Positions 1 to 64,000 of a stretch of DNA of 64,000 nucleotides are shown here, piece after piece; position 1 is the stretch's first letter, and each line of letters opens with the position of its first letter. The translations under genes were made by a program, and so were the position numbers. The notes below the pieces were generated by a model that saw only the letters and a program-made list of their open reading frames with translations, did not search any database and was not told the origin of the DNA. The stretch spans positions 93,599 to 157,598 of the forward strand of contig NZ_KB893169.1 in the NCBI RefSeq assembly GCF_000374005.1, written 5' to 3'. The stretch is from Kiloniella laminariae DSM 19542 (GTDB taxonomy: Bacteria; Pseudomonadota; Alphaproteobacteria; Kiloniellales; Kiloniellaceae).

Positions 1-340
1 CCAGCCACTTTAAAGCTTCCTCTACATACCCCCTGGCCCGCACAACCAGATCTTCTGTTATGATCTCCCGGCTGAGAAGCCAAAGCCGTGACCCGAATTT
101 TCTCCCCGGCTTTGAAAGATAGCTGTCCATCCAGACACCATTTTTAGAACCAGCCCCATCCGGAAGCCGGTCGCCCTCCTCAGCGCGTCTCCAGGTAAAA
201 AGAGAGCAAAGCACCAGATCAACGGCCTCCTGTATTGACCCGTATTCAGAGGTTTGCAGATCCGCAGCTCCATCCGAAAGCTGCGACGATATATCAATCA
301 GGCTTGATTTACTGGCGAGATAAACAGTTAATTCCGTCAT
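1..340 (-). CDS. Mu gp46-family baseplate protein (partial)
   Basis: The reading frame opens with an ATG at 340 that overlaps the TGA of the upstream gp45-like gene (ATGA) and runs off the window edge, so the C-terminus is missing. The translation contains a segment resembling DGAGSKNGVWMDSYL followed by GSRLWLLSRE, typical of the phage GP46 family. In Mu-type phages this protein belongs to the baseplate and sits directly after gp45, as here. Family recognition is by pattern, not by search. Confidence 0.8.
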   Translation of the reverse strand, partial: MTELTVYLASKSSLIDISSQLSDGAADLQTSEYGSIQEAVDLVLCSLFTWRRAEEGDRLPDGAGSKNGVWMDSYLSKPGRKFGSRLWLLSREIITEDLVVRARGYVEEALKWL

Positions 341-999
341 CAGATTTCCTCATGATCATGCTCAGGCGGCGATATATTTTCATTTACACCGGGAACAACA
401 TTTCCGGTTTTCCAGACATCGACCCACCAGGCAGATCCATCACATGCCCAGTCCTCACCATAACCGAGGACATCCCAATGAATGCGTTTCCGGGCATGGG
501 TTTCAATTTCATCCGCTTCAAAACGGATCTTTTCGCCATCCATCCAGATCGATGATGTGCCGCACCGTAGATCAAGAACATCGGCTCGACCGACCATCAA
601 GCGCAGCCCACCAGAACGGGTAAGCTGGAGCCGATGCAATGCCCCCGAAGCTTCCGCGACCGGATCATCAAGATCTGAATAGATCGCGGCGTCCCCAGAT
701 TTCAAGGCACCTCCGCGCAACTCAAAACGTCGATCACCAACCACGACAACCACCCGGTGATCTGGATCGACCTCAAGAATAATCCCCTCAGCCCCCTTGC
801 CCCCCGCCCCCACTGTAACGGGCTTTGCAGCAAAGCCGTAGGACTGAAAGTACTCCAGCCCCTCTTTAACCTCATCAGCCCTCACAGACAGTTGCAATTC
901 CTGTCTCCGCAAGGCCGTATTGACGGCAAGAACTGTGCCGCGAAGCACCATGTTCGAGACCCGCCGCCGGAGCCGATTAATAACGGTTTGAATTGACAT
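340..999 (-). CDS. Mu gp45-like baseplate spike/assembly protein V
   Basis: A 219-residue protein of the Mu gp45 (phage baseplate assembly protein V) family. The N-terminus is basic (NRLRRRVSNM) and leads into a small beta-rich domain with AELQLSVRADEVKEGLEYFQSYGF-like character, which marks this family. The C-terminus is His/Asp/Glu-rich (PPEHDHEEI), as in membrane-piercing spikes, where histidines often bind metal; that role is inference. It lies between gp44- and gp46-like genes, the Mu baseplate order, and is coupled to gp46 by ATGA. Confidence 0.85.
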   Translation of the reverse strand: MSIQTVINRLRRRVSNMVLRGTVLAVNTALRRQELQLSVRADEVKEGLEYFQSYGFAAKPVTVGAGGKGAEGIILEVDPDHRVVVVVGDRRFELRGGALKSGDAAIYSDLDDPVAEASGALHRLQLTRSGGLRLMVGRADVLDLRCGTSSIWMDGEKIRFEADEIETHARKRIHWDVLGYGEDWACDGSAWWVDVWKTGNVVPGVNENISPPEHDHEEI

Positions 1000-2151
1000 T
1001 TAACCTCGCTTCAGGGGCTTTACGTCTCGCCACATATTAAGAGTTTCTGCACCTGATACGGGCTTTGGATCAAAACTTTCAGCGGGTTGTAGAGATATCT
1101 CGCTATAACGACTTTCGCCGTCAGCCACAAAAGACAAGGACGAACCCAGCATCTCAAACCGCCCGGAACTGAGATAATGATCTTCAACCGGAATCAGCAG
1201 ATCAACATCCCAGAGCGCGCCATAGGGCGATTGCCGCCAACCTATGACCTTGAAAGAGGCCTCCTGAGCCCTACCCGCTGCGCGGGAAGCTTCCCAATTT
1301 CCAATTTTTCGACAATCATCGGACGTTGCCGCCCCATCCGCCAGCATCAACTTAGGCCTGTAACGCCCCACCGCTTTATCAGAAATCACCGCGAAGGATT
1401 GCGCAGCCTCTTCCCCATAGACCTGATCATCTCCAGATTGCTGGCCGGAAACGCGGAGCTCCGAGAACCGACCGCCTGTTCCAAACTTCCCCCGACCTGC
1501 CTGGATGTTGTTTCTTCCTCGCCGTTCCGGGTCACTGACACGCTGTAACGTGCCTTGAGCGCGGCGCTTGCCAACGCGGGCAAGGCGGATATCTCCCCCC
1601 GGCGTGTCGCGCGCCAGAAGCGAGCGCAGGCGGCACAACCTTTCGATACATTCATAAACGGTTTCGCCCTTTTCAATTTCAAAGTTATCTATCTTCTCGC
1701 CAGTTCCTTCAGCAGGAGAAAACACCCTGATCCCAAAAGGCGCACAAAGGTCTCGAATAATGTCTTCGATCAGAACCTCGCTCCACTGCCCCGGCGCGTT
1801 AATCGCAGAACAGTCAACCAAATCACCCGCGCGGGACCTGCCGACAAGATCAACACCATCCTCCTGATAACCAGCCGCAGGAGAAACCTCTTCGATCCAG
1901 CCGGTTAAAACAACATCATCGCCGATCCGGACAACAACAGAAGCCCCGACCGGATAGGACAGGTCACCGCCATCAGGAACCTTGCGACCGATAAAGACCG
2001 AAAAGGCTGACGCAAGCTGGTCAATTCCCCGCGTAATACGCACCCGTTTCCACCCCCGAAACCGTTGGCCATCGATCTCCAGGGAAATATCATCACGGAC
2101 CTCCCGGCCACTGCTCGGATCGATTACAGAAGACCAGACCACATCACTCAT
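1000..2151 (-). CDS. Mu gpP/gp44-like baseplate hub protein
   Basis: A 383-residue protein of the Mu gp44 (gpP) tail/baseplate hub family, related to the T4 gp27 type. An N-terminal barrel-like segment (SLEIDGQRFRGWKRVRITRGID) is followed by a middle region with GWIEEVSP and GRSRAGDLVDCSA, characteristic of phage late control/hub proteins. The start ATG at 2151 overlaps the TGA of the gpN-like gene. It should form the base of the tail tube on which the gp45-like spike sits. Confidence 0.85.
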   Translation of the reverse strand: MSDVVWSSVIDPSSGREVRDDISLEIDGQRFRGWKRVRITRGIDQLASAFSVFIGRKVPDGGDLSYPVGASVVVRIGDDVVLTGWIEEVSPAAGYQEDGVDLVGRSRAGDLVDCSAINAPGQWSEVLIEDIIRDLCAPFGIRVFSPAEGTGEKIDNFEIEKGETVYECIERLCRLRSLLARDTPGGDIRLARVGKRRAQGTLQRVSDPERRGRNNIQAGRGKFGTGGRFSELRVSGQQSGDDQVYGEEAAQSFAVISDKAVGRYRPKLMLADGAATSDDCRKIGNWEASRAAGRAQEASFKVIGWRQSPYGALWDVDLLIPVEDHYLSSGRFEMLGSSLSFVADGESRYSEISLQPAESFDPKPVSGAETLNMWRDVKPLKRG

Positions 2152-3395
2152 CGCTCAAGAACCTCCAGAGCCCGGCCAGAAGGACAAAATAACGGGTCCC
2201 CCAAACCATTCCTTGAAATCACCTCATCCGTCCGATCAGCATCGCCGTACAGTTCATACGCCAAAGCGACAGCCGGTCGCTGCGCGGGAAGCCGTACACC
2301 TGTAATCCGGGCCAACCGCCCGGCCCGCTCAGTGATATTCCCCAGCATCGCCGTCCTGACAGAGGAAAGAACTGTAAATCCGGCATCATCAAAAGGCTCT
2401 CCATTCACCGGAGACCCCGCCTCGTTCATAATCTGGGACAGATTATCCGCCAGAAGCTTGCGAACAGATTGCGCCTGGTCATAGCTATCCAGCTTCATTC
2501 GGGCCGCACAACGAACGGCGTTCGCAACAGATACCTGCCGCACCAATGAAACAAAAGCGCTTCGATTACCCTGCTCAACCCGTCGTGACGGTGCCAGTCC
2601 GGCACCAGCCGGGACAAGATCCCCAAACCCGGAAAGGGCAACAAATCCCTCATATGACTGCGCAGCCTGAACCGGATCTTCAGGAACACCCAGATCTCCT
2701 ATCAAGGCCGCAACCCGTCCGGCCAGATCTGACGGCCTGGCGATCACAAATACGTCTGACAAGGCATCGACCCGATCCGGGAAATCACTCTCCACAAACC
2801 CGGCGGTTAATCCTTCATAAACAGGCTGCTCAACGACAGGCATAACCTCTCTCAAACCAATCAGGACATCAGAAAAATCACCGACCATTTCCTGAGCAGA
2901 AAGCTCGACATAATTAGGAACCCCCTTAAGGGAAAACCGTTGAGAAAAAGCCTCAATTGAAGAAGCCACGAGTTTCCCCGCCGCATCATCAACCGACCTG
3001 CCGCCAGAAGCATCCGCGAAGGGATAAAGATCTTCACCACTCTCATCAAAATTGATCGCAAAATGAGCGACACCCCCGGCATCTGCCCCTTCAACCAAGG
3101 TCCAGGACCGCGCGACAACCTTCCAAGAGCCTCCATAAGGATCAACGTAAATCCCGAAACCCGGCTTTCTAAGCGCTTGAATAAGACGGTCGCGGTCCTG
3201 GTCATAATCATCACCGACAACATAAGCCTGGACATCAAAAATCTCGAATTTACGCCCCAGATCCTGCCCCTGAGGCTCCTCACGATCTGCGAACTGGTGC
3301 GTCTCCCCTCGGCGACCACCAGAAAGCGTACGCTTGAGCACACCAAAAGGCACCCCACGCCATGACGCAGGCTGTAAACGCTCTTCCCAGGACAT
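2148..3395 (-). CDS. Mu gpN-like tail protein with DNA-circularisation N domain
   Basis: A 415-residue protein. The first ~130 residues fit the DNA_circ_N family (SWEERLQPASWRGVPF, then KFEIFDVQAYVVGDDYD and LRKPGFGIYVDPYGG), found in Mu gpN and related tail proteins. The C-terminal two thirds is long and helical. Despite the domain name, these proteins act in tail tip/baseplate assembly. Position after the tape measure and before gp44 is the Mu order, apart from one extra gene in between. Confidence 0.85.
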   Translation of the reverse strand: MSWEERLQPASWRGVPFGVLKRTLSGGRRGETHQFADREEPQGQDLGRKFEIFDVQAYVVGDDYDQDRDRLIQALRKPGFGIYVDPYGGSWKVVARSWTLVEGADAGGVAHFAINFDESGEDLYPFADASGGRSVDDAAGKLVASSIEAFSQRFSLKGVPNYVELSAQEMVGDFSDVLIGLREVMPVVEQPVYEGLTAGFVESDFPDRVDALSDVFVIARPSDLAGRVAALIGDLGVPEDPVQAAQSYEGFVALSGFGDLVPAGAGLAPSRRVEQGNRSAFVSLVRQVSVANAVRCAARMKLDSYDQAQSVRKLLADNLSQIMNEAGSPVNGEPFDDAGFTVLSSVRTAMLGNITERAGRLARITGVRLPAQRPAVALAYELYGDADRTDEVISRNGLGDPLFCPSGRALEVLER

Positions 3396-3404
3396 ATAAA
3401 ACCT

Positions 3405-4157
3405 CTATCGGGTTATCTGTGAAAGTGTAGAAGGGGCAAATCCACCTGTACCAGATGGGCTAGCCTTTAAAGCAGCGACGTACGAACTCTTTATTTCACC
3501 GCCCTTGGCCGTTGTAAGAGCCCGATCAAGACGGCTTATAAAGTTCTCCCTCAATCTCGTAGCAGCGACACGCTCCGCAACCGCCTCAAAATTGAATTTT
3601 CGATCTATCTTGACCTCATCCTTGATCGAAAACAGCCTAACAATCGGGAGCCTTGACGCCCCAGAGCGGATAAAAATACCGCTACCACCCCCAGGAAGGT
3701 TATTCAGCAAAAACGGCTTAGGATCCGCCCGCCCTTTACCTCGTTTTTTGGGCTTTCTGGCACTTGATATCTTTCGCATCAGCGCCCTTGGCTTGAGGCC
3801 TTTTTGTATCTTCCCGGAGAAGACACCACCCTGACGCGCTGCAAGCGTAGGGACAAAACGCCCCGAACTGGACTTAGCCCGAAGAGTGCCGCCTTCACTA
3901 TGCAACGCCAGACTGTCATGAAGAGAGCCCAGACCAGCAACAGGATTGCTTTTTGTTGCCTTCTCAACCCGAAAGCCGCCCGACCATTCCCCACGAATGG
4001 TAAAAACATCACCAACATGATCAACAACCGCCTTTCGCGCTTCAAATGCGGTATCGTTCAGGGCGGCTGACAGAGCAAAAGGGAGCTGCGTCTTTTCCAG
4101 ATCCGTCAATTTATCGATAATCGTCGGTATGTTGTCCTGAAGGCTCAAATCAAACAT
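3405..4157 (-). CDS. Minor tail protein, possibly gpZ-like (unassigned)
   Basis: A 250-residue basic protein beginning 1 nt after the tape measure stop. The N-terminal pattern PFALSAALNDTAFEARKAV, a basic middle (RKPKKRGKGRADPK) and the location beside the tape measure recall lambda gpZ-type minor tail proteins, but I cannot confirm the family by eye. Classical Mu has no gene between tape measure and gpN, so this is an insertion in the Mu order. Function is unknown beyond a likely tail role. Confidence 0.55.
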   Translation of the reverse strand: MFDLSLQDNIPTIIDKLTDLEKTQLPFALSAALNDTAFEARKAVVDHVGDVFTIRGEWSGGFRVEKATKSNPVAGLGSLHDSLALHSEGGTLRAKSSSGRFVPTLAARQGGVFSGKIQKGLKPRALMRKISSARKPKKRGKGRADPKPFLLNNLPGGGSGIFIRSGASRLPIVRLFSIKDEVKIDRKFNFEAVAERVAATRLRENFISRLDRALTTAKGGEIKSSYVAALKASPSGTGGFAPSTLSQITR

Positions 4158-5921
4158 TTAGTACCCCAACCCGGCCAAGCTGCCACCCGTATCAAGATCA
4201 AGCCCCAGACGATCAGACGATGACTTCTCAACCGCCATTCCCGCCGGTGCATTTTCAAAGCGCACCTTGATTTCACCCTTACCAAGATCGCCGCCACGCC
4301 TTGACTCACGGCTATTCGCCGCTTGCTCGGAAACCACCGACCGAACAGATCCCTCAGATCCGGCACCGCTATTCACAACTGCGCCAAAACCGGGGATCAT
4401 TTCTTTAAGCCACTCCGGAAAAGCCGAGGTTAATCCCTTGATCTTATCCTCGATCAAACTGCCCAGATTAAAAGATCCGGATATCCAGTCCAACAACCCG
4501 ACAGCACTATCCCAAAGCAGCGTAAAAGGATTGAACTCCCTGACAAGCGCCGCCAGACCAACAAAAAAACCCTTGTCAAAAGCAGATTTGACAACTTCCC
4601 ATTTCTGGACCAGATACCCCATAATTTCTCGCCAGTTCGCAAAAACGGCAATTAGACCCACGACAGCCAGAGCGATCCAACCGATGGGAGTTGCTAGAAT
4701 TATGGCCCCGACCGCACTAAATGCAGCACTTAAAGACGCGAGCCCGGCAACCAGGAAAGGCAAAATCGCAGCCCCCAGAGGAACCAGCAGCCCCCCCAGA
4801 AAAACAAGAGAATTAATCATCAAGGGAATAATGCTCGCGCCCAACGAGAGCAAAGCCGTACCGACAGAAATAACCGAAGCAACAAGCGGAGCCATTGAAA
4901 TCGCAGCCAGGCCTATCAGGACAACCTTCCAGCCCCCAACCCAATCAACAGCGGATTTGACCGAAGTGATAAAGCCCGAGATTCCTTCCAGAACCAACCT
5001 GAAATCAATCTTGGCGAGGCCATCAGAAATTTCCTTAACAACCTCACCGATTTTACCCGCAATCACTTCGCGATTTAAGATCAACCACTCTCGCAACTGC
5101 TCCATCAATGGTTTGAGAACAGGTAAAAGCTCTGCACCGACAGCATTGCTTACCCCCTTAAAAGCCCAGGCAAGCCGCGCCTGCTCATCCGCAAATTCTT
5201 CCGCCGCTTTCGCGTTTTCTTCAGTCAGAAGACCATAGCGCCGGGCTTCTTCAGATTGCTCACGGAGTGCATCAGAGCCCTGTTCCAACAGGGTGATCAT
5301 CTTGATCCCGCGACCGCCAAACAACTCAGCCGCCATGGAAGAGCGAATTGCCGCGTTTTCATTCCCCTTGAAGGCATCAGCCAACTCAGGCATCACATCA
5401 ACAGCATTGCGAACATTGCCGTTCATATCCCGCAGAGAGACCCCCAGTTGATCAAAAAGCTCGGCTACTTTTTTATTTTTACCCGAAGCCGCATCAGCAA
5501 GCCTAAGGTTAAGCTGCCTGGTGTTTTGCTGAACCTCCTCCTGAGACATCGAAGCCCGATCTGCCCAGTAGTTAAGCTGCTGAAAACCCTCAACCGACAC
5601 CCCCAGCTGACGGGACAACTTTCCGGCGGCATCCCCGGCAGAAACCATCCCTGTAACCGCCTTCCCTAGCCCCGCAACTAAGCCGGCACCCGTCAACAGA
5701 GACAAAGGCCCGAAAGCCCCCATCAACTTCGACCGTAGATTTCCAAGCGCCCCACCCAATCGCCGAACACCCCCGGCAACCTTGTGGAAACCGAGCGTTC
5801 GACCAATGTTTGAAATCTGCCCCCTGACAGAGCTCAAAGATTTTCCGACTTTTCGGATTGGGTTTGTCGCATCCCCAAGAACCTTGAAGGCCATAAATAC
5901 ACTGTATTTTTTGCTTGCCAC
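4158..5921 (-). CDS. Tail tape measure protein
   Basis: About 587 residues, helical at the N-terminus, with a long hydrophobic stretch near residues 330-430 containing repeated small/hydrophobic runs (membrane-insertion segments typical of tape measures). It follows the tail chaperone and its probable frameshift extension, the conserved position. The open frame reaches a TTG at 5942, but I prefer the GTG at 5921, which has GGAGG five bases upstream. The protein is short for a tape measure, suggesting a fairly short contractile tail. Confidence 0.85.
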   Translation of the reverse strand: MASKKYSVFMAFKVLGDATNPIRKVGKSLSSVRGQISNIGRTLGFHKVAGGVRRLGGALGNLRSKLMGAFGPLSLLTGAGLVAGLGKAVTGMVSAGDAAGKLSRQLGVSVEGFQQLNYWADRASMSQEEVQQNTRQLNLRLADAASGKNKKVAELFDQLGVSLRDMNGNVRNAVDVMPELADAFKGNENAAIRSSMAAELFGGRGIKMITLLEQGSDALREQSEEARRYGLLTEENAKAAEEFADEQARLAWAFKGVSNAVGAELLPVLKPLMEQLREWLILNREVIAGKIGEVVKEISDGLAKIDFRLVLEGISGFITSVKSAVDWVGGWKVVLIGLAAISMAPLVASVISVGTALLSLGASIIPLMINSLVFLGGLLVPLGAAILPFLVAGLASLSAAFSAVGAIILATPIGWIALAVVGLIAVFANWREIMGYLVQKWEVVKSAFDKGFFVGLAALVREFNPFTLLWDSAVGLLDWISGSFNLGSLIEDKIKGLTSAFPEWLKEMIPGFGAVVNSGAGSEGSVRSVVSEQAANSRESRRGGDLGKGEIKVRFENAPAGMAVEKSSSDRLGLDLDTGGSLAGLGY

Positions 5922-5948
5922 GACCACCTCCAAAAACGGCAAGAGGCC

Positions 5949-6091
5949 CTAGTTTTTATCCAGGGCCTCAATACCTTCAACAATATCCTTGAAATCAACA
6001 ATCGTTAGCTCCCGGACCTTATCCGGGAGCCACCGCATTCTCAGACTGATCCAGACTACAAGTCCTCGCCAGCCTCTTGGGACTCCCCCAT
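5949..6091 (-). CDS. Tail assembly chaperone -1 frameshift extension
   Basis: Downstream of the chaperone gene the -1 frame is open from just after codons TTT GAG (about 6108) to a TAG at 5949. The chaperone sequence contains ATG GGG GAG at 6091-6083, a run of five G on the coding strand. Slipping back one base there joins residue 89 to about 46 new residues containing RMRWLPDKVREL and FKDIVEGIEALD. Tail chaperone pairs made by programmed frameshift just before the tape measure are conserved in tailed phages. A separate 29-residue protein from the ATG in MRWLPDK is the alternative. Confidence 0.55.
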
Positions 6092-6352
6092 TTCGGACGA
6101 GAACCACTCAAATAAAACTTTGCAGTTACGCCCAGGCATTTCATCAACCGCTTTTGCAGGGATGTTAACCACCAGCTTTTTGACGATATTCAGAACCTCC
6201 CCCAGAACAGGACGTTCGGCAGATACTGAATGCAGATGCTTTAGCTTGAGCGGCCTCAGCTCAATAACGTCCACTTCAATCGTCTCCTCAACACCACCAG
6301 ACCGCTGCTGTATTGAAACGGCCACTGGCAACTTGATTGTCGTATTTCCCAT
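6056..6352 (-). CDS. Tail assembly chaperone (gp41-like, short form)
   Basis: A 98-residue acidic protein directly between the tail tube and tape measure genes, the place of the tail assembly chaperone (Mu gp41, P2 E, lambda G type). It contains VIELRPLKLKHL, resembling the TLRRPKVRDL-type motif of this group. It probably binds the tape measure and recruits tube subunits. Its 3' end contains the proposed slippage run, so a longer fusion product is expected as a minor species. Confidence 0.7.
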   Translation of the reverse strand: MGNTTIKLPVAVSIQQRSGGVEETIEVDVIELRPLKLKHLHSVSAERPVLGEVLNIVKKLVVNIPAKAVDEMPGRNCKVLFEWFSSEMGESQEAGEDL

Positions 6353-6354
6353 AA

Positions 6355-6708
6355 TCAGAACACCTCTTTAAGAGAAATGCCCTCAAAACGGGCCGTCAAA
6401 GAATTTTTCGTCGGATCAGGTGAAGCCTGACCAATAAAAGTACCGTTTGAGAGGGTCACAACGCGATCAGCACAGGACAACAAGACCGTGACATTACGCT
6501 TTCTCACGGAAGACACCGGCACCCCTTCCCCGAGATATACAACCGCCTCAATAAAGGGTGCCGCCCCCTTGGTGGTATCCCCCACTTTCCCCCGTTGCCC
6601 CAGCAAGCTCTCATACTCGACAGCCTGATCAGAATAGCTTGCGCTATCGCCGACATCGAACGAAACACCATCAATCTCGATGCTCTCAACACCCGCCACA
6701 ACTGGCAT
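6355..6708 (-). CDS. Contractile tail tube protein (Mu gpM-like)
   Basis: A 117-residue protein matching the Mu-type tail tube family: VESIEIDGVSFDVGDSASYS at the start, then EYESLLGQRGKVGDTTKGAAPFI and a C-terminal TARFEGISLKEV. It would form the inner tube through which DNA passes. It follows the sheath gene by 15 bp, as in Mu (L then M). Confidence 0.85.
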   Translation of the reverse strand: MPVVAGVESIEIDGVSFDVGDSASYSDQAVEYESLLGQRGKVGDTTKGAAPFIEAVVYLGEGVPVSSVRKRNVTVLLSCADRVVTLSNGTFIGQASPDPTKNSLTARFEGISLKEVF

Positions 6709-6723
6709 ATTCGCATCCTTTCT

Positions 6724-8274
6724 TTATGCTGCGAGCAGTGAACTTTCGTCCCACTGCAATGAGAAGCCGACCTGAATAGCACCAACCATAAGACCGTTGG
6801 TAAGATCCGGCGCGTAACGGATATTAATCCGCTGAGGATCCTGAGGATCACGTGAAACGATCAGAAGTCGTTCAAAAGCATCCTTGTTTTCAACCAGGCC
6901 CTGAAGCATCAGCTCATCATAGTGAGCAACAAGCGTCGCTTTGATTTTTCGGGGAGAGGTTGAAGGAATTCCTTCTGCAATCGGCGTCCCGTCATCCACC
7001 AGGATCACCCGCCGGGAGATAAACTTCTGATAAACAAGAAACCCGAGTTGGCGGTTGATACGCCGGATCTGGGCAGGCGTATTAATATCAAGAAAAGCAC
7101 TGTCTGGCTGACCGTAAGTGTTTTTCTGATACGTAGTTACCCCGCGCTCCACAAGAACCGTCCCTTGAGGGCTGGCTTTACTGGTCGCAATCCCGCTATA
7201 CAGCAGGGTATTACGATCAGAAAATCCCATCCGCAAAGCCTTAGCCGGAGCTTCTTCTCCGACCAGCTCGAGATCTTGTAGCGGTCTCGCCGGATGGTTC
7301 TCCAATGCCCGCGAAGCAACCGCCACATAACGAGCCGCCCGCACGTAGGCTGGCGCAGACGCACCGAAAGTCTCCATCACCGATAGATAGGGGTTATTGC
7401 GCTGAGCGGAAAAACTCAACAGTTCATTCGGCGACCCCCGCCGGGCCGAGAAAAATAGGCTCCACAAGGCCGTAATAGGATGCCACCGGCGCGCGCCCTC
7501 ATCCCGCATAGCATCAAGAGTCGCATCACCGGTCCAAGGGAAGCAGATATAATCAAAAACCTCATCACCAATCCCGGCGATCAAAGGCGTAACATCAGGA
7601 TCGATTAGGCCACCGGACATATAACCGTCATCTACCTCGGCAATCGCTATACCCTCAGGCAAACGCTCACCTTCAAACACCCCACGCCGATTGATCTCAA
7701 CCCGATAATCATTCCCTGTCAGCCCCCCATGATCATAGGTGATCGTCAAGACCCCCGCCGCCGCTGCCGCACTTACGGGAATGTTTGCTTTTGCATTGAT
7801 CGCCGCAGCCGCTGCGGTCGCAACCGCCACCGCAGTATCCCCAACAGCAACGCCTACAGAGGCAAGCCTTTCAGCAGAACCGCCGCCGAGATAAAAAACA
7901 AAGACCCCTGCTTTGGTTGCGGTCCCGGAAAAGGTCCGGGTTAAGGACGCTTTGGCAGAGCCACCAGCATCATCAGCGGCAACAGCATAAAGAGTTGAGG
8001 TTTTGTTTCCGCGCCGAAATTCAACAATCATTTCGTGAAGCTGGCTCCCGGCCCCAAACAATTCAGAAGCAGCATCCCCGTGATCACCGGGAATAAAAAC
8101 CACTTCGCCCGCCGGTTGCGTTCCGGACGCCAGCTTTTGCCCCATGATCAACACTGGCTCGACAGAGCTTGAAAGCCCGGCAAGAGACGGATCAACCTCA
8201 GCATAAACGCCCGGCACCCGCAGATTGGAAGGGACCAGATTAAAGGCCCCCGAAGTCATGATCTGTGTATCCAC
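6724..8274 (-). CDS. Contractile tail sheath protein (Mu gpL-like)
   Basis: A 516-residue sheath subunit. The N-terminus NLRVPGVYAEVDPSLAG and VLIMGQKLASGT are hallmarks of Mu/P2-type sheath proteins; the middle has GGLTGNDYRVEINRRG, an inserted protruding domain; the C-terminus has VYQKFISRRVILVDDG and APDLTNGLMVG. It polymerises around the tube and contracts on infection, so this phage is a myovirus. It precedes the tube gene in the same operon. Confidence 0.92.
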   Translation of the reverse strand: MDTQIMTSGAFNLVPSNLRVPGVYAEVDPSLAGLSSSVEPVLIMGQKLASGTQPAGEVVFIPGDHGDAASELFGAGSQLHEMIVEFRRGNKTSTLYAVAADDAGGSAKASLTRTFSGTATKAGVFVFYLGGGSAERLASVGVAVGDTAVAVATAAAAAINAKANIPVSAAAAAGVLTITYDHGGLTGNDYRVEINRRGVFEGERLPEGIAIAEVDDGYMSGGLIDPDVTPLIAGIGDEVFDYICFPWTGDATLDAMRDEGARRWHPITALWSLFFSARRGSPNELLSFSAQRNNPYLSVMETFGASAPAYVRAARYVAVASRALENHPARPLQDLELVGEEAPAKALRMGFSDRNTLLYSGIATSKASPQGTVLVERGVTTYQKNTYGQPDSAFLDINTPAQIRRINRQLGFLVYQKFISRRVILVDDGTPIAEGIPSTSPRKIKATLVAHYDELMLQGLVENKDAFERLLIVSRDPQDPQRINIRYAPDLTNGLMVGAIQVGFSLQWDESSLLAA

Positions 8275-8277
8275 AAC

Positions 8278-8517
8278 TTACCCTTTCTTCTCATCTTTTT
8301 TTGAGACAACCGGAACAAGATCGCCGAAACGACCGCCAGCCGATCCGCCCGCACGAACAGAAGGCAGAAGCGCCAATACACGCGGATCCGCCAGATCCTC
8401 GTTCGACAGTGTAAATTCCCCTCCCGGAAATGGCTTGCCCGTCCTGGGGTTACTAACGACAAAAGGCCGCTTGGCGTCTCCGCTTGCGACCTTTGCCGGA
8501 TTGAGTTTAACTTTCAC
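8278..8517 (-). CDS. DUF2635 small phage protein (Mu gp38-like)
   Basis: A 79-residue protein with KVKLNPA at the start and VSNPRTGKPFPGGEF in the middle, the pattern of DUF2635. In Mu-like phages this small gene always sits immediately upstream of the sheath, as here (3-bp gap). Its exact role is not known. Confidence 0.8.
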   Translation of the reverse strand: MKVKLNPAKVASGDAKRPFVVSNPRTGKPFPGGEFTLSNEDLADPRVLALLPSVRAGGSAGGRFGDLVPVVSKKDEKKG

Positions 8518-8518
8518 G

Positions 8519-9139
8519 TCAATCCTCCTCAGATTGAATAATTATTTCGGCCTCATTTCGACCTTCCGGCCCCGTCGTAAACGGCCCGCCCCCCGGATAT
8601 TTTTCAGAGGCGCTATCCGGATCACCAACTCGATCAAAATGATCAACAAGATCAACACCCAGATGAACAGATTTGATAGGCAGATCAGCATTCCTGATAT
8701 CAAATTGTTGCTGAGCCCTAGGTTCGACCGTAATGGTCAGCATCTCACCAACCGACGGAACAGATCCCCGCTCATCCCTGAATTGCTTTACCTCCCATTC
8801 TGGCACAGCCTGCCACAAGCCCAACCAGACGGGATCTCCGTAAAGAGCGTCGAGAACCCTATCCACAAGCATTCCTGCAAGCAGATCCCACTTTTCACAG
8901 GATGACGAAAAGGCAATCTCGATCACCAGGGAAACATCCATTTGAAATTGACCGCCCTTGGGAGTAACCCGTTTCGACCGCTCCCCAGGGGCATAGACCG
9001 AAACAACACCCAATCTCAGATCTTCTTCTGTTGGATTATGTGCCCTTGACCGATAGATCCGGTCATCAGCAACCCTGGACAAACGTAACCGACGCTCAAG
9101 ATCCACAAGTATTTCACCGCGCGAGACCAACTTTGTCAT
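8519..9139 (-). CDS. Probable tail terminator / Mu gp37-like protein
   Basis: About 206 residues. The open frame extends to a TTG at 9145, but ATG at 9139 has AAGG seven bases upstream and almost abuts the preceding stop. Features include YRSRAHNPTEEDLRLGVVSVY, an ERSKRVTPKGGQFQMDVSLVIEIA strand pair and an EPRAQQQFDIR segment. By position, between head-tail joining protein and DUF2635/sheath, it should be the tail terminator or connector. Assignment rests mainly on synteny. Confidence 0.6.
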   Translation of the reverse strand: MTKLVSRGEILVDLERRLRLSRVADDRIYRSRAHNPTEEDLRLGVVSVYAPGERSKRVTPKGGQFQMDVSLVIEIAFSSSCEKWDLLAGMLVDRVLDALYGDPVWLGLWQAVPEWEVKQFRDERGSVPSVGEMLTITVEPRAQQQFDIRNADLPIKSVHLGVDLVDHFDRVGDPDSASEKYPGGGPFTTGPEGRNEAEIIIQSEED

Positions 9140-9141
9140 TT

Positions 9142-9471
9142 TCAAGCCTTGTGAAGTAGAAGCCAGCAGCCACCCTGTCCATCGGGATTACGATCCCGCA
9201 CACGGTAACGATCACCGCGTATGGTCAACACATCACCCCGTTCCGGCACCACCACCAACTGATCAAGATCAACAAACAATGCGGGGGAGTACCCAGCTAC
9301 CTCAGCACCGTCAGAACCCAGATCAAGAACTTCACGCTGGGCCTCAAAAACCCCCCTGATCTCAAGAGGTCCACCCACCCGATCAAGAATAATAGAGCTG
9401 GAAACAGGGTCTTCGCCAAAGACGTCAAGCACCGCAGAGTTAACCTCTTTAGCGATGTCAATCAGGGACAT
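9142..9471 (-). CDS. Head-tail joining protein (gpFII-like)
   Basis: About 109 residues if started at the ATG at 9471 (MSLIDIAKEV); upstream in-frame methionines exist but encode a low-complexity leader overlapping the previous gene. The body with EIRGVFEAQREV, PALFVDLDQL and GDVLTIRGDRYRVRDRNPDGQG matches the lambda gpFII/phage-attachment family. It would join the filled head to the tail. It overlaps the previous gene by 14 bp. Confidence 0.72.
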   Translation of the reverse strand: MSLIDIAKEVNSAVLDVFGEDPVSSSIILDRVGGPLEIRGVFEAQREVLDLGSDGAEVAGYSPALFVDLDQLVVVPERGDVLTIRGDRYRVRDRNPDGQGGCWLLLHKA

Positions 9472-9853
9472 TATCGCCCCCATCGGAACCATGGGCAGAA
9501 CTAGCGGCATCCCAGGCATCACGCTCTTTAGCCGTTACAGCGTAACCAAGCAGGCCGGACAAGGCATTCACAGAAGGTTTTCCATCCGCCGTAAAATCTT
9601 CATCTTGATCAAGATCCAGCACAGCTTTTGAAATGGCATCCATCAGAGCTTGCCCTGACGGCTTGATAACTGCCGGAGCAACAACGGCCACAACACGAGG
9701 ACCAGTTGAAAGTTCAACGGCACCATTTGCCAACAGGCCCTCTGCCTCACTGTCAGTCAGATCAAGCTCTTCACCAGGCTTAACCTCAATCGGCTTTTTT
9801 ACCGTTCCCATTTTCAGGAAAACTTTTGCGATATAAGTTTTTTTTGTCGCCAT
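9458..9853 (-). CDS. Head completion-type phage protein (gpFI position)
   Basis: About 131 residues from the ATG at 9853 (MATKKTYIAK), chosen because GGAGA lies upstream; the open frame continues a further 33 bp. The N-terminal half is a small beta domain with VKPGEELDLTDSEAEGLLANGAVEL; the C-terminal half has DFTADGKPSVNALSGLLGY and VTAKERDAWDA, a repeat common in phage head genes between major capsid and FII. Lambda FI occupies this place. Precise function unknown. Confidence 0.6.
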   Translation of the reverse strand: MATKKTYIAKVFLKMGTVKKPIEVKPGEELDLTDSEAEGLLANGAVELSTGPRVVAVVAPAVIKPSGQALMDAISKAVLDLDQDEDFTADGKPSVNALSGLLGYAVTAKERDAWDAASSAHGSDGGDNVPD

Positions 9854-9872
9854 AAAACGATCTCCACAAAAA

Positions 9873-9900
9873 GAAACGAGCGGCAAAAGCCGCTCGATTT
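9873..9900 (-). terminator. Hairpin terminator/attenuator after major capsid gene
   Basis: On the minus strand an 8-bp perfect stem CGAGCGGC/GCCGCTCG closes a TTTT loop (9877-9896) and is followed by TTTCTTTTT. It lies between the capsid stop (9938) and the next gene (start 9853), so partial termination here would let capsid and decoration protein exceed downstream tail products. Confidence 0.7.
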
Positions 9901-9937
9901 CTTAAAAATATTTATACAAACTTATTATTGATTCAGC

Positions 9938-10984
9938 TTACCGAACCCGGATAAAACCCGACCCGTTAGGACGATACGGCACAACGAGTGGAGCCGATTG
10001 AAGCAAAAGCATCCGAGCTGAAGGGTTCTTCTCCAACCAAGACTTTGTAAAATAGCGCATTGCCGAATATTGCGCCTCCTCATCATGCACCATCCCGTAA
10101 CAACGGGTTCCCATCAGTCCATCCACTCCGCCATCAGCCGCAACAATCACACCATACTCAGGAATAAGCCGCTCAATCAGTTTAGTTTCTGGATTAACGT
10201 AAATGTCATTCCCAACCCAGATATCGAAAGTTCCAATTTTCCCCTTATGAACAAATTTTTTTGATCCCTGCCCCCGCGCTTCAGGCCCGACACGAAGCAT
10301 TTCCCCTCCACGAGATGCATCAGCCTTGATCATCTCAATTACATCCGGGTCTTTACGGAATAATTTCCATGCATTCGCATCCATCACCACTACATTCGGC
10401 GTCACCCCGCTGATCTCAGAAATGTCTCCTGCGAAATCTTCGATATCATCCATAGGAGAAACACCAGCTTCACCCCAACGCAGCGCACCCACAAGCTGCC
10501 TGGTTAAACTTGGATCACGCCCGAAATCAACAACCCTTGTCGGCATATCCTCACCAACAACAGTCACGGATCCACTGACAAGAACAGATGCCATCATCAC
10601 CTCTTCGCGACGCCCAAGCCTTGCCAATTGATCAACCAGATCAGACTTCAAGTTCATCTTGGCCCTGTCAGCATTTGACAGAGTCCCTCCGATCTTTTCC
10701 CCAATCATTCGTTTCACGACCCTTTTTGCATCGTGCCGACGAAGATCCTTCACATAAGCAGGAGTAAAGACCTTGGTTGAAAACCCTTGGCCGCGCTGAA
10801 CCTTTCCGGCCACCAGCGGACTGACAAACGGGGCAAGCTCAGGCTTGCTTTCGTCCACATCAAAATGAATCTCATCGGTTTCCTCCACCTGCTCTAGCGG
10901 TGCGAAGGTGTCCAACAAGAAAGACGAAGGCTGATCAAGATTGGCGACCACTGCCGCCAGCACACCGATATCATAGATATCCAT
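9938..10984 (-). CDS. Major capsid protein (lambda gpE-like)
   Basis: A 348-residue capsid protein of the lambda E family: SSFLLDTFAPLEQVEETDEIHFDVDE near the N-terminus, LAPFVSPLVAGKV and YVKDLRRHDAKRV in the middle, and WLEKNPSARMLLLQSAPLVVPYRPNG at the end. It forms the icosahedral shell with the gpD-like protein encoded just upstream. Length is normal for the family. Neighbouring scaffold, protease and portal agree. Confidence 0.92.
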   Translation of the reverse strand: MDIYDIGVLAAVVANLDQPSSFLLDTFAPLEQVEETDEIHFDVDESKPELAPFVSPLVAGKVQRGQGFSTKVFTPAYVKDLRRHDAKRVVKRMIGEKIGGTLSNADRAKMNLKSDLVDQLARLGRREEVMMASVLVSGSVTVVGEDMPTRVVDFGRDPSLTRQLVGALRWGEAGVSPMDDIEDFAGDISEISGVTPNVVVMDANAWKLFRKDPDVIEMIKADASRGGEMLRVGPEARGQGSKKFVHKGKIGTFDIWVGNDIYVNPETKLIERLIPEYGVIVAADGGVDGLMGTRCYGMVHDEEAQYSAMRYFTKSWLEKNPSARMLLLQSAPLVVPYRPNGSGFIRVR

Positions 10985-11029
10985 TGAACTCTCTCTTTAT
11001 AGAAATTTGAAAAGATAAATCAGGGAAAA

Positions 11030-11380
11030 CTATCCCAGATAAATAGAGAAGCGCCGAAGCTCCGCTTTCAGATCTGGCGTCACAGTTAAATCCCCCAGAT
11101 CGAGCCCTTCTTGTGCATACTGGCCCGTCCGATAAACCAGAACCTCCTGCACACCAAGATCACTCACATCATGAGCAAGCACAGCATCCGGAACAGCACC
11201 GCCAGTGACAGCAGCTTGAGTAACTCGAACATAATCCGCGCCACCGACACTCACCAAAAATGCCCCACGCTTCAAAACGACCGTGACGTTCGCCTGAACC
11301 TTTTCACTCACAACAGGAAAATCCCCGGAGAAAATTTCTTCCGGATCATACCGACCAGCTTCTTTAAATTTTGGATTCAC
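11030..11380 (-). CDS. Head decoration protein (lambda gpD-like)
   Basis: A 116-residue protein starting at a GTG (11380). It has GDFPVVSEKVQANVTV near the N-terminus, GAFLVSVGGADYVRV and VQEVLVYRTGQYAQEGLDLG, the pattern of the gpD trimer family that stabilises expanded heads. It lies immediately before the major capsid gene, as in lambda. Confidence 0.85.
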   Translation of the reverse strand: MNPKFKEAGRYDPEEIFSGDFPVVSEKVQANVTVVLKRGAFLVSVGGADYVRVTQAAVTGGAVPDAVLAHDVSDLGVQEVLVYRTGQYAQEGLDLGDLTVTPDLKAELRRFSIYLG

Positions 11381-11393
11381 GTTTCCAGCCCCC

Positions 11394-11948
11394 TTATAGA
11401 TTCACAATGGAAGCGGCAAGCTCTGCAACGGTCTTCCCGCCCGCAGAATCATTACCACCCGACCCAATTGACGGCTGGTCTTCTGAGGACATCACATCCG
11501 CAAGAGACCGCCCTTTTTTTTGCACTGCCGGTGAACTAGACAAAATTCCAGTAGCGACCTCAGCAGACACATCCGTTTTCAAAGCCAGATGACGCGCCAA
11601 AGCACCTCGCCCTTTAGCGGCAGGGCAATCCATAATCGCGACGATACGAGATCGCTCGGCAGCTGCTGACTTTTTACCCTCAGCCTCAGCCCCCTCATCA
11701 TCATCCACTTCTTCTTCATCCACCCCATCTTCATCAGCAGAGGTTTCAGATTGATCCTCATCAGACGCCTCCGAGGAAGTCCCACCTTCTCCCTCCTCTT
11801 CTTCGTCGTCGTCGTCGTCGTCCTCTTCCTCAGCATCATCACTGTCGATATCTTCAGCCAAAATACTCGCAGCAAGCGACGAAGCAGAAAGTTCCTCCCG
11901 CCCAGCCGAAACCGCCCCTCTGCCAAGAGGGTTCAATTTCTTTTTCAT
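11394..11948 (-). CDS. Acidic scaffold-like head assembly protein
   Basis: A 184-residue protein with a very acidic low-complexity stretch near residues 35-90 (runs of D and E) and a C-terminal domain around AERSRIVAIMDCPAAKGRGALARHLALK that in many lambda-like phages forms the C-terminus of the S49 protease/scaffold protein (compare lambda C/Nu3). Here it is a separate gene 17 bp after the protease. It probably acts as internal scaffold and is degraded during maturation. The acidic stretch is encoded by a GAT/GAA microsatellite-like run at about 11790-11830. Confidence 0.65.
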   Translation of the reverse strand: MKKKLNPLGRGAVSAGREELSASSLAASILAEDIDSDDAEEEDDDDDDEEEEGEGGTSSEASDEDQSETSADEDGVDEEEVDDDEGAEAEGKKSAAAERSRIVAIMDCPAAKGRGALARHLALKTDVSAEVATGILSSSPAVQKKGRSLADVMSSEDQPSIGSGGNDSAGGKTVAELAASIVNL

Positions 11949-11965
11949 TTCATTCTCCAGAAAAT

Positions 11966-12850
11966 TTAAGAACTCTCTTCCTCAAGAGAGAAAACGAAGT
12001 CTCGAAGTACCTCCGAAAAGGACGCGACCCCATCTATCAACCCACCCCCCAAAGCCTTATCACCTCGGAAAGTTTTGGCCTCAGTCGCCAAAATCACTTC
12101 TGGCGACAACCCGCGACCAGCAGCCACGGTATCAATAAATATTTTCCTGGTAGCCTCAAGCTCCACCTGAACATCTGCCCTCACCTCATCCGGTAACGGT
12201 TCATAGGGATTCCCATCAACTTTATGAGATCCCGCATGGATCATCGTTACTTGAAACCCCTTCGATGAAAGCGCTTTACTAACATCTGTATGGATCATCA
12301 ACACCCCGATTGAGCCGACAATTCCAGTCCGAGAAGTCCACAGATACCCCGCAGACGCCCCGATTGCATAAGCCGCTGAACAAGCCTGCTCATTTGCTAC
12401 CGCCCAGATTGGTTTTTCTTGACGAATTTGCTGGATATAATCGCAAAGATCAAAGCAACCAGAAACCTCTCCGCCACCGCTATCAATATCAATCAATATC
12501 CCACGAACTGAAGGATCCGCCATTGCATCCCGAAGCTTGACCTCTATCCCATCATACCCGGTCATCCCGGAAACAGGATCCAGATAACCGGATTTATGAA
12601 CAAGCGTCCCCGTAATCGGGATGTAAGCAATACCTCCATTCAAAATTTCAAACGAACGACGTTCGCCAACCTCAGTAAAACCTGAGGCTTTCATTTTAAG
12701 AGCCTCCGAAGAAATCTTTGCCCCTTGGTATTCAAGGGAAATATCTCCAAAATGTGAGGTTAACGCGCCAAGCACGACCTGAGCACGGCTCGGCTCCATT
12801 AGCAGCGGACAACAGTAAAGACGGCTAGCAATGTGATGATAACTTCTCAC
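11966..12850 (-). CDS. S49-family head maturation protease (SppA/lambda C-like)
   Basis: A 294-residue protein starting at a GTG that overlaps the portal stop (GTGA). Clp/SppA-type fold motifs are clear: GILIDIDSGGGEVSG near 117-131, NEQACSAAYAIGASAG with the likely nucleophile Ser158, and AGSHKVDGNP with the likely Lys210. It should cleave the scaffold and trim portal or capsid during prohead maturation. The C-terminal extension seen in lambda C is absent because it is encoded by the next gene. Confidence 0.88.
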   Translation of the reverse strand: MRSYHHIASRLYCCPLLMEPSRAQVVLGALTSHFGDISLEYQGAKISSEALKMKASGFTEVGERRSFEILNGGIAYIPITGTLVHKSGYLDPVSGMTGYDGIEVKLRDAMADPSVRGILIDIDSGGGEVSGCFDLCDYIQQIRQEKPIWAVANEQACSAAYAIGASAGYLWTSRTGIVGSIGVLMIHTDVSKALSSKGFQVTMIHAGSHKVDGNPYEPLPDEVRADVQVELEATRKIFIDTVAAGRGLSPEVILATEAKTFRGDKALGGGLIDGVASFSEVLRDFVFSLEEESS

Positions 12851-14454
12851 TCTTCCGCCTCCTTATCTTCTTGATCAAGATCTGATCTTGGCACGATAGC
12901 CATCCCTACTTCGAGCATCCCCTCAAGATTAAGAGGAGGGAGACCAAGTTCCTTTAAACGGGCCTGTTCTCTCTTCAGCTGCTCAAGCACCTCTTCCCAG
13001 TCGCGACCCTGCTCTGAACACTCAGCCTCCAGAGTAGACAAACCAGACGCAATCCGGATCCCTGCTGCCTGAGCCTCCTTAACCGGATCGATCCACCCGC
13101 GACCCGGCCCATTAAACCGGGCAGAACACCAGGCCGATTTAGCCTCGTAAAACGTCGGAGCTCCTGCTGGAATACTCAGCATCCCCCTATCAAAAACCTC
13201 TTCCAACCAAAGCGCATAACACTGCTGATAGAAGTAAGTTGAATAGAATGTCAGCTCTCCACGCGAGAACTTCCAGGCTTCAAGTAGGCTTGCTCGAGCA
13301 GAAGAATAATTTGTTTTTGAGTAGTCTCGAGAAACCTGTTCAAATGAGCGCCCCAATCCTGCCGAAATTCTCCTAAGAACCGCCGCTTCGAAAACAGCAA
13401 AACTCTGGTTATTTCTGGAATTTGAAAGAAGATTAAACTTCTCACCAGGCAGGAGCTGAGGGATCTTGACACCATCCAGAGTAAACTCTTTCTTCTTGTG
13501 CCAGGCTTGGCGTTGAGCAGCCTGATCAAGAAGAGCAATCGGATCATCGTTATCATCCAACAGATCCCGATCATAAGGGCTCTCGATTACGGCTGCAAAA
13601 ATAGCATTAATAACATTCGATTGAGCCTCGGCCCTCTCATATGTATCAAGCATCTTTACGGCCTCAATTATAGAGGCCGTCCCAGGCTCACCTCTGGTCA
13701 TCCCTGGACGAATAACCTTAAAGGAGTGGATAACCCTTTTACGCCCCCATTCAGTTGCCCTCGGAACCCGCACCCATTCTTGCAATGGCGAAGATAAATT
13801 ATATAAATCCCCAGGATGAGATTTCTGAAAATGATATGCCAGAGGCTCTTTATATTGCCCCAGCTCCACACCCCCGCGAAGAAATTCATCATCCACCCGA
13901 CCATTAGGATTGGATAGAACATCTGGCTCGATTAATTCAAAAGCCGTTGAGAAATCGCCACCCCGCCCAGGGAGCCACCTTGGAAGGCACAGGATCTCAC
14001 CCGTCTGAGATCCCATCCAATAGACTGTCTGACAGAGACCATGAAAATTCTGACGAAGAGAAGCGTCCACATAAAAATCAGGATCTTCTGTATAACCACG
14101 CCAAAAGCCTTCTACTTCCCGAGCAATCCGATCAGCATCTTCCGAAGTGATCCCCAACACCCTATGATCAGGAGTAGCAACAAGCCGAGGCGCGCGAGGC
14201 CCAACAACATTGTCCTCACCCGCCTGAAAAGCCCCCCGTACGAAACCATTGTTTCGGGCAAGATCCCGAGTACGGGCAACAAGACTATCCCGGCTATACA
14301 AAATAGTAGCATCAGGGGAAAGATTTACAGGGTTGTAATCGCTTAACTCACGGGTTACCGCAGACGCGCCGCGATAACTCTCGTTCCGCCCAACAATATG
14401 AGCCATCGGCTTCATCGGTTGCCCATTGAGATCCAGTATTCGAGATGATCTCAT
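12847..14454 (-). CDS. Portal protein (lambda gpB-like)
   Basis: A 535-residue portal of the lambda B family. Typical segments: LVARTRDLARNNGFVRGAFQ, DNVVGP, LCQTVYWMGSQTGEIL, HSFKVIRPGMTRGEPG and a tail-end region with the ATFYEAKSAWCSARFNGPGRGWIDPVKE pattern. It forms the dodecameric DNA entry vertex. The start overlaps the gpW-like stop (ATGA) and the end overlaps the protease start. Confidence 0.9.
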   Translation of the reverse strand: MRSSRILDLNGQPMKPMAHIVGRNESYRGASAVTRELSDYNPVNLSPDATILYSRDSLVARTRDLARNNGFVRGAFQAGEDNVVGPRAPRLVATPDHRVLGITSEDADRIAREVEGFWRGYTEDPDFYVDASLRQNFHGLCQTVYWMGSQTGEILCLPRWLPGRGGDFSTAFELIEPDVLSNPNGRVDDEFLRGGVELGQYKEPLAYHFQKSHPGDLYNLSSPLQEWVRVPRATEWGRKRVIHSFKVIRPGMTRGEPGTASIIEAVKMLDTYERAEAQSNVINAIFAAVIESPYDRDLLDDNDDPIALLDQAAQRQAWHKKKEFTLDGVKIPQLLPGEKFNLLSNSRNNQSFAVFEAAVLRRISAGLGRSFEQVSRDYSKTNYSSARASLLEAWKFSRGELTFYSTYFYQQCYALWLEEVFDRGMLSIPAGAPTFYEAKSAWCSARFNGPGRGWIDPVKEAQAAGIRIASGLSTLEAECSEQGRDWEEVLEQLKREQARLKELGLPPLNLEGMLEVGMAIVPRSDLDQEDKEAEE

Positions 14455-14672
14455 AGGCTGAACCTCGGTGAAGTTGGGCCTTTTTTGAAAGAGCCCAAGG
14501 CAATTTTAATTTCTGTAATTCTTTGTTGAATATCGGCCATATTTGCGGCCTGAAAACTGACAGAATTACCGTTAAAGGAAACACTGGCACGAGAAGCACC
14601 CGTTAAAATTTTGGTTCTCGCAAATTCCAAAGCCCTCAATTCAGCCTCAAGAGCTTGTTTGTCCAGTGCCAT
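14451..14672 (-). CDS. Head-tail connector gpW-like
   Basis: A 73-residue protein of the lambda gpW type: two helices flanking a beta hairpin, here ALEAELRALEFARTKI, then SVSFNGNSVSFQAANMADIQQRITEIKIAL and a basic/proline C-terminus (KKGPTSPRF). The spacing matches lambda W closely by eye. It lies between terminase large subunit and portal, the lambda order A-W-B. Confidence 0.85.
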   Translation of the reverse strand: MALDKQALEAELRALEFARTKILTGASRASVSFNGNSVSFQAANMADIQQRITEIKIALGSFKKGPTSPRFSL

Positions 14673-14673
14673 C

Positions 14674-16812
14674 TTATAACTCCATCAGCTTTTCCAAGGT
14701 CGTCTTCTTACTAGAAGACGAAGGGCCAAGCGTTTTCACACTTGGCCCCACTTCAACTCTTTCCAAAACTTCGCTCGCCGGCGGAGAAGACACATAGCTG
14801 TTTTCGTCCCAGCTCTTTGCCCAATCTGGCGGAGCATCCCATTTAATCGTTTCATCTTTCAACAAAGCGGAACCAACCCGATTATAGACGTGGAGATCAA
14901 ATGTCTCGTTGCGAACCCCCGGCACAGGCTCCCAACCCTTAGCTCCTCTTCTCTCCCCCAAGGCTTCTGCAAAGAAACTATCCGAAAGATCCTTAGAATG
15001 ATGAATGTAACCAGGCCCCGGATCCATCCGGCAAAGATCACCCCACAAACCATCTTTAAGAATATTGGTACCAAGAAGATAAACCGGGATTTCTCCGTTT
15101 GCGTTCGCTCGCCGGTCTTTTCGGTTGCTGTCCGGATAGGTCAATCTGAAGCGTGCCGCAGTGGTCGCCTTGTCCCCTTTTAAAAGAACAAAACGCCTGC
15201 CCAATCGCGCCCGCTTCATCTTCCTCCAAAATCGATAAGCGTTTTCGGTAACCCCCGCTTCCCCAGAACTATCCGTCCCTGAGATTCGTACTGTCATCCT
15301 CCGGTCCGATCCATCGGATAAAGGATAACTCTTGAGAATCATTCCGTTCACCAGAACGCTCCAGTCCTCAATATAACCAGCCGGATCAAGGGGCAAAGGA
15401 TCACCATCCTCATCAACCCTTTCGGATTTAGTGAGGTTGAAACGATCTATCACCCAACGCTCTCGCTCAGCTCCCCAACCGACAACCTGGACAACAAACA
15501 TTGATTTCTGAACATCCGCGAAAGCCGTAAGGTACCTGACACCTTTTGGGACAACCCCCAAAGGATAATCCTCTGCTCTTTCTTTAAGATCTTCAGCAGT
15601 TATCGCGTTTTCTTCTCGAAGAGCAATCGGCAAATATGAACGACCCTGATCAACATTGATCGTCGTTTTCATTGACTCTTCTTCGCCAGTGCGCCGGTAA
15701 TCTTCAACAGCCGTCAACCACTTAACAACCAGATCGCGCCACGACTGGAAACCCGCCGCAGTTCCTTGAAGATGAAAGCTGGCGATATTTGACCGCCTGG
15801 CCTGCCCCTTTAATTCACCTTCTTTTGTTACATGACAGCCTTCAGGAACCCATTTACCCCTCAGGTTCATCTCATATTTTTCTGTTTGGGAAATCCTGAA
15901 TGCACAACAAGGGCAGACCATAACCACAGTATCGGCACGATCCAGCACACCACCTTCAGGAGCCCATTTCAGATCACTGAAAGAACCTTCAAAATACTCA
16001 CCACAATTCGGGCAAGGCCACCACCATCGACGTCGATCACCGCTGTTATACAAAGAGGCGATCCCCGGCGCAGGAGCGACCTCGTGACTTCCGGGTGTCT
16101 CTCTCCAACGTCCATCAATAATCAATTCTCCAGGAGAACTTTCGGCCAAGCATACCCCGCGAGATCCAAACGTCTGAGTACGCTTTACGCCCATTCCAAA
16201 GGCTTCACCCTGGCCGTCAATATTTCTAGGAAACCGATCATAATCCGTCATCAACACCCAGGGAACTGACTTACCTGACAACATTGTTTGTGAAGGCCAT
16301 CCGAAGATGACACTCATACCGTTGCTGTATCGCTTCTCTTGAGCATTATCGTTTGAGGATCCAGCCATCAGTCTATCTTTAAGAGCCCGGCTGGCGTTGT
16401 GCATCCCGTCAACTTTCTCTTTCACAAACTCTCGAGCAACCGCCTGACTTGTTTGGATAACAAGCATATTTCCGGGATCGGATGTAACTCGATAATTAAT
16501 TCCGTTAAGAATTAAAGCGTCGGTTTTTCCTGTTTGTGCCGGCCCCATAAAAACAACGCCAGGAAAGGCCCGACTATTAAGCATGTTAGCGGGTTCAACC
16601 ATGTAAGGGGTAATGTCATTGCTCCAATCCCCGACGACACCCCCGCCTCTGTTGTTAAGTTTTCGAAACTTTGCCGCCGCCTCTGAAACCATTATTCGAA
16701 CTGGTGGCTCGAGGGATACAAAACACCTTTTCAGAACCGTTGAAACAGAACAAAAATCAGGAATTGGCTTCTTCAGGATTGACCTCGGATTTCGTAAAAT
16801 CTCCGGATCCAT
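14674..16812 (-). CDS. Terminase large subunit (lambda gpA-like)
   Basis: A 712-residue GpA-family terminase. The Walker A-like GPAQTGKT lies at residues 90-97; the segment PPVRIMVSEAAAKFRKLN before it is typical of the family. Two CxxC pairs (CPNCG, CPCC) near residues 265-310 form the usual zinc-binding insert, and the C-terminal half holds the nuclease (TAFADVQ, DSSGEAGVTENAYRFW). It packages DNA and cuts cos ends. The start ATG at 16812 lies inside the small subunit gene (56-bp overlap). Confidence 0.92.
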   Translation of the reverse strand: MDPEILRNPRSILKKPIPDFCSVSTVLKRCFVSLEPPVRIMVSEAAAKFRKLNNRGGGVVGDWSNDITPYMVEPANMLNSRAFPGVVFMGPAQTGKTDALILNGINYRVTSDPGNMLVIQTSQAVAREFVKEKVDGMHNASRALKDRLMAGSSNDNAQEKRYSNGMSVIFGWPSQTMLSGKSVPWVLMTDYDRFPRNIDGQGEAFGMGVKRTQTFGSRGVCLAESSPGELIIDGRWRETPGSHEVAPAPGIASLYNSGDRRRWWWPCPNCGEYFEGSFSDLKWAPEGGVLDRADTVVMVCPCCAFRISQTEKYEMNLRGKWVPEGCHVTKEGELKGQARRSNIASFHLQGTAAGFQSWRDLVVKWLTAVEDYRRTGEEESMKTTINVDQGRSYLPIALREENAITAEDLKERAEDYPLGVVPKGVRYLTAFADVQKSMFVVQVVGWGAERERWVIDRFNLTKSERVDEDGDPLPLDPAGYIEDWSVLVNGMILKSYPLSDGSDRRMTVRISGTDSSGEAGVTENAYRFWRKMKRARLGRRFVLLKGDKATTAARFRLTYPDSNRKDRRANANGEIPVYLLGTNILKDGLWGDLCRMDPGPGYIHHSKDLSDSFFAEALGERRGAKGWEPVPGVRNETFDLHVYNRVGSALLKDETIKWDAPPDWAKSWDENSYVSSPPASEVLERVEVGPSVKTLGPSSSSKKTTLEKLMEL

Positions 16813-17374
16813 CTTTTAAGAACTCCAAATTGTTTAAAGCCTCAACCATTGAAGCCTGATAGATATCAATTTGATCCTGGACCCTCGCTACATGATCAGC
16901 AGCGAGAAAACAGCGCTTCTCAAGAAAGTCTGGTAGAGCCTGAAGCTGCTCGGAAACTGCCCGAAGCACATCCATTAAAGCGCTTTCAACATCTGAGACC
17001 CGAACCAACCGCCCCATCTGTTCTTCAATTAATCTCCTCTCACGAGCCAGATTAAGCAGCTCTTTGTATTGCTTTGGATCAATTGACAGATCCAGATCTT
17101 GAAACGAAGAACCCATAAGATCGAGCCTGGTCTGCCCGATCATTCGATCACGCTCAGCAGCCTCCCGAGATTCTTTCTGATCCTGCCCTTTCTTCCAGGC
17201 AATGCAGGCATCCAGATCAAATTCATAAGACTTTCCGTTCGTCCCTTTCGAAACAAACGGCATGCCGTTTTCAATCCAGTTATCGACCGTTGGCTTTGAA
17301 ACATTAAACGCACGCGAAATTTGTTCTTTATTGAGCGTTAATTTCGCAGTTTCAACAACGGCCTCCTCAGCCAT
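16757..17374 (-). CDS. Terminase small subunit (Nu1-like)
   Basis: About 205 residues. An N-terminal winged-helix motif (LNKEQISRAFNVSKPTVDNWIENGMPF) is the DNA-recognition domain of Nu1-type subunits; the rest is helical and suited to dimerisation and large-subunit contact. I prefer ATG 17374 (MAEEAVVET) with AGGTG six bases upstream over the in-frame GTG at 17383. It should bind cosB, expected within the upstream intergenic region. Confidence 0.85.
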   Translation of the reverse strand: MAEEAVVETAKLTLNKEQISRAFNVSKPTVDNWIENGMPFVSKGTNGKSYEFDLDACIAWKKGQDQKESREAAERDRMIGQTRLDLMGSSFQDLDLSIDPKQYKELLNLARERRLIEEQMGRLVRVSDVESALMDVLRAVSEQLQALPDFLEKRCFLAADHVARVQDQIDIYQASMVEALNNLEFLKDGSGDFTKSEVNPEEANS

Positions 17375-17464
17375 ATCCTTCACCTAAGATAAACAACAAT
17401 GAAAAAGTAAAGTCCCAAAAAACATAGAATATCTGCCACTTACCTCGGTGCGCGTTACCCGTGA

Positions 17465-17608
17465 GAAGATTTGTTAGGCGCAGAGGGACCCATTGATTGG
17501 GTCATCGGATCTACACCAATGCGCCAACAAGAGATCAACCCGACGTTTGGAGACCGAAAGCAATAAGCTCGCTATACCTCAACGGCCCTCTGCGCCTAAC
17601 AAATCTTC
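17465..17608. repeat. 23-bp inverted repeat enclosing 98 bp upstream of terminase
   Basis: A perfect 23-bp inverted repeat: left arm 17465-17487 (begins GAAGATTTGTTAGG), right arm 17586-17608. The 98-bp interior contains smaller stems (ACCCA/TGGGT around 17488-17502 and GATCT/AGATC around 17507-17537). No protein-coding frame is evident. It lies 90-230 bp upstream of the small terminase subunit, where lambda-type phages keep cos, so it may be part of the packaging site; a structured RNA is the alternative. No flanking target duplication is seen, which argues against a MITE. Confidence 0.7.
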
Positions 17609-17747
17609 CAACTTAAAAGAAACGGGATGATCAAAAGACCATCCCGCCAAGTCAACCAACAGGGAGACAACAAGGGAGTTGCCCATAGTCCACCCCGAAC
17701 CTGACAACGGGGCGACGGGGCGACGTATCCCGCCTGACAACGAGACA

Positions 17748-17774
17748 CAAAAAAAGCCCGCCTAAGCGAGCTAA
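17748..17774 (-). terminator. Rho-independent terminator upstream of terminase
   Basis: On the minus strand AGCTCGC and GCGGGCT (7 pairs, one G-U) close a TTAG loop and are followed by seven T. It would end transcription coming from the KilA-N/replication operon before the cos/terminase region. Confidence 0.7.
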
Positions 17775-17867
17775 CTGGTAGCCGGAGTTTAACCCGGCAG
17801 GAACATGATCTCCTCCATCAAAAGAGAAAGCCGCAATTCCTATGCGACACACCTTTGAAATAGAAAA

Positions 17868-17896
17868 CGCCCGGAAAGGAAATCCTTCCGGGCGCA
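17868..17896 (-). terminator. Terminator-like hairpin after the early minus-strand operon
   Basis: On the minus strand a stem GCCCGGAAGG/CCTTTCCGGGC (one bulge) is followed by GTTTTCTATTTC. It begins 15 bp after the stop at 17911, so with the hairpin 100 bp further on it forms a tandem terminator for that operon. Confidence 0.6.
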
Positions 17897-17910
17897 ACTC
17901 TGTACCAATG

Positions 17911-18453
17911 TCATAAATAGCTATCGAATTTTGTCAGATCTGTAAACCCCGCCGGAAATATTTTTTCTTCTCGGTCCAGCCTAACCGAGATCGTATGAAG
18001 AGCATTAGCATACACAACCCCTGATAAATGCTGGCGTGAGCGCCCGTCTACCCCTTTTATTTTTTTCCACGAGAATCCAAGCATTCTCATGAAGAGAATC
18101 CGACGATTTTTTTCAGGAGCAATCATCATCATCCAGGGAAAAGCTTCTTCAGCCTGTTTGAGTTGACGCGCAGAAGGACGTTGACGGTACGGCTCATCAT
18201 CCACAGCATCGATCAGATCTGTTATCGACCGCACCACCTGAGGCATGGATGATTTTGCCCCAGAAGGCACATCCCGGCTGCTCAATCCCTGAGACATCAG
18301 AGCGGCAATCGCCGACGCCAGAACCCGCTCAACCAGATCAGGAGACCAGACACCATCAAGCACTTCCGCCCGATCTTCAATTCGCCCTCGAACATAAAAC
18401 GGCCTAGCCTGAGGCTTTTCCAAAGGCTTCAGTTCCTCCCACTGCATTACCAC
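17911..18453 (-). CDS. HTH protein, DUF6362-like (possible late regulator)
   Basis: A 180-residue protein, last gene of the minus-strand operon. Near residues 118-150 there is a region RRILFMRMLGFSWKKIKGVDGRSRQHLSGVVYANAL resembling the sigma-like helix-turn-helix of DUF6362 proteins; the central part has the EEAFPWMMMIAPEKN pattern. In alphaproteobacterial prophages such genes sit just upstream of terminase and may control late genes, but that is inference. It overlaps the replication gene by 7 bp. Confidence 0.55.
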   Translation of the reverse strand: MVMQWEELKPLEKPQARPFYVRGRIEDRAEVLDGVWSPDLVERVLASAIAALMSQGLSSRDVPSGAKSSMPQVVRSITDLIDAVDDEPYRQRPSARQLKQAEEAFPWMMMIAPEKNRRILFMRMLGFSWKKIKGVDGRSRQHLSGVVYANALHTISVRLDREEKIFPAGFTDLTKFDSYL

Positions 18454-19994
18454 AATCCCCCGTTTCTTTTTGCCATAACCGTTAACGAATGCATCGCCTG
18501 ATCTATAACCTCTTGCGGGACTTCAAAAGATATCCGTCCCGCCTCCTCCAGCATATCCAGGCAATAACGCGCACGGCTTGCCGGATCTCTTGAGGTCACA
18601 TCACCGATCTTCTGACTTTTCTTGGCCGCAATTGAAAGATACCGCGACTGGGCAAGCACGAGCTCAGAAACGAACTTGTAAACCCCGTAGTGCATCCAGC
18701 CTTCATCAATCCCCTGTTTAAAAAACTCGGATTTACGGAAAACATTCTCGAGATAAGCCTTCTGCCGCGCCTCTGGTGTAGCGACGATCTTCCCCGGCGC
18801 AAGATCCTCACCTTGCGGCTTACGCTTGTATTCAACACCAACACAAGCCCCACGAATAACCCTACTTTCAGGCCACTGTTTGGTTTTGTGACCCATCCGC
18901 ACCCGATCAAAAGCCTCATCGACAACATCAGTCGGGAATTGGCTGAGGTCTCGAATATAATCCTCAAGCAAAAGCCCTGATTCACGATGCAACCCGTCAT
19001 GATCTTTTGCCCCGACAGGCGCAAACCAATGAACACACATCCGACCAAGCGGACCTGTTCCACCCTTGCCCATCAATCGCCTGACATCTTCCAACTCAAC
19101 ACGATCAGATAAACTCAATTTTTCAATCAGGATCACAGGATCAGGCTTCACGCGCCCTCCACTGGCAGCCCTTTGCGGCTTTTCAACCAACTCAACCCTT
19201 GAAGACCTCGCTTTCAGGATTGCTTTGGTAAAATACAGGATTGAATTGATTTTCTCCCCCGCCCTTGCCGCCACATCAGGTACAACCGGATAGATATCTT
19301 TTTCAGGATCACACCCCTGCTCAATCCAGCTCATCACTTCCTGAACAGCGCCATCACCATCAAAATCAAATCCGTCAAAACCGTTACACCTCTCCAGAAC
19401 CTCCTCAGGACTATCAAACTGCGAACGCCGTTCGCTATCTCTGACCCGGCGATTTGCGCTCGCGTCATCAATCTGGTGGTTACTCTGGCGGTTAGAGTCT
19501 TCATTAAAGGCCCGGAAAACTTTTCCGGTAGCTTTGGAAAATCTTTCCGGTAGTGGATCTGGATTTTCTGACTTCTGGAAAATTTTTCCGGTAGTGTTTT
19601 CACCTGTTTCCCGGCTCTCCTCCCGCCCGGATACCTGATCGTTTTCCCGATCCTCTGCCTGATCCCGGACAACAAACGACGATCCAAAACAGGCATCCAG
19701 ATCAAATTCTGGCATCGCCCGCCGATCTGCGCCCCACGCCAGAATATACCCGTTTGAGGTCCTTGAACCCCCGCGACGACGGCGCTCATAGACGGTTACC
19801 AGATCCGACTTGACCAACGCCTCAACATGCGAGCGAACAGACCTGTCAGACATGGACGCCCGACGCGCAAGACTGTCCTGCCCCGGAAAGGCAACACCAT
19901 AGGCATTTGAATAATCTGCAAGCGCCAGCAGTATCAATTTAGGACCTTGAGGTATGGGCAAATCCCACGCCCAGGACATTGCTTCAATCGCCAT
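18447..19994 (-). CDS. Phage replication-type protein with winged-HTH (HTH_36)
   Basis: About 515 residues, started at ATG 19994 behind GGGGGTGTTC. Residues ~5-85 form an HTH_36 domain (GPKLILLALADYSNAYGVAFPGQDSLARRASMSDRSVRSHVEALVKSDLV), as in phage O/DnaD-type initiators. A polar linker follows, then a helical C-terminal region with VVDEAFDRVRMGHKTKQWPE, common in phage replication proteins. It probably loads or starts replication. The linker repeats the phrase TGKIFQKSE / ATGKVFRAFN. Confidence 0.65.
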   Translation of the reverse strand: MAIEAMSWAWDLPIPQGPKLILLALADYSNAYGVAFPGQDSLARRASMSDRSVRSHVEALVKSDLVTVYERRRRGGSRTSNGYILAWGADRRAMPEFDLDACFGSSFVVRDQAEDRENDQVSGREESRETGENTTGKIFQKSENPDPLPERFSKATGKVFRAFNEDSNRQSNHQIDDASANRRVRDSERRSQFDSPEEVLERCNGFDGFDFDGDGAVQEVMSWIEQGCDPEKDIYPVVPDVAARAGEKINSILYFTKAILKARSSRVELVEKPQRAASGGRVKPDPVILIEKLSLSDRVELEDVRRLMGKGGTGPLGRMCVHWFAPVGAKDHDGLHRESGLLLEDYIRDLSQFPTDVVDEAFDRVRMGHKTKQWPESRVIRGACVGVEYKRKPQGEDLAPGKIVATPEARQKAYLENVFRKSEFFKQGIDEGWMHYGVYKFVSELVLAQSRYLSIAAKKSQKIGDVTSRDPASRARYCLDMLEEAGRISFEVPQEVIDQAMHSLTVMAKRNGGLW

Positions 19995-20817
19995 GAACAC
20001 CCCCTATAACCGCTTCTACACAACAGGAAAGCGCATACTGGTACACCCCAGAATTCCGGGACATTGACACCAGCCCACGCCCCTCAAGTGACCTTAACAA
20101 TCGCCGAACCGACCTATCCGTCACCCCGGACAGGTTCGCAATCTGCTCTTGCGTCATAGAACAGTTTCCCCGTCGATCTGCCCGCCGGGCCAAGGCTGTC
20201 AGAACAGCCCTTTCACCTGACGGAACAGGCTGATCCATCGCCCAAAGCAACGCCATAGAAGGCAGACCTTGATCTTGACCCTTTCCGCGAGGGTGAATAT
20301 CCAGCCTTCTTGTTAACTCAGGATCTTTCCGGAGACAGGACACAAGTTTAAGCGCCCCAGCCACACCTTCAGGCGGACTGTCAATCACCTCTCCAATCAC
20401 AAGCGACATACGCAACAACGCCGTTAAGTCATCCATTCGACCGGATTGGGGGATCTCTTTTACAGGCTCTGGAGCAGACATCACCCGAGCACCTGACATC
20501 CAGTCATAAACCCAGCTCGTTACCTGTACCGCAAATTTAGGGGAAAGCCATTGCGCCAGGTGGATTGCCACTTTGGGATGAACCCATGTACCTTGCTCAC
20601 TCGGTACACCACCGCGCCTTGACTGGATGAGCCCCGTTGTGGGATTCCCCATATCGGATTTTAATGCGCTCAAATACTCTCTTGTGGACGATAAACGCCG
20701 ATAGTCAGAAAATAACTTACCCGCCGCACAGCACATCAAAGTTGCACTGATATAACCATCTTCAATACGCTGATTTATTACGGAGTTGGATATTGTATGC
20801 TGTATAAGTCCAGTCAT
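19984..20817 (-). CDS. KilA-N domain protein with C-terminal HTH_36
   Basis: About 277 residues. Residues ~5-120 have the KilA-N features: INQRIEDGYISATLMCCAAGKLFSDYRRL, then GTWVHPKVAIHLAQWLSPKFAVQVTSWVYDW. The C-terminal ~80 residues (AVLTALARRADRRGNCSMTQEQIANLSGVTDRSVRRLLRSLE) are a winged HTH related to the one in the next gene. ATG 20817 has GAGGG seven bases upstream and overlaps the stop of the Ash-like frame (TGATG). KilA-N proteins near C4 RNAs act as antirepressors in P1/P7-like phages. Confidence 0.75.
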   Translation of the reverse strand: MTGLIQHTISNSVINQRIEDGYISATLMCCAAGKLFSDYRRLSSTREYLSALKSDMGNPTTGLIQSRRGGVPSEQGTWVHPKVAIHLAQWLSPKFAVQVTSWVYDWMSGARVMSAPEPVKEIPQSGRMDDLTALLRMSLVIGEVIDSPPEGVAGALKLVSCLRKDPELTRRLDIHPRGKGQDQGLPSMALLWAMDQPVPSGERAVLTALARRADRRGNCSMTQEQIANLSGVTDRSVRRLLRSLEGRGLVSMSRNSGVYQYALSCCVEAVIGGVHGD

Positions 20818-21074
20818 CACGCAGCCCTCTTTGCGGCAGTTAAACAACCGCGACCAAAGGACTTTCGACGCTCCTCTGGCGGCGGGAGGTTCGAAACCTG
20901 CAAAGAGACAGGCGGGTTTATTCCCCTTTCGGGTATTTTATTCACCGCCCTCCCACCATAGGGAGATCCCGGATTCCGGGCACAAAAAAACCACGCTTTC
21001 GGGGTGATTATCCGCTCTCTGAGAGGTTTCGACGCCTCTAAAACAACAGTATCGCCCCTCGACTTATCGGTCAA
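20817..21074 (-). CDS. Ash/Icd-like phage leader protein
   Basis: The frame ending at 20817 encodes RNPGSPYGGRAV preceded by TPKAWFFCA, the signature of the Ash/Icd-like (host division inhibitor-like) family found upstream of antirepressor genes in P4/P1-type systems. The start is uncertain: no ATG is suitable; TTG 21074 is listed, but the same TTGACC could be a -35 box, in which case a later start (GTG 20946 region) is used. It is coupled to the KilA-N gene by TGATG, and the C4 RNA is embedded within it. The frame stays open far upstream, antisense to other genes, which is not thought real. Confidence 0.5.
   Translation of the reverse strand: MTDKSRGDTVVLEASKPLRERIITPKAWFFCARNPGSPYGGRAVNKIPERGINPPVSLQVSNLPPPEERRKSFGRGCLTAAKRAA
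20826..20834 (-). promoter_or_regulatory. KilA-N ribosome binding site, target of C4 loop
   Basis: Coding-strand GCAAAGAGGG includes the GAGGG Shine-Dalgarno of the KilA-N gene. GCAAAGAG (20827-20834) is exactly complementary to CTCTTTGC in the C4-like RNA at 20900-20907. Confidence 0.65.
20880..20975 (-). ncRNA. C4-type antisense RNA
   Basis: The minus strand folds into the C4-like set of hairpins: CTCCC/GGGAG (20950-20965), GGCGG/CCGCC (20911-20949) enclosing CCC-GAAA-GGG, and CCTG/CAGG (20897-20912) whose loop displays TCTCTTTG. That loop plus one base is complementary over 8 nt to the KilA-N Shine-Dalgarno. A second element AGGTTTCGA (20891-20899) is complementary to TCGAAACCT upstream (21024-21032). 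C4 RNAs in P1/P7 are processed from the antirepressor mRNA and block its translation in the same way. The 3' CCTCCCGCC can also pair with GGGAGG. Confidence 0.75.
21046..21074 (-). promoter_or_regulatory. Candidate promoter of the C4/KilA-N operon
   Basis: Minus strand TTGACC (21069-21074) with TACTGT at 17-bp spacing (21046-21051), or GATACT at 15 bp. It would place transcription start just upstream of the first C4-complementary segment, as expected for a C4 transcript. Confidence 0.4.
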
Positions 21075-21155
21075 GCGAGTAAAAGAATGATCTGGACAAC
21101 CATAAACTGAATTGCGACCATCGGGAGAATTTTCAACATTTACACAGGCATCAGT

Positions 21156-22061
21156 ATGCAAATCCTCAGCATCATTCTCCTGCTTCTTTCCGCCTTTTCT
21201 TTTTTTATTGCCATTGTCGGCATTTTTTCCCCCAAACGGGCCCTGCCCAAAGAAGAGAACCCGACCCGGAAAAAAGCCTTTTTCACCTTTTTCGGGATCA
21301 GCTTCGTTACCTTCTTGATTGGCGCTGTTCTCGCTCCGACCGACAACAGCATGCCCAGCCTTACCCCACAGACAGCCACTGAAAACTTGAGCCCGGAAGA
21401 ACAACAGCAAGCCCTGATCACGGAATGGCTGAGCCTGTCCGAACTGAGCCCGGAAGACTACGCAAGGATTTGCCAGAGCGCCCCGGATGGAGCTTATAAA
21501 CAACAGTGCAAAGGCAAGGCTGTGACCTGGTACGGCTTTATCAACGAAGTCGCGGACGTGGATAAACTGGAAGTCAGAGTAGGCCCCGAACACGACAGCA
21601 AAGCCTTTGATCTGGACCTGATCAACGACCTTGACGCCTCCGAACCTCTTGAGCGCTTCAAGGATCAAAAAATCCTTTTCCGGGCCGTGGTTGATTCCAA
21701 TTCCGGGTTTGATCACGACCTTGATCAAGGAACATTCATCACCGTCGCCTTGACCAACGAAGAATCTGAAGCCATCCTGCAGGAACAGGAAGCCGCTAAG
21801 ATCAAGCTGGAGCAGACAGATACATTTATTACGGAACATATTGAGTGCCGAAAGCAGTTCAAGGCTAACGCCAACCACCCCTCGACCGTAGATTTTCCGC
21901 TTGTGGATCTGTACCACGCCTCTGAAATAATCGAAGACGGATCGCACATTATTCAAGGAAGCGCTTCGGCAAAAAACTCTTTCAACACCGAGCTTGAGTT
22001 TACCTATCAGTGCATTTTCAAAGACCAGCAGTTTGTGACCATTAACATCCGCGAAAAATAA
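21156..22061 (+). CDS. Uncharacterised membrane protein, prophage cargo
   Basis: A 301-residue protein not recognised as a known family. Two hydrophobic segments at residues ~2-24 and ~41-60 separated by a basic loop (SPKRALPKEENPTRKK) anchor a large soluble domain. The soluble part has SPEDYARICQSAPDGAYKQQCKGKAVTWYGFINEVA, suggesting an OB-like fold (growth of the type TWYGFV...V), and a second part with IECRKQF...CIFKDQQFVTINIRE. It is transcribed against both flanking phage operons, so it may be a lysogeny-expressed moron. Function unknown. Confidence 0.7.
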   Translation: MQILSIILLLLSAFSFFIAIVGIFSPKRALPKEENPTRKKAFFTFFGISFVTFLIGAVLAPTDNSMPSLTPQTATENLSPEEQQQALITEWLSLSELSPEDYARICQSAPDGAYKQQCKGKAVTWYGFINEVADVDKLEVRVGPEHDSKAFDLDLINDLDASEPLERFKDQKILFRAVVDSNSGFDHDLDQGTFITVALTNEESEAILQEQEAAKIKLEQTDTFITEHIECRKQFKANANHPSTVDFPLVDLYHASEIIEDGSHIIQGSASAKNSFNTELEFTYQCIFKDQQFVTINIREK

Positions 22062-22101
22062 TCGGAACTGAGAAAACACACTCCCACAACCCGGAACCGC
22101 C

Positions 22102-22410
22102 ATGACAAAAAAAATATTCACAGATAAAGACATTGAACAATGGGAGCGTGATCTATTTGAAAACACCCCCCCGCCTATCGAAGAAATTACCCTACCCGAC
22201 TTTTCACAGCCGAAGACCTTCAGAGCCTCAGCCGCAACTACAGGAATAGTCATAAGCACAATCAACCGAGACGGAAATACAACTAACCTTTTTCTTAACC
22301 CAGTCATCGCCAAATACCTGATCCACACGATTGCCATGCAAGGGCAAGAAGCAGGTTGGCTAAACGAAAAGCTGGAAATTATATCCCCTGATTTACTCCT
22401 CAATTCCTGA
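22102..22410 (+). CDS. Hypothetical 102-residue protein
   Basis: A plausible small gene 41 bp after the membrane protein gene and before hicA. The protein is acidic, with a polar N-terminus (TDKDIEQWERDLFENTPPPIEEI) and a C-terminal part (FLNPVIAKYLIHTIAMQGQEAGWLNEKLEII) that looks like a compact helical domain. No family recognised. Confidence 0.55.
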   Translation: MTKKIFTDKDIEQWERDLFENTPPPIEEITLPDFSQPKTFRASAATTGIVISTINRDGNTTNLFLNPVIAKYLIHTIAMQGQEAGWLNEKLEIISPDLLLNS

Positions 22411-22430
22411 GCTTGTAAATAAATACCCCA

Positions 22431-22481
22431 CACACCATTACACACTTTTATTATTGACAAGTGTGTAATGGTGTGTAATAT
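22431..22481 (+). promoter_or_regulatory. hicAB promoter with palindromic operator
   Basis: A perfect 17-bp inverted repeat: CACACCATTACACACTT at 22431-22447 and its complement at 22459-22475, spacer 11 bp. The -35 box TTGACA (22454-22459) overlaps the spacer and right arm, and the -10 box TAATAT (22476-22481) follows at 16-bp spacing. HicB-type repressor binding here would block RNA polymerase. hicA starts 34 bp downstream. Confidence 0.85.
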
Positions 22482-22514
22482 TGTCTTTATCAACAACGCA
22501 AACGGAGACACAAC

Positions 22515-22703
22515 ATGAACAGTAGACAGGTTATCAAGCTTCTCAAAAAAGAAGGTTGGTACCATGTCAAAACTGCCGGGGACCATTTCCACTTTAAACA
22601 TCCGACCATTAAAGGGAAAATAACAGTCACCCACCCGATTAAAGACCTTTCGATAGGCGTTATCAAAAACCTCGAAAGAGTCACTGGCCTCAGCCTCCGT
22701 TAA
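22515..22703 (+). CDS. hicA: HicA toxin (mRNA interferase)
   Basis: A 62-residue HicA: MNSRQVIKLLKKEGWYHVKTAGDHFHFKHP with the likely catalytic His24, then KITVTHPIKDLSIGVIKNLERVTGL. HicA has a double-stranded RNA-binding-like fold and cleaves mRNA when free of HicB. Length and motif are normal. It has its own strong promoter/operator and is followed 66 bp later by hicB. In a prophage it would stabilise the lysogen or limit superinfection. Confidence 0.92.
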   Translation: MNSRQVIKLLKKEGWYHVKTAGDHFHFKHPTIKGKITVTHPIKDLSIGVIKNLERVTGLSLR

Positions 22704-22769
22704 TTCGGAGGCTGAGTAAGCCGCCCCCGGTAACTGTTCAGATGGCGTCACATAAAGGAAAAAATAAAA

Positions 22770-23162
22770 ATGGCTGAAAATGAACTCTATCCAGCCCTGA
22801 TCGATAAACAAAAAAATAGCGATTTCGGGGTTACTTTTCCCGATTTTCCCGGCTGCGTGACAGCGGGCAGTACAGCAAAAGAAGCCCTCGACATGGCACA
22901 TAAAGCCCTTGCCGGCCACATTGCTTTTATGGCTGAGGACGGCGATGAAATTCCCACCCCCAGCGCAATAGAAGATATCGCAAAAGAGGACCTTAAAGAC
23001 ATCCTGTTCATCTCTATGATTGAGGTGACAATGCCTGGTCGCCCGAAACGGGTAAACGTGATGCTTGACGAAGGACTTATTTCGAGGATCGATAACGCGA
23101 GCAAAAACAGAAGCGCCTTTCTTGCTGAAGCCGCTCGGGAAAAGCTCGCTCGATCCGCCTAG
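22770..23162 (+). CDS. hicB: HicB antitoxin
   Basis: A 130-residue HicB: an N-terminal degenerate RNase-H-like domain (YPALIDKQKNSDFGVTFPDFPGCVTAGSTAKEALDMAHKALAGHIAFM) and a C-terminal ribbon-helix-helix-type DNA-binding tail (RPKRVNVMLDEGLISRIDNASKNRSAFLAEAAREKL). It neutralises HicA and represses the operon through the 17-bp palindrome upstream. Starts behind AAAGGA. Confidence 0.92.
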   Translation: MAENELYPALIDKQKNSDFGVTFPDFPGCVTAGSTAKEALDMAHKALAGHIAFMAEDGDEIPTPSAIEDIAKEDLKDILFISMIEVTMPGRPKRVNVMLDEGLISRIDNASKNRSAFLAEAAREKLARSA

Positions 23163-23177
23163 CGCTTCACGACCGAC

Positions 23178-23215
23178 AACACCGCCCCGCCAACCGGCGC
23201 GGGCGGTGTTTTCTT
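23178..23215 (+). terminator. hicAB terminator
   Basis: A 10-bp stem AACACCGCCC/GGGCGGTGTT with an inner CGCC/GGCG stem in the loop, followed by TTCTT. It lies 15 bp after hicB and just before the end of the converging minus-strand operon (stop at 23225), which it may also serve. Confidence 0.8.
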
Positions 23216-23224
23216 GACTGGTCA

Positions 23225-23632
23225 TCACTGAAGCGCCCCCCGGCCAAAGTGACCTTTGGGCAAGACAAGCAAAAGCTCGCCTTTTTCGTCTATTGTATGT
23301 TCAAGCCGGAGCTGGCTGAGCTTCTTGTTTTTTAGTTCACGTGGATAGTTATTGACGTGGATACGGTAAAAGCGGCTCTTGGCCTGCGCCTTCAGTTGCC
23401 AGCCTTTTTTCTGATCAGGGATCACCCTCAAATAACCCTTGTCCTCACCCTCGCCCCAGGAAAGGCGAAGCTTTGACCCCTCCTCCAGACCAAGTTCATC
23501 CACAAGCTGCCGCCCAAACGAAAAGACATAAAGCGCCTTGCCCGAAGATGTGATCTGGGAGTAAAGCGCCACACCGTCCTCTGAGCAGGTTGAAAACTGA
23601 CTGCCTTCTGGCAGATATTCAGAAAAAGACAT
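23225..23632 (-). CDS. Hypothetical phage protein, two-part beta fold
   Basis: A 135-residue protein, last gene of the CII-like operon. First half: ALYVFSFGRQLVDELGLEEGSKLRLSWGEGEDKGYLRVIPD; second half: SRFYRIHVNNYPRELKNKKLSQLRLEHTIDEKGELLLVLP. Each half looks like a small swapped-hairpin (AbrB-like) strand-helix-strand unit, and the same layout is seen in the 23887-24291 protein of the same operon. No firm family; a DNA-binding role is possible. Confidence 0.6.
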   Translation of the reverse strand: MSFSEYLPEGSQFSTCSEDGVALYSQITSSGKALYVFSFGRQLVDELGLEEGSKLRLSWGEGEDKGYLRVIPDQKKGWQLKAQAKSRFYRIHVNNYPRELKNKKLSQLRLEHTIDEKGELLLVLPKGHFGRGALQ

Positions 23633-23648
23633 AACCCCTCCGGTTCAC

Positions 23649-23897
23649 CTATGATTTTATGAAGTTTTGAACGGCCTGATCCAGATCAGGACAGGGGATT
23701 AAGCGCCGCAGCTGGTTTATCCCCCGATATTCGAGCGCGCCCATCTCGCAGAGCTCTGCAATTGACCGCTGCACCACCCGTTTCGACCAGCCAGATTTTA
23801 TTTCAATCTCTTCATTGCGAGCACCCTCGCCAAGGAGACAAATCGTTTCAAAAATATCACGGTGACTTTGAGCCAACTTTTTTCGTTCACGAAACAC
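23649..23897 (-). CDS. Small winged-helix protein
   Basis: An 82-residue protein with a clear winged-HTH pattern: RDIFETICLLGEGARNEEIEIKSGWSKRVVQRSIAELCEMGALEYRG. It lies between two hypothetical genes of the CII-like operon and overlaps the upstream gene by 11 bp. Probably an accessory transcription regulator; target unknown. Confidence 0.6.
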   Translation of the reverse strand: MFRERKKLAQSHRDIFETICLLGEGARNEEIEIKSGWSKRVVQRSIAELCEMGALEYRGINQLRRLIPCPDLDQAVQNFIKS

Positions 23898-24291
23898 TTA
23901 CAGCCTCCCGCTTCTCGATCAGATCAACCAAACCTGAAGGCAACACAATTCTAAGCGACCGCCGCCCCTGATCCTGATAATCCGGCTGGATACTATGATT
24001 AACCGGCGACGCCCTGAATGTTCCCTTGCGCATGAATTTAGGAACCCGCAGCAAAATGCGCTTACCGCCCTTTGGACCGACATCAGAAACAAAAAAAGGA
24101 CCACAAGGATCAATGAAAAGCTGTAACGTCTTATCGGGCTGCGAGTAACAAACCCGCACAGCATCCCCTGAACGAATTCGCAAAGCTTCAGCTGCGCTTT
24201 CGTTCAAAGTGACCGACAATGACGCCAGACTTAAACAAACCTTGACCACAGAATTTTGCACTTTTTGAGAAACAACTTTTTCAGGCTGCAT
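23887..24291 (-). CDS. Hypothetical phage protein, related in layout to 23225 gene
   Basis: A 134-residue protein with VKVCLSLASLSVTLNESAAEALRIRSGDAVRVCYSQPDKTLQLFID in the first half and RSLRIVLPSGLVDLIEKREAV at the end. As in the 23225-23632 product, each half resembles an AbrB-like unit with a hydrophobic strand, a short helix and a GD/EGSxLRL-type turn. It overlaps both neighbours slightly (11 bp). Function unknown. Confidence 0.6.
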   Translation of the reverse strand: MQPEKVVSQKVQNSVVKVCLSLASLSVTLNESAAEALRIRSGDAVRVCYSQPDKTLQLFIDPCGPFFVSDVGPKGGKRILLRVPKFMRKGTFRASPVNHSIQPDYQDQGRRSLRIVLPSGLVDLIEKREAVSVS

Positions 24292-24847
24292 CGCTCCGCG
24301 CCTCCCTGATTAAACGATTGAGATCGCGCCAATAATTTACGGGCTCTCCGGTCAGTTGCTCAAATCTGTTCAGAAACAGCTGCAACGTCTGGTCACGGCT
24401 TAGATACGCGATCTTGGCCCTATAGGGGTTTTTATAGGTAACGGGCCCGTGCATCAGATCACGCTCTTCGGTCGCCCTAAGCCTCAGATCCACCTCCCGA
24501 ACTTCTGGTGACATTTGAAAAGGCACACCCCACCGCTCGGCGATAACCCGACAGACCCGGCCCTCTATTTTTTCAAATTCCGGGCATTCGCGCTTGATGG
24601 GCGCTATCAGATCGCAGCCCATCAAACCTTCCGTGGCATCATGAAGCAATGCCTCCAGCTCAAACCCCTGAGCAACTCGTAAACTCGCCTCTAAAGAATG
24701 CCGAAGAACAGAATATTCCCCCGCGACAGCCCCACCCCAACGATTAATCAGTGACAGATGATGAGCAATCTCGACAATCTCGAGATCTTCAGGCTTCAAC
24801 CGGCTCAATGACAGGAAACGCCCGGAAACCATACGAACTAATGGCAT
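24281..24847 (-). CDS. HD-domain phosphohydrolase
   Basis: A 188-residue protein with the HD hydrolase set: HHLSLINRWGG early, RHSLEAS, then EALLHDATEGLMGDLIAPIK-like text containing the HD pair (LLHDA), and EVREVDLRLRATEERDL. Related phage proteins resemble YfbR-type nucleotide phosphohydrolases, so a role in adjusting nucleotide pools is likely. It overlaps the downstream gene by 11 bp and follows the CII-like gene. Confidence 0.75.
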   Translation of the reverse strand: MPLVRMVSGRFLSLSRLKPEDLEIVEIAHHLSLINRWGGAVAGEYSVLRHSLEASLRVAQGFELEALLHDATEGLMGCDLIAPIKRECPEFEKIEGRVCRVIAERWGVPFQMSPEVREVDLRLRATEERDLMHGPVTYKNPYRAKIAYLSRDQTLQLFLNRFEQLTGEPVNYWRDLNRLIREARSDAA

Positions 24848-24865
24848 ATTACCCCCTGTTTCGGT

Positions 24866-25261
24866 TTAATGTTGAATAGTCGCGAGCCGGGGCACAGCAC
24901 CACCAGGCACAAGAACAGCCTCAAGGAGATCTGCCGCCTGACGGACAAAACCAAGCGCGGACCTGATAGCAACTTCCAGCACCAGCCTTCTATCAGTCGC
25001 ACGATCAAGAGCTACCCCCGCAAGCCGGAGCTGACGCCCATACTCTTCATATAATGGGCAACCGGCACCACTTCGCGCCGCCTCAACATCCATCGACACA
25101 GATCGCACAAGCACCGCAAGATCCTTCCTCGCCGGATTGGACATCTGCTCCAGCCGGGACACCGAAACGCCCATGCTCTCCGCCAGCCATTCATAGCCCA
25201 AACGGCTACAGATTCGGGTAAACGCCCCATGAAAGGAAAGGTCTTTACGCTGATAAGCCAT
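24866..25261 (-). CDS. Phage CII-like regulatory protein
   Basis: A 131-residue protein with the layout of phage regulatory CII-type proteins: SFHGAFTRICSRLGYEWLAESMGVSVSRLEQMSNPAR (HTH), then a long helical tail with ARSGAGCPLYEEYGRQLRLAG. It is the first gene of the minus-strand operon after the cro-like gene, the position of a CII-like activator. DNA binding is likely; the target is not known. Confidence 0.65.
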   Translation of the reverse strand: MAYQRKDLSFHGAFTRICSRLGYEWLAESMGVSVSRLEQMSNPARKDLAVLVRSVSMDVEAARSGAGCPLYEEYGRQLRLAGVALDRATDRRLVLEVAIRSALGFVRQAADLLEAVLVPGGAVPRLATIQH

Positions 25262-25326
25262 AGCTCCCTCCGAAAGTTCCGCAAAAACGGAATTGCCTGA
25301 AATTCAGGTTCACGTAAAATGAACCC

Positions 25327-25503
25327 ATGAAAAAACAACCAACAACGCCAACAGATAACGAGATCATCCTTTCTCATCTCCAGACCTTGAGAGATTATCG
25401 AAAGGCAAAGCCGATGCTCAGCCCGTCAGTCGGGACAGCCCTCGACTGGGCAATCACCACCCTCACCGACCTCAACAGCCACCCCGGAATCAATAAAAAA
25501 TGA
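25327..25503 (+). CDS. Small ORF between CII-like and Cro-like genes
   Basis: A 58-codon frame on the plus strand (MKKQPTTPTDNEIILSHL start, GINKK end) with protein-like composition (LQTLRDYRKAKPMLSPSVGTALDWAITTL). It overlaps the 3' end of the Cro-like gene on the other strand by 78 bp. A small palindrome GGTTCA-N7-TGAACC lies just before its start. It may be a real small protein or a chance frame. Confidence 0.35.
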   Translation: MKKQPTTPTDNEIILSHLQTLRDYRKAKPMLSPSVGTALDWAITTLTDLNSHPGINKK

Positions 25504-25680
25504 GAAAATAACCGCCTCAGCCTTCTCGATTGACGTTAAAGACACACCGCCCCCACGCCTCAAACGGCTGACCCAGCCGTGACCGGAACCAATAGCCAAA
25601 GAAAGCCGACGGTCGTTGAGACCGCCACTGTCTTGATAATGGTCAATGAACTCTATGAGATTTTGTCGCGTTGTTTTCAT
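25426..25680 (-). CDS. Cro-like repressor
   Basis: An 84-residue protein starting at ATG 25680 (MKTTRQNLIEFIDHYQDSGG); the open frame extends further upstream but crosses the operator region. The HTH is in GGLNDRRLSLAIGSGHGWVSRLRRGGGVSLTSIEKAEAVI. It is divergent from the cI-like gene and the first gene on the minus side of the operator, so it probably acts like lambda Cro. Confidence 0.65.
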   Translation of the reverse strand: MKTTRQNLIEFIDHYQDSGGLNDRRLSLAIGSGHGWVSRLRRGGGVSLTSIEKAEAVIFSFFIDSGVAVEVGEGGDCPVEGCPD

Positions 25681-25687
25681 AAACCAG

Positions 25688-25733
25688 ATATTGGATCTTT
25701 TTTGATCCAATATCAAGAACTTTATTGATCCAA
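25688..25733. promoter_or_regulatory. Immunity operator between cro-like and cI-like genes
   Basis: A perfect 10-bp inverted repeat, ATATTGGATC-TTTTTT-GATCCAATAT, at 25688-25713, followed by a half site TTGATCCAA at 25725-25733. On the minus strand TTGTGT and TGATAT at 17-bp spacing could be the cro promoter overlapping both sites. Matching sites recur at 26743 and 26774. Confidence 0.75.
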
Positions 25734-25816
25734 CACAAATGTCAAAAAAGAAGCTATACTTGACGGAATACGGAAAAGAATTATTCCTGACGCCACACAA
25801 TACAGGCGACCTGACA

Positions 25817-26248
25817 ATGGACCTTCACGAAAACCTTAAATCTAATATAGAGCGCTATCTCGACAGCAAAGGCCTGGGTAAAAAAGCCTTCGCCAGAGAA
25901 GCCGGGCTCAAAGAACAGGTCGTCATACGTATCCTAAATGACGTCACCGCCAATCCCCGTGTAGATACGGCAGCAGCCCTCGCCAGATGCATCGGCACAT
26001 CAATAGATAAGCTTTTGGGGATTGATACCATTGACCAACCTGCCGATCCCATTCTCTATATTGATATGGGTGCAGCCTTCATCAACACTCTCAAACTCGA
26101 GAATATTGACCTTCACCCCAAAGACCAGATGAAGATCCTTCTTGAAATACAGAAGATGTGTAATGAAGAGAAATACCGCCAGCAACCAGAGCTGATTGTT
26201 GCCGAGACAGGTGGCATGATTCGCATGATATCCAATAAAGACAACTAG
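25817..26248 (+). CDS. CI-like lysogeny repressor (XRE HTH)
   Basis: About 143 residues from ATG 25817; an in-frame ATG at 25739 would add 26 residues but no domain. The HTH is residues ~4-60 (LKSNIERYLDSKGLGKKAFAREAGLKEQVVIRILNDVTANPRVDTAAALARCIG). The C-terminal part is short, with no Ser-Lys LexA-type autoprotease motif visible, so induction would not be by RecA-stimulated self-cleavage. It is divergent from the cro-like gene across the palindromic operator. Confidence 0.75.
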   Translation: MDLHENLKSNIERYLDSKGLGKKAFAREAGLKEQVVIRILNDVTANPRVDTAAALARCIGTSIDKLLGIDTIDQPADPILYIDMGAAFINTLKLENIDLHPKDQMKILLEIQKMCNEEKYRQQPELIVAETGGMIRMISNKDN

Positions 26249-26311
26249 AGCGATATATTCCTGCGCACAATACGCTTTACAACCTTAGATACCATATCCA
26301 TACTCCTCCAG

Positions 26312-26486
26312 CCCGTAGATTCGCGGGTAGGGGACTCCCTACCACAGTCATCCCCAGAAGCACCGTCATGCTCAAGACACTTGTCTTCCCGACTGGTGGT
26401 TGTCGACTCGACCACCGCTCAAGTCCTGACAGACAAAGGTCTCGGCGTCTATATACCTCCAGTAGGCATATAGCGGACGGTTTCAC
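26312..26486 (-). ncRNA. Candidate structured RNA between cI and early operon
   Basis: The stretch 26249-26512 has no convincing gene but contains at least four hairpins: GGTAGGG/CCCTACC (26326-26343), AAGAC/GTCTT (26374-26387), GGTGGT/ACCACC (26395-26416) and TATATGCCT/AGGTATATA (26450-26472, 9 bp with one G-U on the minus strand). The strand is not certain; the minus strand also carries GGAGG before an 18-codon cationic peptide frame ending at 26248. No known RNA family recognised. Confidence 0.4.
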
Positions 26487-26512
26487 ACTGTTTTAGAAGT
26501 GATTCTGGTGGA

Positions 26513-26740
26513 ATGATAGATAATTACAAATATTTTACGAGCCTCCTGCGCGCAGAAGTAGCATCCGACACACCAATGGCTGACATTGCCCCTTGCAACG
26601 TCCCTCAAGCCGGGACCGCATCCAGCCGGGAAACCATCCCCACAACCGCCGACTTTAAATCAGAAAACAGCCCCGCGATTCCCTCGCACAATAGTGCGCG
26701 CGCCCTGTTTCAGACTTACCAAAGAATAAGCGCAAAATAA
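26513..26740 (+). CDS. Hypothetical 75-residue protein
   Basis: A small frame behind GGTGGA, ending just before the second operator cluster. The protein is polar, rich in Ser, Ala, Thr and Pro (DFKSENSPAIPSHN). Nothing is recognised. It may be disordered, or not a real gene. Confidence 0.4.
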   Translation: MIDNYKYFTSLLRAEVASDTPMADIAPCNVPQAGTASSRETIPTTADFKSENSPAIPSHNSARALFQTYQRISAK

Positions 26741-26742
26741 AA

Positions 26743-26797
26743 TAGATCATTTTTGATCCATTTTTATATTGACGGACCATTTATGATCCATTACCGT
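26743..26797 (+). promoter_or_regulatory. Early promoter with two immunity-type operators
   Basis: Two variants of the immunity operator: TAGATC-ATTTTT-GATCCA at 26743-26760 and CGGACC-ATTTAT-GATCCA region at 26774-26790, each keeping the 6-bp A/T spacer of the 25688 site. A -35-like TTGACG (26769-26774) abuts the second site, with a weak -10-like TACCGT (26792-26797). This is the expected layout for CI repression of the rightward early operon. Confidence 0.65.
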
Positions 26798-26822
26798 CTC
26801 CTTAACAACAAAGGAGGCGATC

Positions 26823-27113
26823 ATGCCAAACGTCATTTTTTTTGATGATGCCTATAACCTGAAACTTCTCAAACAGGATGATCTGGACAAAGCAACAGCA
26901 AACACAATCGCTGATAACGGGCGACCTCTAGGGCCGTGGCTCCTGCTGACAACTGTGCTGCTAATCGCACAAGCCTTCGCGTCATCCAATGTTTTTGGCT
27001 CAGACGACCCGGCAGCGATCCGCACACCCCGCCCAGGACAATCCAGGAGCGTTAGGGGCTCAGCGAACGGCGTTCGCACAAATGTAAGACCAAGCAGGAA
27101 GGAAGCACAATGA
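26823..27113 (+). CDS. Small membrane-associated hypothetical protein, first early gene
   Basis: A 96-residue protein with a strong ribosome site (AAAGGAGGCGATC) and an immunity-operator promoter upstream, so it is very likely expressed. Residues ~37-58 (GPWLLLTTVLLIAQAFASSNVFG) form one hydrophobic segment; the C-terminus is Arg-rich (RTPRPGQSRSVRG). No family recognised. First genes of early operons often disturb the host, but no function can be assigned. Confidence 0.6.
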   Translation: MPNVIFFDDAYNLKLLKQDDLDKATANTIADNGRPLGPWLLLTTVLLIAQAFASSNVFGSDDPAAIRTPRPGQSRSVRGSANGVRTNVRPSRKEAQ

Positions 27114-27316
27114 CCCCCTTCCCTCACACCCTTCCCCAAAATGACACCAGCCAAGAAATGATTGAAGTGAGCCTCTACCTCCTCAATCAAAAATGTGGCG
27201 AGTGCTCTCCCAAAGACCTCGAACACGCTGGCTTCACCCCCGACGAAGTAGATCGGCATTATAACGTCGCGATACTGGAAGCCCGCCGCCGCTATCGCCT
27301 GACCAAAGTGGAATAG
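27110..27316 (+). CDS. Hypothetical 68-residue phage protein
   Basis: Coupled to the previous gene (ATGA). The segment MIEVSLYLLNQKCGECSPKDLEHAGFTPDEVDRHYNVAILEARRRY is helical, with one CxxC pair (CGEC), and resembles small helical proteins found in alphaproteobacterial phages. No function known. Confidence 0.55.
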   Translation: MTPFPHTLPQNDTSQEMIEVSLYLLNQKCGECSPKDLEHAGFTPDEVDRHYNVAILEARRRYRLTKVE

Positions 27317-27320
27317 ATCA

Positions 27321-27551
27321 ATGAAAAATTTGACACTTGAACTCAGCCGTCAACCGCGCGGATCTGGTCTTAAAATAGTTGCGATTGAGAGCAACAGAAC
27401 CACTCACATTATCGCCGATTTCAAGGACAACCCCAACGGCGAAAAAGATGCCAAGACGGTTCTCAAGCTGCTGAGATCCATACCGATTTTAAACAAAATA
27501 AATCGAGACCTCACCGACATCACCAACATTATCAACGGAGACGGCAAATGA
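27321..27551 (+). CDS. Hypothetical 76-residue phage protein
   Basis: Starts 4 bp after the previous stop. Two strands (LTLELSRQPRGSGLKIVAIESNRTTHIIADF) and a C-terminal helix (AKTVLKLLRSIPILNKINRDLTDITNII). No family recognised. The stop is coupled to the next small frame by ATGA. Confidence 0.5.
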   Translation: MKNLTLELSRQPRGSGLKIVAIESNRTTHIIADFKDNPNGEKDAKTVLKLLRSIPILNKINRDLTDITNIINGDGK

Positions 27552-27694
27552 GCAACAGCTTCACATCCTATTGCATCCGCCGTCACGCTGAAGCGGTCAA
27601 AATAATCACCGACACCACAACCACGGCACAGCTTCGAGCAACAGCATGGCGCTTTCTGAAGCAGTACAGGAACGACGAAAGGTTGCCTTCATGA
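27548..27694 (+). CDS. Small coupled ORF before the ParB-like gene
   Basis: A 48-codon frame (MSNSFTSYCIRRHAEAV start, RNDERLPS end). It overlaps the previous stop (ATGA at 27548) and its own stop overlaps the ParB-like start (ATGA at 27691), so it fits exactly into a chain of coupled genes. The protein is short and basic-helical (AQLRATAWRFLKQYRN). Confidence 0.5.
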   Translation: MSNSFTSYCIRRHAEAVKIITDTTTTAQLRATAWRFLKQYRNDERLPS

Positions 27695-29028
27695 CACTTG
27701 CCGAACGCATTAACAACCGCTGCGCTGAACTCGATATCAAACCGACTGATCTTTACAAATTTGCGGGAATTGCCAGAACCAGCACCCAGGAAATTTTAAG
27801 CGGCAAAAGAGCGATGCCGGGAGCCGATAAACTGGCCGCAATCGCCAAAGCCCTTAACACCAGCGTTAACGCCCTGCTTGAACTGGAAGAGCACCAACAA
27901 ACAGAAGCCACTCCAGGCAACCTCTGTTTTATCGCGCCAATGGACATTCTGCCGAACCCGGCAAACCCCAGAAGTGCCATGAACCCGGAAAGCCTCGAGG
28001 AACTCGCAGACAATATTTTACAACACGGCTTAATGCAAAATCTGGTTGTTTGCGATCAACCGGACAAAAATGGCAACTTCCTGCTTATCTCCGGACACCG
28101 CAGACTTGCCGCGATTGAGCGCCTTCTGGCAAGAGGCCAGTGGCCCAACACCCGCCACCCCGATGGAAAGGTTCTCTGTCTCAAACAACAGGCAGATGAA
28201 CAGGAACGGCTGGTCTTTGCTCTTCTGGAAAATCTTCAGCGCGAAGACCCCAAGCCCATTGATGAGGCAAACGCGCTGCAACAGCTTGTAAATTCAGGCT
28301 GGAGCACCAACAAGATAGCCGAGCAGATCAACAAAACGGTTAGATGGGTACAACTGCGCATCGCCCTGCTCAATCTAGAAAGCAGCACTCAGGCAGCAAT
28401 AGCAAACGGCACCCTCAGCGCAGCCAAGGCCCGCGCTCTCAACGGCACAGACGAAGAGACCCAAAAGAAACTTGTCAAAGCCGTCCAGGACGACGACCCA
28501 AGAGCCAAAACCGAAAAAGCTCTCCGGGAACTCAGAAACAACCTTGAGACACCTGAACCTCTACCAACACCTTCAATGAAAGAGCCCGAAGGGGTAACGG
28601 ACAACAATATGCCAAGTGAAATTTTGATATCTCAGGTTGTGGGAAAATTATCGGAAGATTTCACCATGTGCCTTCGCCTCTTAACTCTGGCGCTATTGGA
28701 AAGTTCATCTCAATTCCAGCTTAAACCCGGCTTGCCATCACGCATGAAGACCACTGCCGGAATGCGCGATGAACACCATACATATTTTGCAGGACAAATC
28801 GGCAATCTTTGGCATGAGTACGTATTCCTAAAGTGCCAAGACACAGAGGACGGCCCAAGCAGAGGACAACAGTTCCAAGGCCTCGACTACCTCCACCTCA
28901 CCGACCTGAAAGTTCTCTTCACTCAACTCGTCGCGCTTCGCATCGGACCAGGACAGAACCGGACTGATTTCGAGTTTCTCTACCTGCTCGCCGACCACTA
29001 CACACTAAGAAAAGAGCCTTCAGAATGA
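27691..29028 (+). CDS. XRE-HTH and ParB-domain fusion protein
   Basis: About 445 residues. Residues 1-65 are an XRE-type HTH (LAERINNRCAELDIKPTDLYKFAGIARTSTQEILSGKR). A ParB N-terminal domain follows at ~79-190: DILPNPANPRS, LEELADNILQHGLMQNLVV, SGHRRLAA (GHRR at 135-138, the CTP-binding box) and ENLQRED (180-186); then a ParB-type HTH (STNKIAEQINKTVRWVQLRIALL). The last ~150 residues are unknown. ATG 27691 is chosen because it makes the ATGA overlap. No partner ParA is present, so it is more likely a regulator or nucleoid/replication factor than a partition system. Confidence 0.8.
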   Translation: MTLAERINNRCAELDIKPTDLYKFAGIARTSTQEILSGKRAMPGADKLAAIAKALNTSVNALLELEEHQQTEATPGNLCFIAPMDILPNPANPRSAMNPESLEELADNILQHGLMQNLVVCDQPDKNGNFLLISGHRRLAAIERLLARGQWPNTRHPDGKVLCLKQQADEQERLVFALLENLQREDPKPIDEANALQQLVNSGWSTNKIAEQINKTVRWVQLRIALLNLESSTQAAIANGTLSAAKARALNGTDEETQKKLVKAVQDDDPRAKTEKALRELRNNLETPEPLPTPSMKEPEGVTDNNMPSEILISQVVGKLSEDFTMCLRLLTLALLESSSQFQLKPGLPSRMKTTAGMRDEHHTYFAGQIGNLWHEYVFLKCQDTEDGPSRGQQFQGLDYLHLTDLKVLFTQLVALRIGPGQNRTDFEFLYLLADHYTLRKEPSE

Positions 29029-29690
29029 ATACCCTGAACAACATTTTAATAGCCTGCGAGACATCTGGTGTCGTTAGGGATGCATTTTTAAACGCAGGTC
29101 ATAACGCATGGTCCTGCGACATTCTTCCAAGCGACACACCAAGCAACCGACACATTCAAGCCGATGTAAGAGATGTCCTTAAAATGGAGAAGTGGGACCT
29201 ATTAATGGTCGCGCATCCGCCTTGTACCCGGCTTTGCAACAGTGGCGTTCGGTGGTTAAAAACCCCACCTCCAGGCAAGACATTAGAGCAGATGTGGCAG
29301 GAACTGGAAGACGGCGCAGCCCTTTTCTCAGACATGCTCAACGCTGACGTACCTCACATTGCAGTGGAAAATCCTGTCATGCACAAACACGCAAAAGCCA
29401 GGATAAAAAATTATCAGAAACCCGCCCAGACCGTGCAACCTTGGTGGTTCGGTGACCCCTTCTTCAAGGCAACAGGCCTATATCTTAAAAACCTCCCTCA
29501 ACTCACCCCAACCAACAAACTCACACCTCCCCCCAAAGGAACTGACGAGCACAAGGCATGGTCGAAGGTTCACAGAGCTTCGCCCGGCCCCTTCCGCTGG
29601 AAGGAACGAAGCAAGTTCTTCCCCGGCATAGCAGAAGCCATGGCCGAACAATGGGGAAACTCCTACATCCAGAAAGGCATCGCATCATGA
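29025..29690 (+). CDS. Compact phage cytosine methyltransferase-like protein
   Basis: A 221-residue protein with the order of a C5-cytosine methyltransferase: ACETSGVVRDAFLNAGHNAWSCDI (SAM site), DVRDVL, then AHPPCTRLCNSG (motif IV, Cys68) and AVENPVMH (motif VI, VENP 114-117). The large target-recognition domain is missing, which makes it much shorter than active M.HhaI-type enzymes (~330). Such proteins are widespread in phages. It overlaps the ParB-like gene by 4 bp. Actual methylation is not established. Confidence 0.7.
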   Translation: MNTLNNILIACETSGVVRDAFLNAGHNAWSCDILPSDTPSNRHIQADVRDVLKMEKWDLLMVAHPPCTRLCNSGVRWLKTPPPGKTLEQMWQELEDGAALFSDMLNADVPHIAVENPVMHKHAKARIKNYQKPAQTVQPWWFGDPFFKATGLYLKNLPQLTPTNKLTPPPKGTDEHKAWSKVHRASPGPFRWKERSKFFPGIAEAMAEQWGNSYIQKGIAS

Positions 29691-29779
29691 AATTACTAAA
29701 ACTCATTCTAGCTGCCCTCTGGAAAGATCAGGACGAACTCGACCAACTCATCAAAGAATATTTGAAAGAACAAACATGA
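29687..29779 (+). CDS. 30-residue coupled ORF
   Basis: MKLLKLILAALWKDQDELDQ... a small amphipathic frame that overlaps the methyltransferase stop (ATGA) and the next ORF start. The N-terminal half is hydrophobic and the C-terminal half acidic/helical. Probably a real micro-protein given the coupling, function unknown. Confidence 0.45.
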   Translation: MKLLKLILAALWKDQDELDQLIKEYLKEQT

Positions 29780-29862
29780 GCCCCCTTCTCACAGCCCCCG
29801 CCTATCCGCCGCACTGGATGCGGTATCCCGAAACGAGAACCAAGACCACAAACGCGCTGTGA
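29776..29862 (+). CDS. 28-residue coupled ORF
   Basis: A frame beginning MSPLLTAPAYPPHW that overlaps the previous stop (ATGA) and ends 22 bp before the next real gene. Proline-rich. Its coupling is the only support. Confidence 0.3.
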   Translation: MSPLLTAPAYPPHWMRYPETRTKTTNAL

Positions 29863-29884
29863 TGGCAGTGCTGGAGGGAGTGAG

Positions 29885-30418
29885 ATGAATAGAGAATTCT
29901 GGAAAGAACGATTGCCGATCATTGAAGAGTTCGCCAGTGGAGGAATTATTCAGGCCAAACCCGGAACTACGCCTTGGGCTGACGTGACGAACGGGGAGAT
30001 TGATTTCTCATCAACCTGCCCTTTGCGCGTAAAGCCGTCCGAGCCTGAGTATCAGGACGGCATTTATGTGGGAAACCGGACAGTGCTTCTTGTTCGAAAA
30101 GACGGCTATTGGCACCATGGACATGGTCCGGCCATGTCCAAACGCGACATCAACGGGTTCAAAACCATAGAGCGCATCGGCGACTTTACCTGCAAGGCAA
30201 CTGCACTGGATAAGCTCCAGGCTATGACAAACGGGTTTGTGCCGGATTGGGGTAATTCCGATCAAGGTAAATGGTACATCCAACGCAATCACCGTGTCGG
30301 CAGATACGTTGTTGTTAGGGTTATGGATACCGAACCTCTCAATATTGGTCCTTTTCGCACAGAGCGGGAGGCCCTAGCCGCCACCAAGAAGCTTGAGGGA
30401 GGTCAGGCCGATGAGTGA
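29885..30418 (+). CDS. Phage hypothetical protein, early operon
   Basis: A 177-residue protein behind GGAGGGAG. The start NREFWKERLPIIEEFASGGIIQAKPG.TPWADV matches a common phage N-terminal module of unknown function that begins with FW..R..LI.AFA.G..IQ and ends with FRIKP-type text (here CPLRVKPSEPEY). The C-terminal part has KWYIQRNHRVGRYVVVRV and FRTEREALAATKKLEGGQ. Role unknown. Confidence 0.6.
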   Translation: MNREFWKERLPIIEEFASGGIIQAKPGTTPWADVTNGEIDFSSTCPLRVKPSEPEYQDGIYVGNRTVLLVRKDGYWHHGHGPAMSKRDINGFKTIERIGDFTCKATALDKLQAMTNGFVPDWGNSDQGKWYIQRNHRVGRYVVVRVMDTEPLNIGPFRTEREALAATKKLEGGQADE

Positions 30419-31265
30419 CCTGAAACCGTGTCCGTTCTGCGGGGGTGAAGAAGAATTAATGATTGATGAACTTGATATGTCTAGTAACGCAGGCACCGTG
30501 ATGTGCATGACCTGCTATGCTGTCTCGCCGGATGAAGACGATTGGAATAATGCAGTAGCAGCTTGGAACGCCCGCACCAGCCCCGAGGACGAACTTAAAG
30601 AGCGTTTTGATGACAAATGCAAAGAAGTTCTAATTCAAGCTGAAACCATCCAAAGCCAGCAGGCAGAGATTGAGCGGCTACGAGAAAACATTAAAGTCTC
30701 TCAAGACAATTTTGAAGTTTCTTGTGATCAAAATGAACATAAATCATCTGAAATTGAGAGGTTGATTAAATTCGAAAAATCTACTTTTGACACGTTAAAA
30801 AAAATGTTGTCTGAGGTACAATCCGAAAGAAATAAACTCCAAGCCCGAGTGCGGGAACTTGAGACCGAGATTGAGCGGCTAACTCCTTACCTAGAGGAGT
30901 ATAAAAAAGCAGCCGAATGTTTCTGGTTGCGTAAAGATTTTGAGCGCGGACTAAAGGAGTTAATCTGGGAGCTTCAAGCAAGGCTGTCACGCTCACAGGT
31001 GGGCGCACAGGATAAAGGCCGTGAAATCCACCACCTCCAAGCCCGAGTGCGGGAACTTGAGGGGGCTTTGCGTGGCCTGCTGGATCTTATTGAGCACCCA
31101 AGTCACGATCATGACGATACTCTGCCCGAGATAATCAGGGCTAATAAGGTTCTTAATAAATTCAGGAAAGTCCTCGCCGGGGCTGAGAAAGCCCTATCCA
31201 GCACAAAGGAACTCACCCCAGACGCTTCTGATGACCAGACGGCGGGGGATCAGCTCAATGACTAA
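30411..31265 (+). CDS. Lar-type zinc ribbon fused to a long coiled coil
   Basis: About 284 residues from ATG 30411, which overlaps the previous gene. Residues 5-57 are a Lar-type (restriction alleviation) zinc ribbon: CPFCGG at 7-12, CMTC at 32-35, and NNAVAAWNAR. The remaining ~200 residues form a heptad-rich coiled coil, with two copies of LQARVREL encoded by an exact 27-bp direct repeat (30837-30863 and 31035-31061). Lar proteins modify host type I restriction; the coiled-coil extension is unusual in length. Confidence 0.65.
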   Translation: MSDLKPCPFCGGEEELMIDELDMSSNAGTVMCMTCYAVSPDEDDWNNAVAAWNARTSPEDELKERFDDKCKEVLIQAETIQSQQAEIERLRENIKVSQDNFEVSCDQNEHKSSEIERLIKFEKSTFDTLKKMLSEVQSERNKLQARVRELETEIERLTPYLEEYKKAAECFWLRKDFERGLKELIWELQARLSRSQVGAQDKGREIHHLQARVRELEGALRGLLDLIEHPSHDHDDTLPEIIRANKVLNKFRKVLAGAEKALSSTKELTPDASDDQTAGDQLND

Positions 31266-31521
31266 ACCTGAAGAAATCATCACCGACGCTGAGATCGATG
31301 CCGTTCATGCAAACGCCAATTTCGGCGAAGACATAACCAAACGCGATGTCGTCAAGGCGGCGCTTTTGAAGTGGGCTTGCAGGTATTCCAACGGCTCCAC
31401 CGCGACCCAGATCATCAAAGAACACGGGCTGATTGTCGAAAAAGGGAAGAAGCGGAAGCCCGAATTAACCGACAAAGGCAGGAAGTATTTATATGCCTCA
31501 TTTGTCTTTGATAGCTTGTAG
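31258..31521 (+). CDS. Hypothetical 87-residue winged-helix-like protein
   Basis: ATG 31258 is chosen (GGGGGAT upstream, overlap with previous stop). The protein has a helical N-terminus (TDAEIDAVHANANFGEDITKRDVVKAALLKWACRY) and a wing-like end (TATQIIKEHGLIVEKGKKRKPELTDKGRKYLYA). Typical of small phage regulators. No family assigned. Confidence 0.55.
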   Translation: MTKPEEIITDAEIDAVHANANFGEDITKRDVVKAALLKWACRYSNGSTATQIIKEHGLIVEKGKKRKPELTDKGRKYLYASFVFDSL

Positions 31522-31530
31522 GAGGGGATG

Positions 31531-32304
31531 ATGAGTCAGATTCAAAACCTCATAGACCGTGGCGCTCTTTTTGTAATCAACCACAGCGCGGGAAAAGATA
31601 GCCAGGCAATGACTATCCACCTCAAAAGCATCGTACCTTCTGGCCAACTAATGGTGGTTCATGCTGATCTGGGCCGTGTTGAGTGGCCCGGTGTTCAGGA
31701 GCATATACGAGAAACGGTCGGCGACTTGCTTATAAGCGTGGTCAAGAACCCGAATAAGGACCTACTTGAAATGGTCGAGCGTCGGGGAATGTGGCCAAGT
31801 GCCAGCACCCGTCAATGCACAAGCGACCTAAAGCGCGGCCCAATCGAAACATGGGTACGCCGGACCTTAAAAGCCCGACCTGAATTCAATGGCCTTGTGG
31901 TCAATTGTATGGGCATGCGTGCAGAAGAAAGCCCCAGTCGAGCTAAAAAGACTGCCTTCAAATTTAACGAACGAAACAGCAAAGCGGGCCGCGAATGGTA
32001 CGACTGGCTTCCGATCCACAACTGGACGACCGAAGAGGTCTTTAAGTGTATCGCAGATGCTGGACAAAAGCCGCACTGGGCATATGAAAAGGGAATGTCC
32101 CGCCTGTCCTGTTGCTTTTGCATTTTGGCATGTAAATCAGATCTTCGCCTCTCCGCAAAGCTGAACCCCGACCTTTACAGAACATATGTGAATCTGGAAC
32201 GAAAAATCGGACACACCTTCGCCCAGCCACGTAAAGGGCAACCAACTGTTTTCCTAGAGGAAATCACGGGCATCAATTCGGTACACTTGGAGGCCGCAGA
32301 ATAA
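31531..32304 (+). CDS. PAPS-reductase-like PP-loop ATPase
   Basis: About 257 residues. The PP-loop SAGKDS lies at residues 19-24, followed by VVHADLGRVEWPGVQEHI, the adenosine-site pattern of the PAPS reductase/ATP pyrophosphatase family; the C-terminus has CRDLKRGP-like text and SCCFC/AC cysteines. The start at 31531 has AGGAGG five bases upstream (ATG 31528 would be too close). Phage members may serve DNA modification (DndC-like), cysteine or nucleotide modification. The exact activity is not determined. Confidence 0.75.
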   Translation: MSQIQNLIDRGALFVINHSAGKDSQAMTIHLKSIVPSGQLMVVHADLGRVEWPGVQEHIRETVGDLLISVVKNPNKDLLEMVERRGMWPSASTRQCTSDLKRGPIETWVRRTLKARPEFNGLVVNCMGMRAEESPSRAKKTAFKFNERNSKAGREWYDWLPIHNWTTEEVFKCIADAGQKPHWAYEKGMSRLSCCFCILACKSDLRLSAKLNPDLYRTYVNLERKIGHTFAQPRKGQPTVFLEEITGINSVHLEAAE

Positions 32305-32306
32305 CC

Positions 32307-32489
32307 ATGTCCTCGCCCCGTCATTCACTCGAAAAACTGGAGGAACTGCGCATCCTTGCCGCTCAAGTGGTAACACTTCACGGCGAGAAGTATCTCCCTA
32401 TTTTCGAGAGATTTGACGAGGAGATAGAAAAAAGAAAATCCACAATGAGCAGAGTGGCCATGATAGCTTCGGCAGCTAAAAACCCTTAA
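32307..32489 (+). CDS. Hypothetical 60-residue protein
   Basis: Starts 2 bp after the PP-loop gene. Helical throughout (LEKLEELRILAAQVVTLHGEKYLPIFERFDEEIEKRK), with no recognised family; may be a small partner of the PP-loop protein. Last gene of the early operon, converging on the integrase. Confidence 0.55.
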   Translation: MSSPRHSLEKLEELRILAAQVVTLHGEKYLPIFERFDEEIEKRKSTMSRVAMIASAAKNP

Positions 32490-32492
32490 GAT

Positions 32493-33785
32493 CTACACAT
32501 AAAAAACGGCTTCTTTGATCCATTTGAGCTTTTGCTCCATTGTCGATCCCACCCCGTATTTCTCCCGCGCAAATTTATGCCCCATCAAATCAGCCTGCGT
32601 TCGCTCCGGCGCTTCCGCAGCTGTTAAAGCATCCTGGAAAGTATGCCTTAAAGAGTTAAGCGTGTGGTTGATTGACGGGAGGAGTTTATGTTCTCGGAGG
32701 TATGAGCCTACAGCCGCAGAACAGCTTGACGGCTTCCCCTGATACCGCGTGAAGCCCTTGGGGAAAGCTTTGAAAGCCTCGAGCGCAGATCCGACAATCG
32801 GCAAATCCCTTTTCCTGTAACGGGTCTTGTCTTCACCTCGCACCTCATTCGGCTTGAGCTCGATATACGGAATTTCGCAATCCAGATGAATATCCTGAGA
32901 CCGCAGACCGATCAACTCGGACAATCCCGCGCCGGTTGACGCAAAAGCCCAGACGATCATTCTGGCCTGGTCATTCAACGTTAATAACGCCTGACGATTT
33001 ACCAGGAATTTGGAAACATGATCCCGCTCAAACGGCATTTTGATTTCATGCTGGTCCTCTGACAAAGTGAGACCAGAAAATATACCCGGTGTAAGCCCAA
33101 GCCTTAGATAGTCGTTCAAATCATCATAAATTTTCTTTAATGACCCGATATCCTTGTTGGCGCTATCCGGCTTCAAGCCCTCCGAGTCAAGCCGATCAAT
33201 CCACCATGACCGAAGATCCAGCGCATCGTTGCGCGTCGTTTCATCCAGCCCCTTGTCACCAACAAGCGCAATCAAGTTATTTACAGCCTTCAACCGTCGG
33301 TTTTTCCACCGGCGAACCTGATCCGGGTTCTTGTTTATCAAGTCCTTTTTAGACAACTCGACAAAACGCTCAAAAGCGTTTGACCAGGTGAATTTTGGCG
33401 AATCAACAGCCCCAAGAACCGATGACACCACAGCTTTATTCTTAATCCCCGTCTCCTGAAGGACCCGCATACGGCTAACCAGCTCATCCAGCTTTCCCGC
33501 CGCCAGAACATCCAATGGCACATACTGCACACCGTGCCGTCGCGCCAAAGCTATTGCCGCCTCATATCTGGTTTCAATGTCAGGATCTGTATGAGCAAGT
33601 CCTTCCCGCCACTTCGTTTCCGTAGCAGCATTGACAATATCGGCCCGCTTGAGCGCGACGTCATAATCACGGGTCTTTAAAGACACAACAACCCGCCCCC
33701 TCGGATCAACCTCCGAATATTCTTTCGGGATTCGACGTTTATATTGATAGCCGTGAGGGCGAAGAATGATGTATTGCTTTATCAT
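32493..33785 (-). CDS. Tyrosine integrase, with catalytic substitutions
   Basis: A 430-residue integrase. N-terminus YQYKRRIPKEYSEVDPRGRVVVSLKTRD is the minimal-repeat/DUF6538-type start of phage integrases; residues ~130-235 are the core-binding domain; the catalytic domain follows. The usual Arg-I segment reads TGAGLSELIGL with Gly287 in place of Arg, and the HxxR box reads NSLR (Asn377-Arg380). His403 (LMGH) and the likely nucleophile Tyr410 are present. Both changes need one base (CGA to GGA, CAC to AAC). It is the right-end gene of the prophage. Activity may be reduced or lost. Confidence 0.85.
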   Translation of the reverse strand: MIKQYIILRPHGYQYKRRIPKEYSEVDPRGRVVVSLKTRDYDVALKRADIVNAATETKWREGLAHTDPDIETRYEAAIALARRHGVQYVPLDVLAAGKLDELVSRMRVLQETGIKNKAVVSSVLGAVDSPKFTWSNAFERFVELSKKDLINKNPDQVRRWKNRRLKAVNNLIALVGDKGLDETTRNDALDLRSWWIDRLDSEGLKPDSANKDIGSLKKIYDDLNDYLRLGLTPGIFSGLTLSEDQHEIKMPFERDHVSKFLVNRQALLTLNDQARMIVWAFASTGAGLSELIGLRSQDIHLDCEIPYIELKPNEVRGEDKTRYRKRDLPIVGSALEAFKAFPKGFTRYQGKPSSCSAAVGSYLREHKLLPSINHTLNSLRHTFQDALTAAEAPERTQADLMGHKFAREKYGVGSTMEQKLKWIKEAVFYV

Positions 33786-33803
33786 GTTGGCGCATAATAA
33801 TTT

Positions 33804-33828
33804 GGGTGCTAAAAATCACTTAGCACCC
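33804..33828. repeat. Inverted repeat upstream of integrase
   Basis: Perfect 9-bp arms GGGTGCTAA and TTAGCACCC spaced by 7 bp, 20-45 bp upstream of the integrase start. It could be an operator for integrase control or a hairpin in its leader. Confidence 0.6.
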
Positions 33829-33859
33829 TGATCAATTAATCACAAGCACAGTAATCAAA

Positions 33860-33885
33860 ATCGGTACACAAAACGGTACACACGC
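33860..33885. repeat. Tandem CGGTACAC repeats near prophage end
   Basis: CGGTACACAAAA followed by CGGTACACACG: the octamer CGGTACAC occurs twice with a 12-bp period, between integrase and the host junction. Short direct repeats here are usual arm-type integrase sites. The right attachment site should lie between 33830 and 34080 but cannot be fixed without the left end. Confidence 0.45.
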
Positions 33886-34083
33886 ACGACGCAGGATTTT
33901 ATCATTTTTATTTACAATCAATAACTTAGTTTATTATATTTTTACTTTTCAATCCTGGTCCCGGATCCAAAAACTCCTTTTAAAAATTGCGACCTGAGCT
34001 GTTCTTCCGGACGCATTCTGTTTTTTCATTTTTGAAAAAGTCTCCGACCAACTCTCTTATCTGGTTTCCGTATATAAATTCTG

Positions 34084-34146
34084 TTGACGGGTTTTTATGA
34101 ATTTGTTAATTCTCACATATGAGATAATTTACCATATATGAGAATT
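34084..34146 (+). promoter_or_regulatory. Promoter and palindromic operator of XRE-cupin gene
   Basis: A -35 box TTGACG (34084-34089) and TTAATT (34106-34111) at 16 bp. An interrupted palindrome AATTCTCACATAT (34108-34120) pairs with ATATATGAGAATT (34134-34146), 12 of 13 bases, immediately upstream of the ATG at 34148. It fits autoregulation. Confidence 0.65.
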
Positions 34147-34147
34147 T

Positions 34148-34699
34148 ATGACCTCCAATATCACCGACAAGCTTGCTGAACGCTTGAAAGCCCTGCGGCT
34201 GGACCGGGACTGGTCGCTGGATGATCTGGCCGGAAAAAGCGGGTTGAGCCGGGCGACACTGTCCCGGCTGGAGAAGGCCGAGGTCAGCCCGACGACCGAG
34301 GTTTTGGGCAAGCTCTGTTGCGCCCATGGTCTGACGCTGACCCGGTTGCTTGCCTCTGTTGAAAGCCAGTTTCAGCCTGTGATCCGGCGCGGGGACCAGA
34401 GTATCTGGAACGATCCGGAACAGGGTTATGAGCGTCGGGTAGTCTCGCCGCCGTCTGCAGCGCTGCAGGCAGAGATTATCGAGGCGACACTGGCGCCGCA
34501 CAGCCGGATTGCCTATGACAGCCCTTCGGTGCCGGGGCTGGAACACTATCTGGTCATGCTGTCCGGTTGTCTGTCCATCACCGTAGAGGGACAAACCCAC
34601 CATCTGCAAAGCGGAGACTGCCTGCGCTATCAGCTGTTCGGGGCGACAGAGTTTGCCACAGGTAATACCCCCGCCAGCTATCTGCTTTTTCTGAACTAG
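34148..34699 (+). CDS. XRE-family regulator with cupin domain
   Basis: A 183-residue protein. HTH at ~8-63 (LAERLKALRLDRDWSLDDLAGKSGLSRATLSRLEKAEVSPTTEVLGKLCCAHGLTLTRLLA); cupin at ~105-180 (HSRIAYDSPSVPGLEHYLVMLSGCLSITVEGQTHHLQSGDCLRY). Such proteins sense small ligands and often control a neighbouring acetyltransferase or peptidase. The GNAT gene starts 10 bp downstream, as in many proteobacteria. Confidence 0.85.
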   Translation: MTSNITDKLAERLKALRLDRDWSLDDLAGKSGLSRATLSRLEKAEVSPTTEVLGKLCCAHGLTLTRLLASVESQFQPVIRRGDQSIWNDPEQGYERRVVSPPSAALQAEIIEATLAPHSRIAYDSPSVPGLEHYLVMLSGCLSITVEGQTHHLQSGDCLRYQLFGATEFATGNTPASYLLFLN

Positions 34700-34709
34700 G
34701 AATGTGATC

Positions 34710-35237
34710 ATGTCTCTTTCCACCCGCATTCTGTCGCCAGAAGATTTACCCGCCTGTCAGGAACGCCTCTGCGAAGTTCTTCATGCCTGCGTCACCAGCG
34801 GAGCCTCTGTCAGCTTTATCGAACCCTTCAGCCTGGACGACAGCAGGGCTTTCTGGCAGGCCAAGGTTTTTCCTACTGTCACTGCGGGGAAACGGGTCCT
34901 GATTGTCGGACTGATAGATCAGGTTATCGCCGGAACGGTACAGATTGACATAGACCTTCCCCCCAACCAGCCGCACCGTTGCGAGGTTTCAAAACTGCTG
35001 GTCCATCCGGATTTCCGCAAGCGCGGGCTGGCCCGGGCTCTGATGCTGGCGCTGGAAGAGCAGGCAGCTTTTCTGGGCAAAACGCTGGTCACTCTGGACA
35101 CCAAATCCGGCGACAAAGCCGAGCCGCTGTATCATTCTCTCGGCTACAAAACCGCAGGCTCCATTCCCGGCTTTGCCCTGGATACCACAGGGGAACTGCT
35201 GCACGCCACAACCTATATGTATAAAAGCCTGACCTGA
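34710..35237 (+). CDS. GNAT-family N-acetyltransferase
   Basis: About 175 residues from ATG 34710 (AGGA nine bases upstream; a GTG at 34704 is in frame). Acetyl-CoA site features: VSKLLVHPDFRKRGLARALMLALEEQA (motif A, R/Q-x-x-G-L-A) and LDTKSGDKAEPLYHSLGYKTAG. It probably acetylates an amine or peptide substrate; operon with the XRE-cupin regulator. Confidence 0.85.
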   Translation: MSLSTRILSPEDLPACQERLCEVLHACVTSGASVSFIEPFSLDDSRAFWQAKVFPTVTAGKRVLIVGLIDQVIAGTVQIDIDLPPNQPHRCEVSKLLVHPDFRKRGLARALMLALEEQAAFLGKTLVTLDTKSGDKAEPLYHSLGYKTAGSIPGFALDTTGELLHATTYMYKSLT

Positions 35238-35369
35238 CATCACGGTCTCTCTTCCCCCTTGATTCACAATAAACTTCTTCAAAAGAACAGCTATATTGCG
35301 TAGGCTGATGATATCTGTGGGCAAGTTTGTCCCGCTGCCGTCCACGAGACCTATGCAAGTGAGAAACCC

Positions 35370-36464
35370 GTGCCCCAAAGAGAAGACTTTACCGATCTGC
35401 TCAAGTCTCTGATCCGCCAGCCGGCTGTGGTCGGGGCCGAACACTCTTTTTTCCGGGTCCTGCAGCGCGAGCTGGAAGAGCGCGGGGCCAAGGTCACCTG
35501 GTACGAAGGTTTGCTGGTGGCCCAGGGCAACAGGCCCAGCTCGGCTTTCTTTTCCGCCCATATTGACCGTCACGGACTGATCTGTACCGGACCGAATGAG
35601 TTTCAATATGCCGCCTTTGTCGCCGGAAACCGGTCTGACCTGCTGGGCAACTCGGTTTCGGAAAAGCTGATGATGAAGATCGTCGACCGTTTCAAGGCTG
35701 TTGAAGTCATGGCCTATGAACCCTGGTCTGGCGCCTATCGTGGCAAGGGAGTGATCACCAATGCCTATGTCTGTGAATTCCGAAACAACCTGATTTTTGA
35801 GGTCGAGGGGCTGGAACATCTGGTTGCCGGAACCCCGGTCGCCTTTTCCGACCGCCTGAGCCTCAAGGACGATCTGCTCAGTGGTCAACTGGACAACGTC
35901 CTGACCGCCGCCTATCTGGTTCATCTATACGGTCTTGGTTTCCAGGGTACCGCCTTTTTCACTGCCCAGGAAGAATCCGGCAGCAGCTGGCGCTTTCTGC
36001 TTGAGTGGTTTCGACGTTTCGGCGGGGCGACAGACCGTCTGGTTGTCGTCGATACCAGCCCCTACCCGGACCGGGAAAGTGCCGACCAGCAGGATGTCAT
36101 CCTGCGCCGCCGGGACGCCAATGCGGCCTTCAATCCGGAGACAACAGACCGACTGGAACAGCTCTGTCTCGAGCTTGGCATCAGCTATGGCTTCAAGGAC
36201 GCCTATATCGAGGAAAAGAACCTGCAGGCGGCAAAGCTTGGCAAGGAGGCCCAGTCCATTGGCAGTACCGAAATGGGCCGGATCATTGCCGCCTCGAACG
36301 GGTTTGTTCAGGGAACCACGTTACAGATTCCAACGACCGGCTATCACACCATGGAAGAATCAGCCTCGATGAAATCCTGTGATGCTTTTGTGCGCCTGCT
36401 GCTGCGGCTTGGCAAGGTTGATATTCCCGCGAGTCAGACCGACAAAACAACCGATAAGCCCTGA
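35370..36464 (+). CDS. M42-like metallopeptidase
   Basis: A 364-residue protein starting at GTG 35370. It has SAFFSAHIDRHGLI (first metal ligand region), DNVLTAAYLVHLY, FTAQEESGSS (Glu-Glu catalytic pair), VDTSPYP and TGYHTMEESAS, the set of M20/M42 dinuclear peptidases. Insert RLSLKDDLLSGQLDN fits the M42/dimerisation lid. It probably hydrolyses peptides or acylated amino acids. The coq7 remnant follows 1 bp later. Confidence 0.75.
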   Translation: MPQREDFTDLLKSLIRQPAVVGAEHSFFRVLQRELEERGAKVTWYEGLLVAQGNRPSSAFFSAHIDRHGLICTGPNEFQYAAFVAGNRSDLLGNSVSEKLMMKIVDRFKAVEVMAYEPWSGAYRGKGVITNAYVCEFRNNLIFEVEGLEHLVAGTPVAFSDRLSLKDDLLSGQLDNVLTAAYLVHLYGLGFQGTAFFTAQEESGSSWRFLLEWFRRFGGATDRLVVVDTSPYPDRESADQQDVILRRRDANAAFNPETTDRLEQLCLELGISYGFKDAYIEEKNLQAAKLGKEAQSIGSTEMGRIIAASNGFVQGTTLQIPTTGYHTMEESASMKSCDAFVRLLLRLGKVDIPASQTDKTTDKP

Positions 36465-36465
36465 T

Positions 36466-36868
36466 ATGGATCTGACAGCAGCAAGGACCATTCGCAGAAT
36501 TATAAAGGTCAACCACGCAGGTGAATACGGGGCAATCCGGATTTACCGGGCACAGATCTAGGTAGCCCGACGATTTTATCCAGAAGCTGTTGCCTTTCTT
36601 GAAGAAACACTGGCACACGAAATTGAGCACTGTCAGCGGTTCAGGAATGCCATGCCGGACCATCAGGCCCGCCCCAGCCGTGTGATGGCGCTTTGGGGTA
36701 ATGGAGGCTTTTTGTTGGGCTTCGTGACAGCCCTGATGGGACGTCTTCAACACCCACTGGTTTCTGAAGTAGTAGCCTTCACCGGATCATCACGTTTTCC
36801 ATACCTACCGTGATATGGCTTTCTACCTGGGGAGATTCGACGAGTATGGCGTGAGAATTGAAGGCTGA
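36466..36868 (+). pseudogene. coq7: Decayed coq7 (demethoxyubiquinol hydroxylase)
   Basis: The frame begins MDLTAARTIRRIIKVNHAGEYGAIRIYRAQI, the conserved Coq7 start with the first di-iron Glu, then meets TAG at 36559. The same frame continues with VARRFYPEAVAFLEETLAHEIEHC and MALWGNGGFLLGFVTALMGR, clear Coq7 text, then loses similarity and stops. A different frame (about 36791-36868) ends with YRDMAFYLGRFDEYGVRIEG, probably debris of another gene. So this copy has an internal stop and a truncated C-terminus lacking the later di-iron ligands. An intact coq7 must lie elsewhere if ubiquinone is made this way. Confidence 0.8.
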
Positions 36869-36954
36869 GCGCCAAAAAATACTTTGCCACAAAGTTCTCT
36901 GAGCGGTTTATTTAGCTTCCCTTGCGTGAATCTCTATCTACCCGACCCTGCTCG

Positions 36955-38046
36955 CTAGAGTGATCCAGAATGTCTGGTCGCTTTTTCCTTGAGTTCTGTC
37001 AGTTTTGACGAACCTTCTTCAAGGGTCCTGTCTTCCGGAAAACGCAGAGCCACTATTGTGCCTTGTCCAACCTTGCTGGAAAGCTGTAGCTCGCCCCCAA
37101 AGAGTTTCATAAAATTGGCACAGATATAAAGCCCAAGGCCGGTACCTTCTTCACGGCGTGACTGGGTGCTTTTTACCTGCTCAAAAGGACGGAGGACTTG
37201 TTTCAGGTCCTCTGGCGTCATCCCGATCCCCGTGTCTTCAACCCAGATGTTGATACAACGATAGTCATCAAGGAAAGCCCGCAAAACAATTTCGCCCCCC
37301 TCGCCCGTGAATTTGATCGCATTCGAGAGCAGGTTGTTCAGCAGCTGTATCACAATTTTACGATCCCCGCGCAATCTCGGAAAATCAGGGGGCAGGTCAA
37401 CTTTCAGCCTTTGTTTTTTCGAAACAGCTTCGGTTTCCAGCATCCGCAAGCTTGTTTGGACCAAGAGACCGAGATCGAGAAATTCATCATTCAGATTGTA
37501 TTTGCGTGCCTCGATTTTTGACAGATCGAGAACATCATTGATCAGACTCAGTAAAAGATTGCCGCTGTTGTGAATATCCCGGGCGTATTCTTTGTAACGA
37601 GGGTTATCCAAGGGACCAAAGATTTCCTTCTCCATAACATCACTAAAACCGATGATCGCATTCAGTGGGGTGCGCAGATCATGACTCATCGCCGCCAAAA
37701 ACTCTGATTTTGCTTGGTTGGCCTTGAGCGCTTCCGCTTCATGGATGATTGCCAAGCGTTTGAGGAAATTTTCCTGAACACTTTGACGCCAGACGAACCA
37801 GACCAGTAGTAACGTCAAAGAGAAAATACCGATGCTGAGTTCGTCCAGTTCCCATTCTTCATGCTGGTCAACAAACTCGTGCCATTGCTCAAACAAGTCC
37901 AGGTATCCGCCGAGAAGTGTCGCAACAGCAGTCCCGATGACTACAATAAAAGCGTCATGAAATCGGCGCTGCCGCAGTTTCCGATTTGCTTCAGCCATTC
38001 GGACACTGTTGTTCGCCAGAAGCGGGTCCTCCTGCTCTTCAGTCAT
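36955..38046 (-). CDS. Membrane sensor histidine kinase
   Basis: A 363-residue kinase. Two membrane segments at ~33-50 and ~72-88 enclose a short acidic periplasmic loop (FVDQHEEWELDE). H-box MSHDLRTPLNAIIGFSD with phospho-acceptor His122, N-box QLLNNLLSNAIKFT, G1 DTGIGM and G2 GTGLGL are intact. No PAS domain. No response regulator gene lies next to it, so it is an orphan; its partner is unknown. Confidence 0.9.
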   Translation of the reverse strand: MTEEQEDPLLANNSVRMAEANRKLRQRRFHDAFIVVIGTAVATLLGGYLDLFEQWHEFVDQHEEWELDELSIGIFSLTLLLVWFVWRQSVQENFLKRLAIIHEAEALKANQAKSEFLAAMSHDLRTPLNAIIGFSDVMEKEIFGPLDNPRYKEYARDIHNSGNLLLSLINDVLDLSKIEARKYNLNDEFLDLGLLVQTSLRMLETEAVSKKQRLKVDLPPDFPRLRGDRKIVIQLLNNLLSNAIKFTGEGGEIVLRAFLDDYRCINIWVEDTGIGMTPEDLKQVLRPFEQVKSTQSRREEGTGLGLYICANFMKLFGGELQLSSKVGQGTIVALRFPEDRTLEEGSSKLTELKEKATRHSGSL

Positions 38047-38277
38047 AAAATAGCACCATAGATGTCAGTACCTGCGGTTCCTAAATTAATGATTCTTCTT
38101 CCCTATCAAGACTGGTAATCAATTCAACTCCATTTTAATGCAAAAAGATGAACAACTATTAAAATCGGAGCAAGCTGGGGCAATCTGTCTACCTTCCTCG
38201 CGATTCCATGATTGAAACCCGATCAATCGCCCCTATATCCAAACAGAGAAAAGGGATTCACAATACAGCGGAATGAC

Positions 38278-39018
38278 ATGTTTGACGTATCAAGGCTGAT
38301 GAATGAAGTACTGGGCGCAGGAGGCAATGCCAACCTGCAAAAAGGTAAGGATTATCTGTCCAAGAATTCCGGCAGTCTGGCCGGTGGTGCCATTGCTGGT
38401 GGACTGGCAGGTTATATGCTTGGATCAAAAAAAGGGCGTAAGATGGCCAAGAAAACCGTGCAATACGGTGGCCTCGCCCTTGTCGCTGGTCTGGCGTACA
38501 AAGCTTACCGCGACTGGCAAGGCGGGGTTCCACCCGCTCAAGCAGCACAACAGGCAACACATCAACATGGCGGGAGATCCCCCGCCCTTGAGTCTTCCCC
38601 GGCAGTTCCCTTAGCCCCGGCCAACTCTGCCTTTACCATCGATACTGAACAAGGCAGTTCCAGCGGCTTTGGTGCCGCACTGGTCAGCGCGATGATCGCC
38701 GCAGCGAAAGCTGATGGACAGATTGATGGGGCGGAACAGGACGCCATTTTTGGCAAGATTGATGAACTGGGGCTTTCCAACGACGAGAAAGCCTTTCTGA
38801 TGGATCAGCTCAGAAAACCTCTGGATATTGATAGTCTCGTCACACTGGCCACAACCAAGGAACAGGCGGTTGAGATCTATGTCGCCTCCCTGATGGCTAT
38901 CGAGGTCGATAGCCCCGCCGAGCAGGGATACCTTGGCATGCTGGCGGCCCGGCTTCAGCTGGAGCCGGAACTGGTTGCGCATATCCACAGTTCCCTCGCC
39001 GAAGCAACTTACGCCTAG
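38278..39018 (+). CDS. DUF533/TerB-like inner-membrane-associated protein
   Basis: About 246 residues from ATG 38278 (MFDVSRLMNEVLGAGG). The N-terminus has a Gly-rich membrane segment SLAGGAIAGGLAGYMLGSKKGRKMAKKTVQYGGLALVAGLAYKAYRDWQ; the C-terminal ~120 residues are a TerB-like domain (GFGAALVSAMIAAAKADGQIDGAEQDAIFGKI). DUF533 proteins are widespread in proteobacteria with unclear function. A clear terminator follows. Confidence 0.85.
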   Translation: MFDVSRLMNEVLGAGGNANLQKGKDYLSKNSGSLAGGAIAGGLAGYMLGSKKGRKMAKKTVQYGGLALVAGLAYKAYRDWQGGVPPAQAAQQATHQHGGRSPALESSPAVPLAPANSAFTIDTEQGSSSGFGAALVSAMIAAAKADGQIDGAEQDAIFGKIDELGLSNDEKAFLMDQLRKPLDIDSLVTLATTKEQAVEIYVASLMAIEVDSPAEQGYLGMLAARLQLEPELVAHIHSSLAEATYA

Positions 39019-39037
39019 AGGCATGAGGATAAAAGCC

Positions 39038-39070
39038 AAAGGGCAGCTCCTGGTGGAACCTGCCCTTTTT
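39038..39070 (+). terminator. Terminator after DUF533 gene
   Basis: Stem AAAGGGCAG/CTGCCCTTT with a 13-nt loop followed by T run, 20 bp after the stop; its reverse lies 27 bp before the end of the converging ABC gene. Confidence 0.8.
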
Positions 39071-39096
39071 CGCAACAACAATCTTTTTGCAAAAAG

Positions 39097-40842
39097 CTAA
39101 CTTGCTTCTGCCTGTCCGGTTTCTCTTTCCATCAGCCCCGTGTAGCTTGGCATCAGGGAAATCAGATGTTTGCTGTAGTCATCCTTTGGCGCGACAAACA
39201 GTGCTTCTGTTTCGGCAATCTCGACCATTTTGCCTTTGGACATCACCCCGACGCGGTCACACATCTGACGAATGACTGGCAGGTCGTGGCTGATAAACAT
39301 CATGGTCAGGCCGAGTTCTTCCTGCAAATCCTTGAGCAGGTTGAGGATCTGGGCCTGAATGGATACATCCAGCGCGGAAGTCGGTTCATCACAGATCAAA
39401 AACCGGGGCCGGGTTGCCAGCGCCCGGGCAATGGAAATGCGTTGGCGCTGCCCCCCTGAAAATTCATGCGGATATTTTACTGCTGCCTTCGCCCCGAGCC
39501 CGACATGATCAAGCAGGTCATCAACAATGCGGCGGGTTTCAGCTTCCGAGCCCGAAAGTTTGTGAAACCGGATCGGTTCGGCAATGATATCACGCACTTT
39601 CATACGTGCATTGACCGAGGAAAAAGGGTCCTGAAAGATCATCTGCATCTGACGGCGATGCTTGTTCAGTTCCTTGCGGTTTTTCAGCTTGGTCAGATCC
39701 GTTCCGTTGAAGGATATGGCCCCGCCCACTGCTTTGTAGATCCCCGTCACCAGACGGGCGATGGTCGATTTTCCCGAACCGGATTCACCAACAATGCCAA
39801 AACACTCGCCATCCAGGATATCGAATGAGACCCGGTCCACTGCGCGAAGACTGCTGGCTTTACTGCCCAGAAATCCCCCGGAACGAAAAACCATTTCAAG
39901 ATCCTTCACCGCCAGTAACGGGCCAGTAGCCCCATCTCCATCACGGGCACCAAAATCACGGGCCTGCCCCAACCAGTGGGTGGAGAGATCCAGCTCGCGC
40001 CTTTCCCCGGCGCGTTCAATACTTTCAACCATCGGAAAACGGTGCAGACGGATATCCGGTCGCGGGACAGCAGAAATCAGACTGCGGGTATAGGAATGAT
40101 CCGGATCGCCCAGGATTTTGGCCGTCGGTCCGGTTTCCACAACTTCACCCCGATACATCACGGCAACCCGGTCGGCAACCTCGGCAATCACCCCCATATC
40201 ATGGGTGATAATAATCATGCCGACGCCGCGCTGACGCACCAGATCTTTCAAAAGATCCAGGATCTGGGCCTGGATCGAGACATCCAGTGCGGTTGTCGGC
40301 TCGTCTGCCAGAATGACTTCGGGTTCGGCACAAAGCGCCAAAGCAATGACAACGCGCTGGCGCATCCCCCCCGAAAACTGGTGCGGATAGTGATCCACCC
40401 GCACATCTGGATCAGGAATCCCCACCTGATCCAGCAGAGAAACCGCCCTTGCCCGTGCTTCTTCCTGTGACAGGTCAAGATGGGTGCGGATAGTGCCGAT
40501 CAACTGGTCTGCCACGGTTTCAAGCGGATTAAGCGATGTCAGCGGGTCCTGAAAGATCATCCCGATCCGCTTGCCGCGGATCTTGCGCATTGTTGGATCT
40601 GACAAGCCGCTGATCTTTTCCCCTTTCAGGAAAATCTCTCCGCCGCCGATACGACCCGGGCGTTCCAGCAGGTTCATGACGGCATTGCCGATGGTGGATT
40701 TACCTGCACCGGACTCACCGACGACGCCAAGGATTTCCCCCGCGGCAACGGACAGGTTCACATTTTTGGCGGCGACAACATCCCCATGGCGCGAGGGAAA
40801 CTCAACGATCAGATCCCTGATATCCAGAAGTGCAGTAGTCAT
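39097..40842 (-). CDS. Peptide ABC transporter, double ATPase
   Basis: A 581-residue fusion of two nucleotide-binding domains of the DppD-DppF/GsiA type. Walker [10 protein letters not shown] (~41-49) and GESGSGKST (~345-353); signatures FSGGMRQR and FSGGQRQR; Walker [14 protein letters not shown] and [12 protein letters not shown]. It powers import through the two permeases encoded upstream. Last gene of operon SBP-permease-permease-ATPase; the DUF533 terminator may act in both directions. Confidence 0.92.
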
Positions 40843-40881
40843 GATTGGTTTCCTCCGGGATTATGCATCCTGTGTATTTTC

Positions 40882-41817
40882 CTAACGCAGTTTCGGGTTA
40901 AGGGCATCACGTAACCAGTCCCCCAGAATATTGACGGAAAGCACCAGCACCACCAGGGCAACGCCAGGGAAAATGGTGATCCACCATTCACCGGAGAAGA
41001 GATAATCGTTGCCGATCCTGATCAGAGTGCCAAGCGAGGGAGATGTCGGTGGAACACCTACCCCGAGGAAAGACAGGGTTGCTTCAGTAATGATCGCCAG
41101 GGCCAGCTGGATTGTGGCAATCACCAGAACCGGGCCAAGGACATTGGGCAAAATGTGACGAACCAGAATAATCCAGTTTGGCAAACCGATAACCTGCCCG
41201 GCCTGGACATATTCCTTGTTGCGCTCAACCATAACCGAGCTGCGCACCGTCCGGGCATACTGAACCCAGAAACTCAGGCCAATCGCCACCACCAGAACAT
41301 AGACAGCCACTTCGTCATGGGCATCCCGGGGCAAGATCCCCCGCGCGACACCATCAATCAGCAAGGCGATAAGAATAGCGGGAAAAGAAAGCTGGATATC
41401 GGCAACCCGCATCAGAAAAGAATCTAGCAGGCCACCTGAATAACCCGCAATCAGCCCGACGGTAATCCCGATCACCGCAGCCAGAGCCACAGAGGCAAAA
41501 CCAACAATCAGGGAAATGCGCGAACCATAGAGAATGGTCGAAAAGACATCACGTCCCTGATCGTCCGTGCCCAGCAGGTAACTGCTGTTGCCTTCGGCTT
41601 CCCAGGCGGGCGGCAAAAGCGCGTCGAAAAGATCAACTGTGGCGAGATCAAAAGGATTGTGTGGTGCGACCAGTCCAGCAAAGAGCGCCCCGGCGACGAT
41701 CACGATGGTCAGGACAGACGCAATGATCGCCCCGGGAGAATGGATAAAACTCCACCAGAGATCACTGTCGCGCAGGCGGGTGAGAAAAGACGGTTGCTGT
41801 TCGGAAATGTCACTCAT
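40882..41817 (-). CDS. Peptide ABC transporter permease (DppC-like)
   Basis: A 311-residue permease with an N-terminal membrane segment, then the DppC-type large domain: LLGTDDQGRDVFSTILYGSRISL, the EAA loop QVIGLPNWIILVRHILPN and five further helices. The start overlaps the stop of the DppB-like gene. Forms the heterodimeric pore. Confidence 0.92.
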   Translation of the reverse strand: MSDISEQQPSFLTRLRDSDLWWSFIHSPGAIIASVLTIVIVAGALFAGLVAPHNPFDLATVDLFDALLPPAWEAEGNSSYLLGTDDQGRDVFSTILYGSRISLIVGFASVALAAVIGITVGLIAGYSGGLLDSFLMRVADIQLSFPAILIALLIDGVARGILPRDAHDEVAVYVLVVAIGLSFWVQYARTVRSSVMVERNKEYVQAGQVIGLPNWIILVRHILPNVLGPVLVIATIQLALAIITEATLSFLGVGVPPTSPSLGTLIRIGNDYLFSGEWWITIFPGVALVVLVLSVNILGDWLRDALNPKLR

Positions 41818-42785
41818 CAGCTTTGTACCCTCAGACGAGGATCAACGACAAAATAGAGAATATCGACGATCAGGTTAATCACAACAAAGACAAAAGCGAT
41901 CAGCAATAGATAGGCTGCCATGACCGGGATATCGACTTCCGATACCGCCTGGATGAACAACAGTCCCATACCGGGCCACTGGAAAACACTTTCAGTAATA
42001 ATCGCAAAGGCAATGATAGAACCGACCTGCAGACCGATGATCGTGATCACCGGCACCAGCGTATTGCGCAGGGCAATGGAAAAATTGATCAACCGCGGGC
42101 TAAGGCCACGGGCATGGGCAAACTTGATATAGTCAGTCCGCAGAACCTCCAGCATCTCAGCCCGGACCAGGCGCACGATCAGGGTCATCTGGAAAATCGC
42201 CAGGGTAATCGCGGGCATGATCAGGGATTTCAAACCGCTCGCAGTAAAGAAACCACTGCTCCACCAGCCCAGCTCGACCACTTCCCCGCGGCCAAAGGTC
42301 GGCAACCAGCGCAGACTGACACCGAAAAACAGGATCAGAAGGATGCCGATCAGAAAGGTCGGCAAGGAAACCCCCATCAGGGAAAGAGTCATAAAGCCTC
42401 TGCTAAACAGGCTTTTGGGCTTGAGCGCCGTATAGATTCCCATAGGCACGCCAAGCAGCAGTGCCAGAAAGGCCGACACGAGAGAAAGCTCGAGGGTTGC
42501 CGGGAAGCGTTCGGCGATCAGATCACTGACAGGCTGACGCAGACGATAGGACATCCCGAAGTCACCCTGGACTGCCTTGGCGACAAAACGCCCGTACTGG
42601 ACAACAAAAGGATCGTTGAGCCCGAGAGATTCAGTCAGCGCCTCCCGCTCTTCAAGCGTCGTATCCTGACCAACCATATTGTTGACGGGATCACCGACAA
42701 AACGGAACAAACCAAAAGCAATGAGGCCGACAACCAGCATCACAATGATCGACTGCAACAGCCGCATTGAAACAAATTTGAACAT
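41817..42785 (-). CDS. Peptide ABC transporter permease (DppB-like)
   Basis: A 322-residue permease with ~6 membrane segments; DppB features: LLQSIIVMLVVGLIAFGLFRFVGDP at the start, REALTESLGLNDPFVVQYGRFV, and the EAA loop FAHARGLSPRLINFSIALRNTLVPV. Pairs with the DppC-like protein. Confidence 0.92.
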   Translation of the reverse strand: MFKFVSMRLLQSIIVMLVVGLIAFGLFRFVGDPVNNMVGQDTTLEEREALTESLGLNDPFVVQYGRFVAKAVQGDFGMSYRLRQPVSDLIAERFPATLELSLVSAFLALLLGVPMGIYTALKPKSLFSRGFMTLSLMGVSLPTFLIGILLILFFGVSLRWLPTFGRGEVVELGWWSSGFFTASGLKSLIMPAITLAIFQMTLIVRLVRAEMLEVLRTDYIKFAHARGLSPRLINFSIALRNTLVPVITIIGLQVGSIIAFAIITESVFQWPGMGLLFIQAVSEVDIPVMAAYLLLIAFVFVVINLIVDILYFVVDPRLRVQS

Positions 42786-42819
42786 TTTTGCCCCCCTGGG
42801 AACATATTGGGCATTGCAT

Positions 42820-42846
42820 CGGGGGCCCCAAACAAGAGGCCCCCTG
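42820..42846 (-). promoter_or_regulatory. Intercistronic hairpin after substrate-binding gene
   Basis: GGGGCC/GGCCCC arms around 42823-42844 lie between the SBP stop (42888) and DppB-like start (42785). Hairpins here commonly protect the SBP message and lower permease expression. Confidence 0.5.
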
Positions 42847-42887
42847 TATTTTATCCAGACAGATTATGGTGTCTGTCTTTTCCGGAT

Positions 42888-44483
42888 TTATTTGCTGATC
42901 ACAACAGAACGCAGATCAAGAACGTTATCCGCACGCTGGGCAACAGTAACGCCTTCGCGGACACCCCAGGAGAGGGGCTGCTGATGCAGCGGCAAATAAC
43001 CAACATCATCACGCATGATCTTGAACGCTTCGGCAATCAGTGCCTGACGCTTGGTCGTGTCAGTTTCTTTTTCTACTTCCTGGGTGATTGCATCAATCCG
43101 GGGATTGGAATAGCGGCCATAGTTAAACTGCCCGCTGTTCACTTCCGTATCAAAGCTCGACATCAGGTTGAACAGAACGTTGTGCACATCGATCGTGCCC
43201 GGGGTCCAGCCAAGCAGATAGAAAGACGTGTCGTTGCCATTCTGCGGGCTGACCTTGGCAAAGTACTTGGATTTTGGCTGGGCATTGAGGTCAACCTTGA
43301 TCCCGGCCCGGGCCAGCAAACCAACTACAGCCTGACAGATTTTCTCGTCGTTGACATAGCGGTTGTTCGGGCAGTCCATTCCCAGCTCAAAACCATCCGG
43401 ATAGCCCGCTTCAGCCAGCAGCTGTTTGGATTTTTCCAGATTGTAATCGTAGGGCTGGTTCATCGCCTCATCAAAACCATTGATCTGTGGCGCAATCATC
43501 ATCCCAGCCGGAACAGCAGCGCCGCGCATGATCTTTTCGTCAATCGCGTTGAGATCAATCGCATGGGCCATGGCTTCACGAACCCGTTTGTCTTTCAGCG
43601 GGTTCTTGCCCTTGACGCTGGAATAGAGCAGCTCATCGCGCCACTGATCCATGCCCAGGAAGATTGTCCGGGCTTCTGGTCCCGTCAGGGGACGAACACC
43701 TTCTGCCTCTTCAAGGCGGGCCCAATCCTGAACCGGAATTGGATAGACCAAATCAAGTTCGCCAGAAATCAGGGCAGCCACACGGGTTGCGTCCTGAGAA
43801 ACCGGTGTGAACTCGACCTCGGTCACATTGGTCGGAATATCCTGCCAGTAGTCATCAAAGCGCGTAAACTTTGACCGTACATCCGGCTGACGTTCAGTCA
43901 GGATAAAAGGACCGGTTCCATTGGCATTTTGTGCAGCATAGGTTGCTGTTGAATCAGCCGCTTTTGGACTGGTTGCTTCACTGGCACCATGTTTTTCCGA
44001 CCAGCCCTGATCCATCATATAGAGGAAAACCAATTCCCGTGGCAGGATCGGGTTTGGCGCGGGTGTCACCAGCTCGACAGTGTGATCATCAATTTTCTTG
44101 ATGTCAGCCATCTTTGCCCCGTAGCCCTTCATGTCAGAGCCTTCAGTCAGCGAACGCTTCCAGGAAAAGATCACGTCATCTGCAGTAAAATCGCTGCCGT
44201 CGTGAAACTTGACGCCCTGACGAAGCTTGAACACCCAGGTGGTCGGGCTGGTGTTTTCCCAGCTTTCGGCCAGAGAAGGCTGCAGCTGCAGATCTGCATC
44301 ATAGCCGGTAAGGCCTTCGTAGATATTCCCCAGATAGCCGAGGGTAAAGGTTTCATTCAGCCCATGGGGATCAAGAGACTGTACGTCCCCCTGAAAGGCC
44401 CATTTGAAAGTTTCCGCTGTCGCAGCATTGCTGCCCAATGCCAGAACACAAACACTGGCAGCGAGAAGATTTCTCATTTTCAT
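42888..44483 (-). CDS. Peptide ABC transporter substrate-binding protein
   Basis: About 531 residues from ATG 44483 (GGAG upstream; the open frame extends 258 bp more without a signal peptide). Signal peptide KMRNLLAASVCVLALGSNAATA cleaved before ETFKW. SBP family 5 features: GDVQSLDPHG, LAESWENTSPTTWVFKLRQGVKFHDGS and FTADDVIFSW. It binds peptides in the periplasm. M20 hydrolases upstream suggest the cargo is N-acyl amino acids or dipeptides (inference). Confidence 0.92.
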   Translation of the reverse strand: MKMRNLLAASVCVLALGSNAATAETFKWAFQGDVQSLDPHGLNETFTLGYLGNIYEGLTGYDADLQLQPSLAESWENTSPTTWVFKLRQGVKFHDGSDFTADDVIFSWKRSLTEGSDMKGYGAKMADIKKIDDHTVELVTPAPNPILPRELVFLYMMDQGWSEKHGASEATSPKAADSTATYAAQNANGTGPFILTERQPDVRSKFTRFDDYWQDIPTNVTEVEFTPVSQDATRVAALISGELDLVYPIPVQDWARLEEAEGVRPLTGPEARTIFLGMDQWRDELLYSSVKGKNPLKDKRVREAMAHAIDLNAIDEKIMRGAAVPAGMMIAPQINGFDEAMNQPYDYNLEKSKQLLAEAGYPDGFELGMDCPNNRYVNDEKICQAVVGLLARAGIKVDLNAQPKSKYFAKVSPQNGNDTSFYLLGWTPGTIDVHNVLFNLMSSFDTEVNSGQFNYGRYSNPRIDAITQEVEKETDTTKRQALIAEAFKIMRDDVGYLPLHQQPLSWGVREGVTVAQRADNVLDLRSVVISK

Positions 44484-44544
44484 CGTTATACTCCCTGTCT
44501 TGGTTATCTTGTCTTCTTCAGTTTTTCCTGCGTCGTCTTTTTGT

Positions 44545-44571
44545 CCTCCCCTGATGCGGGGAGGTTTTTTT
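44545..44571 (+). terminator. Strong plus-strand terminator between minus-strand genes
   Basis: CCTCCCC-TGATG-CGGGGAGG followed by TTTTTTT on the plus strand (44545-44571). Both neighbouring genes are on the minus strand, where the hairpin is not followed by T, so it would stop antisense transcription, or be a remnant. Confidence 0.6.
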
Positions 44572-44592
44572 ATAGCGCCATGCCGCTTTTGT

Positions 44593-45765
44593 TTATCTGT
44601 TCGCCGGCATCGCCGTTTCGACCAGCCGTGCCCAATAGGAACAGCCAACCGGGATAATTTCATCATTGAAGTTGTATTTCGGGTGATGCACAGGCGCGGT
44701 ATCGCCATTGCCCAGGAAAATAAAGGAGCCGGGCCGAGCATTCAGCATATAGGCAAAGTCCTCGCCACCCATGGTCGGGTTGGCATTAGTGTTAACCCGC
44801 TGTTCCCCGGAAATTTCCGACGCGATATCAGCAGCAAAAGCCGTTTCCTTCTCGTGGTTTACCACCACAGGATAGTTACGCTGGTAATCAACCTTTGCCG
44901 TTGCCCCCAGGGCTTTTGCCGTATATTCGACAATTTCCTGGATCCGCGTCTGGGTTTGATTACGTACAGCTTCACTCAATGTACGTACGGTACCTGTCAG
45001 TTTTGCAGTCTCGGGAATAACGTTAAAAGCCGTTCCCGCATTACAGGTCGTCACAGAGACAACCACAGATTCAACCGGGTCGATATTGCGCGATGCAATG
45101 GATTGTAATGCCAGCACGATATGACTGCCGACCACAATCGGATCAATGGTTTCATGAGGTTTGGCCGCATGCCCGCCTGATCCGGTAATCTCGATCGAAA
45201 AGAGATCCGTTGCCGCCATCAAGGCGCCAGGGCGTGTAGCAAAGTCACCGACAGGAACACCCGGCCAGTTATGAAGACCGTAAACTTCCTGAATACCGAA
45301 GCGGTCCATCATGCCTTCTTCAACCATCTCGCGGCCGCCACCGCCGCCCTCTTCCGCTGGCTGGAAAATCACGACAGCTGAGCCGTCAAAATTCCGGGTT
45401 TCCGACAGATATTTCGCTGCTCCAAGCAACATCGCCGTGTGACCATCATGTCCACAGGCATGCATTTTCCCGTCGACTTTTGAGGCGTACTCCAGCCCGG
45501 TGTCTTCGTGAATCGGCAGCGCATCCATATCCGCCCGCAGACCGATCACACGGCCAGATCCGCTATCTCGCCCCTTGATAACCCCAACAACGCCGGTACG
45601 ACCGATACCAGTGACCACTTCGTCCAGGCCAAACTCCCTGAGCTTGTCTGCAACAAAGCCTGCGGTCTGTTCAACATCAAACAGCAATTCAGGATTCTGG
45701 TGAATCTGGCGGCGCCACTGGGTAATTTCATCGTGAAGTTCAGCAAAACGATTGATAATCGGCAT
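44593..45765 (-). CDS. M20-family amidohydrolase (hippurate hydrolase-like)
   Basis: A 390-residue M20D amidohydrolase: WRRQIHQNPELLFDVEQTAGFVADKL at the start, RADMDALPIHEDTGLEYAS, MHACGHDGHTAMLLGAA (metal site), FQPAEEGGGGGREMVEEG and the dimerisation insert GSGGHAAKPHETIDPI. It releases an amino acid from an N-acyl or N-benzoyl derivative. Located between the peptide-binding protein gene and argE-like gene. Confidence 0.9.
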   Translation of the reverse strand: MPIINRFAELHDEITQWRRQIHQNPELLFDVEQTAGFVADKLREFGLDEVVTGIGRTGVVGVIKGRDSGSGRVIGLRADMDALPIHEDTGLEYASKVDGKMHACGHDGHTAMLLGAAKYLSETRNFDGSAVVIFQPAEEGGGGGREMVEEGMMDRFGIQEVYGLHNWPGVPVGDFATRPGALMAATDLFSIEITGSGGHAAKPHETIDPIVVGSHIVLALQSIASRNIDPVESVVVSVTTCNAGTAFNVIPETAKLTGTVRTLSEAVRNQTQTRIQEIVEYTAKALGATAKVDYQRNYPVVVNHEKETAFAADIASEISGEQRVNTNANPTMGGEDFAYMLNARPGSFIFLGNGDTAPVHHPKYNFNDEIIPVGCSYWARLVETAMPANR

Positions 45766-45809
45766 TATGATCCTCGGTAAGAACGGATGTTCGTATTAAT
45801 ATTCAATAT

Positions 45810-46976
45810 CTATCGACTGAGATGTTCTATCAGCCTGCGCTGGAACTGAACTCCGGCTTCAAGCTGCTGTAAAGACAGAAATTCGTTGGCGGCATGTGCT
45901 TGGGCAATATCTCCGGGGCCACAGACGATTGTAGAATAACCACCATCTTGAAACTGCCCGGCTTCGGTGCCATAGGCGACGACGTGTTCGGCATTATCGC
46001 CCGTCAACTGGCGCACCAGTCTTTCAGCTGCACCATCAGTTTCGCGTCTGCATCCAGGTACCAAACAGCCCACCTTGATATCAATTCCAGTGGATGGCTG
46101 GATGGTCTGCATCTCGGCCTCGAGTTCCGCGACATAGGCGCGATAAGCCTCTAGATACTCTCCGGCATCCTCGCTTGGCAGGGTCCTGATATCCGTAGAG
46201 AAAGCACAATCCTTTGCGGTAATATTGTCAGCTGTTCCACCTTTGATCATACCACAGTGTAAAGTTGTATAAGGTGGATTAAACAGCTCGTTTTCCGGCA
46301 GATGCTCTGTTCGGGCGCGATTTTTAGCCATTGTTTCTTCATGCCAGAGCACCAGACGTGCCGCAATATGCACAGCAGAAACCCCGGTATGGACCAGACT
46401 TGAATGGACCTCATATCCCCGGACATGGGTTTCGAGGCCAAGCACCCCTTTGTGGCTGCTCACAACCTGCATCATGGTCGGCTCCCCGACGATGACGGCC
46501 TCGGCCTTAACCTTTGGGGCCATATCTTCGATCATCAAGGGCGCACCAAGACAGCCAACCTCTTCATCATAGGACAGCGCCAGATGCACCGGGCGTTTGA
46601 GCCCTGCTTCAAGCATTTCAGGAACAAGAGACAGGGCAATAGCAGAAAAAGCCTTCATATCGGCTGTTCCGCGGCCATAAAGCCTCCCGTCCTTCTCTGT
46701 CACCACAAAAGGATCCGTATCCCAAGGCTGGCCTTCGACCGGCACCACATCTGTATGTCCGGACAAAATAACGCCCCCCGCACAGTCCGGGCCAATGGTT
46801 GCCCAGAGGTTGCTCTTGGTGCCTTCGGCATTGGGAACACGCTGTGAAGAAACCCCCAGACTTTCAAGATAAGATTCAACGAACTCAATCAGGGGTAAAT
46901 TGCTGTTGCTCGAAATGCTATCAAAAGCAACAAGTTTGGAGAGCATTTCTTTGGCTGTATAACGCACGGACACCAC
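45810..46976 (-). CDS. argE: ArgE-like acetylornithine deacetylase
   Basis: A 388-residue M20A enzyme: LVAFDSISSNSNLPLIEFV at the start, LSGHTDVVPVEGQPWDTDPF, LYGRGTADMKAF, SYDEEVGCLGAP and GTEAGQFQDGGYSTIVCGPG, typical of ArgE. It removes acetyl from N-acetyl-ornithine or another N-acetyl amino acid. Here it lies with a peptide transporter and another M20 gene rather than with arginine genes, so a catabolic role is as likely as biosynthesis. Confidence 0.85.
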   Translation of the reverse strand: MVSVRYTAKEMLSKLVAFDSISSNSNLPLIEFVESYLESLGVSSQRVPNAEGTKSNLWATIGPDCAGGVILSGHTDVVPVEGQPWDTDPFVVTEKDGRLYGRGTADMKAFSAIALSLVPEMLEAGLKRPVHLALSYDEEVGCLGAPLMIEDMAPKVKAEAVIVGEPTMMQVVSSHKGVLGLETHVRGYEVHSSLVHTGVSAVHIAARLVLWHEETMAKNRARTEHLPENELFNPPYTTLHCGMIKGGTADNITAKDCAFSTDIRTLPSEDAGEYLEAYRAYVAELEAEMQTIQPSTGIDIKVGCLVPGCRRETDGAAERLVRQLTGDNAEHVVAYGTEAGQFQDGGYSTIVCGPGDIAQAHAANEFLSLQQLEAGVQFQRRLIEHLSR

Positions 46977-47248
46977 ACACCTTTTTAATAACAGAGTTAT
47001 CTATCGCTTCTGTCTGTATCTTCAGAAGTCAATCCCTGGGGCGGATAATCACCTGAGGCAAGATCTGGTTGCCTGGTTTCACCTGGCTCGACAGAGTTTT
47101 AGGACAACAAGCATACAATTTTCAAACAGAGAATTTTCGACTGAAGCTGCAGATCAATTCCTTGCAACAGAACATTTTTTATATCTGCAAATTTTCAGTA
47201 ATAAAAAAATTACAGAGTCAGGGATTGGAATCAACGCATAAGCACGTA

Positions 47249-47269
47249 TATCATTATACAATAATGATA
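47249..47269. promoter_or_regulatory. Palindromic site before LysR gene
   Basis: Perfect 9-bp arms TATCATTAT and ATAATGATA separated by ACA, 14 bp before the LysR start. It contains a T-N11-A pattern and suits autoregulation or control of the divergent argE-like operon. The 307-bp gap 46977-47283 holds nothing else evident. Confidence 0.6.
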
Positions 47270-47283
47270 TAGCGGAGTTTGTC

Positions 47284-48174
47284 ATGCGTATGCGTCAACT
47301 GGAGGCCTTTCGGGCAACGATCCTGAACGGAACGATCTCTGCTGCTGCCCAGAAACTCAAGACGACACAGCCAACCATAAGTAGATTGCTTGCTGATCTT
47401 GAATATTCGCTGAAACTGAATCTGTTTCATCGTCGCAAGGGCCGGGTTGTGCCAACACCAGAGGGAATGGAGTTTTATCGCAAGCTGGACGAGGTCTTTG
47501 ACGCCTTTAGCAAACTCAGAACGGCAGCGGAGGATATTTCCCGCGACAAGGAAAAAGAACTCAGGATAATCTCCCTCCCGGCACTTTCCATCAGTATCGT
47601 TCCAGAAATACTGGAAGAGTTTTCCTCAAATCACCCCGATATCTCCATTTCGCTTAATTCTTCCGATGTCGTGAGCTATTTCAACCGGATCAAGGATGAT
47701 GATATTGATATCGCTTTGGGAAACCAGATGGGCGAGCAGCCGGGGGTTGAACAGATTACCCTGGCCAAAGTGAATTATATCTGCGCCCTGCCTCCAGGCC
47801 ACCCGCTGGCCGAGAAAGAGTTTATCTGTGCCGCTGATCTTGAAGGAGAAAGAATGATCGCGCTCGACAGTGACCAGATCCTTTCCTTTCAACAGCATGC
47901 CGATCTCTATGAAACCATCCATGCCCGCCAGCAGTTCAGTACCCAACATTCGGGTAATGCCTATGCGCTGGTCAGACAAGGTCTTGGCATTTCAATTCTC
48001 GAACCCTTTTCCGCGCCCATCTGGGCCGCCGCCGGGGTTGTAATCAGGCCCTTTTATCCCAAGTTGATCTACCGTTATTCTGCCTATATCCAGAAAAACC
48101 GGGTGCAGGTCGGCATCATCAACGAGCTGCTGGAAATCGCGACCAGAAAGTTCAAGAAATACGAAACATCCTGA
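47284..48174 (+). CDS. LysR-family transcriptional regulator
   Basis: A 296-residue LTTR: HTH at ~1-60 (MRQLEAFRATILNGTISAAAQKLKTTQPTISRLLADLEYSLKLNLFHRRKGRVVPTPEG), effector-binding domain from ~90 (ELRIISLPALSISIVPEILEEFSSNHPDISISL). It is divergent from argE/M20/peptide transporter genes and probably controls them in response to an amino-acid derivative. Convergent with the ROK gene. Confidence 0.9.
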   Translation: MRMRQLEAFRATILNGTISAAAQKLKTTQPTISRLLADLEYSLKLNLFHRRKGRVVPTPEGMEFYRKLDEVFDAFSKLRTAAEDISRDKEKELRIISLPALSISIVPEILEEFSSNHPDISISLNSSDVVSYFNRIKDDDIDIALGNQMGEQPGVEQITLAKVNYICALPPGHPLAEKEFICAADLEGERMIALDSDQILSFQQHADLYETIHARQQFSTQHSGNAYALVRQGLGISILEPFSAPIWAAAGVVIRPFYPKLIYRYSAYIQKNRVQVGIINELLEIATRKFKKYETS

Positions 48175-48185
48175 ATAGGTTCTTG

Positions 48186-49445
48186 TCAGCTGCTTCCTAA
48201 AACTTTCCTTGAAAGGGACTGGGAAGCTGCCTGAGAAACGGATTGCCGCTCAATATTAAACTCGTAAAAAATTGGCACGCTGGCAGCTCCCTGTGCCGGG
48301 GCCGAAGGCGCGCTGATGCCGAGCAGGATACGCTCCTCCTGAGGCTTCAACTGCGAAACAACTGACGGCAAGGGAGGGATCAACATATCAACAAGTGCCC
48401 GGGTTATTTTTGGGGGCAACAGACCTCCGATAAAAATCACTTCCGGGTCAAAAATACTTTCAAGTGCATGAATGCCCCGCCGCAACTTTTCAGCCGCCTC
48501 GGTCAACCACCCCATAAAGGCTGGATCTTTCTGATCCAGAAGTTTTTCCAGCTGCTCCGGGCTACGGTGCTTTTCCTGGGTTTCCCCTATGGCTTCGTAG
48601 GCCGCACAAAGTGAAACATACCGCTCCAGACAGCCGCGGTTTCCACAGTCACAAAGCCGTCCTTCCGGTTCGACAATGATATGGCCAATTTCGCCTGCCG
48701 CCCCTCTCACGCCGTGATAGATCTGGCCATTGAGGAAAAGCCCCGCGCCCAACCCCATACCAATAAAAACATAGAGAAAAGTATCAAATTTTTTCCCCTC
48801 CCCGTGAAGACGTTCGGCAATGGCGGCAGCATTGGCATCGTTTTCCACACGTACCGGCAAACCGATCTTTTCCCCCAGCCGTTGCTCGATTGGAAAATCT
48901 ACCCAGCCCGGCCCAACACCTGTTGGTCCGCTGATCCCGTAAGGACCAGGGATAGCAATTCCGACTCCAAATACCTTGCCACTGTCCACGCGGGTTTTCG
49001 CCAGCAGCTGCTCAACCATTTCAGCAAAGATCTCCAGCCCTTCTTCGGGAGAAGGACGGGAGATGGATTTCTGTATTTCCAGACACTCAACCCCGGCCAT
49101 GTTGACCAGCTTGGCCAGTACCAGCTGATGATCCATCTGTATACCGATGGAATAGCCCCCTTCCGGATTGAGAAAATAGGGTTTAGCCGGTTGCCCCCGT
49201 TTGGCTTTTTGCGGTTCTCCGGCAATCAGCAATCCCCGTTGTTCCAGCTCGGCAACAAGATTGGAAATAGTCTGGACGGACAGGGCTGTTGCCCGGGTAA
49301 TCTCTGCTCTGGTCAAGGCGCCATGACGGCGCAAGGCATCAATCACCGCCCGAAGATTGTGCTCTTTCGCCTGCTCCAGATTAGTCCCGAATACACCTGC
49401 CTTGAGGGGCTCGGATCGAGACATGTCAGAAATTTCAGTTGCCAT
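48186..49445 (-). CDS. ROK-family transcriptional repressor
   Basis: About 419 residues. N-terminal winged HTH (VIDALRRHGALTRAEITRATALSVQTISNLVAELEQRGLL), then a ROK sugar-kinase-like domain: GVGIAIPGP, VENDANAAAIAE, GMGLGAGLFLNGQIYHG, AGEIGHIIVEP and the zinc motif CDCGNRGCLE. It is divergent from the sugar ABC operon and likely represses it until a sugar or sugar phosphate binds. Confidence 0.9.
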   Translation of the reverse strand: MATEISDMSRSEPLKAGVFGTNLEQAKEHNLRAVIDALRRHGALTRAEITRATALSVQTISNLVAELEQRGLLIAGEPQKAKRGQPAKPYFLNPEGGYSIGIQMDHQLVLAKLVNMAGVECLEIQKSISRPSPEEGLEIFAEMVEQLLAKTRVDSGKVFGVGIAIPGPYGISGPTGVGPGWVDFPIEQRLGEKIGLPVRVENDANAAAIAERLHGEGKKFDTFLYVFIGMGLGAGLFLNGQIYHGVRGAAGEIGHIIVEPEGRLCDCGNRGCLERYVSLCAAYEAIGETQEKHRSPEQLEKLLDQKDPAFMGWLTEAAEKLRRGIHALESIFDPEVIFIGGLLPPKITRALVDMLIPPLPSVVSQLKPQEERILLGISAPSAPAQGAASVPIFYEFNIERQSVSQAASQSLSRKVLGSS

Positions 49446-49463
49446 GCGCAAATTCCATGTTAG

Positions 49464-49488
49464 ATTAATTAAATCAAATTGAATTAAT
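49464..49488. promoter_or_regulatory. AT-rich palindrome between ROK gene and sugar operon
   Basis: ATTAATT (49464-49470) and AATTAAT (49482-49488) with an 11-bp spacer, about 20 bp from the ROK start and 110 bp from the SBP start. AT-rich palindromes of this kind are typical NagC/Mlc-type ROK operators. Confidence 0.55.
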
Positions 49489-49598
49489 AATAATCAACTT
49501 TCATCCAACCTGCCACAGACGATAAAAAACTACAAACCCTAGAATGGATATCGTCCCCGGCAACAACACGGCAATAACCTTGCTACAGGGAGGTTAAC

Positions 49599-50858
49599 AT
49601 GACGATAGGTAAAAAATTTCTCACGACAGTCGCTGGTACTCTTCTGGCCAGCTCATCCTTGATCGGGTCAGCTGCTTTTGCAGAACAAACCCAACTCAAT
49701 GCCCTTTTCATGGCTCAGGCGGCCTATAGCGAGCAGGACATCGAGCAGATGACAGATGCCTTTGAAAAGGCAAACCCGGGTATAGAAGTAAAGATGGAAT
49801 TCGTGCCCTACGAATCCCTTCACGACAAGATCGTGCTCTCGCACAGTGCCTCGGATGGTTACGATGTTGTTCTCTTTGACGTCATCTGGCCCGCTGAGTT
49901 CGCCCGCTTTGGCCTGCTCAGCGACGTCAGTGACAAGATCAACAGCACCACCAAAGACCACATACTCGAAGGCGCCTGGACCACTGTCGAGTATGATGGA
50001 AAATATTACGGCATGCCCTGGATCGTTGATACCAAGTATCTTTTCTATAACGAGAAAATGCTTAACGAGGCTGGCATCAGCAAAGCCCCGGTAACCTGGG
50101 CAGAACTGGCTGAACAGGCCAAGATCATCAAGGACAAGGGAATTGTTGAATACCCGCTGGTCTGGAGCTGGTCACAATCTGAAGCCGTGATCTGTGACTA
50201 TGCCACCCTGCTTTCCGCCATGGGCGGAGAGTTCCTCGACAAGGACAAAGGGCCTGCCTTCCAAAAGGGCGGTGGTCTGGCTGCACTGGAATATATGGTT
50301 GATTCGATCAAGCTGGGTCTGACCAACCCGAACTCTCGCGAATATTCCGAGGAAGACGTTCGCCGGACTTTCTCCAGCGGACAGGCTGCTTTCGCTGTGA
50401 ACTGGACCTATATGTATAACCTTGCCAACGATCCGAAGGAATCAGCGGTTGCCGGACATGTCCGCATCTCGCCAGCGCCGGGCGTTGCCAACATCAGTCA
50501 GGCATCAGCCGTGAACGGTTCCATGGGACTGGGCATTCCCTCCAACAGCAAAAACAAGGATGTCGCCTGGAAATATATCCAGCACCTGACCTCCCAGCCG
50601 GTTCAGGAAGACTTTGCCAAGCTCAGTCTGCCGATCTGGAAAGAGTCATATGACAATCCGGCAATTGCCCAGGGGCAGGAAGAGCTGTTGAAAGCCGCAA
50701 AAGTTGGCCTGGCTGCCATGTATCCCCGTCCGACCAAAGCCTCCTATCAGGAAATGTCTTCTGTATTACAGGTCGCAATCCAGAAAGCCCTGCTCGAAGA
50801 CCAGTCGCCCTCTGAAGCTCTTGATGCTGCAGCGGCAACCATCTCTGATCTAGAGTAG
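49599..50858 (+). CDS. Sugar ABC transporter substrate-binding protein
   Basis: A 419-residue SBP family 1 protein. Signal peptide KKFLTTVAGTLLASSSLIGSAAFA cleaved before EQTQ; then EQMTDAFEKANPGIEVKMEFVPYESLHDKIVL, GYDVVLFDVIWPAEFARFGLL and the C-terminal KAALLEDQSPSEALDAAAATI. Behind AGGGAGG. It binds an unidentified sugar in the periplasm; first gene of the operon. Confidence 0.92.
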   Translation: MTIGKKFLTTVAGTLLASSSLIGSAAFAEQTQLNALFMAQAAYSEQDIEQMTDAFEKANPGIEVKMEFVPYESLHDKIVLSHSASDGYDVVLFDVIWPAEFARFGLLSDVSDKINSTTKDHILEGAWTTVEYDGKYYGMPWIVDTKYLFYNEKMLNEAGISKAPVTWAELAEQAKIIKDKGIVEYPLVWSWSQSEAVICDYATLLSAMGGEFLDKDKGPAFQKGGGLAALEYMVDSIKLGLTNPNSREYSEEDVRRTFSSGQAAFAVNWTYMYNLANDPKESAVAGHVRISPAPGVANISQASAVNGSMGLGIPSNSKNKDVAWKYIQHLTSQPVQEDFAKLSLPIWKESYDNPAIAQGQEELLKAAKVGLAAMYPRPTKASYQEMSSVLQVAIQKALLEDQSPSEALDAAAATISDLE

Positions 50859-50871
50859 GCTTTTCCTTTCT

Positions 50872-51759
50872 ATGATACGCTTTTCAAGAACTGCCACGGC
50901 GTGGCTCCTGCTTACCCCGATGATGACCATCATCATCGGGGTAGTAGGATACCCTCTGATCAAGACTGTGTACTACAGTTTCACAGCCGCTCACCTCGCG
51001 GCACCCGGGACAACAGACAGCTGGATTGGCCTCAAGAATTATATCAAAGCCCTTGGCAACAGCCAGTTTCTCGATTCAATCAGCAACACAAGCTATTTTG
51101 TCTGTGTTTCCGTCAGTGCAGAAATCATTCTTGGTGTTCTGGTCGCCCTGCTGCTGAACCAGAAATTTCATGGACGAACCCTGCTGCGCGCCCTGCTTAT
51201 TCTGCCCCTCGCCTTGCCAACAGTGGTCAATGCCATGATGTGGCGCCTGATCTATGCGCCTGATTTTGGCGCTCTTAATGCCCTACTCACCCAGATCGGC
51301 CTTATCGAGAGTTATCGCAGCTGGCTCGGCGATCCGGACCTGGCTCTCTCCATGGTTGCCATCGCCGATGTCTGGAAAAACTTTCCACTGGTTGCCCTGA
51401 TCACTCTCGCGGCACTTCAATCTATCTCAAAGGATCTGATTGAAGCTGCAACGCTGGATGGTGCCAGCGCCTGGCAGCGGTTCTGGAATGTTGTGTTCCC
51501 CGCCATTCTGGCTCCGGTCAGTGTCGCCCTGGTCCTGCGAACTATCGAAGCCTTCAAGGTATTTGACATTGTCTATGTCATGACCCGCGGCGGTCCGGCA
51601 GACAGCACAAAAACTGTCAGCTTTCACGTCTATCAAGAAGCCTTTGCCTATATGCGTATCGGCTCTGGCGCCTCCTATGCCCTGATTGTCGTCCTGATCA
51701 GCTCTTTTCTGATCGCCACCTATATGTGGCTGCTCAAAAAACAGGGGAATACCGCATGA
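50872..51759 (+). CDS. Sugar ABC transporter permease (MalF type)
   Basis: A 295-residue permease with six membrane segments and the EAA loop LIEAATLDGASAWQRFWNVVFPAILAPV. Starts 13 bp after the SBP stop. Forms a heterodimer with the next permease. Confidence 0.92.
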   Translation: MIRFSRTATAWLLLTPMMTIIIGVVGYPLIKTVYYSFTAAHLAAPGTTDSWIGLKNYIKALGNSQFLDSISNTSYFVCVSVSAEIILGVLVALLLNQKFHGRTLLRALLILPLALPTVVNAMMWRLIYAPDFGALNALLTQIGLIESYRSWLGDPDLALSMVAIADVWKNFPLVALITLAALQSISKDLIEAATLDGASAWQRFWNVVFPAILAPVSVALVLRTIEAFKVFDIVYVMTRGGPADSTKTVSFHVYQEAFAYMRIGSGASYALIVVLISSFLIATYMWLLKKQGNTA

Positions 51760-52607
51760 TCCGCCACAGTAAAACCCAGACCTGTCTAATCTATGGCTCT
51801 GCCCTGATCCTCGCGCTGCTTCTGTTGCTTCCAGTACTCTGGCTTTTCATCATGAGCATCAGCTCGACCCGGGATCTGACCAGCCTGCCTCTGGCCTGGA
51901 TACCAACCGAAGCTTCCTTCGGTAACTACCGGGATCTTGTCAGCAATCTCGACAGCAGCGCGGCGCAGTCTTTTCTCTACGCCTTGCGCAACAGCCTGAT
52001 TGTCGCGCTCTGTGCCACCGGGCTCTCCTTGCTGGCTTCCATTCCTGCGGCCTACAGCCTCTCCCGCTTGCCTGGCAAGCGGCGCAGAGGATTACTCTTT
52101 GCCGCCATCGTAACCTTCATGATGCCTCCGGTTGCGATTGTCTTGCCGCTCTATTCCCTGATGGCCACGCTCGGTCTGCTCAACAGTCATTTTGCCCTGA
52201 TCGCAATCTACTGCGGAATTTTGGTTCCCTTCACAACATGGTTGCTGAAGAGCAATTTTGACGCCATTCCCATGGATCTGGACGAAGCCCCGATTATCGA
52301 TGGAGCCAACCGCCTGCAGGTGATCTGGCACATAACCCTGCCCATCGCCAAGCCTGCTGTTGGAGCCGCCGCCCTGATGGCCGTGTTGATGGCCTGGGAC
52401 GAGTTTTTCTATGCCCTGCTTTTCACCAATGATATCCGCGCCAAAACCCTGCCCGTTGCCATTGCTGATTTTGCTGCAGGCCGGGTCGCCGATTACGGCC
52501 TGATTTCGGCGGCCGGAATCATGGCCACCATTCCACCAGTTCTTCTGGCCTATTTCCTGCAAAAATCACTTGTTTCCGGTCTGATGAGCGGGAGCGTCAA
52601 GGGATGA
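51756..52607 (+). CDS. Sugar ABC transporter permease (MalG type)
   Basis: About 283 residues from ATG 51756, which overlaps the previous stop (ATGA). Six membrane segments; EAA loop DLDEAPIIDGANRLQVIWHITLPIAKPA and the usual MalG C-terminus. N-terminal extension from the longer open frame lies within the previous gene and is not used. Confidence 0.92.
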   Translation: MIRHSKTQTCLIYGSALILALLLLLPVLWLFIMSISSTRDLTSLPLAWIPTEASFGNYRDLVSNLDSSAAQSFLYALRNSLIVALCATGLSLLASIPAAYSLSRLPGKRRRGLLFAAIVTFMMPPVAIVLPLYSLMATLGLLNSHFALIAIYCGILVPFTTWLLKSNFDAIPMDLDEAPIIDGANRLQVIWHITLPIAKPAVGAAALMAVLMAWDEFFYALLFTNDIRAKTLPVAIADFAAGRVADYGLISAAGIMATIPPVLLAYFLQKSLVSGLMSGSVKG

Positions 52608-53626
52608 ACAACTCCCAAAGGATAAACAACTCAATGGTTAGAACCGACGTGCCTCATACAGAAATCGTGACCGTTGGTACGGTAAATGTAGACCTTGTTA
52701 TGGGGCCACAGGCCCCCTGGCCAACGCCAGGTACAGAAGTGGTCCTGCCCAAAGCCGACCTGCGCGAAGGAGGCGGTGCAGGGATTACCGCCCTGGCTCT
52801 GAAAGCTCTTGATGTCCAACAACGCATGATCGTGAATGTTGGCAATGATCTTTTTGGCCACTGGCTGCAACAACAGTATCCAGTACTTGTAGAGGACTGG
52901 GTGATGGATCAGGTCGATACCGCCCTGACTGTTGGCATCACCCACCCGGATGGAGAACGCACCTTTTTCAGCACGCCAGGTCATGTTGCCGTGTTTCGTC
53001 CAGAAGACCTTATGACTCAGCTTTCCAGAATTGATCTTGAAGGCGTCATCGTTCTCTTTGTCGGAACATCATTGATGCCGACCATTCGCCCCGCCCTGAA
53101 GGATATCTTCAGCTTTGTAAGAACCCATGGTGGCCGGGTCGCCCTTGATACAGCCTGGCCGACAGAGGGCTGGACAGATCAGAGCAGAGAAGAAGTTCTG
53201 AGCTGGTTGCCAGATGTAGACATTGCCCTGTTCAACGAAGCCGAAACCAAAGGAATTTTACGGAAAAGCAGCTTGTCAGAACTTGCGGACTATCAGCAGA
53301 TCCTCACCCGTATGCCCCCGAATGCTTTCTGTGTCACCAAGATGGGGCGCCAGGGGGCAAGGCTCGTCCAGAGAGATACCCCTTTCCTCGAAATGGCAGC
53401 GGGGACGCACGAGGTTGTTGACACAATTGGGGCCGGTGACAGCTTCAATGCAGGCTTTCTTGCCGCTATCGCCCGTGAACAGGCCGCAGAACGTGCGCTT
53501 GAAGTTGCGATAAACACGGCAACCATGGCTATTTCCTCTGCCCCGCGCCGTTATCCCAGCGGAAAAGAAGTCGGTTTAATGAACCCCTTTCCTAAACTTA
53601 CCAGCAGAAAGAAACTGGTGATATGA
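52604..53626 (+). CDS. PfkB-family carbohydrate kinase
   Basis: A 340-residue kinase embedded in the ABC operon (ATGA overlaps at both ends). TVGTVNVDLVMGPQAPWP at the start, LREGGGAGITALALKAL (sugar site) and the anion-hole/catalytic DTIGAGDSFNAGFLAA near the end identify PfkB. Sequence does not tell which sugar. It would phosphorylate the imported sugar. ATG 52604 or the later ATG at 52634 (MVRTDV) may start translation. Confidence 0.88.
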   Translation: MNNSQRINNSMVRTDVPHTEIVTVGTVNVDLVMGPQAPWPTPGTEVVLPKADLREGGGAGITALALKALDVQQRMIVNVGNDLFGHWLQQQYPVLVEDWVMDQVDTALTVGITHPDGERTFFSTPGHVAVFRPEDLMTQLSRIDLEGVIVLFVGTSLMPTIRPALKDIFSFVRTHGGRVALDTAWPTEGWTDQSREEVLSWLPDVDIALFNEAETKGILRKSSLSELADYQQILTRMPPNAFCVTKMGRQGARLVQRDTPFLEMAAGTHEVVDTIGAGDSFNAGFLAAIAREQAAERALEVAINTATMAISSAPRRYPSGKEVGLMNPFPKLTSRKKLVI

Positions 53627-54723
53627 CTGGCCTGTCTTTAAAAAACATCTGCAAATCCTTTGGTGATCTGGAGGTTATCCGCAACGTAAATCTGTCGATA
53701 GATCCTGGTGAACTTGTTGTTTTTGTCGGTCCGTCAGGCTGTGGAAAATCAACGTTATTACGCATGATCGCAGGATTGGAAGACATCACATCTGGTGAAT
53801 TCTGGATTGGAGACAAACGGGCAGATCACCTTCCCGCGTCGGAGCGTGATATCGCCATGGTATTCCAGTCCTATGCACTCTATCCCCATATGACCCTGGC
53901 CGAAAACATCGGTTTCCCGCTCAAGCTGGCAAAACTGCCTGCCGGGAAAATTCGTCAGAAGGTCAAGACAATCGCCGATACCCTGCACCTGGACGAACTT
54001 CTTGACCGAAAACCTGGAAATATATCCGGGGGACAGCGCCAGAGGGTTGCGATTGGAAGAGCCCTCGCCCGGGATCCCAAAGTCATCTTGCTGGATGAAC
54101 CCCTGTCCAACCTCGACGCCGCGCTGCGTCTTGAAATGCGGGCTGAACTTGCCCGGTTACACAAACAGCTGGCGTCAACCATGATCTATGTAACCCATGA
54201 TCAAGTTGAAGCCATGACTCTGGCAGATCGTATTGTGATTTTCGATAAGGGAGAAATTGCCCAGATCGGCTCACCGCTGGATCTTTATAATCGGCCAGCC
54301 AATACCTTTGTTGCCGAATTCATCGGTTCGCCCAAAATGAATCTCTTCCCGGCCAGCCTGCACCAAACAGACCGGAACAAGGCCAAAATCCGGTTAAAAA
54401 ATACCACATATGATCTGGACACAGACGGTCTGACCGGAGATATCCTCGATACAGCCATCACAAAAAATCGGGGAGAAACCATAAAGCTGGGCATTCGTCC
54501 CGAGCACCTGCATTTTTCCAGCGAAGGGGGATTGCGGGGCGAAATCCGGAATATCGAGCATCTCGGCTCTGACACCTATATCCATATCGAGACCGAGGCC
54601 AAAGCCGATGTTGTTGTTCGATCAAACGGCATATCCGCTCTGCGCAACGGCGAAACTGTCGGTTTGATACCCGGTCCTGGTATGGGGCACATCTTTGATC
54701 AGCAGGGGATACGCGTGACCTGA
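53623..54723 (+). CDS. Sugar ABC transporter ATPase (UgpC/MalK type)
   Basis: A 366-residue ATPase: Walker A GPSGCGKST (~35-43), Q-loop region, signature ISGGQRQRVAIGRAL, Walker B ILLDEPLSNLDAALR, H-loop TYVTHDQVEAMTLADR-like and a C-terminal TOBE domain (GIRPEHL, LGSDTYIHIE). Completes the importer with the two permeases. Last gene of the operon. Confidence 0.92.
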   Translation: MTGLSLKNICKSFGDLEVIRNVNLSIDPGELVVFVGPSGCGKSTLLRMIAGLEDITSGEFWIGDKRADHLPASERDIAMVFQSYALYPHMTLAENIGFPLKLAKLPAGKIRQKVKTIADTLHLDELLDRKPGNISGGQRQRVAIGRALARDPKVILLDEPLSNLDAALRLEMRAELARLHKQLASTMIYVTHDQVEAMTLADRIVIFDKGEIAQIGSPLDLYNRPANTFVAEFIGSPKMNLFPASLHQTDRNKAKIRLKNTTYDLDTDGLTGDILDTAITKNRGETIKLGIRPEHLHFSSEGGLRGEIRNIEHLGSDTYIHIETEAKADVVVRSNGISALRNGETVGLIPGPGMGHIFDQQGIRVT

Positions 54724-54745
54724 AGTCTGATATCTGTCGCCTGGA

Positions 54746-55312
54746 TCAGTCCGCTGTCGAAATCAGACCCACAAGAATACGCGATACCTCGCCATTCTCG
54801 CCAAGTGGGAGGATCAACCTGTCCCAAGTACTTAACTTGAGGGAATGGTGCGGTACGTGTCGGGTATAGAGAGGCTCCCGACGCTTTAACAGGGCGCGAT
54901 AGGTAATCGCGAAAAAAGCCCGAAGCGGGGTCCAGATCTCGGAAACCAGCTGGCCGGTCAGATCTTTGCCAGGTTCATTCATAATCGCTGACCCATAGAG
55001 CCGATATCTAAAATCCTCCCCGCCGTCCAGCACATCAAGAACAGTTACCCGCCCAAGAACCGGGCGCAGGGCAAAGGGGTCTACATCAGTGGGCATGGGG
55101 GCAAAACGTCCAGCCCGGGTCGCTTCCCACCAGTTCAGAAGAAACTTCAACTCCTCGCAGGGCAGATTATCGGCATCAACCTGCCAATGAATATGCGGAC
55201 TTGGGCTTCCCAGTTTCTCCATGAGCTGACCAAGAGCAATATACTCTTCCCTGACCAGTTCTTCAGCCCGGCTCCACAACACTGCAGAAGAAAAATTTAC
55301 TGCCTCTTGCAT
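54746..55312 (-). CDS. PAS_5 domain protein
   Basis: A 188-residue protein of the alphaproteobacterial PAS_5 (PF07310-type) family: LLNWWEATRAGRFAPMPTDVDPFALRPVLGRVTVLDVL followed by DFRYRLYGSAI and LTGQLVSEIW, FFAITYRALLKRREPLYTRH. No output domain is attached. Members are common in Rhodospirillales-type genomes; function unclear. Convergent with the sugar operon. Confidence 0.82.
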   Translation of the reverse strand: MQEAVNFSSAVLWSRAEELVREEYIALGQLMEKLGSPSPHIHWQVDADNLPCEELKFLLNWWEATRAGRFAPMPTDVDPFALRPVLGRVTVLDVLDGGEDFRYRLYGSAIMNEPGKDLTGQLVSEIWTPLRAFFAITYRALLKRREPLYTRHVPHHSLKLSTWDRLILPLGENGEVSRILVGLISTAD

Positions 55313-55603
55313 ATCCCCACCAAAAGAAAAATAGCAGGCTCGTCACAGCCTGTCCTGTCCCCAGAGTTTCAACGTACGTTTGAACATCAGCCAAGATACA
55401 GGTTAAGTGTTAAGAAAAATCACTTGCAGTATGATTGCTCTTATTTTCACAGATAAAAAGGGAAAAATAATTATTAATCACAACCCTTATGATATGATTT
55501 TTTTCTAGGTATCAGAATGACAAGGCGGTTAAAGCCCTGGTATTCTGGAAAGCAGGACAAAAAACATCAAAGAATATGCTCAACAACACCACCTGACCCT
55601 GAG

Positions 55604-55640
55604 GTCATAAAAAAAACGGACCCGGTTACCCGGATCCGTT
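55604..55640 (-). terminator. Terminator of the second peptide importer operon
   Basis: On the minus strand AAACGGATCCGG/CCGGGTCCGTTT closes a short loop and is followed by a run of T, 30-65 bp after the stop at 55670. The remaining gap 55313-55603 is AT-rich with no recognisable gene. Confidence 0.85.
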
Positions 55641-55669
55641 TCATTATCAGAAAAATCAACTGATCTGTA

Positions 55670-56650
55670 TTAACTGCGTCCCTCAGCAACTGCGTGACAA
55701 GAGACCTGAGCAGAACTGGTCGGAGCCAATTTTGGCATTTCAGCCTTGCAACGTTCATTTGCCAATGGACAACGCGGATGAAAGGTACAGCCAGAAGGCG
55801 GGTTAAGAGGAGATGGCAATTCCCCAACCAGTTTGATCCGTTCACGTTTACGGCTCGGGTCCGCAACCGGGGTCGCGGAAAGCAGGGCTTTGGTATAGGG
55901 GTGTTGGGGATTGCTGAAAATCTCCTCCCTGCTGCCATGCTCGACAGGCTGTCCGAGATACATCACCAGCACATCATCGGCGATATGGCGAACTACTGAC
56001 AAATCGTGAGAAATAAACAGGTAAGCCAGGTTCATCTCTTCCTGAAGATCTGTCAGGAGGTTAAGGACCTGCGCCTGGATAGATACATCCAGGGCCGAGA
56101 CAGGCTCGTCAAGGATCACAATCTTTGGTCGCAACATCAGCGCACGCGCAATGGCAATACGCTGGCGCTGGCCACCAGAGAACATGTGGGGATAGCGATC
56201 AGCCTGTTCGGGACGAAGCCCAACCCGGGACATCATGCTCAGCACTTCGGTTCTGCGCTCGGCTGATGACATAGAGGTATTGATCTTCAGCGGCTCTTCA
56301 AGAATGGTGCTGACCTTCTGTCGTGGATTCAAAGACCCGTAAGGATCCTGAAACACGATCTGTACCATCTGACGGAGAGTCCGTTTTTCCTCGGCTGTAT
56401 GGGCAGATCCGATATCAAATCCCCCGAGGACCAACTCGCCATCCGTCGGCTTTTCAATCAGGGTCACCAGGCGGGCCAGGGTCGATTTACCACAACCGGA
56501 CTCGCCGACAACAGCCAGAGTTTTGCCCGCTTCGAGATTGAAAGAAGCCCCATCGAGAGCCTTAACCGTCCCCCCTTTGGCAAACATACCGCCCTTGATG
56601 TCGTAGTAACGTTTGAGATTATTGGCTTTTAGAACTGTTTCAACAGCCAT
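55670..56650 (-). CDS. Peptide ABC transporter ATPase (DppF-like)
   Basis: A 326-residue ATPase. Walker A GESGCGKST (~53-61), signature FSGGQRQR, Walker B IVILDEPVSALD, and the C-terminal oligopeptide-type cysteine cluster (CTFHPRCPLANERCKAEMP) that may bind an Fe-S cluster. Last gene of the five-gene operon. Confidence 0.92.
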   Translation of the reverse strand: MAVETVLKANNLKRYYDIKGGMFAKGGTVKALDGASFNLEAGKTLAVVGESGCGKSTLARLVTLIEKPTDGELVLGGFDIGSAHTAEEKRTLRQMVQIVFQDPYGSLNPRQKVSTILEEPLKINTSMSSAERRTEVLSMMSRVGLRPEQADRYPHMFSGGQRQRIAIARALMLRPKIVILDEPVSALDVSIQAQVLNLLTDLQEEMNLAYLFISHDLSVVRHIADDVLVMYLGQPVEHGSREEIFSNPQHPYTKALLSATPVADPSRKRERIKLVGELPSPLNPPSGCTFHPRCPLANERCKAEMPKLAPTSSAQVSCHAVAEGRS

Positions 56651-57702
56651 TATACATTTCCTCCCAAAGCTTCCTGCCCTGAAGATCCTTGGCCTGAAGA
56701 TCCTTGGCCTGAAGATCCCGGGCCTGAAACACCTGGATGGTTGTTCGTCGGTTTCCCGTCAACCAACGGATAGTGACAGAGCACCTTGCTGTGCAGTGCC
56801 GGAGGCGTGGAACGACACTTATCTGTGGCGAACTGACAACGCGGGTTGAACAGACAGCCTGTTGGCCGGTCCAGCAATCCAGGCACGACACCCGGTATAG
56901 ATGGCAATCGTTTGCCCGTTGCCCTTTCAGGCAAAGCACTCAAAAGAGCATAGGTATAGGGATGCTGAGGCTTGGCAAAAAGATCCACGACGTTCTGTCG
57001 TTCAACCTGCTGCCCCGCGTACTGGACGTTTACCACCTCGGCGGTTTCTGCAACCACACCCATATCATGGGTAATGAGTACCAGAGCCATGCCGCGTTTG
57101 TGTTGCAGATCCTGAAGCAGCTCGAGGATCTGCGCCTGAATGGTGACGTCCAGCGCGGTTGTTGGTTCATCCGCAATCAGCAAACGCGGATTACAGGCGA
57201 TCATCATTGCGATCATGACGCGCTGGTTCATCCCCCCGGACATCTGGTGCGGAAAAGCACGCAGACGACTTTCCGGCGCAGGAATCCCCACCAGGCCAAG
57301 AAGCTCGATTGCCCGGGCCTCCAGTTCTTTTCTGGTGCCACCGAGATGTTCCTTGATCACTTCCATGATCTGGTAACCAACGGTGAAGCAGGGGTTGAGA
57401 CTGGTCATCGGCTCCTGAAAAATCATCGAGATATCTTTACCGATAATCTTGCGACGCTCTTTCTGGGAGATAGTCAGCAGATCCTTGCCATCAAAGTTCA
57501 TCCGGTCCGCTGTAATTCTGGCCGTCCAGGGCAAAAGCCCCATCAAGGCCAGCATGGACACAGATTTCCCTGAGCCGGATTCACCAACAATAGCCGCCAT
57601 TTCTCCCTGATCAATCTCGAGATCAACACTGTCAACTGCCCGGAACAGACCATGGGCCGTTTCGAATTCGACGGAGAGATTTCTAATTTCCAATAAACTC
57701 AT
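56650..57702 (-). CDS. Peptide ABC transporter ATPase (DppD-like) with repeat tail
   Basis: A 350-residue ATPase. Walker [10 protein letters not shown] (~39-47), signature MSGGMNQR, Walker [13 protein letters not shown] and the C-terminal cysteines ([15 protein letters not shown]). After the family's normal end there is a low-complexity tail of GSSGQ/ GPGSSGQ repeats encoded by a 15-bp tandem repeat (56678-56722). The tail is unlikely to matter for transport. Confidence 0.92.
56678..56722. repeat. 15-bp tandem repeat in DppD-like gene
   Basis: Three tandem copies of CCTGAAGATCCTTGG (the third with two differences) at 56678-56722, with a partial fourth. The unit is a multiple of 3 and encodes QGSSG-type repeats, so copy number can change without breaking the frame. 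Confidence 0.85.
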
Positions 57703-57706
57703 GGGA

Positions 57707-58645
57707 TCAGGACCTCTTCATCTTCGGATCAAGGGCATCGCGCAAGCCATCCCCCATCAGGTTGATCGACAAAACTGTCAATAAAATAGCCACTCCCGGG
57801 AAGGTCACAACCCACCAGGCACTGAGAATAAACTCGCGTGCTTCGGCAAGCATTGTGCCCCATTCAGACGCAGGAGGCTGGGCCCCCATTCCGAGGAATC
57901 CGAGAGCTGCTGTATCGAGAATAGCTGTAGAAAAGCTCAGGGACGCCTGAACGATCAAAGGAGCCATACAGTTCGGTAGAATGGTAATACACATCAGACG
58001 CCACGTTCCTGCCCCGGCAACCCGGCTGGCAGTCACATAATCACGGGCTGATTCGGCAACAGCAGAAGCACGTGCCAACCGGACATAATGCGGGAGGTAG
58101 GTGATCGAAATCGCGATCATGGCATTACGCAAGCCCGGGCCCAGGATGGCAACCAGAACCAGCGCCATCAACAGACTTGGTATCGACAGGATCACATCCA
58201 TAACACGCATGACGATTGTCTCGTACATACCCCGGAAGAAACCGGCTGACAAACCAAGCATCACACCAATGGAAAGGCTGATCACAATAACGATACAGCC
58301 GGCATAAAGCGAGAAGCGGGCACCATGCATCAAGCGAGATAACAGATCGCGCCCGACCGGATCTGTCCCCAGCAAGAATTCGACATTACCGCCTTCCTGC
58401 CAAGCCGGAGGGATCAGAATAAAATCACGGTACTGTTCGATCGGCGAATGCGGCGCAATGATATCAGCAAACACTGCCACGAGAACAACGAACAGAAAGA
58501 AGAAAAGTCCGGCAACAGCGCCTTTGTTTTCAGAAAAATAAAACCAGAACTCACGCATCTGCTGGCGAAACGGGCTAATCGTCTTCGGAGCTTCAGTCTG
58601 GGGAGTTTCATTCTGGTCAAGAGTGTTTTGAACCTGGCTCATCAT
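57707..58645 (-). CDS. Peptide ABC transporter permease (DppC-like)
   Basis: A 312-residue DppC-type permease: cytoplasmic N-terminus, first helix [50 protein letters not shown] and EAA loop [21 protein letters not shown]. Start overlaps the DppB-like stop. Confidence 0.92.
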
Positions 58646-59661
58646 GATCTCCGGTGAAGAATACGTGGATTGATCAAGCCATACATGAAATCAACCAGTA
58701 GGTTGACCAGCATAACGATGGAGGCGATCAAAACAATACCACCTTGAACCGCAAAATAGTCACGACGGGAAATGGAATCGATCATCCATTTGCCAATGCC
58801 CGGCCAGGAGAAAATCGTCTCGGTCAGGATAGCACCTGCGAGCAGAACACCAACCTGCAAACCGATTACTGTGATCACAGTAATCAGTGCATTACGTAAA
58901 GCGTGAATGCCTACAATCCGGAACGGGGAAAGTCCTTTGGCCTTGGCAGTTCTTACATAGTCTTCACCAAGGATTTCCAACATTGCTGAACGGGTCTGCC
59001 TGGCAATAATCGCCATGGGGATGGTTCCCAGAACAATCGTAGGCAATACCAAATGAGCCGCTGCGGATCTAAAGGCGCCCTTTTCATCGCTGAGAAGCGA
59101 ATCAATCAGCATAAATCCGGTTTCGGTATCCACCCAGAAAAGCGCAGAAATTCGCCCGGAAACGGGGGTCAAACCAAGCATATCAGGACTGGAGAAAAGA
59201 ATGATAAGCAGAAGTCCCCACCAGAAAATCGGCATGGAATAACCGGTAAGGGAGATGCCCATCAGAGTATGATCGAAGGCTGAGCCGCGCTTCACGGCAG
59301 CCACAATTCCTGCAGGAAGACCAATCAATGCTGCAAAAATAATTGCGCAGGTGGCCAATTCTATTGTTGCAGGGAACCGGACAAAAAATTCTTCAAGTAC
59401 AGGCTGTTTGCTGGAGAAAGAAGTCCCTAGATCACCATGCAGAATGCCGACCAGAAAGGAGAAATACTGCTCCCAGAGGGGCTTATCGAAACCCAAAGCC
59501 GCCATAAGTTCCGCGTGACGTTCCGGGGAAACACTGCGTTCACCGGCCAGAAGCTCTACCGGGTCACCTGGCAGCATCCGTATAAAACTGAAAGCCACAA
59601 GAGTAACACCCAGGAATGTCGGGATCAGAAGTCCCAACTTTGTAAGTATAAACCGTATCAT
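58642..59661 (-). CDS. Peptide ABC transporter permease (DppB-like)
   Basis: A 339-residue DppB-type permease: LGLLIPTFLGVTLVAFSFIRMLPGDPVELLAGE at the start, SPERHAELMAALGFDKP, EAA loop AKGLSPFRIVGIHALRNALI. Six or more membrane segments. Confidence 0.92.
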   Translation of the reverse strand: MIRFILTKLGLLIPTFLGVTLVAFSFIRMLPGDPVELLAGERSVSPERHAELMAALGFDKPLWEQYFSFLVGILHGDLGTSFSSKQPVLEEFFVRFPATIELATCAIIFAALIGLPAGIVAAVKRGSAFDHTLMGISLTGYSMPIFWWGLLLIILFSSPDMLGLTPVSGRISALFWVDTETGFMLIDSLLSDEKGAFRSAAAHLVLPTIVLGTIPMAIIARQTRSAMLEILGEDYVRTAKAKGLSPFRIVGIHALRNALITVITVIGLQVGVLLAGAILTETIFSWPGIGKWMIDSISRRDYFAVQGGIVLIASIVMLVNLLVDFMYGLINPRILHRRS

Positions 59662-59691
59662 AGCGATCCTGACAGTTCGCTTATAGTAAGG

Positions 59692-59718
59692 CGGGGAAGG
59701 TTACTGGAACCTTCCCCG
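59692..59718 (-). promoter_or_regulatory. Intercistronic hairpin after substrate-binding gene
   Basis: CGGGGAAGGTT/AACCTTCCCCG with a 5-nt loop lies between the SBP stop (59746) and the DppB-like start (59661). No T run on the minus strand, so it more likely stabilises the SBP mRNA than terminates fully. Confidence 0.65.
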
Positions 59719-59745
59719 TCTCAAAAGCAGTTATTTGAACTTAAC

Positions 59746-61347
59746 TTATTCTTTTAGATCAACACCGTAGAACACGTGTCCACCAAAAGGATCGATGCGG
59801 AAATCAACAACTTCCGGACGAATTGGCTTGAACACAACGGAGTGAGCAATCGTTGCCCAAGGAGCCTGTTCCTTGAAAACAATCTGGGCTTCTTCGTAGA
59901 GCCGGATACGCTCATCAAAATCGCTGGTTGTTTTCGCTTTCTGGATCAGGTCTTCGAAAGGTTTATGACACCACTGTGCACGGTTGGAACCGCCAACACC
60001 ATCACAGCCAAGCAGAACTGCGAGGAAGTTGTCGGGATCACCATTGTCACCAGTCCAGCCAAGTAGAACCGCACCATCGCGATCTTTGTCCTTGGAGCGT
60101 TTCAGGTACTCACCCCACTCGTAGGAAACGATCTCGGCGGTCACACCGACATTCGCCCAATCAGCCTGAATAAGTTCCGCCATCCGACGGGCATTCGGGT
60201 TGTAGGGACGCTGAACAGGCATGGCCCAGATTTTTGTGGTCAGCCCGGAAACACCAGCTTCTGCAAGCAGAGCCTTGGCAGCTTCTGGATCATAGCCATC
60301 ATCAACAGTCGCGTCATTATAAGACCAGATTGTTGGCGGAATCGGGTTTTTGGCAACTTTACCAGCACCCTGGAATACCGCATCAATGATGGCTTCTTTG
60401 TTGACGGCCATGTTCAGGGCTTTACGCACTTTCGGATTGTCGAAAGGAGGCATCAGAGCATTGTATGCAAGGTAACCGACGTTCAGGCCTTCCTGTTGCA
60501 TCAGATTTACGTCAGAGTCAGAGGCCATTGCTTCCAGATCCGCAGGATTTGGATAAGGCATTACGTGGCATTCGCCAGCTTTCAGCTTCTGATAACGAAC
60601 GGAAGCATCTGGGGTGATCGAGAATACCAGCTTGTCCAGAGGCGCCTTGCCGCTCCAGTAATCCGGATGCGCTTTGTAGCGGATCTGGGAGTCTTTCTGG
60701 TAATCTTCAAACTGGAAAGGACCAGTACCGACAGGCTTCTGGTCAAAGTCGTCCAGGGTACCAGCCGCAGCCATCGCATCCGCATATTCGGCAGAGTGAA
60801 TGGAAGCGAAATCCATCCCCATGTTGGCAATGAACGGTGCTTCAGGACGGTTCAGGATGAATTTGACCGTGTAGTCATCAACCTTGACGATGTCCTTGAT
60901 CAGATCCGGCATGGACATGCCGTTGAAGTACTCGTAGTTCCCGCCGGAAATCTTGTTGTACGGGTGATCAGCATTACGCTGACGCTCAAACGAGAAGATC
61001 ACGTCATCAGCATTAAAATCACGTGTCGGGGTAAAGAATTTTGTTGTGTGGAACTTTACACCTTTACGCAGGTTAAAGGTATACTCAGTACCGTCTTCAC
61101 TGACCTCAAATCCCTCTGCGAGCGCGGGAACGATTGTAGTGGAACCACGCTCAAACTCTACAAGGCGGTTAAAAACCTGGCGAGACGAAGCGTCAAATGT
61201 AGTACCGGCAGTGTAAAGAGCCGGGGTGAAACCTTCAGGACTTCCTTCAGAACAGAAAACCAGTGTTTTGGCTTCAGCTGCAGAGAAAGAACCCATTGCA
61301 AGCATACCGGCGACAGCCGCGGTAGCCAAAAGTCCTCTTTTAATCAC
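59746..61347 (-). CDS. Peptide ABC transporter substrate-binding protein (DppA-like)
   Basis: About 533 residues from GTG 61347 (GGGAGGAG seven bases upstream; an in-frame TTG at 61362 lies inside that site). Signal peptide cleaved before KTLVF. SBP family 5: CSEGSPEGFTPALYTAGTTFDASSRQ, FNADDVIFSFERQ, GHVFYGVDL at the end. First gene of the operon, highest expected expression. Close to E. coli DppA in pattern. Confidence 0.92.
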   Translation of the reverse strand: MIKRGLLATAAVAGMLAMGSFSAAEAKTLVFCSEGSPEGFTPALYTAGTTFDASSRQVFNRLVEFERGSTTIVPALAEGFEVSEDGTEYTFNLRKGVKFHTTKFFTPTRDFNADDVIFSFERQRNADHPYNKISGGNYEYFNGMSMPDLIKDIVKVDDYTVKFILNRPEAPFIANMGMDFASIHSAEYADAMAAAGTLDDFDQKPVGTGPFQFEDYQKDSQIRYKAHPDYWSGKAPLDKLVFSITPDASVRYQKLKAGECHVMPYPNPADLEAMASDSDVNLMQQEGLNVGYLAYNALMPPFDNPKVRKALNMAVNKEAIIDAVFQGAGKVAKNPIPPTIWSYNDATVDDGYDPEAAKALLAEAGVSGLTTKIWAMPVQRPYNPNARRMAELIQADWANVGVTAEIVSYEWGEYLKRSKDKDRDGAVLLGWTGDNGDPDNFLAVLLGCDGVGGSNRAQWCHKPFEDLIQKAKTTSDFDERIRLYEEAQIVFKEQAPWATIAHSVVFKPIRPEVVDFRIDPFGGHVFYGVDLKE

Positions 61348-61362
61348 GATATCTCCTCCCAA

Positions 61363-61975
61363 TTTCGAAGATCAGCGCAGGATGCGCATTATTTTTTGTT
61401 TTTGGTATCTCGTTACCTAATCAAATAAGGATGGCATTACGCTATCCATCTCTAGTTGCATAGTCAATTTGCAGATACTGGCTGGCACAAAATTGTATAA
61501 AATAATTGTGACAGAACGGGGATCATACTCCACCTCGAAACAAAAAGATATTATATTTATAAATCATAAGGATAAGTAAATATAACCCGGATAGAACACA
61601 CTCAAAAAAAGGACACTATAGAACCCTAATTCATCAAAAAAAGCAATAATATTAGGGCTGTATTCCCGAATTATAGAAGCCATAGATCACATCCACCCCT
61701 CCATGAAACAACTCATGGCAGCAGCGATTTTTCCAAAAGAAGAGAGACTCCTGCAAACGAAGATAATCAACACGGGCAGAATTTTTCTTTTTGCCCTCCA
61801 GTTTTCTGCTTTATCAAATCTGAAGCACGATATCTCGCCAGGCCTGACTTTACACCAGAGTAAAAATCCAAGCAGGAACACGATCATAAAAAAAATAGAA
61901 ATTAAGGAGGGGCGCCTGGAAAGCAAAACCGGGTACAGATTTGCAATTAACCTCGAGTATTAAAGAAACCCTGGT
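61363..61975. other. Intergenic region with no supported gene
   Basis: About 610 bp, AT-rich at 61480-61640. Two overlapping short frames on opposite strands (61687-61926 minus, 61703-61963 plus) exist; neither resembles a known protein. It must hold the promoter of the minus-strand dppA-like operon near 61370-61500, but no clear boxes are seen. Confidence 0.5.
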
Positions 61976-62314
61976 TCAGATAAATTCGAGGCAATGAAGC
62001 GGCAGAATACCCGCCATGATACTTGCCAGTTTTTCAGGGCTGTCCTTGAAGCGTAAACCGACGACCTGGCCTCTTGACCAAACCACCTCTGAAATAAACT
62101 GGACACCATTGGAGATATTGATCACCAGCCGGGTACCCACCGCGACTCCCTGTTCAAATCTGGCGCGAACACCATTTACAGAAATGTCGAAGATAACGCA
62201 CTTGCTGGATACTTCCGGGCTTTCACCCGAGCACTCGCCATTCCAGAGAACAGAGATACGCTGAAAGCGCCGCTGATCGTCCCCGGTAAAGCCGGCAATC
62301 GTTTTCTGTGTCAT
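61976..62314 (-). CDS. PilZ-domain protein (possible c-di-GMP receptor)
   Basis: About 112 residues from ATG 62314 (MTQKTIAGFTG). RRFQR near residue 15 and DISVNGVRARFEQG near 45 match the RxxxR and D/NxSxxG motifs of PilZ, so it should bind cyclic di-GMP. A stand-alone PilZ; may act on flagellar or surface functions, consistent with the neighbouring rod-like gene. Confidence 0.8.
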   Translation of the reverse strand: MTQKTIAGFTGDDQRRFQRISVLWNGECSGESPEVSSKCVIFDISVNGVRARFEQGVAVGTRLVINISNGVQFISEVVWSRGQVVGLRFKDSPEKLASIMAGILPLHCLEFI

Positions 62315-62512
62315 AAGCCAATGCCTCAATCTCCTGACGCTGACAGGCCAGGAAGCAACCCCTTCACAAGGATCAGATGCATTAGTATAGGAGATTAGAT
62401 CGAAACAGTAAAGTTAATGCCTTGAAGCAGGGCCGAGCCAGAGAATAGCTATAAAATGGTGCTCAAGCATAATAAGCACGAGTCAGAGAATAAACTTTTC
62501 CACCCCAAGGAA

Positions 62513-62899
62513 TTACTTGGTATCACGCGTGCCAATTTCCAACAACGCGTCGTCAAGTTCAGTAAAAGTTCTGATCACAGCCGCATTTGCCTTGTAAGCC
62601 GTCACGGCAAGTTTCTGATTAACCAGCTCTTCTTCTATGTTAACACCTGTTGAAGAAAAAACCTGAAGGAAGTCACTTGCCTGTCCCGTTGCCGAAAGAG
62701 GTGTATTTGTCGTGAGCTGATACACAGAGCCACGCACACCAGGCTCCGTACTGACAGCATCAACAGCACTCGGTGTAAAGGGTACCTTTTCCGGCAAGCG
62801 CCCAGAGTCCAGAGACCCCGCATTGACGATATTATTCGCCGATACAGACACTCTCAAAGACTGCAGTTTAAGTCCGGATACAGGTATCGAATAGTCCAT
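62513..62899 (-). CDS. Flagellar basal-body rod-like protein
   Basis: A 128-residue protein: N-terminus SIPVSGLKLQSLRVSVSANNIVNAGSLD matches the FlgB/FlgC/FlgG-type rod N-terminal motif (A-x-x-x-x-N-N-I-A-N), and the C-terminal VNIEEELVNQKLAVTAYKANAAVIRTFTELDDALLEI matches their C-terminal helix. No other flagellar gene lies nearby, so it is an isolated rod-type protein. Confidence 0.75.
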   Translation of the reverse strand: MDYSIPVSGLKLQSLRVSVSANNIVNAGSLDSGRLPEKVPFTPSAVDAVSTEPGVRGSVYQLTTNTPLSATGQASDFLQVFSSTGVNIEEELVNQKLAVTAYKANAAVIRTFTELDDALLEIGTRDTK

Positions 62900-63073
62900 T
62901 TACATCTTCTCCTCTCCTGTATTCTACGCCAGAACAAGAGCGCTGGCAATTTCGGGTATTTTAGATAAATCCCCGACTTAAAAGTCAATAATTCAACGAT
63001 ATAACCAAAATCAAAAGCAAAAAGACCATGTCCTTGCGCGATTGGCAGAAAACAAAAATTTCATGATATGCAC

Positions 63074-63114
63074 ATCGTTCTGTCATATATCAGCTTGATA
63101 TATGACAGAACGAT
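63074..63114. promoter_or_regulatory. Long palindromic operator of PadR gene
   Basis: A perfect 19-bp inverted repeat (left arm 63074-63092, right arm 63096-63114, spacer 3 bp) with core TGTCATATATCA. It lies 42 bp before the PadR start. PadR proteins bind ATGT-N8-ACAT-like palindromes, so autoregulation of the PadR-efflux operon is likely. Confidence 0.8.
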
Positions 63115-63155
63115 CTATATTTAATCCACATAGGTGATAAAACGAGAAAATCTTT

Positions 63156-63722
63156 ATGGACGTTAGAACTCTCTGCCTCGGCGCCCTCTATCTGGGAGAA
63201 GCCAGTGGCTACGAAATAAAGAAAGCCTTTGAAGAAGGTCCTTTCAGCCACTTTCAGGATGCCAGTTTTGGCTCGATCTATCCGGCACTCGGGCGCCTGT
63301 CCAGTGAAGGGCTGGTCGATTGCACCCAGATGGCCCAGGAAAAACGTCCCGACAAGAAAGTCTATCGGCTGACAGAAAAGGGAAATCTGGTGCTGATGGA
63401 AAGCCTCATGACCCCTCCTGCACCGGATAGAGTAACTTCGGATTTTTTCTTTCTACTTTATTTCTCTGATCTTCTGCCCCCACGCCAGATGCGTCTGCTT
63501 ATCGACAAGCGGATTGTTTTTTATCAGGAGACCATAAAACGCATGAGTGACTGCGACCCATCGACTTTTCCCATGGGTCGGCAACTCTGCCATGGTCTGG
63601 GCATGACCATCTACAAATCTTCGCTCGACTATCTTGAGCAACACAAACACGCATTTCCGAGCGAGGGTTCTTCCCTCCCGCCGCTCTCAACCAGCAAGAC
63701 ATCAGGCAGGCTCGTATTATGA
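63156..63722 (+). CDS. PadR-family transcriptional regulator
   Basis: A 188-residue regulator. Winged HTH at ~5-85 (RTLCLGALYLGEASGYEIKKAFEEGPFSHFQDASFGSIYPALGRLSSEGLVDCTQM, then KVYRLTEKG); helical C-terminal half for dimerisation. Its stop overlaps the start of the efflux adaptor gene (ATGA), so it very likely controls that pump. Confidence 0.9.
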   Translation: MDVRTLCLGALYLGEASGYEIKKAFEEGPFSHFQDASFGSIYPALGRLSSEGLVDCTQMAQEKRPDKKVYRLTEKGNLVLMESLMTPPAPDRVTSDFFFLLYFSDLLPPRQMRLLIDKRIVFYQETIKRMSDCDPSTFPMGRQLCHGLGMTIYKSSLDYLEQHKHAFPSEGSSLPPLSTSKTSGRLVL

Positions 63723-64000
63723 AAATATCCTATCTTCTCGCATTCGCTCTTGCTGCAGGATCTATTACCTGGGTGGCATCCGGTCAATTCTCAGGGGATT
63801 CCGAAGCTGGAACCTCTGCACAGCCAGAGATAAAGAAACCTCCTGTTGATCTGAATCAGGAACAACGCATCCCTTCGGTTCGGGTCCTGCAACAGAGCGC
63901 AGAAGACTTCACCCGGCACCTGACCATTCGCGGGCGGACAGAAGCCCTGCGGTATGTGGATGTAAAAAGCGAGACCAGCGGCCGTATTGTCGAACTCCCC
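63719..64000 (+). CDS. RND efflux periplasmic adaptor (partial)
   Basis: The first ~94 residues, cut by the window end. An N-terminal membrane anchor/signal (KISYLLAFALAAGSITWVASG), then RIPSVRVLQQSAEDFTRHLTIRGRTEALRYVDVKSETSGRIVEL, the typical MFP/HlyD-type biotinyl-lipoyl start. The RND transporter gene is expected downstream. Confidence 0.82.
   Translation, partial: MKISYLLAFALAAGSITWVASGQFSGDSEAGTSAQPEIKKPPVDLNQEQRIPSVRVLQQSAEDFTRHLTIRGRTEALRYVDVKSETSGRIVELP

What the first reader, a model, noticed from the sequence alone, without database searches (positions are those of the whole stretch)
20817..21074. C4-type antisense RNA controlling a KilA-N gene, outside the classical P1/P4 phages
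The minus strand carries hairpins like C4 RNA, an Ash/Icd-like frame with RNPGSPYGG, and a KilA-N gene. The loop sequence CTCTTTGC is exactly complementary to GCAAAGAG spanning the KilA-N Shine-Dalgarno, and AGGTTTCGA is complementary to an upstream TCGAAACCT. A 9-mer GCGTCGAAA occurs both upstream (21027-21035) and downstream (20863-20871) of the RNA, as expected for duplicated C4 targets. The prophage also has a cI/cro switch, so two immunity layers coexist.
Basis: partly seen in the sequence, partly recalled or inferred. Interest (0 to 1): 0.8.

Follow-up and report, generated by a model that had tools for sequence, protein, structure and literature searches.

The report
Prophage antisense RNA of sRNA-Xcc1 family
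A small RNA in this prophage appears to switch off the KilA-N gene next to it by pairing with the gene's ribosome-binding site, and the same design recurs in many relatives of an RNA family so far discussed mainly as a bacterial virulence regulator.

Summary
On the minus strand an 85-nt structured RNA (20957-20873) lies between two copies of its own target, the second at the KilA-N Shine-Dalgarno. It does not match the Rfam C4 model even at E up to 10; it is a clear member of another Rfam family, sRNA-Xcc1 (RF02221, 71.5 bits), linked in print to integrons and virulence and without an assigned mechanism in the passages I saw. In 262 non-redundant relatives, two parts of the RNA match the flanks above all: the P3 hairpin loop and the linker after it. 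The loop has a complement of 7 nt or more downstream in 118 of 262 (4.7% with swapped flanks) and upstream in 200 of 262 (6.3%); the linker covaries separately (190 of 239 against 1.1%). Prophages with homologous KilA-N genes show matched changes at leader, RNA and Shine-Dalgarno. The gene behind is often antirepressor-like (Bro-N, KilA-N, AntA, Rha, ORF6N, P22_AR). True C4 RNAs show a closely similar layout. About a third of relatives show only the upstream target at my threshold. Repression, processing and immunity remain untested.

The parts
20873..20957 (-). sRNA-Xcc1 family RNA: P1 outer stem, P2 with CCCGAAAGGG, P3 antisense hairpin, linker
   Evidence: RF02221 71.5 bits, E 5e-11; model R1, built in part from this RNA, 95.7 bits; helices covary in relatives
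20900..20907 (-). P3 loop and 3' edge CTCTTTGC, antisense segment 1
   Evidence: exact complement at the KilA-N Shine-Dalgarno; position scan peak in relatives
20891..20896 (-). linker TTTCGA, antisense segment 2
   Evidence: complements at 21032-21027 and 20868-20863; linker covariation in relatives
21022..21039 (-). leader hairpin AGAGG-CGTCGAAA-CCTCT showing the linker target in its loop
   Evidence: same arrangement in 197 of 214 leaders that hold the linker complement, 14.3% in shuffles
21015..21021 (-). upstream loop site CAGAGAG (one wobble against the loop)
   Evidence: read; duplex -8.3 kcal/mol; not found by the strict test
20984..21008 (-). weak terminator-like hairpin (5 pairs, one G-T) followed by 7 T, between leader target and RNA
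   Evidence: read; below the thresholds; family counterpart in 96 of 149 loci
20863..20868 (-). downstream linker target TCGAAA
   Evidence: duplex -5.5 kcal/mol
20827..20834 (-). downstream loop target GCAAAGAG overlapping the Shine-Dalgarno of the KilA-N gene
   Evidence: duplex -13.1 kcal/mol
19984..20817 (-). KilA-N gene (ATG start; GTG 20820 also possible), N-terminal KilA-N and C-terminal winged helix like phage replication initiators
   Evidence: PF04383 E 6.2e-23, PF13730 E 3.4e-8; phrog_270 E 1.2e-7
18447..20000 (-). O-like replication initiator overlapping the end of the KilA-N gene; terminase genes lie further on
   Evidence: phrog_1032 E 1.4e-18; coordinates; terminase PF20454/PF05876

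Best explanation
The 85-nt RNA is a phage-immunity-type antisense RNA that works like P1/P7 C4 and P4 CI but belongs to the sRNA-Xcc1 family. A transcript runs through the leader (target copy 1, then a terminator-like hairpin), the RNA, target copy 2 and the KilA-N operon. The RNA is cut out of it, as C4 is, and pairs through its P3 loop and linker with target copy 2, covering the Shine-Dalgarno, so that KilA-N and the overlapping replication initiator are not translated in the lysogen. Pairing with target copy 1 favours early termination, or, the other way round, lets the short leader RNA titrate the antisense RNA at induction (compare IsrK and anrP). Shown here: the structure, both complementarities, their co-variation in relatives and their position at the start codon. 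Inferred: transcription as one unit, processing, trans action, repression, and immunity.
For: Family match. Loop complement of 7 or more: downstream 118 of 262, swapped 4.7%, shuffled own flank 5.7%; upstream 200 of 262, swapped 6.3%, shuffled 8.7%. Linker 6-mer complement before the loop target: upstream 190 of 239 against 1.1%, downstream 76 of 118 against 1.3% with swapped loci of another linker. A scan of every RNA position gives its two main peaks at P3 loop and linker; a control segment scores 6 and 12 of 262. The 118 downstream cases hold 104 distinct P3 11-mers; a broadly defined SD-like motif overlaps or abuts the target in 108 of the 114 with a usable start; median spacing to the start codon 9 nt. 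Window, L004/L036, L035 and L037 show matched changes at leader, RNA and Shine-Dalgarno next to homologous KilA-N genes. Products behind 138 of 159 loci with a downstream match of 6 or more: Bro-N 31, KilA-N 20, Rha 15, P22_AR_C 14, AntA 13, ORF6N 9, P22_AR_N 8. The RNA sits directly before annotated antirepressor genes in Haemophilus phage Aaphi23, Escherichia phage Rac-SA53 and Bordetella phage IFTN1. Seven C4 loci read as a control have the loop target downstream in 6 of 7 and the linker target downstream in 6 of 7, upstream in 5 of 7 each (exact 7-mers). Founding sRNA-Xcc1 is an 88-nt RNA by RACE, about 100 nt on Northern blots (PMC2996969, passages); PMC5331693 lists an 89-nt sRNA-Xcc1 with many reads under ncRNAs of low ribosomal coverage (one table row, column heads not seen).
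Against: In 100 of 262 loci no downstream match longer than 5 was found; 90 of these have only the upstream target, so Shine-Dalgarno blocking is not universal, although some of the 90 look like near misses by eye (L206, L230, L269, L335). Some linkers never matched by the 6-mer rule (CTAGTT 0 of 6, AGTTGA 0 of 6, CAGTTG 0 of 4 upstream), perhaps because the linker was cut at the wrong place. A lesser rise of 5-8% at the RNA's 3' tail in the downstream scan is unexplained. The window's own upstream loop site has a wobble and its terminator is weak. No sigma-70-like promoter was found in 20700-21400. The single-sequence fold is only modestly better than shuffles (z -1.97) and its minimum lacks the family's P2. 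There is no expression data for this prophage. The pairing could act in cis. Relatives are not independent, and the redundancy filter removes this only in part.
Confidence: 0.86

Rival explanations
1. Leader attenuator of the P4 CI-seqA kind: the RNA acts mainly by pairing with the upstream leader and causing early transcription termination; the Shine-Dalgarno match is a secondary refinement.
For: The upstream target is the commoner one (239 of 262 at 6 or more); terminator-like hairpins lie between it and the RNA in 96 of 149 and 43 of 90 loci, 4.3% and 3.7% in shuffles; the linker target sits in a hairpin loop in 197 of 214 leaders; P4 CI acts this way according to PMC10111431 (passages).
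Against: Among viral contigs found by pattern the Shine-Dalgarno-side match is 7 or more in 50 of 81 and 6 or more in 69 of 81 and is precisely placed; in the window the Shine-Dalgarno duplex (-13.1) is stronger than the leader duplex (-8.3), and the terminator is weak.
Confidence: 0.3
2. Cis riboregulator: the RNA domain is never released and folds back on its own mRNA, hiding the Shine-Dalgarno until leader or ribosome movement frees it.
For: RNA and target lie on the same strand, 38 nt apart in the window; no processing data for this prophage.
Against: Discrete RNAs of about 88-89 nt are reported for family members (PMC2996969; PMC5331693); C4, with a similar layout, is processed and acts on target mRNAs (PMC5320573, passages).
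Confidence: 0.12
3. Trans-acting regulator of host virulence genes, as proposed in print for sRNA-Xcc1 in Xanthomonas and Xylella.
For: Reported positive control by HrpG/HrpX and lists of predicted targets (PMC12189769, PMC2996969, passages).
Against: The targets in the passages I saw are computational predictions; the conserved complementarity found here is to the RNA's own flanks, in phage genomes too. A second role in some hosts is not excluded.
Confidence: 0.03
4. Artefact: flanks resemble the complement because of an inverted duplication, biased composition or shared descent.
For: Relatives share ancestry, and many were found with an exact core pattern.
Against: Swapped, shuffled and control-segment tests; 104 distinct loop 11-mers among 118 cases; position fixed before the start codon.
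Confidence: 0.01

Closest known systems
C4 antisense RNA of phages P1/P7 (Rfam RF01695)
   Same: Order of parts in seven C4 loci read with one script: leader sites, RNA with P3 loop and linker, linker site just after the RNA, loop site before the start. By exact 7-mers, all four sites are found in 3 of 7 (L051, L052, L057); downstream loop 6 of 7, downstream linker 6 of 7, upstream loop 5 of 7, upstream linker 5 of 7
   Different: No covariance-model match in either direction where tried; P2 differs: sRNA-Xcc1 has the AUACAA/GGGGAAUA internal loop; C4 is in clan CL00128, sRNA-Xcc1 in none
P4 CI RNA and its seqA site / isrK leader (Rfam RF01394)
   Same: A leader with a target for the RNA; the upstream-only class here resembles CI-seqA as described in PMC10111431 (passages). 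isrK-like matches, all below that family's gathering score (31-45 bits against 50), lie directly upstream of C4 in L051, L052, L053, L055 and L057
   Different: The window and the five sRNA-Xcc1 loci scanned gave no isrK match; here a second target lies at the Shine-Dalgarno
sRNA-Xcc1 (Rfam RF02221)
   Same: This RNA is a member by the curated cut-off
   Different: Published as integron-borne and virulence-linked; of 60 copies read in ten Xanthomonas, one Rhodanobacter and one Lysobacter genome, 58 have the linker site in the leader and 2 have it within 160 nt downstream
P22 sar RNA
   Same: Antisense control of an antirepressor (PMC12197685 passage)
   Different: Duplicated targets are not mentioned in that passage; its genetic layout is recalled, not looked up

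Membership tests
sRNA-Xcc1 (RF02221) | Score at or above the curated gathering score | tested here: met
   71.5 bits against 53, full length 1-87
C4 antisense RNA (RF01695) | Match to the covariance model | tested here: not met
   no match at E up to 10 in 20700-21200
C4 antisense RNA (RF01695) | Antisense loop complementary to the Shine-Dalgarno region of the next gene | tested here: met
   GCAAAGAG at 20834-20827; family test; pairing itself not shown
C4 antisense RNA (RF01695) | Duplicated targets upstream and downstream | tested here: met
   the window's upstream loop copy has one wobble
C4 antisense RNA (RF01695) | RNase P processing to a short stable RNA | not testable with these tools
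   needs RNA work
C4 antisense RNA (RF01695) | icd-like coupled frame before the target gene (feature recalled) | tested here: inconclusive
   an open frame ends at a TGA overlapping ATG 20817 but matches no family
Phage_ASH (PF10554) | Profile match | tested here: not met
   no match for 20820-21161; the genome search was silent in the controls too, so it is uninformative
KilA-N (PF04383) | Score above the curated cut-off | tested here: met
   81.1 bits against 23.8
P4 CI-seqA / isrK (RF01394) | isrK model match in the leader | tested here: not met
   no match in 20700-21200 at E up to 10

The most novel reading that the evidence does not exclude
sRNA-Xcc1 as a whole is a third, widespread family of phage immunity RNA beside P1 C4 and P4 CI, with on the order of a hundred specificities set by the loop and linker pair; the integron and chromosomal copies in Xanthomonadales, with only the leader target, are domesticated versions that gate XAC0095/symE cassettes by leader attenuation, so that the published virulence role would be indirect.
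Probability: 0.5. Interest if true: 0.82.

Novelty: new variant of a known kind. Interest (0 to 1): 0.68.

Why it matters
It gives a directly testable mechanism to an Rfam family that papers discuss as a possible virulence factor (Xanthomonas, Xylella, Aeromonas) and suggests that two-site, duplicated-target antisense control is common: RF02221 was found in 47 of 385 genomes drawn from the class at E up to 0.001, 8 of them above the curated cut-off; RF01695 in 4 of 385, all above it. The loop and linker pair forms a readable specificity code that might predict which prophages silence one another. In this prophage the gene concerned is followed by an overlapping replication initiator, so the RNA may control replication and not only an antirepressor.

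Tried and rejected
C4 membership: tested and rejected. Ash/Icd protein reading: no family match; the PF10554 genome search rang in 0 of 385 and in no control, so it says nothing. Idea that upstream-only RNAs guard against other phages in trans: 4 of 90 had a matching downstream target elsewhere at k=7, null mean 6.9; 0 of 90 at k=8, null 2.0: not supported in this set. Idea that integron copies block the symE Shine-Dalgarno: of 60 copies read (60 of 63 listed places in 12 genomes, not freed of duplicates, some also among the 262) the linker site occurs within 160 nt downstream in 2 and within 1200 nt in 6, none of these six being a locus with a symE-like match: not supported. L214, with symE directly downstream, shows the linker complement but an imperfect loop match (read by eye). 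Promoter and terminator scan of the window: nothing. A wobble-tolerant search put the best run of the window leader at another place; the leader duplex is for the segment I chose.

Rows dropped: of 353 model matches, 22 lacked 200 nt of flank or a readable P3, and 69 were near duplicates, leaving 262. L001 is the window itself and was not among the 361 sources searched. 138 of 159 and 68 of 87 downstream products were sent to Pfam. In the 68 upstream-only products, P22_AR_N and Bro-N matched 2 each, KilA-N 1, HTH_3 4. Shared descent is only partly removed.

Full report
What is there. The stretch 20817-21074 (-) holds, in order of transcription: a leader hairpin AGAGG-CGTCGAAA-CCTCT (21039-21022), the segment CAGAGAG-CGG, a weak hairpin followed by seven T (to 20984), an 85-nt structured RNA (20957-20873), TCGAAA (20868-20863), GCAAAGAG (20834-20827) and the start of a KilA-N gene. 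A search of the whole 64-kb window against Rfam gave one match above a gathering score: sRNA-Xcc1, RF02221, 71.5 bits, on exactly this RNA. C4 (RF01695) did not appear even at E up to 10 in 20700-21200. The genome gave one RF02221 match at E up to 0.001.

Where the targets are. The RNA's P3 loop with its 3' edge, CTCTTTGC, is the exact complement of GCAAAGAG, which ends 6 and 9 nt before the two possible starts; the linker TTTCGA is the complement of the two TCGAAA sites. Computed duplexes are -13.1 (loop with Shine-Dalgarno), -8.3 (loop with leader segment) and -5.5 kcal/mol (linker with the downstream site). In the window the leader loop site pairs only with a wobble, and the strict search misses it.

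Relatives. A covariance model built from 17 RNAs found 353 RNAs in 361 sources (window and L002-L361); 262 non-redundant ones with flanks were used.

Tests. The complement of the P3 segment (11 nt) has a match of 7 or more within 160 nt downstream in 118 of 262 and within 250 nt upstream in 200 of 262; with the flanks of other loci the rates are 4.7% and 6.3%, with shuffled own flanks 5.7% and 8.7%. A control segment of the RNA gives 6 and 12 of 262. Scanning every 7-mer of the RNA gives two main peaks, at the P3 loop (31.7% downstream, 42.7% upstream) and at the 3' edge of P3 with the linker (up to 14.1% and 36.3%); most other positions lie between 0 and 4%, but the RNA's 3' tail reaches 5-8% in the downstream scan, which I cannot explain. 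The linker 6-mer complement lies just before the loop target in 190 of 239 leaders and 76 of 118 downstream sites, against 1.1% and 1.3% with swapped loci of another linker; three rarer linkers never matched by this rule. Of the 118 downstream cases, 104 are followed within 22 nt by a start codon opening 60 codons or more, against 31 of 100 loci with a match of 5 or less; the median spacing is 9 nt, and in 108 of 114 a broadly defined Shine-Dalgarno-like motif overlaps or abuts the target. The helices themselves covary: on one set of 94 distinct rows, 19 of 23 pairs change on both sides and the covariation score is 0.509 against 0.164 in shuffles (this alignment was fitted to the structure).

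Closest relatives. Aligned from leader to start codon, the window, L004/L036, L035 and L037 carry homologous KilA-N genes (identity to the window protein: L037 44%, L004 51%, L035 53%) but different code words: loop/Shine-Dalgarno CTCTTTGC/GCAAAGAG, CTCTTTTC/GAAAAGAG, CGTACA/TGTACG and CTCTCGA/TCGAGAG, with linkers TTTCGA, TTCTAA, TTTTGA and TTTCGA, matched by the leader and downstream sites, apart from the window's leader wobble, a leader loop match one base shorter in L004 and L037, and one end base of L035's downstream linker site.

What is controlled. Of 159 products behind loci with a downstream match of 6 or more, 138 were scanned: Bro-N (31), KilA-N (20), Rha (15), P22_AR_C (14), AntA (13), ORF6N (9) and P22_AR_N (8); one protein may count in several. 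Annotated examples are ant of Haemophilus phage Aaphi23, ant of Escherichia phage Rac-SA53 and an antirepressor of Bordetella phage IFTN1. In the window the product joins a KilA-N domain to a winged helix like that of phage replication initiators, and the next gene, overlapping it, is O-like; terminase genes lie further on.

Leader. Between the leader target and the RNA a hairpin with a T run is found in 96 of 149 loci that have both targets and in 43 of 90 with the upstream target only (4.3% and 3.7% in shuffles); the window's own is below threshold. The linker target sits in a hairpin loop in 197 of the 214 leaders that hold it (14.3% in shuffles).

Comparison. Seven C4 loci (L051-L057) read with one script show a closely similar order of parts. 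By exact 7-mers all four sites are present in three (L051, L052, L057); the downstream loop and linker sites in six each, the upstream ones in five each. isrK-like matches, below that family's cut-off, lie directly upstream of C4 in five of them. PMC10111431 (passages) states that P4 CI ends transcription early by binding seqA and that the Rfam C4 and isrK profiles detect CI and seqA relatives; PMC4825925 (passages) reports that short IsrK, ending at its terminator, activates the downstream anti-repressor in trans. So sRNA-Xcc1 looks like C4/CI in design but is a separate family without a clan.

Upstream-only class. 90 of 262 loci have the leader target but no downstream match of 6 or more; a few of these look like near misses by eye. 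Twelve genomes (ten Xanthomonas, a Rhodanobacter, a Lysobacter) carry 1-13 copies each, and of 60 copies read, 58 have the linker target in the leader and 2 have it within 160 nt downstream. Products include the XAC0095 family (three proteins scanned, all matching), and symE-like sequence was found in 13 loci, L214 itself included, at about 30% identity in the others, some of them the same place fetched twice; PMC12444791 (passages) reports symE with sRNA-Xcc1 as the most widespread Xanthomonas integron cassette. A test for matching downstream targets elsewhere was negative.

Literature. Papers holding 'sRNA-Xcc1': 18; with 'phage': 7; 'RF02221': 2; a four-term search (sRNA-Xcc1, antirepressor, prophage, KilA-N; at least two terms) listed 15 of 422 papers, none of those 15 with sRNA-Xcc1; a search on antisense RNA, antirepressor, prophage and C4 RNA listed 25 of 33 papers, of which I read passages of two. 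I read passages of eight of the 18. Two of these list C4 and sRNA-Xcc1 in one table (PMC12189769, PMC12370729); no passage I saw links the family's mechanism to C4 or to antirepressors. The founding 2011 paper is not held. My claim of novelty goes no further than these searches.

Noticed in passing
19984-20817 (-): The KilA-N product carries a C-terminal winged helix like phage replication initiators, and its N-terminal part also matches the BstA abortive-infection family phrog_6287 (E 3.1e-12).
   Followed up: partly
L119, L132, L158, L189, L394 and other Xanthomonadales loci: sRNA-Xcc1 copies with a conserved leader target, often with a terminator, but no Shine-Dalgarno target, upstream of XAC0095-family and symE-like genes, up to 13 copies per genome.
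   Followed up: partly
L051, L052, L053, L055, L057: isrK-like matches (31-45 bits, below the gathering score of 50) sit directly upstream of C4 RNAs, so isrK looks like the C4 leader.
   Followed up: partly
   Followed up: no
L046, L272, L301, L303, L318, L322, L328, L339, L358: Two sRNA-Xcc1 RNAs within one phage or prophage stretch, about 0.24-0.94 kb apart, suggesting tandem modules.
   Followed up: no
L048:135-208 (-): Burkholderiales-2 cis-regulatory RNA (RF02917, 94.1 bits) in Bordetella phage vB_BaM-IFTN1.
   Followed up: no
   Followed up: partly
27646-29028 (+): A ParB-like protein with an N-terminal Cro/CI-type helix-turn-helix.
   Followed up: no
3' tail of sRNA-Xcc1 RNAs in relatives: A minor rise (5-8%) of downstream complementarity at the RNA's 3' tail in the position scan, not explained.
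   Followed up: no
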